A stretch of DNA of 64,000 nucleotides from Oidiodendron maius Zn (taxonomy: Eukaryota; Ascomycota; Leotiomycetes; Myxotrichaceae): assembly GCA_000827325.1 (NCBI GenBank), contig KN832879.1:310001-374000 (forward strand), in the 5' to 3' direction. Position numbers and translations under genes: made by a program. Shown piece by piece: positions 1 to 64,000 of this stretch. Numbering within the stretch: position 1 is the first letter of the stretch; every line of letters begins with the position of its first letter. The notes under the pieces were generated by a model that searched no databases, was not told the DNA's origin, and saw nothing but the letters and a program-made list of their open reading frames with translations.

Positions 1-1211
1 AAGGAAAGAAAGCTGCGCAGACGTTCACACGCATCGAGGAAGAGGAGCGAGAACGAATGAAAAAGGCGCTTTCTGTCAGTACTTGTTACGACGCACGCTC
101 AGCAGAGTGCGACGATTTCCAGGTTGCAGGTCTCGAGAAGGGCAGCAAGAACAGGTATAATAATATATGGCCCTTCGAACAAACCCGAGTAAGATTGCAG
201 GGACGCCCGGAGGGTGCTTGTGATTATGTCAATGCAAGTCATATCAAGGCGACAAGGAGCAATAAGAGGTATATCGCATCGCAGGGGCCACTGCCAGATA
301 CATTTGAGGTAAGATTTATCAAGATATAATTTTGAAAAACGCTAACTAGAGAACAGGATTTCTGGAACGTCATATGGGAACAGGATGTTCGCGTAATTGT
401 AATGCTAACTGCCGAAGAAGAGGGTGGCCAACTCAAATGCCACTCTTACTGGACCAGCCGGGCGTATGGCCCCCTCCAGGTCAAGATTCTGTCAGAGAAG
501 AAAGTCTCTCTCATTCCAGGCAAGCTCCGGATACAAGCCGAACGTCGCGAGCTTGGAAGACGACGTGCCACAACAAGCGCCGAGAACACTCCCGTCACGC
601 CCGTTACTGACCAACATGTTGCTATTCTCCGGACGTTCGCTGTCTCCCATGCTTCCTATCCATTCACCCCCATTAGAGAAATCACTCAGATTCAGTATAC
701 CGACTGGCCAGACTTCGGTGCTCCAGCAAGCCCTACCCAGATCCTGAGCTTGATCGACCTGAGCAACCAGACGGCACGGGCAGCATCTGGACTCACTGGG
801 GCCCCGCACCTTATGACACCAGAGGAAGATAAGAACGTGCGACCCATCCTCGTACACTGCAGCGCCGGTTGCGGCCGCACAGGAACATTCTGCACTGTCG
901 ACTCCGTCATCGATATGATGAAGCGCCAACACAAGGAGCGCAGGAGTGGCGTCGTACCTATGGATACCTCTACCTCAGGCAAGGACGATCTCGGAGGTCC
1001 GTGGCTCTTCGAGGAGGGCTTTGATCTTATAGAAGCGACGGTTGAAGACTTCCGTCGCCAGAGACTCAGCATGGTGCAGAGTCTAAAGCAGTACGCTCTC
1101 TGCTATGAGACAGTCACCGAGTGGGTTGCCCAGGTATATTTTAGTGCGAGGACGACGAGTAGCAGAGCCAGAAGCGGAAGCGATGTTGGTTTTACTCATG
1201 GGAATGCGTAG
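1..1211 (+). CDS. Protein tyrosine phosphatase, classical PTP domain (5' partial)
   Basis: Removes phosphate from phosphotyrosine; fungal relatives act on MAP kinases. The frame is open to the window edge, so the N-terminus lies upstream and the ATG at 57 is probably internal. Two exons: to 308 and 357-1211, around a 48-nt intron (309-356) with a GCTAAC branch site; the join is in phase. Classical PTP motifs follow in order: KNRYNNIWPF and DYVNAS (substrate recognition), YIASQGPLPDTFEDFW across the splice, the WPDFGAP loop with the general acid Asp (705-725), the P-loop HCSAGCGRTG with catalytic Cys and Arg (855-884), and the C-terminal QSLKQYALCYE helix with the Q-loop. All catalytic residues are present. 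It is a pyp1/pyp2-like fungal enzyme; without the N-terminus the subtype cannot be fixed. It converges with the gene at 2108-4398. Confidence 0.9.
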
Positions 1212-2107
1212 AGAGACAGCATCGATGCGACAGCCTTTCGCACCTTAGGACCGATATCTCGCAGCATTCCGAGTATGAAGGATTTCAGGATTTCGCTTCA
1301 ACACGGACACAAGACTTAGTGTTTACGCATCTCTGCACTGCATGTTTGTTCGCTCCTCACTCACCAAGACAGCACCTGGATGCTCTTCACAAAACGACTT
1401 CTTTTCCACTTCACTCTTCTTTTTTCATTTGGATTACTTTTTCTTCTCGGCTTTGGGTTTGGCTGGGAAATGGATGGGGCATTACACGGCATGGCATAGT
1501 CTCTGGTTAGGGAAGGGTTTGATTTTACATCGCATAGCAATGGCGTTTCGGAATAAGCTTTGAAGTTTTTCTGCATATGTGTTTAGTTTTGCTTCGCCGT
1601 ACATACATGCATACATATGATCGATACAGATAACAGGAACAGAACTGAATGCGGTTGGCCCCCTTCGATACAGAATCAGGCTAGCTACTTGCCATGACCA
1701 AAGGCTGGCTGGCATAGATTCATTCTGCTGTATTTTTGTGATGGTATGATAATGGCAATACTTTGCTCTTATTACCTTTGTGCTGTTATGGGATAAGTGA
1801 GACGTGAAAAACATGAAAGAATAAAAATTGCGATTTGTTTGTCTGATGAACATTGATTGGTTTCTCCCTATTATCTTCAAGTACTCGTACATTCCGAACT
1901 CCTTACACCACTTCCCATTCCCAAATTCATGGCCCTTTTCGCACCGAATATACTCCTTCCCAGTGCTGTTCGTCAAGTCGGTATGTACGTATGTAAAAGT
2001 ATGTTCAGGTCGTCTTCTCATGGAATCATTAACCCTTCCCGTGCCTCATTTCGGCAACCCCTTTAATTCTCGCTTCCCCCGCTACACACTTCTTCGAACA
2101 CCCTTCT
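1212..2107. other. Convergent intergenic region
   Basis: Holds the 3' ends of the PTP gene and of the unknown gene on the minus strand. It is AT-rich in the middle, with short pyrimidine tracts. The overlapping ORFs here lack family motifs and codon structure; I see no gene. Confidence 0.5.
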
Positions 2108-4398
2108 TCAAGCACTCTCCTCCCCTTCCCCCTCGCCAACCCAATCCACCAGAATAAGCACATTCACACACCCCGCATACGCTTCCCTAATTGCGCACGC
2201 CAGGCACGTCTTCCCTACCTCCGCAACCACCGCGCTCAATCCCCATTGAGCGCACCACGCCCTCGCGAGCACCTCATTATCCTTAACCCCGAACGCTTCT
2301 ACCACAAGCACTTTCTCCTTCAAGTCATCCTCTTCTTTACTACTCGTGCTCGCGCTCGCGGCTCTCGCATCCATGCTGGTGCTCCCGCCCGCAACACTTC
2401 CAGCTGAGCCCCAAGAGTGGATAGATAGAATCTCATCTACGGAGGTGGTGCTGTATACATAATCGAAGAATAAAGGATGCGGTCCGCCGACGCAGGGAAA
2501 GGCAGATATGAAACTGACGTCGTAGAGGAGGCGCAGCGGCCACGAGCGACCGTCGATAGCGAACTGGATCGCTGCATCGTAGACTCCCGAAGAACTTTCT
2601 GGGGGGTAAGGCTTCAAGGTGATCTTCTCGATGCGGATGGTGTCGATGGCGGGGTTAGAGGATGGGACGGGGAGCTTGTATTCGGCGACTGGGTAGGTGT
2701 CGGAGGGGGGGCCGAGCGGATCGGAGCGCACCGTCATACTGTCGACGTCGCTGCCCTTGAGGCCCTGTTTTGGCTTTCGTTGTCTGATGCGTGCGATCTG
2801 GGCGCGCGAGAGGTCGGGAGCTGGGCGGGCGGGCCCGATCCAGCCACATATTTCATTACATGTCGGTGCCAGGACTTTGCCTAATATGCAGGTTGACGAC
2901 CAGTAAGTTGTAGACTTGTACTGGAAGCCGCAGTTAGGCTGCATGTGTGTGAGAGCAGTGAGGGCGCTGGCGCTAGGGTCATCGTCACAGTCGACAAGGG
3001 AGTTCATGGCGAGGAAGGGCAGCGTGGGGCCGGGGAGGATTATGCCGGTGAAGTAGGACATGCTGTCTGAGCTGCGGTCTTCAAGGGGTTTGGCATCTGC
3101 TGCTCTCTCCTTCATCACATTGTCCACCTTTGCAAGATTTGGCCATTTCATAGCTCTGGCGAATCTCCTAAGAGCTTTGACCTGGGCCTTCTTGACTCTA
3201 AGCCGGAACTTGACTATTTGATATCAGCCTCAATATATACCTCGGGGGACACCATCTCACTTACTCTGCTCAAGATCACCGCCCGCAGCAAACTTCTTGA
3301 TGGACATGCACTCCCTCCACTTCCTCGCCAGCGCCAAGTCCCATGCAATCCGCGATGGCAGCTTCGAGAGCAACTCCCTCTTCGCCCAGCCCTGATGTTT
3401 CTTCCAGCTGATCCTCAGGTCCAGCTCCATGCTCAGCAACAGTTGGTGAAAGAACAGTTTATACCGTCCCTTATCCGCATATGCTGCATTCGCAAAGAAT
3501 TTCGCCACGACTTGGTTCTCCGGCCTGCTGAAGTCAATCCACTCTTTCCTTGAAAGGACCACAATCAGATCGGTGATCTGCTTCTCCATTGGCTTGTGCG
3601 GCTTGCGCCGCCTATCGGGATCTTCAAGCAGCGTGCGGTAGAGTATTTTGTACAGCACATCCTCTCTATCCTCTTCAAACTCATCCTCTAGGTCAACCAA
3701 CCGCTCCAGTATCGTCTCTAGCTTGACCTCCCTTGGCTCGATGTTCGGATCCCGCAGCTCGATGTACGCATTGGGCCGGCCGGAAAGGCCGACCCAGTGA
3801 TTCAGGGTGCATGTCCCTGGCCTGGTACCATAGCAGAATGACATACTCGGCTGCTCGAGCGAATCCCACGGGTGTGCTGACGGACCCGGTCCTTGAAGAC
3901 ACATAGAGCTTGCAGCAAAGGCAGCTGTGAATGGCTCACTTCGGTCGTCGCCAGTCCAGCTGCGGCCATCTGCGCTGGTGTAGAAAGCGAAGTATTCATT
4001 CTCCGTATGTGGGACAGCTCGCCGGTGGCCTGTGAATATAGGAGCTCCCGTCATGATCAGCTCGCGTGCTTTGCGCTCCGAGAGAGCTTTATCCTGCAAC
4101 AGTCCTGAGGGAGGCCAGGACGTCAACGGTGCAAGTGTTAGGAGGGAGTGGTGCCTCGTGCTCGATCTCCGTGAATCTTGGAGAGGGCTATTCGATCGTG
4201 GAGGATGGCCTTGTGGCGAACGCGAAGTGCGCGATCGCTCTGGTCGTGGGTATGTCTGATCTAGATCCTATTGAAGGTTAGAAAACTGATAGTGATTTGG
4301 GCCGCATCGATTAATACTTGGAGAGGTTTTTGAGGTTGCTTCTCGGCCCTGGATCGACTCCTGAAGAGCCCAAACAGCATTTTCCTGGTGTCGCTCAT
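2108..4398 (-). CDS. Conserved fungal protein of unknown function (729 aa)
   Basis: I do not recognise a family. Three exons on the minus strand: 4398-4318, 4267-3265 and 3213-2108. The introns (4268-4317, 3214-3264) have GT-AG ends, the first with a CTAAC branch site, and the joins keep one frame across 2190 nt. The start chosen is the ATG at 4398 (MSDTRKMLFGLFRSRS). The first ~90 residues are basic and Ser/Pro-rich, probably disordered. The middle is acidic and helical with a short Arg/Lys-rich stretch (DPDRRRKPHKP). The C-terminal third holds a Ser/Ala/Gly-rich linker and a short conserved-looking end. There is no signal peptide or membrane segment. It lies 464 bp downstream of VTC4 on the same strand. 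Gene reality is well supported by splicing; function is open. Confidence 0.75.
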
Positions 4399-4862
4399 GG
4401 TGATTGACGTGGATAGGCATCGAGAGCTGTGAGCTGGACCTTTTGAAGCGTGGCTGTGGGCTGTGACGACGCGCGAGACAAGGCTGAAGTGTGAAGCGGG
4501 AAATAAAACCTGCCTTGCGTGAAGCGAGCGATTTAACCAAGTTTCCGCTCAGGAACCATCTGAGACTTATTGACTCTGCAGTTATTATTGGGCGTTGCAC
4601 AAGGCCTAAAGCTCAGTCACATGAGCTACAGAGCCAGGAATCTAGACGCTTCGTTGATGTTCGAAATAACTTCACCCTTCGCTTTGATTTTCTTATGTAC
4701 TCTCCAAGCAGGTAGCCTCGTCCTTATCTTACTTATCACATGACAATTTATGCACAATGGAACTCCATTCCTCTCATTCATCGGCCCCTTTCCCCATCAC
4801 ACGCAGAAATCGCTTTTCCTTTTCCTTTACTCAGCTAAGCCCAACGCCAAATGCATATCTAC
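4399..4862. other. Intergenic region between two minus-strand genes
   Basis: Promoter and 5' UTR of the unknown gene at 2108-4398 plus the 3' UTR of VTC4. I see no coding signal or repeat here. Confidence 0.4.
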
Positions 4863-7324
4863 CTAAAACAGCTCAATCTTCTCCCAGCCCTGGTCCAATG
4901 GTAATGTGGAGTTATATGACGCGGGGCCTTCTAACTTTGCAATGGCCGCTCGATACTGTACAACCTATTAGCAAACAGGGCATCTATATAGACAAAGCGT
5001 TTACTCACCTTGAACACAAAGTTCAGCACAAGGGCAACCATCAACGCAAGACTAACAATCATCGGGCCCACAAGGTTGTCAAAATCCTTGCCGCTACGCG
5101 CCACGATCATGTTGCGCCGCGTCTGATGCATGTAGTAACCCCACAGGCCAGCAAAGACGGCAATGACGATGTACGCCACGCCCATGAACTCCGCTACAAT
5201 GTCGCCTCCTGCAGCGGTGTAGAGTCCCACAGCCAGACCGCCTAGGAGGATAGATATGTGCTGCCACTTCAGGAATGTGCGCTCATTGGCCAACCACACC
5301 TTAGGCTCGACTTGGAGTGGCCCGGAGTCCTTGATGAGTTGCGTTGGTTTGGTTACGCCGGGTGGGAGAGGCACATCTTTCTCTCTGCGAGACTGAGCAT
5401 ACTTCGAGACAGAGAAGGACGGGAGGACAGATGAGATCGTGCCGTATCCGAAGCGGCTGCTCTTGCCGGCTCCGGTCGCTGCCTGATCCTCAGGTTCCTT
5501 CGCTTTGCCCTTGTTACCAGTGTCAGCCTTCATAGCAAGCCTCTCCTCTGCCGCAAGCCTCTCCTGCATGAAAGACTTGCCGAGCGGCGAGCTGACTGCG
5601 GCCTTGTAATTCCCCTCCTGCTTCGGTGTGCCCAGGAAACTGCCAACTATAAGCTCATTCTCGGCCTTCTTCGCCTTCCGCTCCTCTTCCTCCTCGAATG
5701 CGGCCTGCGGATCCTTGCGGATGTCTGTCTCGACCTCACTGATCCAGAAAGGCAAGTTGTTCACATGATCCTCAAAGAGTACCGCGACACCATGGACGAA
5801 CTTGGAGAATCCGGGCGCTTTGTGCACAAGATGCGAGGCCATCAGGTCTTCAATCCATTGCGGCTGCTTCCTGATCCCGTTCTCGCGCACCTTGATCTCT
5901 AGAATTGCGTAAGGGAAGAGCGAGATCTCGCCCCGGTTGACGTTGGGGAAGGGGTATACCATAGAGCTGTTATCGACGTCTTCACGATGCCAGTTATCTG
6001 GGTTGCGGCATGGGCGGTCTGGATCCAAGACGTCCTCGCGGATGAAGGCAACGTTGGTGTCAATGGAGATGCGAACCTTATCATCTAAGGGTTTCTGGAA
6101 GGCAGTGCGGGTATAATTGGCGCGCAGGACTGGCTGCAGGTCCTTCTCCTTGATAAAGTTCTGGATATCCTGCACAGAGCTCTTGAACGAGGTGATCCTC
6201 GCCTCCTGCTGTCCTTGCCGCTCCATCTTCTGAATGCTCTTCTCCATGGCATACTTGCCCTCGATGAATGGCTGGATATACTTTTCCTTGACAGGAAAAC
6301 GTTTCTCCTCCATGCTGCCATTCTCATGGATAGTCTTGTGCTCAATAAGCAATTCCGGTTTTGAACTCAGCTGTCCGTACCACCTAACTCGCAACGAGGA
6401 ACCTCCTGTCTGACTTGCAACCTTCTCGTTATACAGGGCAAAATCCCGATTGTCGAAGTACAAAGAATTGATAGTGGGGTCTCCTTGAGCCTCGATGCCC
6501 GAAGATGTCTGCTCGCCATAGACCAGGACAGGCAGCCGGCGGAGGATATAAGTCTTGACCTCCAGCAGATTGTCCTGATGGATCCAGACTGTGCAGTAAA
6601 ATTAGCATTCTGTCAAGCAAGTTGCAAATTTCAAGCTCCAGCCCTCATAGGAATGCAAAAGTAGAAAATAAAACTGACACTTATATGCAGTATACTTCTC
6701 CTCCTCTATGCCCCTTTCCTTTCCCTCGCTCTCCTTCCCCTTCCCCTCCCCCTCTCCCACTCCCCCATCGAGCTGCTGTTTCACCGCCCAATAAAGCACG
6801 CTCAACTTATTCGCCAGCGGCGCATACCCCTCCTCAGAATTAAACGGCCTCTTGGCTAGGGAGAGCATGACCATTGGCCGAATCTTATAATTATTTCCCC
6901 TCTTGCGATCATGCTTCTTCACGATCTTCAAGAAGCCCGTATAATTGATCGCGCTGTACTTCTTCAATTCCCTCATCTCATTGACAATCCCGTCTAGCTC
7001 CTCCTCAACCTCCTTCAATCTCGCTGTGGTCAATTCGCCCTTCGGAGGAGCGTTTTCCGTCGTCGGAGCGAGATCCTTGAGCTTCTCGCCGAGGGTATCG
7101 GCGCGAGAGGATAGCGCTTTGAAGGTCGAGGATTGGAAGGCTGCAACTTTTTCGAGTTGTACATTCAGGAGCTGGTCGCAGAATGTGTTCTCGTCGGTCT
7201 CGGTCCAAGGCTGGGTGTCTTCGCGCACGTCTTCTCGCAAGAGGGACTTCAGCTTGGCGTAGTCGATGTAGTAGTCCTTCCATGGCTGGTAGATTGCCGC
7301 GCGGAGGGTCTGGGAGAAATGCAT
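4863..7324 (-). CDS. VTC4: Vacuolar transporter chaperone 4, polyphosphate polymerase (772 aa)
   Basis: Catalytic subunit of the vacuolar VTC complex, which makes polyphosphate from ATP and feeds it into the vacuole. Exons: 7324-6679, 6588-5009 and 4955-4863; the total of 2319 nt keeps frame. An N-terminal SPX domain (~1-165, starts MHFSQTLRAAIYQPWKDYYI) senses inositol pyrophosphates. The tunnel-shaped catalytic domain (~215-560) shows LRVRWYG (two Arg, ~282 and 284), EHKTIHE (Lys ~300), RISIDTNVAFIRED, AILEIKVRE (Glu) and HKAPGFSKFVHG (Lys), matching the VTC4 active-site set. Three membrane segments (DUF202 type) lie at ~660-742. The first intron uses a GTCAGT donor, chosen because it restores KFWIHQDN, the family pattern. 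The last exon (30 aa, starting YRAAIAKLEG) completes the usual C-terminus. A possible PHO box lies upstream (7609-7616). Confidence 0.93.
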
Positions 7325-7608
7325 CTTGAGAGAAGGGTGCTTGATGCTGGTTGTGGTGGGTTGTGCTGACGGTGTGGAAGCTTGGAGGTTGAGTGAGGTG
7401 GGGTGATCTGGGTCCGCAGTCGTACCTCGTCTCAGCAACAGCAGACAGAGTACAAGCTCCTCGAAGCTGTCAATTACAGCTATACAGCTATATCTTACAC
7501 TTAGTATCTCGTATAACCACACACACGAAGTCTAGACGCTGTAATGGTTGTAATCGGTGCAGTGTCTAGTTGTGGTCGTGAAACCGGAAACAGAAGTTCC
7601 TTGCCGAG

Positions 7609-7616
7609 CAACGTGC
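7609..7616 (-). promoter_or_regulatory. Possible PHO-type bHLH site (GCACGTTG) upstream of VTC4
   Basis: On the minus strand this reads GCACGTTG, close to the lower-affinity Pho4/NUC-1 site GCACGTTT, 285 bp upstream of the VTC4 ATG. VTC genes are known PHO-regulon members in yeast and Neurospora. A single 8-mer is weak evidence and could be chance. Confidence 0.25.
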
Positions 7617-7800
7617 TTCAGAGCTGGCAATTCAACCAATCATCATTGATTGCACTAAGTCTTAACCATATTGGTGCCTTATATTACAATCCCAAAAGTC
7701 CCCGCGAAACATGAGGAGGAAAGGAAGTAATTCCAAACTCCAGATCATGTTCTTCACTTACATCTCACAATCCCAGACTTGCGGAATAAAAAAGAAACGT

Positions 7801-7852
7801 ATGTATCTATATATTCATATATCTGTATATGTATATATATAATTTTAAAAAG
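7801..7852. repeat. TA-rich low-complexity tract
   Basis: Alternating TATA/TATG/TATC run followed by an A/T block. Simple sequence near the GLT1 3' end; no function inferred. Confidence 0.6.
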
Positions 7853-8298
7853 TCGCTTATATACAACAAAAATTCCATGCGGAGCTTCAGCTTTATAGCA
7901 AAAAAATCATATCCTCCCGCACGTAGAATTCAAAAAGCCTAGCTGGCAATTTGGAGATGTAAAACAAAAATAAACTTTATTCGTTTCACCAGAAATAAGA
8001 CTCGTCGCTAGTTTTGCATTTGTTTGTCGTGAAAGCGTAAAGGCATAAAAGAGGCCAGCGTGTAGATGGATGCCCAGATAGGAGTAGGGAGCAGGAAGGA
8101 CCGTCTTTTTAGGACAGTTAGCCTTTCTTCTTGCATGCCTGTCCTCTGCTTTCCTAATCCCGCCTCTCTCCCCTGATCTCGCTGCTTGTTCCTCTCTTAT
8201 CTCTGCTCGACTCCATCCTTCCGCTACGATCCTCAGATCAATAGGTAAGCAGGTAGGCATCTCAACCACACCCACATTCCTCACTCTCCAGGCGCGCT

Positions 8299-11200
8299 TC
8301 AAGTCGCAGCAGCAACAACGACCTGCGGTATGGTAGAGGCGGCAGTGCCGAGGATCTCCTGGGCAGATAACCTAACGATGCCGCCGGTGACGGGCAGGCC
8401 GGTGGACTTCTCAAGGTAGAGGTCGACTTCGCGGGCAGACTGCCTGCCTTCGTTTATGCCCCTGGAAATTCATTATCAGTCTTGAAATTAAAAAAAAACA
8501 ATGATAGATGACACTTACCACACAATAAGAGACTGTCCCCTGCGACAATCTCCAGCCGCGAAGATGCCCTCGACATTTGTATGGTACTTCCCAGGCGGTG
8601 TCTTGATATTCTTCCTTCCATCCTTCTCAATCTCATCCCCAAGGACTCTGTCCTCAGGGCCTAGGAATCCCATACTCAGCAGCACCAGATCTGCAGGGAA
8701 GAACTGTTGTGATCCATCAACCTTCTTCATATCCCATCCTCCAGTGGCGCTCTTGGTCCACTCGACGCGAATGGTGTTAATGCCTTTCACCTTGCCCGTG
8801 CCGTCATCGACGAACTCCTCGGACATGACGCAATACTCGCGCGGGTCCTTGCCCATGTGCTGCTTGACCTCCGTGTGGCCATAATCGACACGGTAGATGC
8901 GAGGCCACTGGGGCCAAGGGTTGTCTCGGGCGCGCTCATTGGGAGGTTGAGGCAGAAGCTCGAAGTTCGTGACGCTCTTGGCCCCGTGGCGGACAGAAGT
9001 CCCGATACAGTCATTACCGGTGTCGCCACCACCAATGACGACAACGTCCTTGCCCTTGGCGGAGATATACTCGCCGTCTGTGAGCTCAGAGTCCAGAAGT
9101 GACTTAGTGTTACGGTGCAGGAACTGCATAGCGAAGTGGATTCCGTCGAGGTTGCGGTTCTTGATGGGCAGGTCACGGGCCACTGTAGCTCCTGTAGCGA
9201 TGACAACTGCGTCATTCTGGGCTTTCAGGTCAATGAGCTGTATGTCCTCTCCTACAGTGACGCCGCACTTGAAAGCGATGCCCTCCGCAGCCATGAAGTC
9301 GGTGCGGCGCTTCACGATCTTCTTGTCGAGCTTCATGTTCGGTATACCGTACATGAGGAGGCCACCAGCACGATCAGCACGCTCATAAACGGTGACATGG
9401 TGGCCGGCCTTGTTAAGTTGATCAGCGCATGCAAGACCAGCTGGGCCAGAGCCAATGACCGCGACCTTCTTGCCGGTGCGAACTTTAGGCGGTTGCGGGA
9501 CCATCCAACCCATATCGAAGCCACGATCAATAATCGCACATTCGATGGACTTGATACCCACGGGATCTTCGTTGATGCCCAGCACGCATGCTCCTTCACA
9601 CGGAGCAGGGCAAACTCTCCCGGTGAACTCAGGGAAGTTGTTCGTCATGAGCAGGCGGTTCAGAGCGTCCCTCCACTGGTTCTGGAAGATGAGCTCGTTC
9701 CACTTGGGGATGATGTTGGAGATGGGGCAGCCCGTATCGGACTGGCAGAAGGGCACACCGCAGTCCATGCAGCGCGCAGCCTGGTACTTCAGCTCATCCT
9801 CATCCAGGCGCTTAGACAGCTCTGCCCAATCACGTGTGCGGGTCTTTGCGGAGCGGTACTTCTCAGACCGGCGCTGGTACTTCATGAAGCCTTTAGTTTT
9901 GTCAAGGACGAGCGAGCGCTTTTTCTCTACTGAAGCATCACCAACCGTCTCTTCAATGTCCTGGAGGTCGGATTTCTTAGCGTGCTTCTCCTTAGACTCT
10001 TTCTCGACGAGCTCGCGGACGGGAGTGCCTGGTAGGAGAGGGATTTGGAATTCAGCTCTCTTGGCTTCTGCAGCCTTAGCTGCCTCCTCCTCCAGGACTC
10101 TCTTGTAGTCCACAGGGAGGACCTTGACAAAGTGAGAAAGCGCACGGTTGAAGTCCAGCAATATACGAGCTGCGAGTTCAGAGCCAGTGTAATGATGATG
10201 GTCCTCGATCAGGCCCCGAACGAATGCGATCTCAGCAGGATCGTCGATGCCAGAAACTTCAACCATCTCCGGGTTCAACTTCGACATGAAAGTGTGATGG
10301 AGATCAAGAATGTATGCGATACCACCAGACATACCTGCAGCAAAGTTGCGCCCCGTGTCTCCTAGAATGAGAACTCGGCCACCGGTCATGTACTCGCAGC
10401 CGTGATCTCCCACACCTTCAACGACGGCCGTAGCACCAGAGTTACGCACTGCGAATCGCTCTGCTGCCACGCCGCGGAAGAAGACGGTTCCGCTGGTAGC
10501 ACCGTATAGACAGACGTTACCAACGATAACGTTCTCATCAGCCTTGAAAACAGCTGCGCGAGGTGGATAGATGATCAAGCGGCCTCCAGACAGACCCTTT
10601 CCAACATAGTCATTGGCATCACCTTCAAGCTCGAGAGTAATGCCTGGAGCAAGGAAGGCACCGAAAGACTGACCTGCAGAGCCTTTGATATTTACGTGAA
10701 CAGTATCCATAGGTAGACCGGCCTCTCCGTATCGCTTAGACACCTGATAGGACAGAGATGTTCCCATAGCACGGTCAGTATTAACAATGTCACATTCAAT
10801 TCTAGAGGGCAGGCCCTTATCAAGAGTCAACTCTGCCTCTGAAATCAACTTGTTATCAAGTCTAACATAGAGACGATGATCTTGCTTTCGAACGTTGAAC
10901 GTAGCAACACCAGGTCTCAGCTTGTGGGCCGGAGTCAGGATCAAAGACAGATCAATGTTGGCGGTCTTGTTTGTCCGCAGATCCTCCCTTACTCTCAGTG
11001 CCTCTGCATGACCAACCATCTCATTAATGGTCCTAAAGCCGAGTTTGGCCATGATTGCGCGGAGCTCGTTGGCGATATAGTAGAAGAAGTTGATCACGTG
11101 CTCAGGGGTACCTTGGAACTTCTTTCGAAGTTCAGGATCTTGAGTTGCGATACCGACTGGACAGCTGTTTAGGTGGCACTTCCTCATCATTATACAGCCC

Positions 11201-14200
11201 ATGGCGATCAGAGGAGTAGTAGCAAAACCCCATTCTTCAGCTCCAAGAAGACAGGCGATGGCAACGTCTCGTCCGGTGCGGAGCTGACCATCCGTCTGCA
11301 CCACGACACGACCACGCAAGTCATTCAAGACAAGCGTCTGATGCGTCTCCGCGAGACCCAATTCCCATGGGAGACCAGCATACTTGATACCAGTCCATCG
11401 CGAAGCGCCAGTTCCACCATCGTGGCCAGATATCAGGATATGATCCGCTTTGGCTTTAGCGACACCGGAAGCGACGATACCCACACCAGTCTCGGAAACG
11501 AGCTTGACGGAGACACGAGAGCGGGGATTGGAGCATTTCAGATCGTAGATGAGTTGTTTGAGATCCTCAATGGAGTAAATGTCGTGGTGTGGAGGAGGTG
11601 AGATCAGACCGACGCCGGGGGTGGAGTGCCGGGTACGAGCGATAGACTTGGAGACCTTGTGGCCGGGCAGCTCGCCACCCTCTCCAGGCTTGGCACCTTG
11701 GGCCATCTTGATTTGGAGCTCGTCGGAGTCAGCAAGGTAGTTGGAGGTCACGCCGAAGCGGCCAGAGGCAACTTGCTTGATAGCAGATCGCATGGTATCG
11801 CCGTTTGCCATCCTCTCGGATCGCTCGGGGTCTTCACCACCTTCGCCAGTATTCGATTTGCCGCCGAGACGGTTCATAGCCACGGCAAGGGTAGAGTGGG
11901 ACTCCATAGAGATGGAACCGTAAGACATAGCTCCGGTACAGAACCGGCGCACGATTTCGGTCCACGGCTCCACTTGGTCAATCGGCACCGGGGTGCTTTC
12001 ATCGAACTTGAAGTCAAGCAAGCCGCGAAGTGTGCAATGCTTGATCTGTTCATACTCCGAGAGGGAGTACGCCTCGTAAGACTTGTCGTTCTTGGTGCGT
12101 ACCGCATCCTGGATGTTGGCGATGGATACGGGGTCGTTGATGTGTGGTTCTCCGCCATCTCTCCAGTGATACTCGCCCGACTCGGCCAGTCCTGGGATGC
12201 TGACTGTGTACCGCGAGGGGAACCCCTTCTCGTGGAAGCGGAAAGCGTCCTCAGCGATGAGCTCGAATGTAATGCCCTTGATCCGGGTAGCGGTGCCTTT
12301 GAAGCAACGATCGACGACAGTGTCGTCAACTCCTAAGGCCTCAAAGATTTGGGCTCCCTTGTAACTTGCCAGTGTGGAGATGCCCATCTTACTCATGACC
12401 TTGAGAATACCGCCATCGGCAGAGTACTTGTAGTTCCGGATGAGGATATCGTCACTGAGCTTCTTTCTGACCAAGCCCTCACGGTTGAGCTTCAGGATGC
12501 ACTCCATAGCGAGGTATGGGTTGATGCCATCGGCACCGTAGCCGAGCAGGACACACATGTGATGAACTTCTCTGGCTTCGGCAGTCTCGACAATCAAGGC
12601 AGCTAGGGACCGCCACTTATTGTTGACAAGGTGATGGTGGACCATGCCGCAAGCAAGGAGGGCGGAGACCGGGACGCGGTCGGCTGAGGTAGCACGGTCA
12701 GAGAGAATGATGATTCTGTCGCGGTTTTCAATAGCAGCAGTCGCTTGGTTGCAGATGAAATCAAGGTGCTTGATATAACCCTGAATACCCTCGGACTTGG
12801 GGAAGGTGAGATCAATCACCTTGACTGTCCAAGATGGATGCAGCCGACTGATATTCTTTAGGGCGTTGAATTCAGGGATCGAGAGAACTGGGGTAGGGAG
12901 GAGCAGGCGGCCGCACTGAGATGAGTCCATCTCGAGCAGGTTACCTTGAGGACCAACATAGCATTCCAGTGACATGACAATGGCCTCTCGAATAGGATCA
13001 ATGGGAGGATTTGTGACCTGTGCGAAGAGCTGTCGGAAGTACTCATACAGCAATCGAGGGGCTTGTGCCAGGCATGCCAAGGGGGCATCGTTACCCATGG
13101 AACCGAGAGCTTCTTTCTCATCAGATGCCATGGGAGCGAGAAGCAGGCTAACCTGTTCAAACGAATATCCGAAAGCTTTCAGCATGGCATCCTCTTGGAT
13201 AGCAGCCGCATCGGGCTTGGGAGCTAAATCGAGAGAGCCTTCAGCGGTGAGCTCCTCATGCACTTTGGGCAGGCTGATCAGCTCATTCTCGAGCCACGCC
13301 TTGAAATCATGGCGGTTGGCTACAGTATTCTTCAGCTCAGAGTCGTCGATGATACGACCTGCCAGGGTGTCGACGAGCAGCATCTTTCCAGGCTGCAGTC
13401 GGCCCTTCAGCACCACGCGCTCAGGATCGACCTGAATAGTGCCGACCTCAGAGGCGCAGATGATGCGGTCATCGTCCATCACATAGTATCTGCAAGGCCG
13501 TAGACCGTTTCGGTCCAGGTTGGCACCGCAGTACCGCCCATCGGCGAACGTGAATAGCGCGGGTCCGTCCCAGGGCTCCATCTGGCAGGCGGCCCACTCA
13601 TAGAAGGCGGCTTTCTTGGGGTCCATAGCAGCGTTGTCCTGCCAGGCCTCGGGGACCATGAGCATGACCGCTTCAGGCAGGGACAGGACACCATTGATGG
13701 TCAGGAGCTCGAGCACGTTGTCAAAGGCGGCAGAGTCAGAGCCGCCATCTTCAACGATAGGATACAGCATCTCTAGTTCATCGCCAAAGATGTCGGACTG
13801 CATGACGCCCTCTCGGGCGCGCATCCAGTTCTTGTTCCCTCGCAGCGTGTTGATCTCACCTGATCACGTTGTTAGTGAGGGAATTCTCTGGCAGCAGGAG
13901 ATTTACGAGCACCATACCATTGTGCGCGGCCCACCGGAGGGGTTGGGCACGGTCCCAAGAGGGGAAAGTGTTTGTGGAGAAACGGGAGTGTACAAGAGCA
14001 AAGTGGGCTTCGTAGTCGGCGTTTACTAAGTCATAGTAATACTGGTATACCTGGACGGGGGCGAGCTGGCCCTTGTAGACAATGTTCTTGTTCGAGAGGG
14101 AGCACAGGTAGAACCAGTTCTGCAAGCCAATGGTATGGGTGGCACGCTTGCGGAGCACGTAGAGCTGCCTCTCGAAGAATCTCTCATCAAAACGCTCAGG

Positions 14201-14976
14201 ATCTGTGATCTCGGGGGCATTGCCCTCGCCATACGCAGAAGTCAAGACCACAAAGGGTTGCAGGATAATGGGTTCTCGCGAGGCCGCCGCTGGCCCCAGG
14301 AGCGTGGCATCCTTGGGCGGCGCTCGCCAGCCCAGCACCCTCAATCCCAGCGACTCCGCGATATCCTCCAGCTGCCTCTTGGACTCCTGCAGCGTCTCCT
14401 CATCGGGCTTGAAGAACAGGTTGCCCACCGCGTACTGCCCCGGCGGCGGCAGTACGATATCCGTCTCGCGCTCAAAATTTTTGACGAAGAACTTGTGCGG
14501 GATTGAGGTCATGACCCCTGCGCCGTCGCCATCTCGCGCATCCGAGCCCACGGCGCCCCGATGGGTCATGTTACAGAGGAGGTTTCGTGCTGTAGGAGAG
14601 GGGTCAGCTAGTGGTGCATAGACGGAAGGAGTTGAGGGGCAGACCATCGCTGACGATTTTATGGCTTGCTTTGCCCTTTATATGGCTGGGTGGTGTTAGC
14701 TTCGTGCATGATATTATTCCCCGGAATGAGACCTACCAGGCAAATCCCACACCACAGGCATCCTTCTCCAATGACGGATCATACAGACCTCTGAAGCACG
14801 TCAGTAGGTATTTCTGGAAAAGAAGGGATCAAGGTCGAGAAGAGGATAACTCACTGCTTCACAGGCAGGGCGCCGGCCCATGACTCGTTCTGCTCGGCCT
14901 GGTACTCGTATGGGTGGTAGGGCTGGTTCTCGGCGTCAATCTGGGTTTGTCTGTCATCGAAGTCGAGAGCGGCCAT
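8299..14976 (-). CDS. GLT1: NADH-dependent glutamate synthase, GOGAT (2130 aa)
   Basis: Makes two glutamates from glutamine and 2-oxoglutarate using NADH; central to ammonium assimilation. Six exons: 14976-14855, 14790-14737, 14685-14645, 14589-13918, 13859-8519 and 8461-8299; 6393 nt in frame. The start MAALDFDDRQ gives a propeptide ending before Cys53 (DACGVGF), the N-terminal nucleophile of the glutamine amidotransferase domain. The FMN/synthase core follows, with GISTLASYKGAQ and the 3Fe-4S cysteines in CHLNSCPVG. The C-terminal beta-like part carries the 4Fe-4S motifs CMDCGVPFC and CPAPCEGAC, an FAD site (GSGPAGLACADQL) and an NADH site (GGGDTGNDC). The fused alpha-beta layout and length match fungal GLT1. 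Four introns cluster in the first ~900 coding nt and one lies near the 3' end; joins were fixed by conserved sequence (FACHIKGK, HNGEINTLRGN, SLIVWGINEGRQ). Confidence 0.97.
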
Positions 14977-15486
14977 AGCAGCCCTCTCAGAATGGGTACG
15001 GGCGAGGAGCAGGCGCGGGTGCAATGGCGGGAGGTTTCTGGGTAATAATTTTGTTTTGTGGTTTCTGCACGGGGCGTGTCAGCGCACTGGTGCTGGTGAC
15101 GTTGGTGCAGATCGCGGGTGGGTAAGATGACGGGGGGATAAAATGCTGGAAAGAGGGCTGGCGACAGCCTCACTCGAGGAAGGAATCGCCAGATATAGAG
15201 CGAAAAATGAAGAATCCAATGAGCCACTCTCCCAAATTGAATTCCCAGCAACCTCTCTCTCTGCCCGCCATGATGCACTGCAGCTTCTCGCCATTGCCTG
15301 GGCGCGCCAGGCTTATCCAGGCGCCGGCTGGCGGGGCAGTACCCGGCAAAGGAGCTGGGAGGCCAGAAAGAGCCGCGAGGACAAGAGAAGATGGCACTCA
15401 CCTGGCAGATGGGGATGGACGGAGAGGGAGAAGGGCGCCGTCAAGACTCGTCCTTTTTTTCAACTGCGAATACTTTTTGGAGTGAA

Positions 15487-15516
15487 GGAGGGAAGAAAAA
15501 GGGAGGGAAGAAAAAG
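15487..15516. repeat. 15-bp perfect tandem duplication, purine-rich
   Basis: Two adjacent copies of GGAGGGAAGAAAAAG in the GLT1 upstream region. Short polypurine repeat. Confidence 0.7.
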
Positions 15517-16146
15517 GTGGGAGAGCAAAGAAATGCTCGGCCGGGGCGTATCGGAGGGGCCCGCTTGGGAGGGACGTTACTATGGGCTGGCAGATCAACC
15601 GAACACCTCCAGCACGCCAAGAAGGGCAGAGACACCACAGAAGAAGGGGTAAAACCTGAGGAATTGTTGTGGAGACGGGGGTAATAGAATGGCTGACATG
15701 CGTTCTCTCTAGGCACGGCTTCCCCTCGCGCTCTCAGCCTCCCAAGTGCTATCCTCCGCGGCCGCCGACTTTCCTGCTCGCGCGCATTTCAAACCCACGA
15801 GCACCGTCAGCAGCATCCAGCATCCAGCACCCGTTCACAGAACCCCCACACTGCACGGGCAGGCCATCTTGGTTTAACCGTGCAGCTAAGGGACAGGCAT
15901 CCAGCAGGGGGTGCCGTACGACATCGACGCCTCTGTGTTGGGCCAACTGCGCGCTACCGGCCACCATTGAACCCTATGCTCGCTCGCGGCCAATCTGCTG
16001 TGGCATATTACCCAGGCTGCCGTCGAAAATATCTACGACCGCAGCCGCGACTACGAGGACTGCTAGGGGAGGTCGTCTAGTGCGGGCTGGAATATGGCCG
16101 AGGCAGAAGCCATACCGTCATTCACTGGGCATTATCGAACCGATGC

Positions 16147-16182
16147 TATACTGTACTACTGTACATACCATAGTACAGTATA
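16147..16182. repeat. 10-bp perfect inverted repeat (TATACTGTAC / GTACAGTATA)
   Basis: Arms at 16147-16156 and 16173-16182 with a 16-bp spacer that itself repeats TACTGTAC. It could form a hairpin or bind a dimeric protein; no known element recognised. Confidence 0.6.
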
Positions 16183-16310
16183 TAGTACGTTGCATACCCT
16201 CGGGCTATGCGAAGGAATGGACCCAGGTTCATTGCAGTGCGAGGTCCGCCGTTGGGCCACCCTCCAGCATGGCCGGGCACGTGTTATCGCAATCAGCATC
16301 ACTATCACTT

Positions 16311-16344
16311 ATCTCTGATCTCTATCTCTGTATCTCTATCTCTG
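16311..16344. repeat. Imperfect (ATCTCT)n microsatellite
   Basis: Run of ATCTCTG/ATCTCT units on the plus strand, followed from about 16,435 by a C/T-rich tract. Simple sequence. Confidence 0.7.
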
Positions 16345-18783
16345 CCAGATTGTACATTATCGACCTGCGTGGTACCAAGATGCCTGCCCAGGTACGTACC
16401 AGTGCTCTATCGCACATATATATCCTCATGTTCATCCTCTCTCACATCCTCTCTCCCACACACTCTCCCATCCTTTCCCACCCCCTCTTCTCCACTCCTT
16501 CCTCCCTCCTTTCATCAAACACACGAGCATCCGTCCTTCTCCGACATCGCAGCCTCGGGCGAACCCCGCCACCAATCACACGCCGCCCAATTCTCCCAGC
16601 CAGAGCTGCCATTCTCACCCGCCGAAGAATGACTCCACCCGCGGTCCGACCTGAGAAAAAAATACCACGAAAGCCGCAGTACCTGCGAAATCTTTCCCCT
16701 CCCCAAATCCTCCACATGCGTGTCTCTCCATCCCCTTTCTTGCCCCGCGCATGCCTACTATCGACCCCCGCGCCTGATTGGGCCCGGCCGCCGGTGACAC
16801 ACGGCTCTGATTCAGCCCACAGCCTGTGGTAATCCGCGCATGCTGATAGGCGGGAGTTTTTGCTGTACGGGATGGTATTACGGAGTGTGTTTTTGCACAC
16901 GATGGAGATACCACCGCATCAAAACGCGTGCTGAATGCAGTACTCCGGCGACGTGGTTGGTCCCAACAGTGGGCTCCGCGCGTGCAATGGGATACCCAGC
17001 TAGGTAAATGTGCGTCCTGATGCCTTCTGCGTGCTTGCTTACCCTGCCTTGTCTGTGGACCCCGCCCTTGACCTTGCCTGCCTTTGCCCTACGCAGCTGG
17101 TCTCCGACTTGCTCTGGTTCCAGTGCGTAAAGGTAGGGCAGAGCAAGGTAAGCTGTAAGCTGGGCGAGAATAGTGCTGCTGCTGCGCAGCCATTTGTCTA
17201 GGGCGGGCAGGGGATGTAGGACATCCGTAAGCCCAGCACCGCACTGATGTTAGTGACGTCGATCGTGAAGAGCCTCTTCCTTCTTCTCTACTGAGCAGTA
17301 GCTTCACATACTACGTTACGACGCTGTGGACACCTCTCAGTTACACAATTAAACCCACTTACACCATCCATACATGTCCATCCCCAAAGGTATCTCCAAA
17401 ATAGCTCACCTCCCTTCCCATAACTCAGGCCATCCCTCCCGCGCATCCTCTCCTCTCAGACCCAAACCCCGCGAAAAAAAGCAAAGCCAATCCTAAGTGC
17501 AAGAAAAAGGAATACATACCTGCGCCTGAACCTCCCCAGGCCAAGAAAAGCCTCCACGTCGGAGCGACTCGGGCGCGCACGCCCTGCCAAGGCGTGCAGA
17601 GTCAGATAGAGAGGCAGAAATGAGAAACAGGGTTAGGAAAAATAAATATTGTTGAGGAATTTTTAATGTGAGGATTCGGGCGCAGCTTTACTCGGTAAGG
17701 AGGTGGGAGAGAGGGTTTAATACAGTGTAGGTAGGGTAGTGAACCTGAAACTGGCTGTCGAGGCTGGCGGGAGGCTGAACGAGTTTGAATCACCCCTACT
17801 TTAGTCTCATTTTCTTCTATGCTCTCCACAGAAGATTGTGCCTATAGTCAGTGGTTTTTAAGAGTTGAATTTTTATTGGCTTCTATTATTCATCTGTGTT
17901 TAATTTGCTATACTTGTTTTAATATATCTAGATTTAACTGATATACAGTATGTCCAAATCTACCCCTCTATAAAAACGAACGAACTATAATATCACACAT
18001 CACCACACATCACCACAAATCCCAACTTCCTTTACGACCCAACCCCCCTTTATGCGCCTCGCAATGAAATAGCCCAGCTCCCCAGGAGCTTTCCTACCTA
18101 GCCTAGCTCTCTATCCCTCCAAGGTGACGAGAGCCTTTCGGTCAGCATTTTGTTCCACACCTCACGTCCAAAACCCATGTCTTTCCTACGGCAGAGGCTT
18201 TCCTCCACTTATATAGCTCTAAAAGCCACTCAAACCAACACAAGATACTCTTCAAAGAAATCGCAGTCCTGATCAAAGGACAGGAATCAATTAAATATAC
18301 ACCTCTAGGGATCCAGTTGGTCTCGAAGGCTTGCATCCCCCACGGTGTTCAGCACGCGAAGCCACCATCCGTAATATCGTCAAATAATTAATCCCTCTTT
18401 TCTTCGCACTCGGACACAGATCATCCCAGGGGCGTGCAATGCATCCTGAATCTACAATTATCAGAAAAGGCATGTTTCAACTTTGACGTACTAAGAGGAC
18501 AGAGTTATTACGCCTCCGCCACGTTTGAGCATGACCTGGCTGGTGAGATTTAGACTTCGAAGGTTAGAGAACCATTAGGTCGGCATGGTGACGGAGTAGA
18601 ACGAGGCATGCATCTAGTAGTCAATGGTGTCAATCGCTGGTTTGGCGTAGTTTTATAACTTAGCTGGGGCGTAAGGCTGGAAATGGACCTTTCTAAGCGC
18701 AGCCTTGCGACAGCCTTTCTCGTCCGAGATCAACAAACATCAACACAAACCTGTATATATCAATCTCAACACAACCGCACAGG

Positions 18784-19872
18784 ATGTATTCCTTACCCAG
18801 TCTCGCACCGCAGGATGTAAATCATCTACCATTATCCACTTTAAACTAATATCAATCCCACTAACAAACATTACAGTCCCATTCACTATGGTACACGTCG
18901 TCACACACCACTCCCCTAACGCCTCCATCTCACCTCGATCCCCTCCACAATGAACACCTACCAACATCCCTCACCGCAGCCACGGCAGGCCCTACGGGGC
19001 ACCAAGTCCCTCACCGCCGACATCACGCCTCGCACCACAGACATCCCCTGGCGCGATTACGCCTGGACGAGGAATCCATGGCGCGGCGGCGGCAGAACGT
19101 GCAGAACTACGGAAATTCCTGGATCCGGCCGCCGGGGATAGCGAAGTCGTTGTATCAGATGCGAGAAGAGAAGAGGGAGATGGAAGAGCACCAAGAGGCC
19201 ATGAGGCGCGAGGCGCTGGCGCAAGAGTTGGCGGAGGCGGAGGCGGAAGGACTGGAGGACATGATGAGGAGGGATGGAGAGGGGGAAGGAGTGGGTGAGA
19301 TGGACGAGGGGAGGGATCTCGATGAGGATGTGCCGGAGGGAGACGCGGACGTTACGGGGCTGGGGGAGGAGGAGGACGATGGTGGGGATAGGGTGAATGG
19401 CGGGGAGGAGGTGCCGAGAGGGGTGCTGGCGTCGAGGATGCCGGAGGATGTGTACCGTGAAGCACTAGTAAGGGGAGAGGAGGCAAGAGGAACTATGTTT
19501 GGAGATGAAGGGGGTTCGACAGTGGATGAGGAGGATAGGGCGCAGATGTTGCGGGAAGAGGATCTGGTGCATGAGACTCACGAACATGGCGATCTGGATA
19601 TGGATGGAGATGTGAACCTTGATGACGACATCCCTGAGGCGGAAGAAGGCGGATATGAGCACACCGATACGGAGGCAGAGTTGACCAGCAGTGAGGAGGA
19701 TAGCGTGGATGAAGGGCTGTTTAACAGACATCAACCAGCTTCGAGTATGGTGAGGAGTGATGGGACGCAGAATAGTATGGATATTGGGAGTCTGCGGTCT
19801 CAAGGGAGCAGTCAGATGGGAAGCAGCCCGGCGCCACGAGCAGGCTTCCGGAGTCGTCGAGGCGGACCTTAA
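18784..19872 (+). CDS. APC15: Anaphase-promoting complex subunit 15-like (342 aa)
   Basis: Small subunit of the APC/C ubiquitin ligase, linked in other organisms to release of the mitotic checkpoint complex. Two exons: 18784-18816 (11 codons, MYSLPSLAPQD) and 18877-19872, joined over a 60-nt intron. The join gives APQDSHSLWYTSS, the N-terminal signature of fungal Apc15/Mnd2 proteins, which a start at the internal ATG (19078) would lose. Next come ARLRLDEESMARRRQNVQNY and SWIRPPGIAKSLYQMREE, also family hallmarks, then a Glu-rich helix (~120-150). The rest is very acidic and low in complexity (Asp/Glu/Gly), with a Ser- and Arg-containing tail. The tail is expected to be disordered. It converges with BET1 (254 bp between stops). 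Confidence 0.83.
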
Positions 19873-20126
19873 ATTTGAATCTGAGCGGTCTTGCACTGAG
19901 AGGTATCATCGATGCGGGCATCAACTTAGCATTCAGGGAGAATCCCTCCCGGAACCGGCATTTGCATTTTAAACAGCGCGCTTCTGACCATAGCAGTAAA
20001 CAGCATTAATATACAAGCCATCCAAAAAACGCCCAAGCCCATCTGGCGTTCCATGCACGATGCACGATAACGACAGTTTTTTCCCCCCTTCGAAATGCAT
20101 ACCCATTTCATATCATCTAACCTTCT

Positions 20127-21028
20127 CTAAAACACCCACACGTAGAAGAAAAGCAGTATAACGGCCAGGAAGAATGCCACCCAGACCTTCCATCCTACTC
20201 CAGTGCGCTCGGCCATCAAGAGCATCCGGTTCATGGTCCCGCGCAGCCGGATCCGCGTGTTGTCAAAAGAGTCGTTCATCTTCTCCGCCAGCGCGGAGGA
20301 GTCACGGATCTCGTCGCCGATGGCTATAGTCATCTGTCCGGGTCCAAATCATCAGTGAACACGTCCTCGATATTCTCAAATATTCCCATATCTCGAGATA
20401 TGGGTGTAGAGACGATGTTCGTGGTAGAGACTCACATCTTTTAACTGTCGAACCTTCCCCATTATCCCCTCCACCTGCCCATCATTCTGGCTCTCCAGCT
20501 CATTCAGAACCGCATCACTGTATTGTCCCCTGGAATTCCTTTCAGCACAGTTCAGGTTATATTCCTCCCCTTGCACCTCTATTCTCCCCGCCCTCCTCAT
20601 GCCCAACTACCCCCCTCCTACACCCCGTCCTTCGCTCTCTGCCTCTCAAATATTTAAATCAAACATACCTTGAATTCGGTGTTGCAGTCCTGTATCCATG
20701 CGACGGCATCTCCCCTCCCCCTACGGCATACCCATATCCTCCTCCCGGAGGCTTCGGGCTCGTACTGGCGGTGCGCGAGCGCTCCGCGCTGCCCGGGTTG
20801 TAGTTCTCGAAGAGCGCACTGCGCGGGTCGCGCTGGTGTAGCGAGGAGCTGCCAAATCTGTGCGGAAGAGAGGGAGTTTAGTTTTGGTGGTAATCTGGCA
20901 AACAGGAAGCAGTGAAGAGAAAGGATAAGAGATGTTGGGAATTTGGATAGGATAATGGAGAAGTGTTATAGGGGAAGGGGACAGGAGTGGCGAAAAGATA
21001 GGGAGGAGAAGAATTACCTTGATGACAT
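20127..21028 (-). CDS. BET1: Bet1-type SNARE (166 aa)
   Basis: Membrane-anchored SNARE for ER-Golgi vesicle fusion. Four exons: 21028-21018 (11 nt), 20857-20669, 20529-20436 and 20333-20127; 501 nt in frame. The tiny first exon encodes MSS plus part of the next Arg codon, and the join yields MSSRFGSSSLHQRDPRSALF, the typical fungal Bet1 start. A Gly/Ser/Pro-rich linker (~30-70) precedes NSRGQYSDAVLNELESQND and the SNARE helix (~75-140). The C-terminus is a single membrane anchor (VWVAFFLAVILLFFYVWVF), with almost no lumenal tail. The third junction was chosen because it restores TPNSRGQYSD. Length matches fungal Bet1. Confidence 0.92.
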
Positions 21029-21617
21029 TACTATTCGAGAGTGAAGGGCATTTGGCGTGGTGGGCTGTGGAGTTGTGTTCTCTCTTGATGCACAGTGGCC
21101 CGTACCTGGCCTCGACGATGTCCAGACGTCGAAAGTCGCTTCGGTTCAGGAACAGGCCAGCATGGGCATTGCGGAAAGGAACACAGAACTCTTCAGACAC
21201 GTGCCAGCTCACATTCAACAAAAGTCACTGGAAAATATCAAGAATATTGCCCGACCAGACAGCGGGATATTTCAGAAGCAGATGGATTTCAGAAAAGTGT
21301 CTTCTAGACTCGTTTATGCTGCTTGTATCAAAGAAGTCTGAATTCTCCTCCTGGTATCCCTAGCAATCAGATTTATAGCCCTCCATATGCCCCGCCCTCG
21401 TAATGCATGACCGCAGGAGAATAAAATCACTTTTTGGATAAACAAGAGGTGCTGGTGAGTTAGGTGCCGTTTCCATAGGTACAGACAATGGGATCCAGAG
21501 CAGTTTTTGTGTCTCTTGCGATCTGAACGACCCCATCCAGAACTCGTAATAAAGTTGTCTAGGATGAACGAGCTGTGGGGGAGCCTATCCAGAGTAATCT
21601 CAGTAATATAGCCAAAC
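21029..21617. other. Intergenic: BET1 promoter and CHZ1 3' region
   Basis: Promoter/5' UTR of BET1 and 3' UTR of CHZ1. An open frame on the minus strand could extend the CHZ1 transcript if the GTAAGT at its stop codon is spliced (see findings). Otherwise nothing is seen. Confidence 0.4.
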
Positions 21618-22068
21618 TTACTCTTCCATCTTGTCATCGTCGTCGGCGGCCTCGAAATCATCATCCTCATCCTCATCCTCGTCATCATCCTCGGGAAAAT
21701 CCTCGGCGGCCTTGGCGAAGTCAATCTTGCGACCACGCGTGCGGCGTCCATCGCTGATGATGTTGCCGGTATCGATCTCCTCCATGTTGTCGGCGTCCTC
21801 CTCGTCCGCTGCTAGGTGTCAGTAATTCGCGCAAGCACTCAGCTGTACTGTGGAAGCATACCGACTGGCGCATCCTGTGTCAATTGTCAGTCTTATACTT
21901 CCCCCAAGCTCAGCGCTGCGCGGTACATACTTCATCGAGTTCCTCCTCGCTGGAGCTGTCCTCCTCGGTCTCCATGTTCATGTCGGCACCTGTTGCCTCG
22001 TTGGCTTTGCCTTTGCCTTTGTCGAGTGGCTCCTGGACGGAGCTGCCGCCTTGAGTGGTGTCCGCCAT
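21618..22068 (-). CDS. CHZ1: Histone H2A.Z-H2B chaperone Chz1 (114 aa)
   Basis: Small acidic nuclear chaperone that carries H2A.Z-H2B dimers for SWR1 exchange. Three exons: 22068-21931, 21874-21862 (13 nt) and 21811-21618; 345 nt in frame. The CHZ motif region reads EEIDTGNIISDGRRTRG then KIDFAKAAE, matching the family's basic-in-acidic signature, flanked by Glu/Ser-rich and Asp-rich tails. The second intron ends in a tandem acceptor (TAGCAG), so a form one Ala shorter is possible (exon from 21808). The stop TAA at 21618-21620 overlaps a consensus GTAAGT donor, so an alternative 3' end cannot be excluded. Length agrees with other fungal Chz1 proteins. Confidence 0.88.
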
Positions 22069-22716
22069 CTTGGATCGGGTTCAGGCAAAGGAGTATGGAA
22101 ATCGGTTAAGAATCGCTTGGTGGTTGTGACAGAATTGGGTAATTGGAGAGATGTTGTGGTGGCCAAAACACGGTCAACGCGGTGTGCAGGTGGGCGGAGG
22201 TAGAGTCGCGGCAATCGGCCGTCAGGTCGCGCGCTTTAGCACGTGACTCGTAATGTACAGGAACATGTAAAACAATTGACGACAAGACATTCCAGGAATA
22301 ATCAATAGCCAATAGTTGGGAATTTCAATTAGAAGTCAAAGCTGATATGAGACCTCGGTTTTCGGAGAATATAAAGTTGGGTTTTCAGGGGTCTCACAAG
22401 TGAGAAAATGACCACGTATAGCAGAAGAATGGATGCCAGATACTCGGTAAATTAGCAAGGCCAAGCCAGAGGACCTATAACTCCAAAAAAAGAGATCTTC
22501 TAAATATTCAGGTGGTATTCAAAGAGTCTAAAGTTGAAGTCGGCGCTGCTATCGTAACATAGACCAGTGATACCGTCGCTTCTTAGTCTTGTACAGAACT
22601 CGCCTCCATCGAATTGCTTCCTCAATTCTTCCACTCATGTGGGCCCAAGACAGACCAGATTGCCTTTATAATTAATATCATACAAACTCGCACTGCAGAA
22701 ACTCTGATCCATAGGC
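22069..22716. other. Intergenic: CHZ1 promoter and EMC10 3' region
   Basis: Upstream of CHZ1 and downstream of EMC10, both minus strand. AT-rich toward 22,500; no gene or repeat seen. Confidence 0.4.
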
Positions 22717-23368
22717 CTATTTATCCGACCCTCCAGCAGTCAATAGAAGAAACATACCAGCAAGCAGCACCCACCAGTATCTAATTACCCATAAATTAGC
22801 ATTTTCCCCTTCCAAAATTCAAATACAGCAGATAGACAAATACTCACTGCTGGAAAAACGTCTTCTCTACCGGCGCCTCAAGCTTCCCATTCTTATTCAG
22901 GATAACAGGCTTGTTCAACTCCGGCTGCTTTCCCCTCGCCATCTTTCTCAACATAACCCGGGGCCCAAAATCCCTCGTCTGGCCCGCATCAATCTTCCCA
23001 CTCTTGCAGGTCACACCTAGCACTCCGCCCTGAGCATCCAGGGACAGGACCAACGTGGGACGAAAGCCTCTCGAGAAGCTATCTATGGACGTCATGGATG
23101 TAGAGGACTTCCATGATCGGGCAGCGGTATCGTAAACGCCTATCCGCACGAGCTCGGTCTCGGGAGGGAACTCGGGGGCGTCAAAGGAGACGAGTTCGGC
23201 GTCAAGGGTGGAAGGGTTGTATTTGATTTCGGCGAGAGGAATGGCGGGTGAGGATGAGGTACTGTCGATTGGTTGGATGTATACGGTGGTGCTGTCTATG
23301 AAATCTGATACGGCGGAAGTGCTAAATATCTGGGCGCAGAGACCGAGAAATAAGACGGGGAGCCGCAT
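22717..23368 (-). CDS. EMC10: ER membrane protein complex subunit 10-like (194 aa)
   Basis: Predicted lumenal/anchored subunit of the EMC, which inserts tail-anchored and multipass proteins at the ER. Two exons: 23368-22848 and 22780-22717, with an intron ending ATTAG after a CTAAT branch site. A signal peptide (MRLPVLFLGLCAQIFSTSAVS) is followed by a beta-rich lumenal domain (~22-165). The short second exon supplies the membrane segment: the join reads FFQQYWWVLLAGMFLLLTAGG, the usual fungal EMC10 end. Without splicing the protein would lack its anchor. The sequence is divergent outside the tail, so the call rests on architecture and the C-terminal motif. Confidence 0.8.
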
Positions 23369-23947
23369 CCTGAGGGTTGGCTATGCAGATGTTGAGGTTT
23401 GCGTATCACCCGTGAAGTTGTTGAAGCGACACGATTTGAGCTTCAGCCTCATAAACCTGAGGCATTCAACGAGGCTGAGGTGTCAACTACGACAATTTAA
23501 ACTGTAACAGGTTAATGGGACACTTCATGCGTATTGAGAAGTTGTGAAAGTAATAATGCATTGTATTGATCATTTCCACTAAGTAATTCGACTAGAGGCT
23601 TCATAATTACGAATTGACTAATTAAGACGACTTCCTTTGCACGACGACTAACATTGAAGGTTTTCTGAGTATGCCCAGACACAAGACTGTATTTACAATC
23701 CCAGGAAATTTGACAAACAACCAGAGGTTATTGCACTATTGGGTATGATGCTGATTGTACAGATTGCTCTGAACCATATTCTTCCTGGTCTCCAAGCATA
23801 CAGATCGCCTCCCTACCTTATGTATGTATGATTGTGTCGAATGCACATCCAAACTAATCCAGAACGCCATTCCTTGCCTTTATACAACCTATAATGCAAT
23901 GTCCGAAAGACACTTGGGTATACAACTCTTATAATTGCCGTCATCAT
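23369..23947. other. Intergenic: EMC10 promoter and PREG-type cyclin 3' region
   Basis: AT-rich sequence between two minus-strand genes; no coding signal seen. Confidence 0.4.
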
Positions 23948-25108
23948 TCAGCCATCGTGCCTCTCACTTGTATCTTCCTGCGCAGCCCTTTCTCTTGAAA
24001 CATCGTCCATCCAGGCTTGCCACCTCTCATCTGTCGCGGCCTCTTCAGCAGATTTTGCATCGCCATCAGCGCTTGACAGATCTTCATCATCCTCCTCGTC
24101 CTCAGGTGTGCTGATACGGTCCTCTAGTTTGTAGAGAGGTGAGCGCTCCACCAGCCCGCGGTAGTAATCAACGAGCACCTCCGGGTTAGGCACGATTTTC
24201 CAATCGACCCGGTAGAGAAATTCCAGCTCCAGCATCCCAAGTTCTGCGAGTCTGATGCCACCAACTCTGGCATAGGTAGCATTGTTCCAGAATGAATCGG
24301 AGAGACCCTTGGCGGCAACGGTGGCAGCAGTAATGAGGAACCGATGGACGGTGAGTGTATTGATAGTAAAAGCAGGGTAAAGTGCGCAGAGACGATCGAT
24401 ATAATAGACCATCGACAGTAATAGAGGGGGTGTCAGGGTTGCATGCTTCGCAAGTCGGTGGAGGTAGTCCAGTACCGAAATACCCGGCGGAGTTCTAGAA
24501 TGAAAGCGCGTGAGGACGCCGTTACGCAGAGGAAGGCCATCGTTCGTCGCGATCAGCTCGTTGATCATGTTCGCAATCAATACCACAATATCCCCAATGT
24601 CGCAGAACTCGTAGTTTGTGGGAACAAACTTGACCGCGGGTGGCGCCTCTTTTGTGCGTTTCACGTGCGAACCCGGGCTGCTGTTGGCATTTGCAGGAAT
24701 CTCGTGAGGGGAAGATCGCTTTCTCATGCTCGGGGAGTCTCCGTCCACGACACCATTGGGTGCAGCTGGGGGTGCAGCGTTTGCGACTCTGGGAGCGATG
24801 TTTTCGGGTTGAGGCGGCTGGGACGGCTGCAGCTGCGTGTTGGCCGCTTCCTCCTGCTTCGGAACAGAGAGATTGGTAGTCATCCTGACTATTGACGGCG
24901 AGAATTGTGTTCCCCTATCAACATAGTGGACCACCCCACGTGTTGGAGCTGGTCTGGGTGCCGGCGAGGCGTCCGGGACATAGGATTTTCTGCGTGACGT
25001 CGTGGTGATCATCCGCAGAGAGGGCGAAGCATGCTGGTGCGGCAGGAATCTGGGGGACGACGAAGACGAGCCGGGATTCGAGACAGGTTGATCCAACGTT
25101 GTTAACAT
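23948..25108 (-). CDS. preg: PREG/Pho80-type cyclin, negative regulator of phosphate genes (386 aa)
   Basis: Cyclin partner of a Pho85/PGOV-type kinase that keeps the phosphate transcription factor (NUC-1/Pho4) off when phosphate is ample. Single exon with an ATG at 25108. The N-terminal ~165 residues are Ser/Pro/Gln-rich and disordered. The cyclin box (~170-320) contains IANMINELIATND, SVLDYLHRLAKHATL, LLLSMVYYIDRLCALYPAF, TVHRFLITAATVAAKGLSD and LGMLELEFLYRVDWKI, all typical of Pho80-like cyclins. The C-terminus is acidic (EDEEDDEDLSSADGD). Other PCL cyclins share the box, but the VAAKGLSDSFW and GGIRLAELGMLE patterns fit PREG best. Divergent from GID5. Confidence 0.88.
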   Translation of the reverse strand: MLTTLDQPVSNPGSSSSSPRFLPHQHASPSLRMITTTSRRKSYVPDASPAPRPAPTRGVVHYVDRGTQFSPSIVRMTTNLSVPKQEEAANTQLQPSQPPQPENIAPRVANAAPPAAPNGVVDGDSPSMRKRSSPHEIPANANSSPGSHVKRTKEAPPAVKFVPTNYEFCDIGDIVVLIANMINELIATNDGLPLRNGVLTRFHSRTPPGISVLDYLHRLAKHATLTPPLLLSMVYYIDRLCALYPAFTINTLTVHRFLITAATVAAKGLSDSFWNNATYARVGGIRLAELGMLELEFLYRVDWKIVPNPEVLVDYYRGLVERSPLYKLEDRISTPEDEEDDEDLSSADGDAKSAEEAATDERWQAWMDDVSRERAAQEDTSERHDG

Positions 25109-25915
25109 CCTTCTACAGCGCAGAGCCCATTGTTGGTGCCCCGTGGAGGGATTGAGCCAGAGTGGGGTTGTATTTTAACTTGAGCGGTAAGGAGGGAGCG
25201 AAATTGCAGAAGCCGTAATGCGGTCAGCAGAGCGCGGGGTGAAGATGTGAGACCGGAATCTGCAGACGAGAGAGATGTTCGGCGTAAATATACGGGTGAG
25301 GTACGGCGACGAGAGCTGGTGGTGTTAACTGTGCGTTGCTCTTTTTGTTGCTCAAGTTATTGTTCCTATTATCGTATGCCAATGAGAGACAATGGGGGTT
25401 TTTGACGGCTACGGCGAAGCTAGCAGCTTCCGACCGCAGCGCCACTGAGTCGAGGAGGCGGCGTATCAATCATGGGCGATGGCAGACCCCGATTTCAGGT
25501 GCGTCGTCGGGGATGACCCGCGTAGATGGGTTGATCTGGGCCGTAGGGCGACACGACGATGTACGAGTGTTTTTGCTTTTTCCGATGCGAGGCTGCAGAA
25601 ACTTTTTTGAGGGGTGATTGGGAGCCGCCACACAGCCGAGAATGCTGCATGATGGCATGTCGAATGCGCCGAGGAACGAAGTATCAGATACAGACAAGCA
25701 TTTATCCACCTACTTTGTGCTTTGTTCGTTCCACTGTAACAATATTCTCTTCTGTAATGATATCCTCTTCCCATCTGCACTCGGCTGGCTCTGTCGTCCG
25801 TGACGCGCGACCCTGATTCCAGACATACGACTCCTGCGACCCAATCCATCCTCCTTCCGCCGACGCCAGCCCACGACGTACCGTATTACTTTAAAACTCT
25901 TCATACCCTCTCGAA
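25109..25915. other. Divergent promoter region of the PREG-type cyclin and GID5
   Basis: Shared 807-bp upstream region of two divergent genes. Overlapping frames on both strands lack motifs and are treated as spurious. Confidence 0.4.
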
Positions 25916-28900
25916 ATGGCGAGGCCTTCTTGGATAGAACAGATTCGCCGTGCCATAGCACCTGCCGACCAGGTAGTGGCGCTGCGAGGGCTGAAAAATG
26001 ATCTCGTCGGCCAACCACTCAAGAAGGAGCTGGCAGTGGCCATGGGTGTCCTGGATCCCATTGTACATCTCAGCTCGAACAAGTCGATGAGCAGGAATGA
26101 AAGCAAGGCGCACGAACATCTATTTCCGCATCGACAGCTAGCTGAGGGGGAGATGGTCCGCCTGCAGGGGCTACAAGTACTTGCAAGCATCGCTCTAGGT
26201 AGGACTTCATATTTCCGGGACATGGGCATTGCTAACATCAAACCAGGAGGACCATCTTTTCTTGGACCCCTACAATCCGCATCCGCCTTCCTAGCCATTC
26301 TCTCAAACCTCTGCCCTACTAAGAACCCGTCGCAGCTGGTGTTGGCATCGCTGAGGGCCTTGTCAAATCTGGCCGATTCCGCCTTATTGGCATCGAGTGA
26401 CGAAAAGATTGACGCAAGTAACCTCGCAGAGGCACTCTTCGTACGCCAACACCTCAAGTCCTTCTATCGGATTCTGTCACAATCCTCGCCATCCACCACC
26501 ATCCAATGCCAAATATCATTAGCAGCATCCTTGATAAGCCGACTGTGCCGCGAGGAACGACATCAGCAGGCACTTGCCAGTTCAGGCGTACTTGACGCTC
26601 TGGCGACAAGATTTGCTAGCTTCGTTGTAGCAGACGGCCTTGTAATACCGGGTGCAGAAGTCCTAGCTCAGAGAGACAGCCTAGATGAATTTATTCCAAA
26701 GCCGGCTCCAGTGAACGCCAAATTTTCAGCTATATTAGAGGCAATAGCTGTCATTATTACGGATTCTAAATTCCGGGCCTCGCAATTCCTCTATTCCCCT
26801 TCGATTTTGGCGATATTCCCTTCCTCTCAACCGACCGACTTCGTGGTAAATCAGAACACGCGTGCTGCTTGGAATGCCTTCAACGCTGCCGGGCTAAGCG
26901 TGCGGCAGGACCAACTTAATGCAATCGATTTTCTCTTGCCATGTATTCCACATCATGGAAAGGGAGCAGCAGGCCAAGGATCTGCATTTCCTCCCTTGGG
27001 TTCATCAGGCTCAAGAGAGAACCTAGCACAGATTGGACGCAAGTACAATGGTAGCTCAAATTGGGCGGACTCTCCCAGTCTGGACAGTGCGCTATCTCAT
27101 GACAGTTCGCCTGCAGAGCCTGAAGAGACAGAAAGCCCTCTAATAGCATATCTCATCCTGTTCCTTAGATCACGCCTGGGTATGGAACGGTTGATGGCTG
27201 CTTCTATATTGACAGTTCTGTATAGGGCTGGGCTGACACACAAGAGTAGAGAGACGGTAATTGGCTTACTCGTTGTGCCCCTACTTGTACATATGCTGGA
27301 TGATATAGTGTTGCCACCAAAAGGCAAAGACGGGCAGGCTGAAGCTGAGGCTACCTCTTTGGACTGCGCCATAAAAGAGCGAGCACCTGCGATTCTCGCA
27401 ATGCTAATTACAGATAGCGAATATCTCCAGAATGCCGCGTTTGACGCTAGTCTCGTCAGCAAACTGTCTAAGATGTTGAAAGTCTCCTATGATCCAGTTC
27501 CCGAAGCCAGCATGGCACACAGGTGGTCACCACAGGAGGAAGACAGTTCCGATAATATGGGAGGCCACCAGTCATCTCGGCTTGATCATCAAGGACACTC
27601 TCCTCTATTGAACCATAAGATCAAGGTTCGAGAGAGCGCTCTAAAAGCAATTGCTGCATTGGTTCCTTTTAAAGATGAATATCGAAAGGCAATTGTGGAC
27701 CAGGGCATGATTCCATATATTGTGGAGTCGATGAGCTCAAATCCTGGCAAACCTACTCCAAAGGTAGGAGATAAGCCCCCTGAAACAGCCAATAAGGTGT
27801 CGAAGGAGGAAGAGGATGGAAAGATGCAATACGGAACCAATCCTATCCCTGTTCTTATTGCTGCGTGCGGCGCTGTCAGAGCCCTCTCTCGTTCGGTCAC
27901 GATTCTACGGACTACATTGATAGATAACGGCGTGGCCATGCCCGTCTTCAATCTCCTCCAGCATCCGGATATCGAAGTCCAGATTGCTGCGACAGCCACA
28001 GTCTGCAATCTAGTGACGGACGTGAGTCCTATGCGCGAGGTTAGTGTCCAGTACTCAAATAGTTCCGCTGTGCTAATTTTAACTAGGAAATCACGGGAGC
28101 CGGTGTGCTGAAGATCCTGTGCGAGCATGCACATTCTACAAACGCTAAATTAAGGCTGAACGCCGTCTGGGCATTGAAACACTTTGTCCACGCTGTAAGC
28201 AACGACATGAAACGACAGTGCTTGGAGGAGCTTGGACAAGGCTGGCTTGTACAACTTATATGTAACGATACGGAAGACGAGGCTCTTGTTAATGCCAGAG
28301 CTGGAGATGATGCTGCGGCGAGTCAAAATGGAGATTTGCTGGACGAAGATATTGATATGGACGATGATCAGGGAGGGACGGCTCTCGGAATGGGATCTGG
28401 TCGCCCCTCCTCGCGGCACCGTGGTATTCGAAGCAAGTCTGTGCAGCATGCAGAGGCACGACTTGCCCTCTTGAGAGAGGCAGAAACCAACCCTGCAAGG
28501 AAAGCCAGGAAAGACGATATAGCAGTGCAAGAGCAAGGCCTAGACTTCATACGAAACTTGATAGGTGGGGCGGGCCAAGGAGGCACCACGGAGACAACAG
28601 AGATGATCGATTTCCTGTTTAACGCCCTCGGCCAGGACAGAGTGTTCGATATCTTGGCATCTAAGCTCCGACCCAAGGTGGTCAACCCCTTTGGCCGCCG
28701 CGGATCGTCTGCCGAGACCCGAGTAATCCCTCCGCAGTCCGAGATCATCACTGCTGTGGGATACATCCTCGTACACATGGCAGCCAGCGTGCCACGCCAC
28801 CGGCAGCTGGTTATCGCGCAGACTGATCTGCTCAAGTTGCTCGTTCAGCAATTCAGCCACCCGAGCATCGAGGTGCGCTTAGCCCTGTGCTACCTAGTCA

Positions 28901-29073
28901 CAAACCTTACGTGGCGGGACGACAGCAATGACAGCCAGGCTTGCTCGCAGCGGGCCAACGAGTTGAAGAAGTTAAGATTCCTGAACAAGCTCGAACTGCT
29001 GGAGCAGGATCCTGAGTTAAATGTCCGCCAGCTGGCTAAGTCTGCGCTGTGGCAGATGAAACAAAACTATTAA
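25916..29073 (+). CDS. GID5: Armadillo-repeat protein, GID complex subunit 5/Vid28-like (1014 aa)
   Basis: Scaffold/substrate-receptor adaptor of the GID (CTLH) E3 ubiquitin ligase, which in yeast degrades gluconeogenic enzymes. Three exons: 25916-26198, 26247-28021 and 28087-29073; 3045 nt in frame. The protein is almost all helical armadillo-type repeats, clearest at ~110-230, 390-520 and 590-720 and near the C-terminus (HPSIEVRLALCYLVTNLTW). A polar linker (~350-400) and an acidic insert (EDIDMDDDQGG) break the array. The C-terminal end (ELNVRQLAKSALWQMK) resembles ARMC8/Vid28. The first intron is 48 nt, stop-free and in frame, so a 16-residue longer product could form if it is retained. 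Other large ARM proteins are possible, but size and C-terminal pattern favour GID5. Confidence 0.75.
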
Positions 29074-30008
29074 TTAACATAAGTTAAAGAATAACTGTTA
29101 AACCCATTCACTTCATGAAGTTATTTTCAACCTTGTAAATGAGAATTGTCATTCACACGTATATACAGAGCCAACGCTCCTATCTATCAAAATCACACCA
29201 CTTTTGCACAACCCCACCCCACCCTCCCCCCCAACAAGTTCTTGAATCCGACAATTCTAATCTTAGACTGATCAGTCGCCTATCTGAGGGATTTTATACC
29301 ATTATATCTCCGCCTCTCATGCAGCAGAGCCTTGTCGCTGTGCCTCTCTGTTCAGACTTCTGGTAAACTACATCAATGGTCTTCGCCTCTACTAGGTACT
29401 CGCCGCGACTCCTGATACAGCCACCACCAAGGCTCACAAGTACGTAGTCCACGTGGGACGCTGGGATTACTGATATCATGAGCGTTTATCTTACACTATA
29501 ATGCGGTTTTATGTTCGGGGCACGAGTGTGTATGTCGTTGTAGAAAGGGGAATTGCCCGCCGCGGAGGCCGAGCCGCGGAGTATCGGTAGTTGGATTAGG
29601 ATGTGCTTGATTGTCAGACGTGTTAGTTTGAGTAGGGATGCCGAATGGGAAGGGCTTGCAATAGAGGGCGTGGAGGAGACAAGGGGGTTTGGAGGAGGAA
29701 GAATTGCTTGATTTGGCGCAGGCGCCTTGCGTGAGCCGGCTTCTGGGTGGGGGGTGGGAATGTGTGGTCGTCCCACCGACAGGGATTCTTGAATACCGGA
29801 AGCTTGGAGGCTGTGGTATTATCGATCGAGGTATTGAATCTCGGATAATAAGTGAGCAGAGCTATGATATGGTTTAGAATTGTCTATAAGTCGAGGTAGA
29901 ATGACCTTTCCGATTTTTCATCAGCTCTATTTACTTCTTTTCGACCAACTCTACCAATCTACAAGTCAACATGCCTCACAAACCGCCAGCTCCAAATAAT
30001 CCATCAAG
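29074..30008. other. Intergenic downstream of GID5
   Basis: 3' UTR of GID5 and then unassigned sequence. A Pro/Ser-rich frame on the minus strand (29486-29776) has no motif and I do not support it. Confidence 0.4.
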
Positions 30009-30279
30009 ATGCAAAATCTCTTGCTATCCTGATCTGTCCTAACCTTGCTCTAACCAAGTCTGCCAACCTCACTGGTATATCATACTCTTAGGTGTAGCCC
30101 CTTTTCAGGGGATATCACTAACAATATTATAAGGAGGCAACCATGCCATCGAGGCTCGTGAATTCCAGCCTCTCAACATCGCTACTTTGATGGACTGCAT
30201 CACTGATATTAACACGGAGTCCTGCGGGAAGGGTGTCTCCAACTGCATCCAGACCGCCATTAGCCAGATCACAAGTTAA
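30009..30279 (+). pseudogene. Relic of a small secreted-protein gene
   Basis: A short two-exon gene-like unit. A hydrophobic leader-like segment precedes a GT-AG intron, and the second exon (about 30136-30279) encodes an IEAREFQPLNIATLMDCITD-type stretch, then a Cys-containing segment and a clean stop. The layout (leader, short mature part with paired Cys) fits small secreted fungal proteins. The leader and mature part are not in one frame from the ATG, so it looks broken, with about one break, unless an upstream exon exists. Family unknown. Confidence 0.4.
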
Positions 30280-30608
30280 ACCCACTCGAGACACTTGCTG
30301 GCTGACATATCAGCTAGATGGTGGATTGCCGAAGGATGAGTATTCATTTGTGAGATAGAGAGATATGCGATCGTGTCTCTCTGTAGACATAGGCGGAATG
30401 AATATAGATATAGACCAATCCGTGCTTTACAAGATATTCGTGAGTGCCCGTGTAAGAGTAGCTGTTGGGGATCTGGTCATTCATTGGTCGCAAGACATCA
30501 GGATAAGTGTATGCATTGAGATCTTCTGGAGCAATGCTCACAATCATCTCTCGTATCCGTGGGTCATTGCTCTTTCTGTAAGTGTAAAGGTCGTGACGCT
30601 GCTGGTTC
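30280..30608. other. Intergenic between small-protein relic and TAD3 3' end
   Basis: Likely TAD3 3' UTR; no other signal seen. Confidence 0.35.
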
Positions 30609-31783
30609 TCAAGCATGAAGGTCCTCATCTCCTTTCTGGGCCGTTGAATCCTCATTTTCATTATTCCATTGCCAGGCAAATAATGTCCAATTAAGCTCTT
30701 TGCGCCAGAATAAACCATGCCCCAGCTCGCCATCAGCACAAAGTCCACCTGTTCTCGGCATCCGGCGCCCAAAAACCGCTCTTCCGAATCTCGAGTGCAC
30801 AATCGCCATTGCGCACATCACACATGGCTCATGCGTACAGTAGATCTCCAGATCATGGCAGAGATACCCATCATCCCCCGCAACGCTGTCACACTGCTCT
30901 AATTCGCCCCGGGGTTCGTCCCGGAATAACCCAGTTGCACTAGTTGCGGCGGCAAGCTGTGCATCTTCCTTTCTTCTCCGTAAACCATCAGCGACCATGG
31001 CGATTGCCCTGAGAACAGCATGCGCAGCGGGATTGCCAGTCTTGAAACGCGGCCAGTTCAACCATCGCATATCGCCAGCGACAGCGACTGGTGTTGCAAT
31101 CCCGTCATGTCGCCGAAGAACGACGACGCCGATTTCCTCTCCTGTACCCGCTGCTCGCGTCTCCTGCGCAACAGCAACAGCCAAAGCCATCCACTTAGGA
31201 GCCTCATACGCGAGTTCCTCTTCTGCTCTGGAGATGAGACTAGGATGTGGCCCAAAGGGGTTGCTCTTCTTGTAGACTGTAGGCCAATATTGGCTGCTGA
31301 AACGAGTGGCTTGCTCTTGCGATGTTGGCGCCAGGAGAGGGACTTGAGTGATGATAATAGCAGAGGGTGTGTGTACCGAGCATAGTGATTCTATAATAGT
31401 TTCTTTTGAAATACTTTCGACCGAGCCCACGACAAGCAACAGCTCCCCAGCTTCGCTTTCAGCATTTTCTGTGCCTGAAGCCGGTGACTTTACTGAGGCG
31501 ATAGTAGCCTGAACATGCAAAGGGACATGCGAAGGCTTAGAGAACCTTCGAAGGTGTTGGAGATCCAACCCGCCATCGTTGGGTATTAATCGCCGAACTG
31601 TACTGTACATAATTTAGTACCAGACAATGACAAGTTTATGAGAATGTCTCACTTCAAAGCATTACTAGCTTGCCGCAGTGGTATGGAGGCAATATAAACA
31701 TCAATAACTCGATCCCGAGCCTCTACTTCTAGTGTAGTTTTCAGCGGAATAAGTCTTCCTTTCTTGCTCCTCTCGGAATCCAT
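30609..31783 (-). CDS. TAD3: tRNA-specific adenosine deaminase subunit TAD3 (374 aa)
   Basis: Non-catalytic partner of TAD2 in the heterodimer that converts A34 to inosine in tRNA anticodons. Two exons: 31783-31653 and 31602-30609, around a 50-nt intron; 1125 nt in frame. The ATG at 31783 starts MDSERSKKGRLIPLKTTLEV. The C-terminal half is a cytidine-deaminase fold. The zinc motif reads NPAAHAVLRAI (His ~238) and EPCVMCAM (Cys ~304 and ~307). The usual catalytic Glu of HAE is Val here, the known TAD3 hallmark that makes this subunit inactive. A variable insert (~250-285) separates the two zinc-binding segments. Family length and the N-terminal RNA-binding region agree. Confidence 0.92.
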
Positions 31784-32263
31784 CTCATATCCTTGTTCAG
31801 CCTTGCACTCAGCCTTGTCTGGCAAGTAAGGTCAAATCTCTCTGCTCTCGTGGGAAATGGGGCGAGTTTGCCAGGCGTCAGAGCATGTTTATGCAAGTTT
31901 AATGAATTATCTTATAAGCATCTGTGATTGGAAGAAATATGGGCAGAGGCACATAGGGAGGAATGGGGTTGACTGGGAATAATGGAAAAGAGATTTCCGA
32001 CCTGTCTGCGCTTATCAAAATTGGTTGTTTGTTTGTTGGTTCATTACTCTGTGTAGTGCCTTGGCGCTATATAGAGAACAGCTATATACAGTATAGTGCT
32101 TTAAGAGACCCTTCCTTCATATTACTCAGCCAAGACCATAAAACCAACCAATTAAAAGGAAATACCGCATAGGCGTATTACAAAGTCAAAATCATACATA
32201 TACTCTGGCCGCATCTGTCTCTAGTCTCTGTAACGGTGCAATTCTCTTGCAAAAATTATCCAA

Positions 32264-32407
32264 TGGTCAGTACGGCAATCGACCCCGCGACCTTGGCGTT
32301 CACGTGACTCGGACGTCTTATTAGCACCTATTTAAGTCAGATTTATTTGCAATTATAAACCTCTGTGTTCAAACATACCACGCTCTAACCAACTGAGCTA
32401 ACTGCAA
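32264..32407 (-). pseudogene. tRNA-Ile(AAU)-derived relic with two insertions
   Basis: Read on the minus strand: GCAGTTAGCTCAGTTGGTTA with the rest of the D arm, then GAGCGTGG, then about 50 nt of foreign sequence, then GTGCTAATAA (anticodon loop with AAT). An insertion of about 19 nt follows at the 37/38 position where tRNA introns lie. Next are ACGCCAAGGTC, a T-arm-like GCGGGGTCGATTGCCGT and an acceptor end ACTGACC. A-box TAGCTCAGTTGG is perfect; the T stem has a mismatch and the 5' acceptor strand does not pair fully. It looks like a dead tRNA gene or a tRNA-derived short element, not a working tRNA. Confidence 0.6.
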
Positions 32408-32454
32408 TTATTCAATTAGCTCTTGCTATATAAGACTAGCCGCTGTGCTAAACT

Positions 32455-32500
32455 TACCCGACCAGATTTTGTGAGTAACTTTCCCACTGAGCTAACGGAA
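32455..32500 (-). repeat. Second tRNA-like 5'-half (A-box) segment
   Basis: On the minus strand it reads GTTCCGTTAGCTCAGTGGG followed by AAAGTTACTCAC. This is a perfect A box with a D-arm-like surround but no matching T arm downstream before the tRNA-Ile relic. Two tRNA-derived pieces within 240 bp suggest a SINE-like or rearranged tRNA locus. Confidence 0.45.
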
Positions 32501-33509
32501 CCCAAGGTCGCTTCGAAAACATACGTCACGTGAAAATACTATTTTCACCTTATTTCTTTTTTGTTACCACAATCTATAGAGATGGAATTCTTGTCCGGTA
32601 TCACTAGATCTTACGATTTTTTACCTACCTCACTTTATGATATTCATGACATGAGGCAGCAGGTTGACGAACTGTTCTCCATTGAATTCTAGTTACAAGT
32701 GTTGGCTGCGAAGCAGATCCCCAAGCAGATCCCCATTCCCACGACCAGACCAGATGTACGGAAAGGAAAATAGGGTAATAGTAATTCACATGCTGTATGG
32801 CTGTGCTTGAAAGGCTCGCAAAATGATGCATCACCGAGAGCGGACATATGTGCAGCAAAAATGAGGCCCAGATACGCTAGAGTGAGAACCACAGCATCAA
32901 CGCGCATCGCCAAAGCTAGATCTTTTGTGTCCAGGTTGGAATGACTGTAGCTGGAGACATGAATGAAGCAGAGATCTGTTATGCTTTGCCGGAGCGGCTG
33001 AGAATGAAGGAACTCATTGCTGACGGGGCTGAAGAGAAAAGAAAATCATCGCAGAACCCATTGAAAGCCAAGGAAATGGAAGGTCTATGTCGTCTCTGAT
33101 TGGCGTACAGGTACAGATCGAGCTGCGCAAACGCTCATAGTGTACCTTGCGCTGAGAAGATTGCCATGTGTAAAAATTCGTGCCGCGATCGGCTTTTGAG
33201 ATTGGATATGGTACAAGAGGCAGTCGAGAAAGGGCAGGAGGCCATCCTCAAGATGCATGCGGTCGATCGGGGGCGGAGAGCAGGGCCCGCACCGATGCGG
33301 TACCCACGATGCTAATGTAACAAGGGCCGTAAAAATCGTATGAGAAAACAGTCGTCGAAATTGGCGCGTCTCGCGATCTAGGCTGGAATTCGTGGGGAGG
33401 ATCAAACCGTAGAAGAGAATTGAGAATCGACCGCCAATACGAGGACTAGAAAATGTAATATCGTTCCTAGTACCGTTACAAGCGTTAAGATCGTATCGTC
33501 ATGAATAGC

Positions 33510-36500
33510 TCAGAGCCAGTTGTTGGAACCAGTCTGATTGCCACCACGTCCAAACCCATATTGATAAGACTGCTGCTGGTTAGGGGCAGGGGCCAGTCTA
33601 TCACTAGATGGAAAGATGCTGGATTGCCCTGGGCCGGATGATGACACTGGTAGACCATTGGAATTGGGAGCAGGGCTGACAGGCGAGAACCCGTTCGTAT
33701 ATGAGCTGATTGGGCTCGCAAAACTGCTGGTGGAAACGTTGGACATGCCGCGTTGATGACGGAGTGGGACCTGGCTGGTTTCGGCATCATTTGGAGTCTG
33801 CTGTCCGCTAGACTGGCCGCTGCGACTATCGCTACCTTGAATCTTGGCCTGGATACGACGACCATATGGAGTGGTGCGAATGGCTGGCAGGTGGGGACGG
33901 ATGGCCTCAACCAGACGGCTCTTCATGGCCGGGTTGGCATAGTCAAGGGCAGTCTGAATGACATAGTTTGCGAAAGAGTCTCTAAGTAGGCGGTCGAGCT
34001 CAGCGGGTTGCAGCATCTCCTCAATCAACATGTCCTTAGATGGCTCTTGAGCACAGCGGAGGCACTTTTCAATGACGTTCGAGCTGAACTTTTGCTTCGA
34101 GAGCTGGGGCACACGACCTTTGAATTGGGCGACTAGAGGCTCGGTGAAGACGGGTTCATTGAGGTCTAGGATATACTGAACAACATAATTGCCAAATGGA
34201 TCCTGGACCAAAGAGTAAGCATTGTTGGAGATCTGTCCTATGAGCCAAGCCTTCTGGTTGCCAGAAGCATGATCAATGCAGCGCTGGAGGACGCAGCAGC
34301 CATGACGGTGAGTGCCAACATCGACGCAATGATGGCCAACAGCGTCGAAAATGAACTGAGCATCATTTGGAGTCAGCTTGTTGAGGCACTTTTGAATCAC
34401 GTGGTTTCCATTCAGATCTTGGATGAGCTCTACAACTCTATAGCGAAGCGCAGAGATGATGGTTTGAATTTGGCCAGGGGTTGAGATGAACTCTATCATC
34501 TTTTGGAGAGCGCGTGTTCCGTGTTGGTTGAGGGCAATACGAACGAGGTCTTTGGAGGCGTTTTCGATGAGGACAGTACGCTCTTCGTCGTTGCAAAACT
34601 CTAGAAGCTTCTGGCAGAGGTAATTTCCGAAGGGATCGGTCATTAACTCAATGACATGCTGATTGGTTTCAAGCCAGATCATATGGACTTGCTCCGGGTT
34701 GCGTTCCTCCAACTTCTTCTGCAGATATCTGCAACCATGCTGATCCTTGCAGAGAGTGTAGATTTCACCACCGAGCTGCTCAAGCGGCAAGTTGGCGAAA
34801 CGGTTCATAGCTGCTGCTTGTTAGAGCGATTTAATTAGTGGAGATGAGTTGCTTACCTTCACCATCGTTCTGGCGGCGTTGCTGAATAACTCTAGCTTGA
34901 CTGTCACGAAGAGGCTGTTGGTACATGGGGCCATAATTGGCGTAAGGGTTCTGCGGGGGGTACATTGGCTGACCCATATGCATATTCTGCATACCCATTG
35001 TCATCATCTGCATGTTGTAGTTGTTGTAATAACCTGGCACAGAGCCAGGAACAGCACCGGGAACAGCTGCGGGAACAGAGCCGGGGACAGAGCCGGGGAC
35101 AGAGCCAGACACAGAGCCAGAAACGGAAGCAGGCAGAGGGTACTGCTGCTGAGGCGTGGACACAGTCATGGCAGCTGAGATAGGAGCTTGAGTCATGCCC
35201 TGAGTAAGAGATGGGCCGAAAGGAGCAGCACTGGCTTGAAGCGCAGACTGGATTGACTGATAGCTTGAGTTCTGGGCATCACGCAAGGTTGAGGTGTCGC
35301 CAGAATTGAGATCGCGGCTCAGTCTGTTATTGACAGCATTAAGAGGAATACGGCCCAAGCTAGCGTTGTGGTTGTGCAAATGCTGCTGAGCATGAGAGTT
35401 TGGCGTGCTGTTAACTCCGCCGCTGATGCTATTGGCAGCGGATCTCATGGTTGGAACGTCGTTTGCAGAGTAGGAGGACTGAAGCTTTGGAGGGGTAGCT
35501 TGGGTGTGACTAGTTGGCGAGCTGACCTGCGAAGAAGAGTCCTGCTGGCCCTCAAAGAAGTTCATGTCGATCGAGTGACGATAGGCAGGTCGGACGCTGA
35601 TGGGAGAAGTTGGTTCGTTTGCCTGCGAAGCAGGAGTAGATCCGTGCAGTGTATTCATCGGTAGGCTCTGTTGGGATTGGCGGTGACGGGTAAACGCACC
35701 CCATCCATTAGCGCTAGCATCAGGACCAGGAGACTGAGACAGGGCCAGGTCGAGCGCGGCAGAGGAGGCGGAGAGCTGCATTGGGCAGTCAGTGATATAC
35801 CTGTATTAAAGAAGGGGAAAACTAACCAGGCCAGGATACTCATCACGGCGAACAAGGATAGGAAACTTGTCATCAGTGGTATTCATCTGCAGATAGTTCT
35901 TGACATCAGAGGTGGACGAGCTCTCCTCCTCGCCGAAGAGGAATCGAGCAGTGTTTGTCTGGTCGAGCTCGTGCATCCCGTTACGAGATTTAGTAACTGG
36001 CATTGAGTACCTGTGTAGGCTACAATGCTATTAGTGAGAGGTTCTAGTTGCCTGAGAAGCTGAGTTTGAGGTTGTGAAGCAGCAATGAAGTGAGGTGTGC
36101 GGTGCAAGTATGTGGAGGTTGGAGGATGGAAATATTTTGTTGGAAAGATTGGGGAAGATGTAGGGCTGCGCCTCGGTTATATAACTGGCGAAAAATAGCT
36201 CCGAGTGAATTAAACAATGGTAGCTCGTAGTTATAGAGCTGTCGAGCGCGGGGAGACTTCAGTTCTTAATGGCGGCGAATGAAGGTGATTCACGGACACA
36301 AGATATAGCCATGGTCGTTGGGAAAAAGTGATGAAAAGGGGTAGAGAAATGGGGAAGCGAGATGAAGCGAGCACAAGCGAGCGTGGATAAAGCAAAAGTG
36401 AACTTACGCATTGGTAGAGCGATGGCTGGTTGGGTCTTGTCTGACTGCTTCTTCTTTGTCCTCATCACTGTTGCGCCGTGATCCTGGGACAGATTTCGAC

Positions 36501-37447
36501 GGTAGTTTGTCATCCATGACCTGGCGAGATGGCATGATGCTTGACTGGGGGCTCGTGAGGACAGAGCCAGATCTCGCTTGTCTGTTGTAGATGCCTGGGG
36601 GTGAAATGATGCTTGATGTGGAGTATCTGTTTGGCCGTGAGAATACTGAAGGAAAGCCGGAGCTTGTCTCTCTGTACTCTGGAGGGGTTGTAGGTTCGGA
36701 TTGGTGGCCAGCACTTGGATTGCCGTTGCGTCCGAGATCCTTCTGCATCTGAGCAAGCTCTAGTTCTTCTCTGCGCTGCTGCAAGTCTAGCAATTGCATC
36801 TCAGCCTCGAATCTTCGTTTCTGTTCTCGCAGGCGTTCGTATTCGAGCTTCTTCTTCTCCAGCTACACATGCTGTCAGTACTTGGCCAACATTGAGTTAT
36901 TCAGATATCTTTGCTTTGTAAAGAGCCGTGGAGGGGTTGGAGGAGTATGCAACTGTCGGCCCAAGGAAGGGGAGGGAGGATAGGGTTTCCATAAGAGAGG
37001 AGGGGATTGGGTTCCGTATGTTATCAGGCTAGACGGGAGGCTTACAAGCTGAACTTTATGGTAGGTCTATATTGGTTCAAAGTCAGTAACAGGCACTTGC
37101 AACTCAAGAATGTAGCTTGAAAATAGCTGGGTCCAAGATTGGGGACTCGTGGTATGGTAAACAAGTAGGGACGGGTCGGGTGATTTGTGTCCAAAAGCAC
37201 ATACCGATGGGCCATAGTCCATTGATTCCTGGCCACTCCGCAGCGTCGTCAGGGAGGCAATTGTCGGCACCCGGCCGGAATCAGTTGTGAATCGGCGCAC
37301 CATCCCACCACGGCCATCTTGAGGTGGTAGCGGTTGGGGCAGTCGAGGGGTGTTGCGCGGGGGAGACACGAGGCCGCCCAAGGAGGAATCGCTCATTCGA
37401 AAGCGCAGCTCGTCCATGCGGTCGTTCGAGGGGTTGGAATAAGCCAT
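33510..37447 (-). CDS. Pumilio (PUF) RNA-binding protein, Puf4/Mpt5 type (1040 aa)
   Basis: Binds UGUA-containing 3' UTRs to repress or destabilise mRNAs. Six exons: 37447-37205, 37066-37046 (21 nt), 36862-36408, 36010-35827, 35775-34857 and 34810-33510; 3123 nt in frame. The N-terminal half is disordered and Ser/Pro/Gln-rich, with a coiled helix (LEKKKLEYERLREQKRRF, ~89-130), a conserved block (MPVTKSRNGMHELDQTN...EYPGL) and an 8-fold tetrapeptide repeat. Eight PUF repeats lie at ~605-920. Recognition triplets include FGNYLCQ, NGNHVIQ, FGNYVVQ, FSSNVIE (the S-N-E of repeat 7 that reads G) and FANYVIQ. The Ser/Gly/Gln-rich tail ends in NNWL. The 21-nt microexon TYHKVQL is needed to keep frame and coil. 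Confidence 0.9.
35040..35127 (-). repeat. 12-bp minisatellite encoding SVPG-type tetrapeptides
   Basis: Inside the Pumilio coding region; eight tandem variants of Ser/Ala-Val-Ser/Pro-Gly. Units differ by single bases (for example ACAGAGCCGGGG and ACAGAGCCAGAC on the plus strand). Length variation between strains would be expected. Confidence 0.85.
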
Positions 37448-39636
37448 GTTTTGGTACTAATATACTGCCAGAGGTCAGCACCATATCGCAGAACAAGACC
37501 CGTCGAGCCAGCACTGCCCAAGGTGGGGTTTCTGGTGAGCGGTCGAGATGACCGCTCACGGAGGCGCTCAGGGGAAGAGGCAGCAGAGGAGGGAGGGAAG
37601 CGGTACCAGCAAGAGATATAACCAAGAGGCAGGTGCTCCGTGTGCGTGTCCTCCTGGGAACCCCAGGCGCGGGACTCGAGATGTCGTGGTGTATCCAGAA
37701 ACCGCCAGATGCTGCACAGGAAAGACAATGGAGGTCGAGGCGACTTGGGCCAGGGACCTGCTCGCGAGATGCGCGCTAACCCTAAGTACCGGGTACTTGC
37801 GGAAAATGACTGTACAGGGTGTGACACCTGCAGAAAGGGAGGTACCATATACATGCGGCGGAAACGATGCGGGTAGAAGGGGGCCGGAGCGAAAACGAGG
37901 AACTCCAGCGGTCAAACCAACATGACTACAGTCAGAATCTCACGAACACAAGACGCTCTTCTCATTACGATCGAGGCCGAACATTACGAGGCGATGAGAG
38001 CGAGGGGTGCCTTCTTGCGGGCGGGCAAGTACCTAGAACCTGTGGGGGACTCCTCAATCGGGATTATTTGCTGGCACGGAGAAGGCGATACGCAGCAACA
38101 TGAACTAGGTATAGAGCAGGCCATGCACGACCACCCTCCAGGCCCTCGCAATAGCGGTAGTGTCACGGCACGAGGCATTTATCCGAACTTTCCTGCTTGC
38201 CTGTGGCAGGTCTATTTATGCTTCTGGGCGACTTCTTGCGTCGACCTGTCTCTAGAAGCCCCTCCAGCTCTCGAGACAGCCGGCCAAGTTGTTCCTCAAC
38301 AAGAGCATCTCTGGTGGTTGCGGTGCGGTGCGATGCGGTGCCGCCGGTGACAAAGACACCTATTGGACCCTGAGCGCCGACCGCTCTTGGTGCTTGTGCT
38401 CCGGGAGCCAACTGCCTGTGGAGCATTTCGACCAGGCCATTACTAGGTCCAGTAGGGGCAAGTCGCTCTGTGGGTTGATAGACAACGTTACCGCGTCCAG
38501 CATGAAGCCACCCCATGTGCCAGTCCCATGGTGATGTCCTTACATGCCACGGCAGCGCGGGCGCCAGGTGCGTGCTCCCCCTCTTACAGGCCGTGATACC
38601 TCAGAAGTCTTCGCGCAGCATGCATCGACACTGCGGCCGCGCTCGGGTCAACAAAGTCGAATTTTCTCTACATCCCAGTCCCGTCAAGTCTGCGTAGTGG
38701 GTTGATCCGGACTCCGTCGCTCCCTGAAGTGGAGAGGAGTTGCGCCAGAAGAGCGGTGAGCCGGGGGCCTTTTCCCAGCACCCAGACCAATTCTCTCCTT
38801 TTATCGCCCAATGGCCCCCTCCACATCCCTGACGCGGCCGAAGGATTCTGCCCGACTTTTACGCAAGCCGCTGCCGATGTGCTGTTCCCCTCTCCTAAAC
38901 CGTGTCACTAGAGCCGTGCAGAATCGGCCTCGACCATATTCGTTGCACGCGATCGAGGACTAGACGCGCATACTGGGGAGCATCCTGGGGTGCGCAAACC
39001 ATATTAAGCCACGGATCACCTTTTGCCCCAAGCTGGAGAAGCCATGACAACACTTGTCTGAGCGGTATACAAAGGCGGTAAAGAAAGCTCCGGCCAATCA
39101 CCAGCACGGAGGACCTGCATGATTTGTGGTGCTCATGAGGCCTCTTCTGCTTCTCTACGGAGATTATCCTATGCTCACAAGCCCGCTCTCGATTCTCAAA
39201 GCTTATGGTGACATTGGGTGGTCCTTTTGGCATTGGAGCCCCATCTCGGCGCCATGCATGGTGACGACGCATAACATAGGCGGGTAGATAAGCATATATT
39301 ATAGGGGAACATTGGTGGTTGATATAGAATATGGTGCTGGTCTCGTTTCTGGTGCTGGAACGTAATAGTGCTCGTAATACTCCCATGACTCAAATATGAG
39401 ATATATAAGTCATTATATCCTTACACATATCCCTTTTCCCGTGTACTTTTCGCAATGAACGCTGAGGACTGAGGCGTGCAGCGTGGGTGCGGCTTTATCC
39501 ATACCTTGCGTCACTTTATCGTTCCAGCGCGGGGTCGGCTAATTTTTTGAAGGTACGCCGTGGGGTGCACGACAAACAGCGAGTAACTTTATGAGTCTTC
39601 AAGCATGACCTCAATCTAACGGCCTTGTTTGTTACC
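37448..39636. other. 2.2 kb divergent region between Pumilio gene and RPC2
   Basis: Promoters/5' leaders of both genes. Several frames of 100-160 codons on both strands (for example 37922-38350, 38895-39386) have no motif, overlap each other and start at alternative codons in places; not supported as genes. Confidence 0.45.
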
Positions 39637-42600
39637 ATGGCTCCGAAAAAGAAGGCTGCCATTGGCCAACCAGGCACAGTTTCAGCGAGCGGTTCTGCTC
39701 TTCAAGTGAGTGACTGACGCGACGAGAGACTGTTCAATGCTTAACTATCTTAGGCCGCAGAATCTGGAGCGAAAACTGCACAGCCAGTGGAGTCTGCGAA
39801 GCGCAAACGAACGAGGGCAAAGCCGACTCTGCAAGGCGGACATAGTGATAAAACAGAAGATGATGTATGCGGTCTTGAAGCGTTCAAGATCCAAGGTTCT
39901 CGCTGACAGTCGCGCAGGGATTCTCGGCTTTGCTCGAGCCTTTCTATGGAGGGAAGAGCTTGACTGATCCTATCAGTACTGCAGAGGTACGAAATGAATA
40001 TTCGCCAGAGAGGCTTCGATAGTATCTAACCTATGGCTAGGACAAATGGAACTTGCTTCCTGCCTTTCTCAAGGTCAAAGGCTTGGTCAAGCAACACATC
40101 GACTCCTTCAATTATTTTGTCGACCATGAGATAAAAAAGATCGTGGCGGCAAATAAGAGGGTGACAAGTGAAATTGATAACCGATTTTATCTAGAGTGCG
40201 TTGTCCAATATATCGGTTCTCTGACATCTCCTGACCTGTGGCCCGTTAGATATCTAGATATTCGAGTCGGCGAACCTGAACGCCTGGATTACGATGATCG
40301 CAGGCCGCAGAACGAGATTACTCCAAACGAATGTCGGTTGCGTGATATGACATATGCTGCACCGATTATTGTCGACATTAAATATGTCCGCGGCAAGTCC
40401 GTTATCAAAAGGCTGAATTGCCGCATTGGGAGGATGCCCATTATGTTGCGCAGCTCAAAGTGCAGACTGGCTGGTAAAACGGACCGACAGATGGCACACA
40501 TGAATGAATGCGCCCTTGATCCTGGTGGATACTTCATCGTCAACGGCACGGAGAAGGTCATCCTTGTGCAAGAGCAGTTGAGCAAGAACAGAGTCCTTGT
40601 TGAGACAGATCCTAAGAGAGGAATAGTCTCTGCATCTGTGACAAGGTATGATGCCTCATATTTATGTCAGATTAAATCTGAACTCTTTTAGTACAACGCA
40701 TGAGCGAAAATCAAAGAGCTATGTTATGCTTAAGAAGGAACGCATTAACCTTCAGCACAACATTCTCCAGGAGCCTATTCCGATTGTGATTGCCCTAAAG
40801 GCAATGGGCATACAGTCTGATCACGAAATGCTGCTCTTGGTAGCGGGTACGGATAGTATATACCAGGATGAATTTGCGGTCAACTTTGAAGAGGCGTCGA
40901 AGCTTGGAATATTTTCACAGCATCAAGCTCTGGAGTATATCGGCTCTCGGGTCAAAATGGGTGGCCGAAACAAGACTCCAGGTGCGCCGCACAGACGAAA
41001 TTATATTGGAGATGCGCTCGAAGCTCTCGCCAATGTGTTTTTATCACATGTACCCGTTTGCGGATTGGATCTTCGTCCGAAGGCGCTCTACATTTGCTTC
41101 ATGGTTCGTAGAGTATTGATGGCGATGCATGATCCCACTCTTGTCGATGATCGAGATTATGTGGGCAACAAGCGACTCGAACTTGCTGGACAACTTATGT
41201 CCCTGCTGTTTGAGGACTTGTTCAAGAAGTTCAATACCGATTTGAAGTCAAATATAGACAAGGTCTTGAGGAAGCGAAACCGGACTACGGAATTCGATGC
41301 CTTTAATCACATGGCATCTCACGGTAATTATATTACACTTGGGATGAACCGGGCTATTTCAACTGGAAATTGGAATCTCAAACGATTCAAGATGGATAGA
41401 GCTGGTGTGACACACGTTCTTAGTAGGCTGAGCTACATTAGTGCTCTTGGAATGATGACCAGGATCAGCAGTCAGTTTGAAAAGACTAGAAAAGTGAGTG
41501 GTCCGCGTGCTCTGCAGCCTTCTCAATTTGGTATGCTCTGTCCTTCCGATACTCCGGAAGGAGAGGCGTGCGGTTTGGTCAAGAACTTGGCCCTTATGAC
41601 ACATATCACAACCAACGACGAAGAAGAACCAGTCAAAAAGCTAGTTTTCATTCTAGGTGCCGAGGACATCGTCGCTTTGAGTGGCAAAGAGATATACGAA
41701 GAAGGTGCCTACGTGGTATTCGTCAATGGAACGCCGATTGCCCTTACGAGACAACCCAAGGTATTCCTGAACTCGTTCCGGAAGTTCAGACGTATGGGAA
41801 GAATCTCAGAATTTATCAGCATCTATATCAATCACCATACACGTGCAGTTCACATTGCAACTGACGAAGGGCGTATTTGTCGGCCTCTTATCGTGGTCGA
41901 GAACGAAAAGTCCAAGATCACCATAGACTCTCTAGAGCAGTTACGCCAGGGAACGATGAACTTCGATGATTTTCTCTATCAAGGCCTCGTGGAATATGTT
42001 GATGTTAACGAAGAAAACGACTCCAACATCGCTCTGTATGAGAGCGAGATTAGCGAGAACACGACCCACCTTGAGATAGAGCCATTTACTATCCTGGGCG
42101 CCGTTGCTGGTCTCATTCCATACCCACATCACAATCAATCTCCCCGAAATACATACCAATGTGCCATGGGTAAGCAAGCTATTGGTGCCATTGCGTATAA
42201 CCAATTCTCTCGGATTGACACTCTTCTCTATCTCATGGTATATCCACAACAGCCGATGGTCAAAACTAGGACCATAGAGCTCATCCACTATGACAAACTT
42301 CCCGCTGGACAGAATGCCATAGTTGCGGTCATGTCTTATTCTGGATACGATATTGAGGATGCTCTTGTTCTCAACAAAGCTTCTTGCGACAGAGGGTTTG
42401 GTCGATGCCAAGTCCTTCGCAAATACTCAACTCAGCTGAGGAAATATGCCAATAGATCCTCCGACCGCATTGGCAACCGTATCATGGATGACAAAGATCC
42501 GACAAAGCCTATAGCAAAACATGCAATTCTCGGCTCCGACGGCCTTGCATTGGTTGGAGAGAAGATAGAGATGGGCCAAGTATATCTCAGTAAGGAGGTT

Positions 42601-43524
42601 CCTCTAAACACTACATCCAGCGGCATCGGCTCCGATTTTGGGACGAATGAGCATATGCCTGCTCCTATGACCTACCGACTCCCCGACCCTAGCTACGTGG
42701 ACAAGATTATGGTTTCTCAGACAGAAAACGAAGCAATGGTGATCAAGGTTCAAACTCGTCAGACCCGTCGTCCAGAGCTTGGCGACAAATTCTCCTCTCG
42801 CCACGGGCAGAAGGGTGTTGTTGGGATCATCGTCAACCAGGAAGATATGCCGTTCGCCGACAGCGGTGTCACTCCCGACATCATCATGAACCCCCACGGT
42901 TTCCCCTCTCGCATGACAGTAGGAAAGATGCTGGAGCTCCTATCTGGTAAAGCAGGTGTCCTTAACGGAACTCTAGAGTACGGAACCGCATTTGGTGGCA
43001 GCAACGTTGATGACATGGGCGAACTCTTATTACAACATGGCTTTAGTTACTCGGGTAAAGATTTCGTCACCAGCGGCATCACCGGAGAGTCGTTGCCCGC
43101 ATACATATTCTTCGGGCCAATATACTATCAGAAGTTGAAGCACATGGTCCAAGACAAGATGCATTCGAGATCGCGCGGGCCGCGGGCCATCCTTACTCGG
43201 CAACCTACCGAGGGCCGGTCGAGAGACGGTGGATTGAGACTGGGAGAGATGGAGCGCGATTGCTTGATTGCGTACGGCGCGAGCCAATTGCTTCTGGAAC
43301 GTCTCATGCTCAGTAGCGACGCACATGAGGTCGATATCTGCGAGGTCTGCGGGCTTATGGGATACCAGGGCTGGTGCCAGACGTGCAAGAGTACGAGAGG
43401 CGTGGCAAGGATGACGATACCGTATGCAGCAAAGCTGCTTGTACAGGAGTTGCTGAGTATGAATGTGCTTGTGAGATTGAAGTTGGAAGATGAGTTCCCT
43501 CATGGAGGTCCGAAACCAATATGA
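39637..43524 (+). CDS. RPC2: RNA polymerase III second-largest subunit (1210 aa)
   Basis: Catalytic-core subunit of Pol III, which makes tRNA, 5S and U6 RNA. Six exons: 39637-39705, 39754-39864, 39918-39986, 40041-40195, 40250-40645 and 40692-43524; 3633 nt in frame. The first three exons encode a Lys/Ala-rich head ([13 protein letters not shown]). Then come [20 protein letters not shown] (protrusion), [19 protein letters not shown] (Pol III-type lobe), [31 protein letters not shown] (hybrid-binding/active-site region) and a C-terminal zinc site [16 protein letters not shown] before the [10 protein letters not shown] end. These distinguish it from RPB2 and RPA2. Intron 4 (40196-40249, 54 nt) is stop-free and in frame; removal restores RFYLEYLDIRVG. 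Confidence 0.96.
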
Positions 43525-43751
43525 GACGTTTTGAGGCATATTTTTTCTGCATTGCGAGGGAGTTCGATAGACGGTGTGGATGGGGCGGAATGTACAGATA
43601 TGTAGATACATTTCAATGTCTTTGTCAATTATCTGCTCTTTATTACGCACCTCGGGAACCTCGTAGTCAAATTCTGGGTATCTCTAGTACAGTACAATAA
43701 CCGACAGCCTCCGGATAAACCCAACTAATCCTTAATCAGACACATTTTTGT

Positions 43752-45524
43752 TTAATCAAAATCATCATCACCTGTCCAAGCGTACCTCCAGATGCCATTC
43801 GAACCTATATACAGACTCTTCGCTCTGTTCTCCACATCCTCAACCCATTGAACACACTTCACAACCTGATCCCGAGAAATCATATCGAACTTCTCTACCC
43901 TCGGGGAACGCAGCGTATGACCGCCATGCAGGGAGAAGATCTGCACTGGGGGATGCACGCTATCATGCTCCTGGCCCACAGCCAGGGCCCCAGTCTCGGA
44001 ATCGATATCGAGGCCGTGCTGGATGCTTGCCGTGTTGTGGAATTCTGGATACTCGAGGATGGATTTCGTAGGATTAGGGTTCTGGATTGGGCGGGGTTTC
44101 TTTCGGGGCGGAGTGGGGGTGGGAGGAGTGTCGAGTTTGCGGAACCGGAGGTCGTATTGGCAGAGGGAGGAGTTTAGGCCGGAGACAAGGATGCGGTGAA
44201 AGTCAAGCTGTCTGATATGCGTGATGGAGCTTGGGTGGCGGATGGTGTCTGCATTGGAACCGAATTTGGGGAGGCGGAGATCGGTGATGTTGAGGATGCC
44301 TCGGCGGCCACCGGAAAGGAGAATGGAGGGACTTTCCGAGAGGAATTCGAGGGCGAAGATGTCGGTGGGATAGGTTTCGTGGAGAACCGGCTTCGGGCTG
44401 ATGAAATGCGCATCGTAGTCCCGCTTGTCTACTGTCATGATGCCGTGACTTGTTCCAAAGGCAAAGAGGATATTGGATTCTGGCGGTGCTGCTGTTGAGG
44501 AATAAACGCTCACTTCGTGGCCCTGTGATATCCCAGGCCCTAGAACAACACCAACATTTGCTACATGTAGATAGTCAGAACTATGGATAAGCCCTCAAGT
44601 ATTGCAAGGATCAAAAGAACGGGTGGGGATCTGGAATAGAGAGGAAGCGGTGACTATGGGGTAGAAAGAACTTCCTACCATAAGATTCCACACGTGAGGA
44701 GGCCATGGAGATAATTGATATCCCAGCGTGAGATGTGTCAGCCAACCAGGTCCTCGCAGCAACTCGATGTGCCTTATTGATAGATAGAGAAGTAGATTCG
44801 CCTGGGTCGCCGAAATATTCGTGGCTCCAGAAGATATCTTCGACTTTGAGGCCCCGGCGTCGATTTGACATAGCATCGCCATATATATGTGTGGCATCAT
44901 TGAGATTGGCACAAACTGTAAAATATGAATCGCCGACTGTTGAAATCTTAGCTTCTCATACTTTGTCGATAGTCTATCCATGTTGAGTTCTCATGGACAG
45001 CAGAAAACAGAAAATATATTGCAGGACAAGAGAAGATCATAACTTGCCTATTCGTATATCTACGCGAGACGAGTCTATATCTGGTCGGGGCTCAATGTCA
45101 AACAGCGGGCTACAAGAGCAGGGCATGGAGTCTGAATCGTGGAAGCAGCCTTGCTCTGCCAGACCTGCAACAAAAGTCTGAGCAACATCTCTGTGCGAGT
45201 GGACATTCTCTCCAGCAAGAAGTTCACTTAAAGGGGAATTTCGAAGGCCACTAGATCTTTGGATCAGGCCCTTCTGTCGCGCTATTCCAAGTGCCAAAGC
45301 TTCGGACCTCTCATCTTCAAGCTTGCGTCTTTTGATATCCAGGGAAGAATAGGCTGAACTTGCTGGAGCGGCACTGCTGGTTTGAACCTTGAAGTATTTC
45401 TTCTTTAATTTATCTTTACAAATAATTAGATACAGATACAAATTCAAGACAAAGAGTATTGGCAGGGCTTGATACCATAGTAGTAGCCCGGGATCTCCCT
45501 GATCTGTCCGTTCATGTTGGCCAT
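43752..45524 (-). CDS. WD40-repeat protein, DCAF4-like (486 aa)
   Basis: Possible substrate receptor of a DDB1-CUL4 ubiquitin ligase, by resemblance to DCAF4. Four exons: 45524-45476, 45413-45048, 44915-44679 and 44560-43752; 1461 nt in frame. The N-terminus reads REIPGYYYDKLKKKYFKVQ, like the DCAF4 PGFYYD...YF opening, followed by an IKRRKLEDERSEALALG helix. The WD40 part (~190-486) is divergent: ILLSGGRRGILNITDLR, ILVSGLNSSLCQYDLRF (YDLR in place of the WDxR box) and a YIGSNGIWRY blade. Intron 2 (44916-45047) appears to be GC-AG (ATAG|GCAAGT), the only choice found that keeps frame into VCANLNDATHIYGDAM. Acceptor 3 was chosen to keep ANVGVVLGPGISQGHE. It converges with RPC2 and diverges from the ABM gene. 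Confidence 0.78.
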
Positions 45525-45847
45525 CTACGAGTAGCGAGATCGAAAGACCGAGCAGAGAGGTATGATGTGGGCAGATGGTTGATAATCACCAGACATGCCG
45601 TTGCATGGCAGATTATCCCTCAGATATCGATCACACGCAGGGTGGTTTTGCTATGAAGTGTTCGGGAGGTGATGGTCATAATTTTACGTCTGCTTGGTGG
45701 AGAGATCAGGCGTGCGAATATATAGTATCAGCCGAATTGCTAGTAACACTCCAAACTACATCGTCATCGGTATCCATGCCAGCAGTCTCGTGCAACTTAT
45801 TGAAACGTAAGAGACTTAACCGTTGCAACATATCCCGCTTGCCAAAC
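45525..45847. other. 323-bp divergent promoter
   Basis: Shared upstream region of the DCAF4-like and ABM-domain genes; no other signal seen. Confidence 0.4.
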
Positions 45848-46225
45848 ATGGTCTATACCCTCACAGTCCATCTCTATGCCAATGACCACCCGGACTCAAT
45901 CAGTCGCATCAAGGCGAAGCTCGTTGAGGCGGCTCGCATTTACCGCAAGGACAAGGAGACGGTCGATTGGTTTGTGATGCAAGATGTCCATGATCCACGT
46001 GCATTTACTATTGTAGAGCGCTTCGAGAATGAGGGAGTACGTCACGAGATCCTTGTTTAATTCTGCTGAAGCTAATTAATGTTCTCTCAGAGCCAAAAAT
46101 ACCATCTGGAAAATCCATACTGGAAGACCTTTGATCCATACGTCGTGCCCCTCCTTGACCGGCCGATGGATCTCCGCAGGCATGAGGAGCTTGACACCAG
46201 CAAGGATGTCGAGGTACCGCTATGA
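45848..46225 (+). CDS. ABM-domain protein (antibiotic biosynthesis monooxygenase fold, 107 aa)
   Basis: Small dimeric alpha/beta-barrel (ferredoxin-like) protein; members are quinol monooxygenases or stress-related oxygenases. Two exons: 45848-46036 and 46091-46225 (54-nt intron), 324 nt in frame. MVYTLTVHLYANDHPDSISR forms the first strand, IKAKLVEAARIYRKDKETVD the helix, then WFVMQDVHDPRAFTIVERF strands and, after the splice, EGSQKYHLENPYWKTFDPYV. This follows the ABM pattern of a helix, a WF/E strand and a xxHxxxPxxxxF segment. The tail (LRRHEELDTSKDVEVPL) is charged. The substrate cannot be told from sequence. Confidence 0.75.
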
Positions 46226-47118
46226 CCAAAGCATGATTTTCGAGGAGCTGTCCGTCGTTCACTCCTAAATACCGGGCCGAGACTATTCTCCGAAACGGTA
46301 TGCAAACGAGACTTCGATAGGACGGGTCCAGTTCGTCGAAGAGAATATTCCTCCCTTGTTTGAATGCGTTTCCCAGAAGCTATGTCGTCCTGCATGATAC
46401 CTTAAAAAGCAAAACATGGCAGCAGAGATTCAGAGACTCGGCCATGGCGGCCATACAAAGAAATACAGAATATGCCCAAGCAGTCTTTCCGCTCAGTGAG
46501 GCTGATGCTGAGTGATCTTCACCTATACCTGCCCTTTGTGAGCCACTTTACATTGATCTCCCTTCATTTGTGCCACTCTATGCGCCGCAGCAAAGAACAC
46601 AATTCCCTGTAGGGGCTTTGGCCAAGCGACCTGTCACTTCAAGAGTAAACATACTGTAGAGTATCTTATTTGCTGGAATGAAGAAGCAGCCATGTTGTAC
46701 CACCGTGTACCACTAGACGACGTAAGGTGAAAGCGAAGAATGAATAACTATTTCTTACACTTGTCTTTGACTTATGGCACGAAAGCATGAACCTGGAATT
46801 CGCTGGATCAGCTTAACTTGTCCCAATGGCCGCTGATGATATGTCTTCCTGGCTCAGTAATGGGACACCGGCGTGCTGTTTGTAAAAATATGATTCGGCA
46901 GCAACCAAACATCGCTTTCGGTATTTGCGAAGGCCCCTGCTCTTTTAGCGCGATCTTCGCTTCGTCGCGGGTAGGCGACATGAACTACAGTACATTCGCG
47001 TTCGCCTTACCAAGTCGCGCAAAGATCGGAATCCTTAGGTGACGGTGCCTCGATGCCCGTCAGGTCCTCGTTTTGAAATGCACCCGAGCGTTGAGTTGAC
47101 TTGGCTTCCTTGCTCGTT
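46226..47118. other. Intergenic upstream of the large WD40 gene
   Basis: 3' flank of the ABM gene and promoter of the gene at 47119. No coding signal or repeat seen. Confidence 0.4.
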
Positions 47119-50100
47119 ATGGCTGCGGCAAGGACGACGTGAGATCGACTCCTCCACTCCAACTGCAACCGCTCTGAGATGCTAATAATTAGACAGTCTC
47201 CCGGCCTTCGTGGTCATAGATCTTACCCAGAGCGACGATGAGGACATACCAACCGCGCACAATCGAATACCGGGCGTGGACCCTCTACATGCACCTGCGA
47301 CACGCCCTTCGCTTGTCATCCCTGCCGCCAACTATGGGTTGACCTTACGAGAAAGCAACAATATTGGCATAGGGCAGGAGTCAAGAGAGGATAATGGTTT
47401 CAATATCAGCTCCAGATCAGAAACTGAGGCCGGCGTGAAGTTCTTTGGCAGCTCCGGTCCTAAGGTTGTCCGTATCCCGCCCACTAGTCATAGAGGATTC
47501 CGCCAACTGCAAAACAATGGCAATAGAACACACAGACATCAGCAATATTTTGCGCAAGCAGCGTTTAATCCTGGGTATGGTGACGTGCCGGTTGCCAACA
47601 CGGCTAAGAGACGGAAGATTCATGGAGGAATGACATCTCTAAGCTACGAGTTAAATGCACAAATGTCAATTGACGGGGATGTGCAAGTCAGTGCAATGAA
47701 GCCTATCCCTTCTCGAGAAGTGTCAACAAGTAGCAGCAGCGATTCCGTTCTTAGGGATTTTGAAGTAGCTCCTACGCAGGTGACCCAGAACAAGTCTCGA
47801 GCAATTTCTGAACTGCTCAGAGCGCATCGAGATCCTAGGATTTCCCAACTACCTGATGTAATTACTCGAGAATCTGAGGAGCGAGTGATCAAAGCCCTTG
47901 AGATGCACGTTTTGAAGCATGTTAAAACGGCTTTGCTTGAATATCGCAAAAAGCTATCCAGAATGGAACGTATGCAAATAGCCGCAAAAGTAAGGATGTC
48001 CTCCTTTAAACCAGCCACTTGGTTAATTATGTATTAGGTGACGCATAAACTTATAGATCGGCCGGGCTTCCTTGATGATTTGGAGGCCCACAATTGGGTG
48101 CTACCAGGGCGCTATAGCACAAATGTGTCTGCCGATGCAAAGTATTTTGTTCGCATACTTGCAGAGAATTTACTCAAGAAATCTGGGGCACCACTGAACT
48201 TTGGATCTAGTTTCAGCAATCCCTTTGGCTTGCCATATTCTGGATCCCGAAGCCAGTCACCAAAGGCGGCAGATCTGACTATTGATCAAGATCTCGATTC
48301 GTCATCGACATCCACGTTTCATGATGAACAAGTCTTCAAAGAACATTCTAAGTCTGTGTCATACAATCCAGAGCTTATCACTACGGGGGATGACTGCTCG
48401 TCCCCCGCGACTTCCTTTGGTAACGAGCCTCTCGGCGGGCAGAGTCCGGCCGACCCGGAGTCTTTTGCACCGGAGCCATTGACTATTGAGAAGCAGCAGG
48501 GTCCTGGACGACCTAGGAGGAGCTCACGGCTGTTAAGAAGAAGTAAACTTTCGGAAAGTGCTTTGGGGGATGCTGTACACAATAGGACGACTAGCGACTC
48601 TAAAACCGTGATAAGGCCATTTAACTATCAGCCCAGCACAGAATCCATTCGCAAAGCCCAAACACTGCGACTCTCTGGACTGGAAAGGGTAGCTCGTCCC
48701 TACATACGATCTGCAGATTTAAGTGACATACGTCGTGGATGTGAAATCATGCAAGGTCAGGCTGGAAAATATATGTCTCAAGCAGAGCGGAAGTTGCTTG
48801 AAACATCCATTTTACATGTTGATTTTTGCATTGAGGAAGTCGAGTTACTGTGCTGGCTCATCACGAAGTCTAATCCGCCAATAGCTTCTGATGTGGCAGC
48901 CCATTTCATATCTATTATGGCCAATGAGGAACAAAACGTCGAAACCATCTGCAAGATTGTGGAACGAAAGCTTACTATAGGCGGGAGAGGGCCTGGATGG
49001 CAACTGCTTCGGAGTCGAGACATAACCGATATCCGATCCTTTTTGGAAGATGCTGTTTCTGGTCAAGTTACGCTTCAATCGCGAGCAGTTAGTGTTGACT
49101 TGAGATCAGGCATCAGTCCAACTGGTTCAAAGCTATCAATTTCTAGCCTCATTAGAGAGCGTGAGATCTGGGGTATGGCACCTTTCCGGGTTTGCCAAGG
49201 CCGTCGGGCATTTAATGTCGAAATTGCAAGTCATATAGAAGATTCATTTACACGTCGAAGTGAGTGGACGGATTGCTGCGGCGATATATCGACTCTTAGC
49301 TGGACTGGTGACAATACTTTTATTTGTGGTGCGACTGCCCATTCTGACTACCACAACATGCAGTATAACAAACCTGGGAACCTTCTTGTTGGCTCAACAT
49401 CTCTAGATACCTTGAGAGCCGTTGACGGTCATCGAATAATGCGACCTGTTGTCAAGAAGGCTGACAATGCAGAGAATTCTTTAGAGTCCATGCGGCAGAC
49501 GCAGGATCCCTGGCTCTATACTTCTGTCGTGTCAACATCGTATAGTGGAGTTAGCGATTACACTTTCACAGCTAGCTTTGACGAGACTGTAAAGGTTTGG
49601 AAGGTGGCAGAGGACGGATCATCTATGAATCTCCATGGAACGTGGAAACATGATGGAAAAGTGAACTTTGTTGTCACATCCGAGAACCATGAGCTGGTTG
49701 CTACGGCCTCGGACGTCAGCAGCAATGCTATCAGGGTTTACAGATTCGATGTGCACGATATTCCTGGTACTCCGTATGATACCTACAGTGGCGATAAGGC
49801 TCAGGAACAGGCAGCTGAGCTTGAGAGAGAGGACATGTGGGCTTACTTCCCCGCAACGATACAGTGGGGCAGAGCCCCGAGCGTTGCAAATTTTCTCCTC
49901 GTGGGCTACTCTCCACGTAGCAACACTGGACATGAGGTGGATATACCGGATGAGAAAAAGAACAGTGGTGAACTCTGTATCTGGAATGTTCAAAATGGAC
50001 AGCGAGTTCAAATTTCATCTGCACGGACTCAAAATGTGTTTGAAGTTATTTGGCACCCAACGCTACCTATTTTTCTTGCAGCAACTTCTCCATGCGGAGT

Positions 50101-51291
50101 ATTCGAGCCCGAAGTCAAGACTCAAATTCGCGTCTTTGCGCTAAACAATTGTGGCACTTTTCTGCATATTAAGACGCTCGACTGTCCTGCCCTGGATATC
50201 AACGAGCTCACCATCCAGTATGCCACCAATTCATTTCCATTAAATAATTCTAATACAGTGTTAGGCCTAGTAGTCTCGTGGAATGCTACGTCTCAGCAAG
50301 CTGTACAGATGGTAAGACGTACGTCTGGGACACCTCTCAGGGGGATAGTGCGATTCATATTCTGGGTCACGGTGGCAAGTCACCAATTTGAGTTATTGTT
50401 ACCCTTTGCTAATTGGTAATAGCTTCACTTGACAACCCGCTTCACGACCTACCACTCGAAATAGCAGACAGTGGCGTAAAGTTTGCGTCATGGGGTGCAT
50501 CGACAGGTCGTTTTTACACTGGCTCGTCTGATGGCAAAGTAAAGGCTTGGGACGTGCGTGCTCCTAGAGGCGAAGCATTTATTCGAACTGTGCTATCGGT
50601 ATCGGGCGGCATTTCGGCTGGTGCTTTCTCAAAAAATTACTCCAAGTTGTTGATCGGAGATGCGACTGGGAAAGTGCATCTAATTGACGTAGACTCTGAT
50701 AACTCGGACGACGATGATATGCTGGTTTCAGAGCGGGCGTCTACAGCCACTACTATTGACCAGCGGGCAAATCAGTCGAAAGATGGTTCACAGCCATCGC
50801 TCAAGATGCCCAGAGTTATAATGCCGCATCCTGAACCTCTGCTTCCAGGAGGCCTCCAAGACATCGATACACAGGGAGAAACTGCGCACAGCATTGCTCA
50901 TGCGTATATTGAGAGTGGTCAGCTAATCCTGCATCCGGACCGTGGAATTGGTGTCATTCAGGGTCCAAATTATGCCGACTCGCTTCTCTACCGCTCTGAA
51001 GCACATGAGGGTGGCGATGGAACAAAGCCTTTGCGGCCAGAATGGGGAGCGCGCCAGCAATTCCATCTCCATAGTCAGGTATCCACGCTCCGCGTTCCAC
51101 GGCTGCTAGATGTGAAAGGCTCGGACCCTGTGATCCACAACATAAATAAATCACTCGATCTCGACATCTCCCTCTCATCACCTGTGAAAGAAGCCTTTGC
51201 AAGAGATGGTATAGATCTCAACTTTGAGGAAAGTCATAAGTTCGATCTTGAACCTGTCCCGCGATATGAGATATTCAGAACGAAGCATTGA
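47119..51291 (+). CDS. Large WD40-repeat protein with N-terminal SUMO-interacting motif (about 1325 aa)
   Basis: Function not established. Five exons: 47119-47138, 47197-47989, 48038-50217, 50259-50371 (or -50374) and 50423-51291, in frame with either exon-4 end. The first 20-nt exon joins to give MAAARTTLPAFVVIDLTQSDDED; VIDLT followed by acidic residues is a textbook SIM. Residues ~30-600 are mostly disordered, with a helix (IKALEMHVLKHVKTALLEYR) and a conserved-looking block near 470-600. WD40 blades follow: DYTFTASFDETVKVWKV, LVATASDVSSNAIRVYRF, SGELCIWNVQNGQRV, SASCTDGKTYVWDTSQG and FYTGSSDGKVKAWDVRAPRG, then an acidic insert and a C-terminal tail. Exon 4 was found by restoring the CTDGKTYVWD blade across a 41-nt intron. 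Confidence 0.8.
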
Positions 51292-52080
51292 CGCTATGCT
51301 CTTCGCAAAGCAGTAGATGATAATTTTCTATTCATCTCTGACCGTAGACGGTATCATGTATTATAGATGAGCCGCAAGAGAGCAGGTCGAATCCTGCTAA
51401 GAGCGTAGAAGAGAATTTAGAGGCTACAATTTTACTTGTTGAGCCATTTTCTTCCATCATGAACATCACCCATGTCTCTAATAATTTAAGGGCCGAGAAC
51501 CCCTTGAATTACACTAGAACATATCGTGTCAGCTTGCTCTGACAGTGCCGACTGGGAAAGAGTGGGCAGGGTTTCTAGAGCTGGACCACGGTCGCTGTGC
51601 ATAGGTGAGGGAGGCCTTGCTAGTCTCATAATAAAATGGGTTGAACCTGCATTCGTGACACCGTATCAAAGGATCTTCTTAGTTTTGGGCTGGTAAAGGG
51701 ACTATTTCGGTTGCAATTTCAGCCGCAACCATCTCAATACATACCCGGGTGTCAGCAAAGCCGATGTCAGCAGCACTACTAGTCGAATGTGAGATACCCC
51801 TTACATTCGCTGCCTAGGATAAATGATTGCGATTTCCACGCCTTGTTGATCGTCCAGCTCTCAATGTACATAACCCCCCTCACCATAGAACCAAGTTATC
51901 CTCCGGTAAACTCCCACAAACAAGTTCTTGGCTTCCTGCCTCCCGCTCTACGACGTGAAATCGCTACATGACTCCTATATAAGGTGAGTACTGGAAAGTC
52001 TGGAATAAGGCTTCCTGTGCCTGCCAGTCAATTCCCAACTGCACAATTTGATATCCCCTTGCATATAACTTAATACTGTC
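51292..52080. other. Intergenic boundary of core and accessory blocks
   Basis: 3' flank of the WD40 gene and promoter of the Diels-Alderase-like gene. Nothing coding seen; no clear repeat marks the boundary. Confidence 0.4.
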
Positions 52081-53318
52081 ATGAATTTTCGCAACGTGGC
52101 GCTCGTCGGCGCGCTATGCGCCTCAGTGCAGGTCGTCCTGTCCGCCCAGACTCTCACTGTCTCGAATACTATTGCATCTGGCGCCAGTATTGCACAATAT
52201 ATTTCAGGCTCTTCCGGCCTAGATGGGCCCAAGATGTCCCCAGAAATCAATGCCACCAGCTTCGACTGGTGGTACTTTGATGCCGTGGCAGAAGACGCCT
52301 CTATGGGCCTCGTCGTCGTCTTCTATCTCTCCACAGACCTCGGATTTCCATTTGTGCCGCCTCTTTCTGCGCTCTCGGTTGACATCTTTGCTACCTTTGA
52401 AGATGGCACTCTTGTATTCCTGCCCGAGAACGATCTGCCTCTACAGGCTGGAGCGGCAACTATTACCACGGATGGAGATGGAGCTTCCGGGGTCTGGAAG
52501 GGAACTGGTTTTGAATTCTCAGGAACTCCAGATCTGTCTAGCTACAAGGTCACAATTGACAACCCTCTGCTCGGAATCACTGGCACTCTTGAATTGAAAT
52601 CAGTACGTATTGAATTCGGCTATGTGTGCTGGTTCTAACCAAATTTCGGCTAACGAAAGGCCCTGGCAGGTCGCCCCAGCTCATTATGCCTGTGGTCTTA
52701 ACCTGCCCGGTCAAAATCTCGAAGTATCCCCTCACATTGGGTGGGCAAATGCTATTCCTGATGCAGATGCTGTTGCAAACTTTACCATTCTTGGTAGACC
52801 GCTTCAGTTCAAGGGACCTGGGTACCATGACAAGGTAAGATTCCTCCATAATTCTAACTTCCATAGTGCAATTAAAACTCCGGGACTAATGCAAATAGAA
52901 TTGGGGTGATGCTCCCTTCACTTCACAAGTCGCAAGTTGGTATTGGGGCCATGGAAGGTTGGGCCCGTACTCCATTGTCTGGTTTGATGTCCTTGGGAAG
53001 GATGGCCAGGAATACGTTAGCAGCTATGCCGCTAAAGATGGACAGATCATCACTGCGTCTTGCTCCGGAATCAAAGTGCGTCCCACTGGGCAGAACTCCC
53101 AGTATCCACCGGTCATTACGTCTGGAAACCCGCAGGGCTTCCATATCGATCTAGACCTAGGCAGCGAGGGAATGTTGGAAGTTGATATCGAGACTAATAT
53201 TGCTCTCGCCGATGCTATCCTCTACACGCGGTGGTCTGGGAATATGTCTGGAGGCGTCCAAGGTGGACCTACATACACGGGTGTTGCCCTGTATGAGGAG
53301 TTTAAGTTCGAATTGTGA
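52081..53318 (+). CDS. CrtC/hydroxyneurosporene-synthase-like protein, fungal Diels-Alderase family (368 aa)
   Basis: Lipocalin-like two-domain family that includes fungal Diels-Alderases of polyketide clusters and carotenoid hydratases. Three exons: 52081-52602, 52670-52834 and 52899-53318; 1107 nt in frame. A hydrophobic leader (MNFRNVALVGALCASVQVV, cut near SAQT) suggests entry to the secretory pathway. The N-terminal domain carries SFDWWYFDAVAEDASMG and VVVFYLSTDLGFPF. The junctions restore LELKSVAPAHYACG and GYHDKNWGDAPF. The C-terminal domain contains ASWYWGHGRLGPYSIVWFDV and ends TGVALYEEFKFEL. These W/Y-rich segments match the family. The reaction cannot be inferred without a partner synthase. 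It appears whole, unlike its neighbours. Confidence 0.75.
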
Positions 53319-53654
53319 AATTATAGCCGTCTTCGAAATATGAATTTTGATGAGCTGCAAAAGGCCTTGACCTAACACACAATTTTCGTAAGACCCAGGA
53401 TGATTCGGTTTAAGATCAACTTCTATCCATAGCTTCCATGTATCCTGCTCAGAAATACACACCTGTAAATCAGAGAACGGTTAGTAGGGGACCTTCTCAG
53501 CTGTCGCTGCTATAACCTCAGGCAAAGGAGAGTATTCACGGGCATGACCGAGCCAGTCTGAGCGTTACAATAGTGGCACTCCGCAGTCTTCAAAGAAAAG
53601 AATAAGACAGATTAAATAACTAGAGTAAAGGATACATTATATTCGTATTTCGTC
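53319..53654. other. Short intergenic stretch
   Basis: Downstream flank of the Diels-Alderase-like gene; convergent with the zinc-finger relic. No signal seen. Confidence 0.35.
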
Positions 53655-54295
53655 CTACTTCAACCCTTTCCTGCTCACATGCCTTCGAGGACAGTGCGCC
53701 CTCTCATGCCTCTGTAGATATTCCTTTCTCTCAATCGATTTACCACAAAAGTTGCAATTCGCTCTATCCTCCCCTATATGATCTTTCAATTGCCGTTTTA
53801 GATTCGCCACCAGGATACTTTACTTACAGGTCGGGCACATGCGTCTAGAAGATGTGAGGAGGATGATTATGAATGACAGTAGAGCGAAGGAAAAGGAAGA
53901 AAAAATCTTAGGCAGTGGGACAATAGATGTTCTCACCCAGGTTTCTGGCGCTGATTTGCTGAGGTTGAGGTTGTATAGCGTCTGGATAGGGCAGTGAAGA
54001 ACTCGGCAAATTACCCCCGACACTAGGGAAATCCTACAAGCTCGGCATGAGATGTTGATTCGCCCTTCGCTGACTCGACAACTACACTATCAGAAGATAT
54101 GGCTTTAATTAGCTTCAATGCCCCAGATGCTCGTTTACGGTTATTCCGTGGACAACGAATTGGCTGCATATTTAGAATTCCACCTCTGCAACCACCATGA
54201 TATATCGCAATCCAAGAACTATTAACGTACCAAATGTCGATATCCTCACGCTTTTGTTCGGTTAGGAATGTGCCCAATCTTGACACCAGATACAA
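53655..54295 (-). pseudogene. Decayed C2H2 zinc-finger gene
   Basis: Minus strand. The last exon keeps a good finger (CNFCGKSIERKEYLQRHERAH) and a basic tail ending RRHVSRKGLK. The finger before it starts CPTC but has an in-frame TAA (53820-53822) two codons after its second Cys and Gln where the first His is expected (LKRQLKDH). Upstream pieces (RKRASGALKLIKAISSDSVV, PYPDAIQPQPQQ) look coding and are split by plausible introns, but no ATG start is evident. It may have been a regulator for the neighbouring enzymes; that is inference. A gene with an unrecognised intron around the stop is the alternative. Confidence 0.5.
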
Positions 54296-54303
54296 ACTAA
54301 CAG

Positions 54304-56069
54304 GATGAAAATCTGACAGAACATGAAAAGTGTGGCGCCAGGGACGATTCCCTCCTCCATGCTGATGCTGCCAACCCAGAGCGATGCATTACAAAATCTC
54401 AGGCAAGAAATTTGACAAAGCGGATCGCCTATGGACTCCGATATGAATATGGTATTGGGGTTAATGGACCAGGGAAGGACGTTATGATGGTGATATGTTC
54501 AGGGCAAGTCTTTCTGCCAGTACTTTTCTACGGCGTGATTGCGGCAGGCGGTATCTACTCTGCAATCAGCGTAGGGGCTACTGTGACTGAATTGGCAATC
54601 CAACTTTTGCAGAGCCCAGTCAAACTCTTGGTATGCAGCCAGGACACAAGAGAGGTTGCTGTTAAGGCCGCCGAGAAATGCGGATTGGAAGAGTCAAAGA
54701 TCTTGATGTTGGAGTCAAGTGCAGAAGTCAACTTGAGAAACCTACTAACTGGAAGGAGTTGTGTTTCAGAGAAACAACTAAGCTGGAATAAAATTACTAA
54801 CCCTGCTGAGCTTGAGAATTCGTTAGTTTGCTTGCTCTATTCATCTGGGACGACCGGTCCTCCAAAAGGTACGCCCTTCTGTGCGCTATGAAAATAGAGA
54901 ACGCAAGTTTCGTTAATATATGGAAGGTGTTCGTTTGTCGCACATGAATCTCGTATCACAAGCAGTTCTTCCTGGTGATTTGGTCAGATAAAAATGGAAG
55001 AAAGATGAGGCTGCCGGAGAGCCGACCTTCGAATATCGGACCCTAGCTCATCTCCCAGTCGCTCATATTGCAGGCCTCCAGGGATATCTGGTGAACCCAT
55101 TCTATGCTGGGGGACTAGTTTACTGGATGCCCAGATTTGATTTTCAACAGTTCCTCGATTACAACAGGAAGTACCGCATTACTATGTTATTTAGTGTTCC
55201 GGCTATTTACCTCCTGATCGCAAAGTCATCGCAAATCACTGATCAGTTCGATACGTTAAAGCTTGCTCAAAGTGGTGCAGCTCCGCTAGGCCCAGAGGTT
55301 CAGAAAGCCGCCAGCGTCAAGCTTGGAAAGGGACAAACCTTTATCACCCAGACTTGGGGACTGAGTGAGACAACTGGTAGTGCAAGTTCTAATTTATGGG
55401 GCCCAAAGGATGAGACTGGAAGTGTGGGTCTATTACTGCCAAATTTGAGTTTCAGGTATGTTGAAGTCAAATTTTGCCTAATTCTTCAGCAGCTGACACG
55501 AAATAAAGACTTGTGGACGATACGATGAAAGACATTGCACCAGGTATGCAAGGTGAGGTACTCATAAAGGGACCGGTTGTCTCAAAAGGCTACTACAATA
55601 ATTCTAAAGCGACGGTTGATTCCATTAGGGACGGCTGGTTGTGCACTGGTGATATTGGGATTCTCCGTGACGAAAAGCTGTATATTGTAGACCGTAAAAA
55701 GGTAAGAAGCCGACTGGACTGCATATATATCTGCCAATTAACTTGCTACAGGAACTTATTAAATACAAAGGGCATCAAGTTGCTCCTGCAGAGCTTGAAG
55801 CCTTACTCCTGTCACATCCTAAGATTATGGATGCCGCTGTAATTGGTGTTGAAGGCGAAAGCACAGAACTACCTAGAGCATACCTGGTAGCCGACCGGAC
55901 TCAAGTGTCTGCAGATGAGATACATAAATTTGTTAACAGTGCGGTGGCTAGGTACAAGCAACTACGAGGAGGCGTATTCTTCATCGACGAGATACCCAAG
56001 ACGGCATCTGGAAAAATTCTGCGGAAGGATCTAAGACAATTAGCAGCTCGTACTAGATCAAAGTTATAG
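54304..56069 (+). pseudogene. Acyl-CoA ligase (ANL superfamily, 4-coumarate:CoA ligase-like), broken
   Basis: Adenylate-forming ligase that would activate a carboxylic acid as CoA thioester. Exons seen: ~54304-54868, 54927-55455, 55509-55701 and 55752-56069, with sound GT-AG joins. Motifs: LLYSSGTTGPPKG (P-loop, A3), TWGLSETTGSASS (A5), GWLCTGDIG (A7), [20 protein letters not shown] (A8) and PKTASGKILRKDL (A10 Lys). Two defects: an in-frame TAA at 54989-54991, just after LPGDLVR, and no ATG-led N-terminus; the usual first ~40 residues are missing. The catalytic core is otherwise well kept, so loss may be recent or strain-specific. A sequencing error at the stop would still leave the 5' end unexplained. 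Confidence 0.75.
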
Positions 56070-56336
56070 ATCGTAGATACTTGTGGCTGGAAGAAAGATT
56101 GGATTTTAAGCTCTTGCTTCCCAAAAGGTGTCTGAAATAATACCTCAATCCATATTGGAGATATAATACACAGCTGTAGAATCATGAGCATCATCTAGTC
56201 AATACTTCCAATATTCAGCACGCAAGGCATAGTGTGAATCAATATGAAGCCATATTAGGATTCAGTAAAATTGGACTAGGTATACAAAAGACCACGTCAA
56301 ATTCAGAACCAAATTTATGCCCACATCATAGTTGCT

Positions 56337-58263
56337 TTACAAGAGTTTTGCGTTGAGTCTTCGTCTGAAAAATAACGCCCCAGCTGCCAATGAGGCGGCT
56401 CCAAGTATTGCAACGGCGGTAGTCATACTAAATCTTGTCTCTTCCACAACCCTGCCAATGTAAGTGTTCTTGGTAGGCACTAATCCCTCTGCAGTTCCGT
56501 CGCTGTCGTAGTCATTCCAATCAACGACGCTGAGGGTCTTCTGATACTCAACGACGGTTCCCCACCAATTATTTGTAACAACACCATCCTTCGTCTTGTA
56601 CCAACTGTTGCATCTCGGGTCTGCGAAGCTTGTCTTCGCTAGGATACCTTGAATCTGGTCGTTGAATTCCTTCACCCTCTTCGTCTTTGGCGTCAAGGCA
56701 AAGGTCTTACCGGACTTCCGCACATTTAGAACCGTATTTATCATAGTGGTAATGTAACGGGATTGCATCTCGATCATAAGAATGATGCTATTGTGCCCTA
56801 AGTTCGTATTTGGGCCATAAAGCATGCCGAAGTTTGGCAAATCTTCCACTGTCACGCCGTAAAGTGCTCGAGCGTGGCTCTTCCATATATCAGAAAGACT
56901 TCGACCCTTTCGGCCCATAATTTGGAGGGGGTACATGAAATCGACTGTGCGAAATCCAGTGGCTAGAATAATGAGGTCGAACTCATATTCTTTTTTATCT
57001 TTGACCATGATACCCTTGGGGGTAACTGCTTCAATTGCTTTAGTTTCCAGGGTGACATTTGCTAGGCCTAAAGCAGGGAAAATGTCATCTGAAATGATAA
57101 CACGCTTGCACCCTGTTGGATACTTTGGGGTTAGCTTCTCCCATAAATCAGGTCTGTTCGGTAGCTGTGTCTCCATTAACATCTTGTGTGCCCGCTCCGT
57201 CCGTATGGCTGACTCTGAACCTGGCTTGCTAATTGACTCGTGAAGAGATTCTCGGAAGTCCATCAGAGCCGCTCGATATAGTTGACGAACTGGCGGAATT
57301 ACATTGTAGAGCTTCTGTCGGAGAGGCGTAATTGCACGATCCATCCTTGGGACAACCCAATTTGGTGTACGCTGGAAAACTACCAGGGATTCTGCTAGCT
57401 CTGCAAGTTCAGGGATTGCCTGAGCCGCTGTAGCTCCATTGCCAATTATCCCAATTCTTTTCCCTTCCAAATTATAAGTCCAATCCCAGCGCGCTGAGTG
57501 TATCATCTTCCCCTCGAATGAGTCCAGACCAAGAATATTAGGGTAGTTAGGCTCGTTTAGCTGGCCCATGCCAGAGACGAGGTAGTCTGATGTCATGGTA
57601 TAACTGGAGTTGTATTCTGAATCCTTCCCACCCAAGACCTTGATGGAGACTTTCCATCTCTTCTCCTCGTCATCCCAGGTAGCTCCTTCAACGGCAGTGT
57701 TGAAACGCGCATAACGGTAGAGATTCCATTTTGCTGCCACTGACCTCAAATAGTCCAAGATTTCTTCCTGTGCGGGATACTATAGTCTATACATTAGCTC
57801 AAGTTTTCCAGTTGAGAAATCTTACATCTCGCCATACCTCTCGGCTCCAGTTTGGGTTTTGCTCGAAAGAATAGCTATAGTGGCTGGTATCAGATGATGT
57901 AACCAAAAGCTTTTAGCAGTAGAACTCACCTGTACAGATGACTCCAGACTATTTTCGTCAGCAGTGTTGCGCAATGGAGGCATTGGTTACAATTTACTAT
58001 CACAACATCCGCCTGGATATGTGTTATCCCTCCATGTCCCGCCAAAACCACTGGATTTCTCGACTATTACAAAATTTTGGCAGTTGTATCGCCGAATAAG
58101 ATCAATCGCCACACACATCCCTATTCACATTAGCATAAACAGAATGTTAAGACGCAAGCTCGAGTTGAAACACACCCGAGATCCCCGCGCCTATGATAAC
58201 AACCGCTGCATTGGTATGCTGCCTGTTTCCGACAGGCACCTGCGGCCATGAAGTCACAGCCAT
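56337..58263 (-). CDS. Flavin monooxygenase, Baeyer-Villiger type, with C-terminal membrane anchor (569 aa)
   Basis: FAD/NADPH enzyme that inserts oxygen next to a ketone or hydroxylates a substrate. Five exons: 58263-58176, 58120-57998, 57948-57930 (19 nt), 57874-57838 and 57779-56337; 1710 nt in frame. Motifs: FAD site VVIIGAGISG (~21-30), GGTWRDNTYPG (~56-66), SHLYSYSFEQNPNWS built across the 19-nt and 37-nt exons, the BVMO fingerprint FEGKMIHSARWDW (~177-189, FxGxxxHxxxWD), NADPH site GIIGNGATAAQ (~199-209) and the ATGF motif (ILATGFRTVDF). A hydrophobic segment at ~540-560 followed by RRRLNAKLL looks like a tail anchor. The gene looks intact. The substrate is unknown; a secondary-metabolism role is inferred from neighbours. 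Confidence 0.88.
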
Positions 58264-58880
58264 CCTTACAAGAAAACTGCAGCTTTCCCCTGTCAAATAG
58301 CTGTGATGAAGTCGATTCCGAGCTCTCCAGATATATTTCGAGCCTGACGACTCTGAGAGAACAAAAGTATAGCTTAGCCATGACGACAAGTCCTGGTCAG
58401 GAACTGCTCCGGTGCGCCAAGACAATGCGCATCCCCGCAGTTGGTCTGAATCAATATTAGGGAATCATTACTCGGGCCCTGCCGAGTGCCGTCAACCTCG
58501 GGAAGATGTCAAGATGTGCGAGTCAGTACTTTTAGCTTTCGGGAAGCTGCCTCGATTCCCCGCTACAAATCCCCTGCCGAGTCGACCTGTGCACGTCAGC
58601 ATCCTAAACAAACGATTTACTAAAAAACATTCCTAATTCATAAGTTTCAAGGATATGTATAGGCGCCAGAAACTGTTCCGTGAACACTGCTTTGGGACAC
58701 TGTCACTGCAGGCTTGCCAACACCGATAGAAATTACCCCGCGCTAATATCTCAGCTACCTTTTCTACGCTGTCAACGTGAAATATACAACAATTCATTAT
58801 TTGCGCTTTGGATAGACATCAAGATCTTCCAGGCTTATTAGAATATCGGCCGCAATTAATATTAAGGCAAGATAGTTACT
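58264..58880. other. Intergenic between BVMO start and ADH relic
   Basis: BVMO promoter region and AT-rich sequence; no gene seen. Confidence 0.35.
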
Positions 58881-61800
58881 ATTCCAGAACATCACAAGGC
58901 CGCCGTGTACGCCGAGCCGAGAAAGCTTCTGACCAAAATAGAAACAGTTGACACTCCTGAGCCTGGGCCTGGAGAGGTCTTGGTTAATATGTAGGCTTAT
59001 AACCCATTTACGCATGTGTGATTCCTAGCTTAATTTATGAAATTCTAACACCCATTCGGGCGTGTGCCATAGTGATCTTGGTGTTATGACGAATACCTGG
59101 GTAGCCTTGCCTTACCCAACCCAAAAAGGTCAAGTTGGGGCCATGAGAGCATCGGCAAGGTGGTCAAGCTTGGACCTGGCGAAGAATCATCAGGAGTAAT
59201 GGTTGGGGACCGAGTTGGCGTGAAATGGATTAGTTCAATTTGTCAGTGCAACTGTCAACCAGAATATGCTTCAATAAATTGACGACGCCCTATAAATGCT
59301 GATATCCTTTAGGTGGAGCATGCCCGGCATGTTTAGAAGGCGCAGATGGTCTTGTATACTGCCACGCCATTCCACAGAGCAACTGGCATTGATAATTTAC
59401 AATTATATCCTATCGTCTATCCCTGCGTGGCGAAAAGCCCACTGCACCAAAAAAGAAAATGATAGGTACTTTTGCTTTAAGCATCTTAAAATCTATGCAC
59501 ACAAAAACACCTCCTAAATTTTGTTATAAGTCGTGTTCCGCGGCCATTCCTGAATACTCTGAACGCCTATCACTGGAAAATTACGTTCGTATCGTCGCCC
59601 TTATACTTGATTCGAGAAGAGTCTCCCTTTTTAGCATAGTAGAATTCTTTTCCTATAGCTCTGCCACCGAGATCTTCCTATGCTCGCAATGACCACAAAT
59701 ACTAAATCTATCTCCCGGTCCCTCTTTGCAAGCGAGGAGTCGCAAGAGCACAACTACCTCTATGACCCTGTTCCAGCAGATACATACAGTTTCCTCGAAT
59801 GATTAGCCAAATATCTTGGTATTGGAACAGCTAATGCTGTCCGAGAATGGCTAAACTCCCCTCAATTCAAACCAACTTATGAAACATTATATAACACTGT
59901 CATTCTTCCGCGAAAGAGACATAGACCTAGCCTCCAGGGTCCAAAACTGCCTGCCGTCCAGACAGCTATATGCGATGGTGAGATGCACGGTGATGAGAAG
60001 AACTCTGCGCATGACTTGGACACATCCACATTTGAGGATATAGACCATTACGCTTTGTGTCTATACCGGCTTCGCGATAAATCCAAAGTATCACGGGGTG
60101 GCATATTTAGAGATAAGCAGATGACAGACAGCCAGATTGATGCTAGATTATTGCAAGCAATGCTTCGAGGAGGACTAGATCGATGTAAGGCAAAGGCATC
60201 TAAAAAGTCTACTCAAGAAATTATTCATCATCAGCCGATTATATTCTCTGACAGCCAGCGAGAGACACTGTCATTATAGCGATGGCGCTACCTACAGGAG
60301 CGCCACCGAAAATAAGGATGAAGATATGAATGATGGCCTCGAAGACGACGCTGTCGTAGTAGATATGGTGAAGCAAGAGCTAGTGGCAACCAAAAATCCC
60401 AAAAACCCATTCGATCTCAATACTCCATATGGTCAATACGCCTGCATTAAAGCTGTACTGACGCAGTGTAATAAGAAGCTACGCCTCCACAAGTTAGTAC
60501 GAAAGCCTGATGTTGATCCGATGAAGGATGCAGAAGCACTACAGCTCCTCCTAGTCTTGGGACTATGACACAGGCTCGCGGCCGCTCTCGGCGAATCGGG
60601 CAACTTTTAGCAGTTGAAAACTTTGAACTCTCAGTACCTAAATCATTCTTTGATCGGGTTGTTCAAAGTACAATCACAAAGTCTCTACCAGCGGCTATAG
60701 CTGAACTTGCTATTAATGCCCAGGAAGTTGAAGATGGAACGACTAATGACGATATAAAGAGGATCAATATTGATCAATGGTTTCTTATCGATGGCGAACT
60801 TATTCAAGCCCCAGACCCACGAGTTGACCATCTACCACCGAGCCGGAAGCTTACGCCAGACAGCTTCCCTACTGCTTTAATGTTAACTACTCGTGGTGCT
60901 GCAATTAATACAAAGGACAAGCAGGAGGAGAATTTGGACCAGTTTGTTTGCCATTAATGATATTTGAGGGCCATTGAGCTTAATGGGCTATTCTCAAGGT
61001 CCGCAGATTAGTTCTATTCATCTCTACAGACTCTGCTTACAACCTTAGGTGCCTTCTCCCAGAAGTTTGGAAAGGAGATTGATCTGAATGGTAGCATTCA
61101 AGAACTGATGGCTAGGCTGACGATAGCGTGGGACCAGTTGCTAGCATAAGGGGAATGATGCAAGATCTTGCATTCGTCTTATAACACCATAAAGATTAAT
61201 TAATAGATCCACTAGGTTATTGAAGTGGCTTTCTAATAAATTCCTTTCTCCTCATTTCTTATTTTATCATGTACTGTACATGTTCTCTAGTGAAGGCTTC
61301 TCCAATCTCCTTACTAGCCCTTTAAGCTCAACATTCGCCTTGCAGCCTGCCAATGTGATCGCATTTGCGACCTTATCAAGTCGAAGGAAAACCGAATTAA
61401 TTTTGTAATTAAAGCTCCTAAACAAGGGCATTTTATAAGTATAAGGAGCTCTACAATATTGTATGATGTTACGATCCTATATTGATCATTGCTCTAAGGA
61501 AGGATTCGTTAAGGAATGCGGGTCCGAAGTTTTCTTAGACATTACAAAACACGATGATAAGAGCATAGTGGAGGAGGTCGAGATGACAACTGGTGGCCTC
61601 GGGGCCTCTGCTGCTATGGTTTGCACTGCCAGCAATAAAGCTTATGCTCAAGCGATAGATTTCTTGCGGTTCGGCGGCACCCTTGTCTGCGTCGGTGTTC
61701 CAGAAGGGAAGCTAGAACCTATTGCATCAGCATTCCGACTAGTGTAGTCTTTCTGAGGTCCTCGATTTTGCTGTTCGAAGAGTAGTTAAGATCCACACTC

Positions 61801-61949
61801 GTATCGAGCCTCTGGAAAAGCTAGATGATGTTAGTATAATCAACTCTACTGATACTACTCCAAACGCTGATGACCCCTTGGTTTATTTTTAGGTATTTCA
61901 GGAAATGTCCGCCAGCAAATTGGTCGGCAGAGTAGTGATTGCTCTGTAA
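58881..61949 (+). pseudogene. Zinc-type alcohol dehydrogenase, split by a ~2.1 kb interruption
   Basis: The 5' part (58881-59363) encodes ADH pieces: VDTPEPGPGEVLVN, HSGVCHSDLGVM (catalytic zinc Cys), GHESIGKVVKLGPGEE, GDRVGVKWI and GACPACLEGADGL (structural zinc). At least one frameshift occurs before GHESIGK. The 3' part (61463-61949) resumes at the Rossmann fold (IDHCSKEGFVKECGSEVFLD, GGTLVCVGVPEG) and ends VFQEMSASKLVGRVVIAL-stop, after a further break between 61747 and the last exon. The middle (~60-90 residues, including the first strand of the NAD fold) is absent and replaced by unrelated sequence. It most resembles class-I fungal ADHs (ADH1-like). Confidence 0.8.
59364..61454 (+). other. 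Inserted segment with unrecognised ORFs inside the ADH relic
   Basis: About 2.1 kb that does not belong to the ADH. It carries three consecutive plus-strand coding-like stretches (~59694-60279, 60326-60568, 60565-60957; about 190, 80 and 130 codons). The first is already interrupted. Their products are Lys/Asp/Glu-rich and hydrophilic, with phrases such as GTANAVREWLNSPQF and SRRIGQLLAVENFELS; I recognise no family, catalytic motif or transposase signature. I found no convincing terminal repeats or target duplication. It could be a worn mobile element or captured gene fragments. Confidence 0.5.
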
Positions 61950-62618
61950 GAAGCATTACAAAATTGTTATATCTAGTGAGATATATATCACATGTAAAAA
62001 ATCAATTTAAATTGTTACTGCAAACCATATCACAAGTCGTAAAAGAACAAAAGTCAAATACACCTCGGATAAAGGACTAGGCGACCATACATTACACCTT
62101 GTACTGTAAGAAAACGGAGCTATTGGTATCTATCCTTCCGCCGGAAGTTTCGGATTATACTTAACCTCCGTTACAGATCTTCTATTTTCCCACTATAATC
62201 AGCGTTTTGACATCTCCATGTGACAGAGCCAATATCAAAAAGGGGAGCTTGGACTTAAGCGAGGAAGGGGGTCAGCACGTGACTAATGCACCCCGCCTCA
62301 ATTTCGGATATGGTTCGGCTATACACTTTAGAGCAAGTCTTATGGCTTCCTTTCCGCTACATCACTATTCATGTGTCACTACATTTCTGACTTGATAGGC
62401 TAGGGATTGCCATCAGCGAGGCCCAGGATGTTTCATCTCTCCAAACCTTTCTAGGTTGTTGCACATCCGCGGGATGCCACGTCTCCGCTCTAAACCATAC
62501 AGTATCTACCGTATCTGAAGTCACGTAGCTACCGGCACAGTATATATAGTACAACTGTTCGGTAATTTAAGCCGTCCCATTTTAAGATACTCTACTCTTC
62601 CGAAACTGAGTCTATAAC
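61950..62618. other. Intergenic upstream of the MpaB-like gene
   Basis: AT-rich promoter region; small frames here have no motif. Confidence 0.4.
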
Positions 62619-64000
62619 ATGTCATTTTCCTATCTTACTTCCACTGCATCCGCTTCGGACGGAGGAGACATTCGAGAGATATGGGGCTATAAGTTTCGTT
62701 GGACTGATCTACACCTCACTGAGGAGCAGCTCAAGCCGTCAAGATATTCATATGACACCCTAGGTGAAGAAGTGCTAGACCGCGTTCGTGCGCGGCAGAT
62801 GTTGAAGAATTCCAATAATGGGATTCCAGCGAGCCAAAAAGATGGACATAAAGAGGACTTATATGAATCGCTGAAGGCTGCAGCATTGTCGAAAGAAGAC
62901 GAAGTTCTAACTAAATTTTGGGCTGATATACATTCTGTTCCCGACTGGGTTGATTGGGACCAGATCAAACGTGGACAAGATGTGAGAGGAACCTCATTTC
63001 AAATGACCATAAAATACTAATATATCCTGCAGGTGTTCTATAGATATGGAGCATCGGCCTTGACAGGCCTTACATTTTCCAGTCTTCTGGGAGGAATGGT
63101 ATGGATGCCTGTGTTGTATGCAGGATTATTCTGACGGGACAAGGGCGCAGCACGTATTGTCGAAACATTAGTTCGAACAGGAGGATTTGCTCCCAAGGTC
63201 GCTCGCAAGAGAATGCACGTCAACTCCTCCCAAAGATTCTTCGTTGTCAGACGGCTTGCTAACACCACACCCAGGTTAGAGACGGTTCAGCACACATTAC
63301 AGGTACTTAGCTGTCACCCTATAATCTTGACTCGGCGCGCTAAACGTAACTAACTCTGGTCCTCCACAGTGCACGGATTCCCTACAATCAATCCAGCCCG
63401 GTGGTGAAGGACACATTGCTTGTATCCGTGTGCGCATGCTCCATGCTGCTGTTCGCAAGAGAATCCTCAGCCTCACGAAGACTCGGCCGCAGTATTATGA
63501 TGTTGAATCCTTTGGCGTGCCTATTAACGATCAGGATTCCGTGGCCACGTTATCCACGTTTTCGGCTCAGCTGATCTGGTTTGCCTTGCCGGCACAAGGC
63601 ATTTTCATGAAGCCCGATGAAATTCTCGATTACATTGCATTATGGCGCCTAGTAGGTTACTACATGGGCTCCCCGACTGATGTGATGGAATCCCCTGAGG
63701 TGATCAAAGCATATATGGAAAGCATACTTATCACAGAGCTTGACCCAAGTCAATCGAGTCAGGTACTCGCGGGCAATATTATCCACTCTCTCGCCAACCA
63801 GCCACCATCATATGCATCTGCAGACTATCTCTGCGCCATGGCCCGCTGGCTGAACGGCCCATATCTCAGTGATGCGCTGGATATTCCTAAAGCATCTCTA
63901 TTAACCAACTCGCTTGTCGCTGTCCAGCTCTTGGTACTCGGAATTTCGACCTATATTGCCAGAGAGGTCTCGGTTTTGGATAAGTGGAAGATCAGCTACC
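62619..64000 (+). CDS. MpaB-type (DUF2236) ER-bound oxygenase-like protein (3' partial)
   Basis: Family of MpaB, an oxygenase that cleaves the farnesyl chain in mycophenolic acid biosynthesis, related to latex-clearing proteins. Exons: 62619-62981, 63033-63098, 63144-63214, 63275-63302 and 63370 to beyond the window. Motifs: SVPDWVDWDQIKRGQDVFYRY across the first splice, LTFSSLLGGM-GAARIVETLV across the second, SIQPGGEGHIACIRVRMLHA (conserved core), FGVPINDQDSVATLSTFS and YIALWRLVGYYMGSP. The third intron (63215-63274) seems to start with GC (AAT|GCACGT) and end CCCAG; removing it gives KRMLETVQHTLQ, the family pattern, whereas reading through adds 20 residues with no counterpart. No break is seen up to the window end. 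Confidence 0.82.

What the first reader, a model, noticed from the sequence alone, without database searches (positions are those of the whole stretch)
52081..64000. Apparent secondary-metabolite gene block in decay
Seven accessory genes lie side by side: Diels-Alderase-like protein, C2H2 regulator, acyl-CoA ligase, Baeyer-Villiger-type monooxygenase, zinc ADH and MpaB-like oxygenase plus an inserted segment. Three look whole, three are broken. The set is typical of tailoring functions in terpenoid or polyketide clusters, but no PKS, NRPS or terpene synthase is in view. Whole and broken genes alternate, so loss seems gene by gene, not one deletion.
Basis: partly seen in the sequence, partly recalled or inferred. 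Interest (0 to 1): 0.7.

Follow-up and report, generated by a model that had tools for sequence, protein, structure and literature searches.

The report
Decaying accessory enzyme genes in fungus
A small island of fungal metabolic genes seems to be falling apart one gene at a time, and it may be a pathway for breaking compounds down rather than a broken factory for making one.

Summary
The gene block is real, in a 45.9-Mb genome judged fungal. Spliced models show three intact genes: Diels-Alderase/AsqO-like (368 aa), Baeyer-Villiger monooxygenase (BVMO, 572 aa) and MpaB/Lcp-type haem oxygenase (472 aa, ending beyond the window at 64,260). The acyl-CoA ligase has one in-frame stop in 550 codons; splice sites and an SKL ending remain. 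The zinc ADH is dead: five lesions, including a ~2.1-kb insert with two repeat families. The C2H2 gene is weak.

Staggered loss fits a simulation if ADH has been neutral for a few percent of divergence; at 1% each gene alone is unremarkable.

The secondary-metabolite reading is not supported: ketosynthase, condensation, terpene-synthase (PF19086) and UbiA families have no match on the 1.78-Mb contig. Some paralogues recur in pairs: MpaB + ligase on C9, ADH + BVMO on C46. Seven cross-family pairs lie within 15 kb (0.67 expected under a lenient null), but from only four places.

Best reading: an accessory oxidative-catabolic block in gene-by-gene decay; substrate and direction are inferred. Other fungi could not be searched. 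A known kind of feature of modest interest.

The parts
52081..53318 (+). Diels-Alderase/AsqO-like gene, 3 exons, 368 aa, hydrophobic signal-peptide-like N-terminus; intact
   Evidence: Pfam DA_N 8.2e-20 and AsqO_C 1.8e-57; splice model, GT-AG introns of 67 and 64 nt. Signal peptide judged by eye.
53655..53849 (-). weak remnant of a C2H2 zinc-finger gene; stop in first finger, second finger keeps C2H2 spacing (by eye)
   Evidence: frames; Pfam zf-C2H2 E 4.7e-4, 20.9 bits, below cut-off 25.2
54197..56069 (+). acyl-CoA ligase (4CL-like), 5 exons, 550 codons, one in-frame stop (codon 226), C-terminal SKL (PTS1-like)
   Evidence: Pfam AMP-binding in three pieces (the third below cut-off) and AMP-binding_C; splice model; 69% identical paralogue on C9 over one exon
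56337..58263 (-). Baeyer-Villiger monooxygenase, 5 exons, 572 aa, FxGxxxHxxxWD motif, C-terminal hydrophobic segment; intact
   Evidence: Pfam FMO-like 2.2e-15; PDB matches to cyclohexanone/phenylacetone/steroid monooxygenases; splice model. Motif recalled and read by eye.
58878..59349 (+). 5' half of zinc alcohol dehydrogenase pseudogene (no start codon, acceptor AG missing, frame change)
   Evidence: ADH_N 1.9e-15 on hand-joined pieces; alignment to C46 paralogue
59350..61480 (.). insert: dispersed short repeat (59350-59682) followed by degenerate pieces of a SNF2-helicase-like repeat family (59745-60229 and 60544-60932), rest unassigned
   Evidence: 92% match to a C5 copy starting at 59350; 86% match of 60009-60229 on C12; C7 relative encodes SNF2-rel_dom and Helicase_C
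61481..61949 (+). 3' half of the ADH pseudogene, with a deletion and frame change between 61732 and 61758
   Evidence: ADH_zinc_N 1.3e-11; alignment to C46 paralogue; last exon read by eye
62619..64000 (+). MpaB/Lcp-type haem oxygenase, 5 exons, 472 aa; intact, ends at 64,260 beyond the window
   Evidence: MPAB_Lcp_cat 2.5e-18; splice model; His aligned to LcpK30 chain position 198 in a weak pairwise match (E 0.29)

Best explanation
The block is an accessory oxidative-catabolic gene island between housekeeping genes. Proposed mechanism: the MpaB/Lcp haem oxygenase cleaves a C=C bond of an isoprenoid-like or other unsaturated chain to an aldehyde and/or methyl ketone; the BVMO converts a ketone to an ester; the alcohol released is oxidised by the zinc ADH; the resulting acid is activated by the SKL-tagged ligase for peroxisomal beta-oxidation. 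The DA/AsqO-like protein would act outside the cytosol, role unknown. The block decays gene by gene: ADH died first (repeat insertion plus further lesions), the ligase gained one nonsense change later, and DA, BVMO and MpaB are intact. Paralogues elsewhere (ligase on C9, ADH on C46 and C3) could cover the lost steps. Shown: gene identities, intact or broken frames, absence of four tested backbone families from C10, some paired paralogues. Inferred: substrate, order of reactions, direction (breakdown rather than synthesis), order of loss, complementation.
For: Gene identities. Whole models. No match of four backbone families on C10; 20 downstream ORFs scanned (one search counts 72 non-redundant ORFs of 100 aa or more) include no PKS, NRPS condensation or terpene-synthase domain. 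The ligase exon has one close relative in the genome (69%; next 37%); it and the window ligase each lie 5-7 kb from an MpaB-family gene, a family with three matches, and the C9 pair has an acyl-CoA dehydrogenase beside it. ADH and BVMO paralogues lie 4-5 kb apart on C46 with an alpha/beta-hydrolase, an aldehyde dehydrogenase and a Zn2Cys6 regulator, a set that fits BVMO-based ketone breakdown (recalled). Seven cross-family pairs within 15 kb, window block left out, mean 0.67 in 4000 random placements, none of which reached 7. Lcp cleavage leaves aldehyde and methyl-ketone ends (PMC5522427, abstract start in the listing); MpaB followed by a peroxisomal acyl-CoA ligase is established in mycophenolic acid synthesis (PMC11934065 and PMC12591190, passages); yeasts break down a methyl ketone by Baeyer-Villiger oxidation (PMC4192553, abstract).
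Against: No hydrolase or aldehyde dehydrogenase was recognised in the window block, so the module is incomplete there. Pairing is partial: of the two close ADH paralogues only C46, not C3, has a BVMO match near; of the close BVMO paralogues C46 has an ADH within 15 kb, C14 and C20 do not; of the two other MPAB genes C9 has a ligase near, the C1 one has a ligase-like match 31 kb away. Four of the seven pairs come from one region (C9 1.433-1.455 Mb, matches of only 25-41% identity), three of them sharing one ADH-like match, so there are four places; four against 0.67 is roughly P 0.005 (my arithmetic). The null places loci uniformly and ignores the general clustering of accessory genes. The window MpaB exons gave no tblastn match to the C9 MpaB region at E 1e-3, so these two are related only at the Pfam-family level. 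C46 is only 57.9 kb long, so absence of a backbone gene there says little. MpaB + ligase is also biosynthetic in mycophenolic acid. BVMO's best NCBIfam match is PtlE, a sesquiterpenoid-antibiotic BVMO, far below its cut-off (156.8 of 1100 bits). Among 80 bacterial BVMO loci (kept of 561), ligase relatives lie near in 19, acyl-CoA dehydrogenase in 19 (both in 9), aldehyde dehydrogenase in 3, ADH, hydrolase, MpaB and AsqO in 0; controls 0, 0 and 1. All 19 ligase loci are in Streptosporangiaceae-type genera, so few independent events.
Confidence: 0.42

Rival explanations
1. Remnant of a terpenoid or meroterpenoid secondary-metabolite cluster (mycophenolic-acid-like chemistry: MpaB cleavage, ligase, BVMO tailoring) that has lost its backbone gene or uses one elsewhere in the genome.
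For: The family set is typical of tailoring genes; partial, pseudogenised MPA clusters are known in Eurotiales, and mpaB lies outside the cluster in A. pseudoglaucus (PMC11934065, passages). Fungal clusters commonly carry nonsense and frameshift variants: 23 of 33 clusters in A. fumigatus (PMC5711037, passages). BVMO resembles PtlE weakly.
Against: No ketosynthase, condensation, PF19086 or UbiA match on C10. The nearest ketosynthase is about 300 kb from the C9 MpaB-ligase pair, and none is on C46, a 57.9-kb contig.
Confidence: 0.3
2. Unrelated accessory genes gathered by chance in one permissive island between housekeeping genes, each with its own fate.
For: Flanking genes are mostly housekeeping (Rpb2-type subunit and a weakly WD40-like protein upstream; Nrd1/Seb1, citrate synthase, mitochondrial carrier and P-type ATPase downstream); genes lie on both strands; the seven other AsqO_C loci take part in none of the pairs; window and C9 MpaB are only distantly related.
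Against: Ligase-MpaB and ADH-BVMO pairings recur elsewhere in the genome.
Confidence: 0.26
3. Not exclusive of the others: the ligase stop is a sequencing or assembly error or a strain polymorphism, so only ADH (and the doubtful C2H2 gene) is really lost.
For: It is the only lesion in 1653 coding bases; all splice sites and the SKL end are kept.
Against: None found here; no read data are held, so it could not be tested.
Confidence: 0.2

Closest known systems
Mycophenolic acid pathway (MpaB/MpaB' oxygenase followed by a peroxisomal acyl-CoA ligase)
   Same: MPAB-family oxygenase and an SKL-ending acyl-CoA ligase near each other; C=C cleavage before CoA activation is the same chemical logic
   Different: no ketosynthase or UbiA match on the contig; PbACL891 is encoded outside the MPA cluster; block adds BVMO, ADH and a DA/AsqO-like gene; no direct comparison with MpaB itself was possible
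Bacterial latex clearing protein (LcpK30), DUF2236/MPAB_Lcp family
   Same: Pfam domain; proximal haem histidine conserved in the alignment
   Different: weak pairwise score (E 0.24-0.29); no secretion signal obvious by eye; activity unknown
BVMO-based ketone catabolism (ADH - BVMO - hydrolase)
   Same: BVMO and zinc ADH adjacent and divergent; the C46 paralogues add hydrolase and aldehyde dehydrogenase
   Different: no hydrolase recognised in the window block; ADH is dead; the C46 set is only inferred to be catabolic
Pseudogenised fungal metabolic clusters (A. fumigatus strains; partial MPA clusters)
   Same: nonsense changes or lost start codons in metabolic clusters
   Different: here one genome only; no population data

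Membership tests
fungal secondary-metabolite cluster | backbone synthase in the cluster | tested here: not met
   0 matches on C10 for PF00109, PF00668, PF19086, PF01040; DMATS, type III PKS, triterpene cyclases, RiPP precursors and other terpene-synthase families not searched
fungal secondary-metabolite cluster | several tailoring-type enzymes side by side | tested here: met
fungal secondary-metabolite cluster | cluster-specific regulator | tested here: inconclusive
   C2H2 remnant below cut-off; bZIP (26.0 bits, cut-off 27.6) and DUF3425 ORFs at about 68.2-70.0 kb in window numbering, outside the window
mycophenolic acid cluster | mpaC PKS and mpaA UbiA prenyltransferase present | tested here: not met
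   no PF00109 or PF01040 match on C10
MPAB/Lcp oxygenase | MPAB_Lcp_cat domain above cut-off with proximal haem His | tested here: met
   67.4 bits against 23; His aligned to position 198 of LcpK30 (weak score); Arg/Thr of the distal site judged by eye only
MPAB/Lcp oxygenase | haem binding and C=C cleavage activity | not testable with these tools
   needs purified protein
type I Baeyer-Villiger monooxygenase | FMO-like domain, two Rossmann motifs, FxGxxxHxxxW(P/D) fingerprint | tested here: met
   sequence read by eye; PDB matches; fingerprint recalled
peroxisomal acyl-CoA ligase | adenylation domains, PTS1 end and an open frame | tested here: not met
   domains and SKL end are present, but the frame holds an in-frame stop at codon 226
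BVMO ketone-catabolic module | hydrolase together with BVMO and ADH | tested here: not met
   no hydrolase recognised in the window block; alpha/beta-hydrolase domains near the C46 and C14 paralogues

The most novel reading that the evidence does not exclude
A fungal catabolic island in which an Lcp/MpaB-type haem oxygenase feeds a BVMO and a peroxisomal ligase, i.e. a fungal route for oxidative breakdown of isoprenoid chains, caught in mid-decay while paralogous modules in the same genome keep the steps that were lost.
Probability: 0.14. Interest if true: 0.55.

Novelty: new member of a known kind. Interest (0 to 1): 0.27.

Why it matters
Blocks of tailoring-type enzymes without a backbone gene are easily read as broken secondary-metabolite clusters. 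Here some paralogous pairs in the same genome point to breakdown chemistry instead, and the uneven lesion counts give a worked case of one-gene-at-a-time loss. If the MpaB-BVMO-ligase chain were shown to work, it would link the Lcp/MpaB oxygenase family to catabolism in fungi.

Tried and rejected
Rejected: a stop in MpaB (it lies in a 45-nt intron of the model); a disrupted BVMO (four GT-AG introns give one open frame of 572 codons). Decay by RIP is not indicated: over the twelve 1-kb bins from 52,001 to 64,000 TpA/ApT is 0.65-0.97 and (CpA+TpG)/(ApC+GpT) 1.08-1.49; two bins (55,001 and 61,001) exceed the usual TpA/ApT limit of 0.89 (recalled), none passes the second index (below 1.03, recalled). 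Structured RNA: 0 Rfam matches at gathering score in 52-64 kb. The match of the AsqO_C exon to streptolysin O among PDB sequences (E 0.0044) is taken as chance.

dN/dS of intact against broken genes was not done: the paralogues at hand are 54-69% identical. No structure was predicted. Literature: 7 searches; I saw passages of four papers and the abstract of one, the rest only as listings. 'AsqO' had 0 occurrences in the 20 papers listed of 143.
Full report
Where it lies. The species could not be named: a 5.8S rRNA search gave 0 matches, with only 39 of 1307 candidates scored. Introns, Zn2Cys6 and AsqO families and genome size say filamentous fungus (inference). Upstream of the block are an Rpb2-type RNA polymerase subunit (40.6-43.5 kb) and a protein with weak, below-cut-off WD40 matches (to 51.3 kb). 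Downstream, in fetched sequence and window numbering, come a DUF3712 ORF, a DUF3425 ORF and a weak bZIP ORF (65-70 kb), then Nrd1/Seb1 (71 kb), citrate synthase (75 kb), a mitochondrial carrier and a P-type ATPase. The accessory stretch is thus about 18-20 kb wide.

The genes. DA/AsqO-like: 52,081-53,318, 3 exons, 368 aa, no lesion. Ligase: 54,197-56,069, 5 exons, 550 codons, one in-frame TAA at codon 226, four GT-AG introns, SKL end; by eye the C9 paralogue aligns without a gap across the stop and has no intron there. BVMO: 58,263-56,337 on the minus strand, 5 exons, 572 aa, no lesion, PDB matches to cyclohexanone, phenylacetone and steroid monooxygenases. ADH: dead. MpaB-like: 62,619-64,260, 5 exons, 472 aa, no lesion; its seeming stop is inside a 45-nt intron of the model, and one intron is GC-AG. 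Its His aligns to LcpK30 chain position 198 (pairwise E 0.29), the proximal haem ligand, conserved in all of 495 Lcp sequences aligned in PMC5522427 (passages). The C2H2 gene is weakly supported.

ADH in detail. Against the C46 paralogue: no ATG between the preceding in-frame stop and the conserved start of the protein; no AG at the acceptor of exon 2 (by eye); a change of frame where C46 has an intron; replacement of about 90 codons by the insert; and a deletion with frame change in the last third. The insert begins at 59,350, where a dispersed repeat of about 330 bp starts (308 of 334 positions identical to a copy on C5). Of 39 non-self matches, 32 fall in this repeat, 31 of them at 68-77% identity; the list is a lower bound (40 of 42 candidates scored). 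The insert continues with degenerate pieces at 66-69% identity to a C7 locus; one piece falls in a 678-aa frame that matches SNF2-rel_dom and Helicase_C, the other in a 235-aa frame without a family. A 221-bp piece is 86% identical to a place on C12.

Staggered loss. A simulation (1500 runs per point; two thirds transitions; 0.1 indel per substitution, three quarters of them frame-breaking; these rates are assumed) asked how often each gene would show as few lesions as observed. At 4% neutral divergence: DA 0.0073, BVMO 0 of 1500, MpaB 0.0027, ligase with one lesion or fewer 0.0087. At 2%: 0.09, 0.02, 0.053, 0.128. At 1%: 0.33, 0.13, 0.21, 0.47. Simultaneous release is therefore rejected gene by gene only if ADH has been neutral for roughly 2-4% or more. 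ADH's age is uncertain: about 740 coding bases remain, and under the same rates its two frame changes alone suggest about 2.5%, all five lesions about 6% (my estimates, not computed in a call, and the simulation does not model insertions or lost start and splice sites). The 8% difference between the two repeat copies allows about 4% per copy but is no lower bound.

No backbone gene. Genome-wide family searches put 0 of 98 ketosynthase, 0 of 35 condensation, 0 of 8 PF19086 and 0 of 5 UbiA matches (exon pieces) on C10 (all first-look candidates were scored). Twenty downstream ORFs were scanned; one search counts 72 non-redundant ORFs of at least 100 aa there. No backbone domain appeared, apart from one AMP-binding ORF of 554 aa at about 105-107 kb, which gave no other family. 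Dimethylallyltryptophan synthases, type III PKS, triterpene cyclases and RiPP genes were not searched.

Paralogous modules. The ligase exon has one close relative in the genome, on C9 (69%; the next of the 11 matches, self included, is 37%). It lies about 5 kb from one of only three MPAB-family matches and next to an acyl-CoA dehydrogenase. Against this, the window MpaB exons gave no tblastn match to that C9 region at E 1e-3, so the two MpaB-type genes are distant. The ADH's close relatives are on C3 and C46 (67% each); BVMO's are on C14 and C46 (56 and 55%) and, split in exons, on C20 (42-58%). On C46, ADH and BVMO lie 4-5 kb apart with an alpha/beta-hydrolase, an aldehyde dehydrogenase and a Zn2Cys6 regulator; the C14 BVMO has a hydrolase nearby but no ADH match; C3 has no BVMO match. 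A further set of weak matches (two BVMO-like, one ADH-like, one ligase-like, 25-41% identity) lies on C9 at 1.433-1.455 Mb, and an ADH-like with a ligase-like on C1 at 258-264 kb. Counting pairs of different families within 15 kb among 32 BVMO, 10 ligase, 6 ADH, 2 MPAB and 7 AsqO loci (exon matches merged by hand, window block left out) gives 7 against a mean of 0.67 in 4000 random placements, none of which reached 7. Four of the seven come from the C9 1.433-1.455 Mb region and three of those share one ADH-like match, so there are four places; four against 0.67 is roughly P 0.005 (my arithmetic). The null treats the genome as one string and ignores the general clustering of accessory genes. 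The seven other AsqO loci take part in none of the pairs.

Bacterial relatives of the BVMO. The 19 ligase loci are all Nonomuraea, Planobispora, Planomonospora, Streptosporangium or another Streptosporangiaceae member, so they are few independent events. This supports a link to acyl-CoA metabolism only weakly.

Reading. MpaB cleavage followed by a peroxisomal ligase is known from mycophenolic acid synthesis (PMC11934065, PMC12591190; passages), Lcp leaves aldehyde and methyl-ketone ends (PMC5522427, abstract start), and Baeyer-Villiger oxidation of a methyl ketone is known in yeasts (PMC4192553, abstract). A simple chain that uses four of the five recognised enzymes (all but the DA/AsqO-like protein) is breakdown of an unsaturated, perhaps isoprenoid, compound. 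This direction is inferred. A decayed biosynthetic cluster remains the main rival; partial pseudogenised clusters and loss-of-function variants are common in fungi (PMC11934065; PMC5711037).

Verdict. Observation largely right, with corrections; staggered loss supported conditionally; secondary-metabolite label not supported. An ordinary kind of genome feature with a mildly interesting enzyme combination.

Noticed in passing
window 59350-59682: Dispersed repeat: 32 of 39 non-self matches fall here, one at 92% (C5), the others at 68-77%; no Rfam match in 52-64 kb. Family unidentified.
   Followed up: partly
L051 (C7:1532201-1536300) and window 59745-60932: Multi-copy SNF2-helicase-like gene family with degenerate fragments at several sites; could be part of a mobile element.
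   Followed up: partly
G000 C9:1433269-1455229: Two BVMO-like, one ADH-like and one ligase-like match (25-41% identity) within about 22 kb; not fetched.
   Followed up: no
L046-L047 (C46:20971-33198): Hydrolase, ADH, aldehyde dehydrogenase, BVMO and Zn2Cys6 regulator side by side: possibly a ketone-breakdown cluster.
   Followed up: partly
window 63215-63274: GC-AG intron in the MpaB-like gene model.
   Followed up: no
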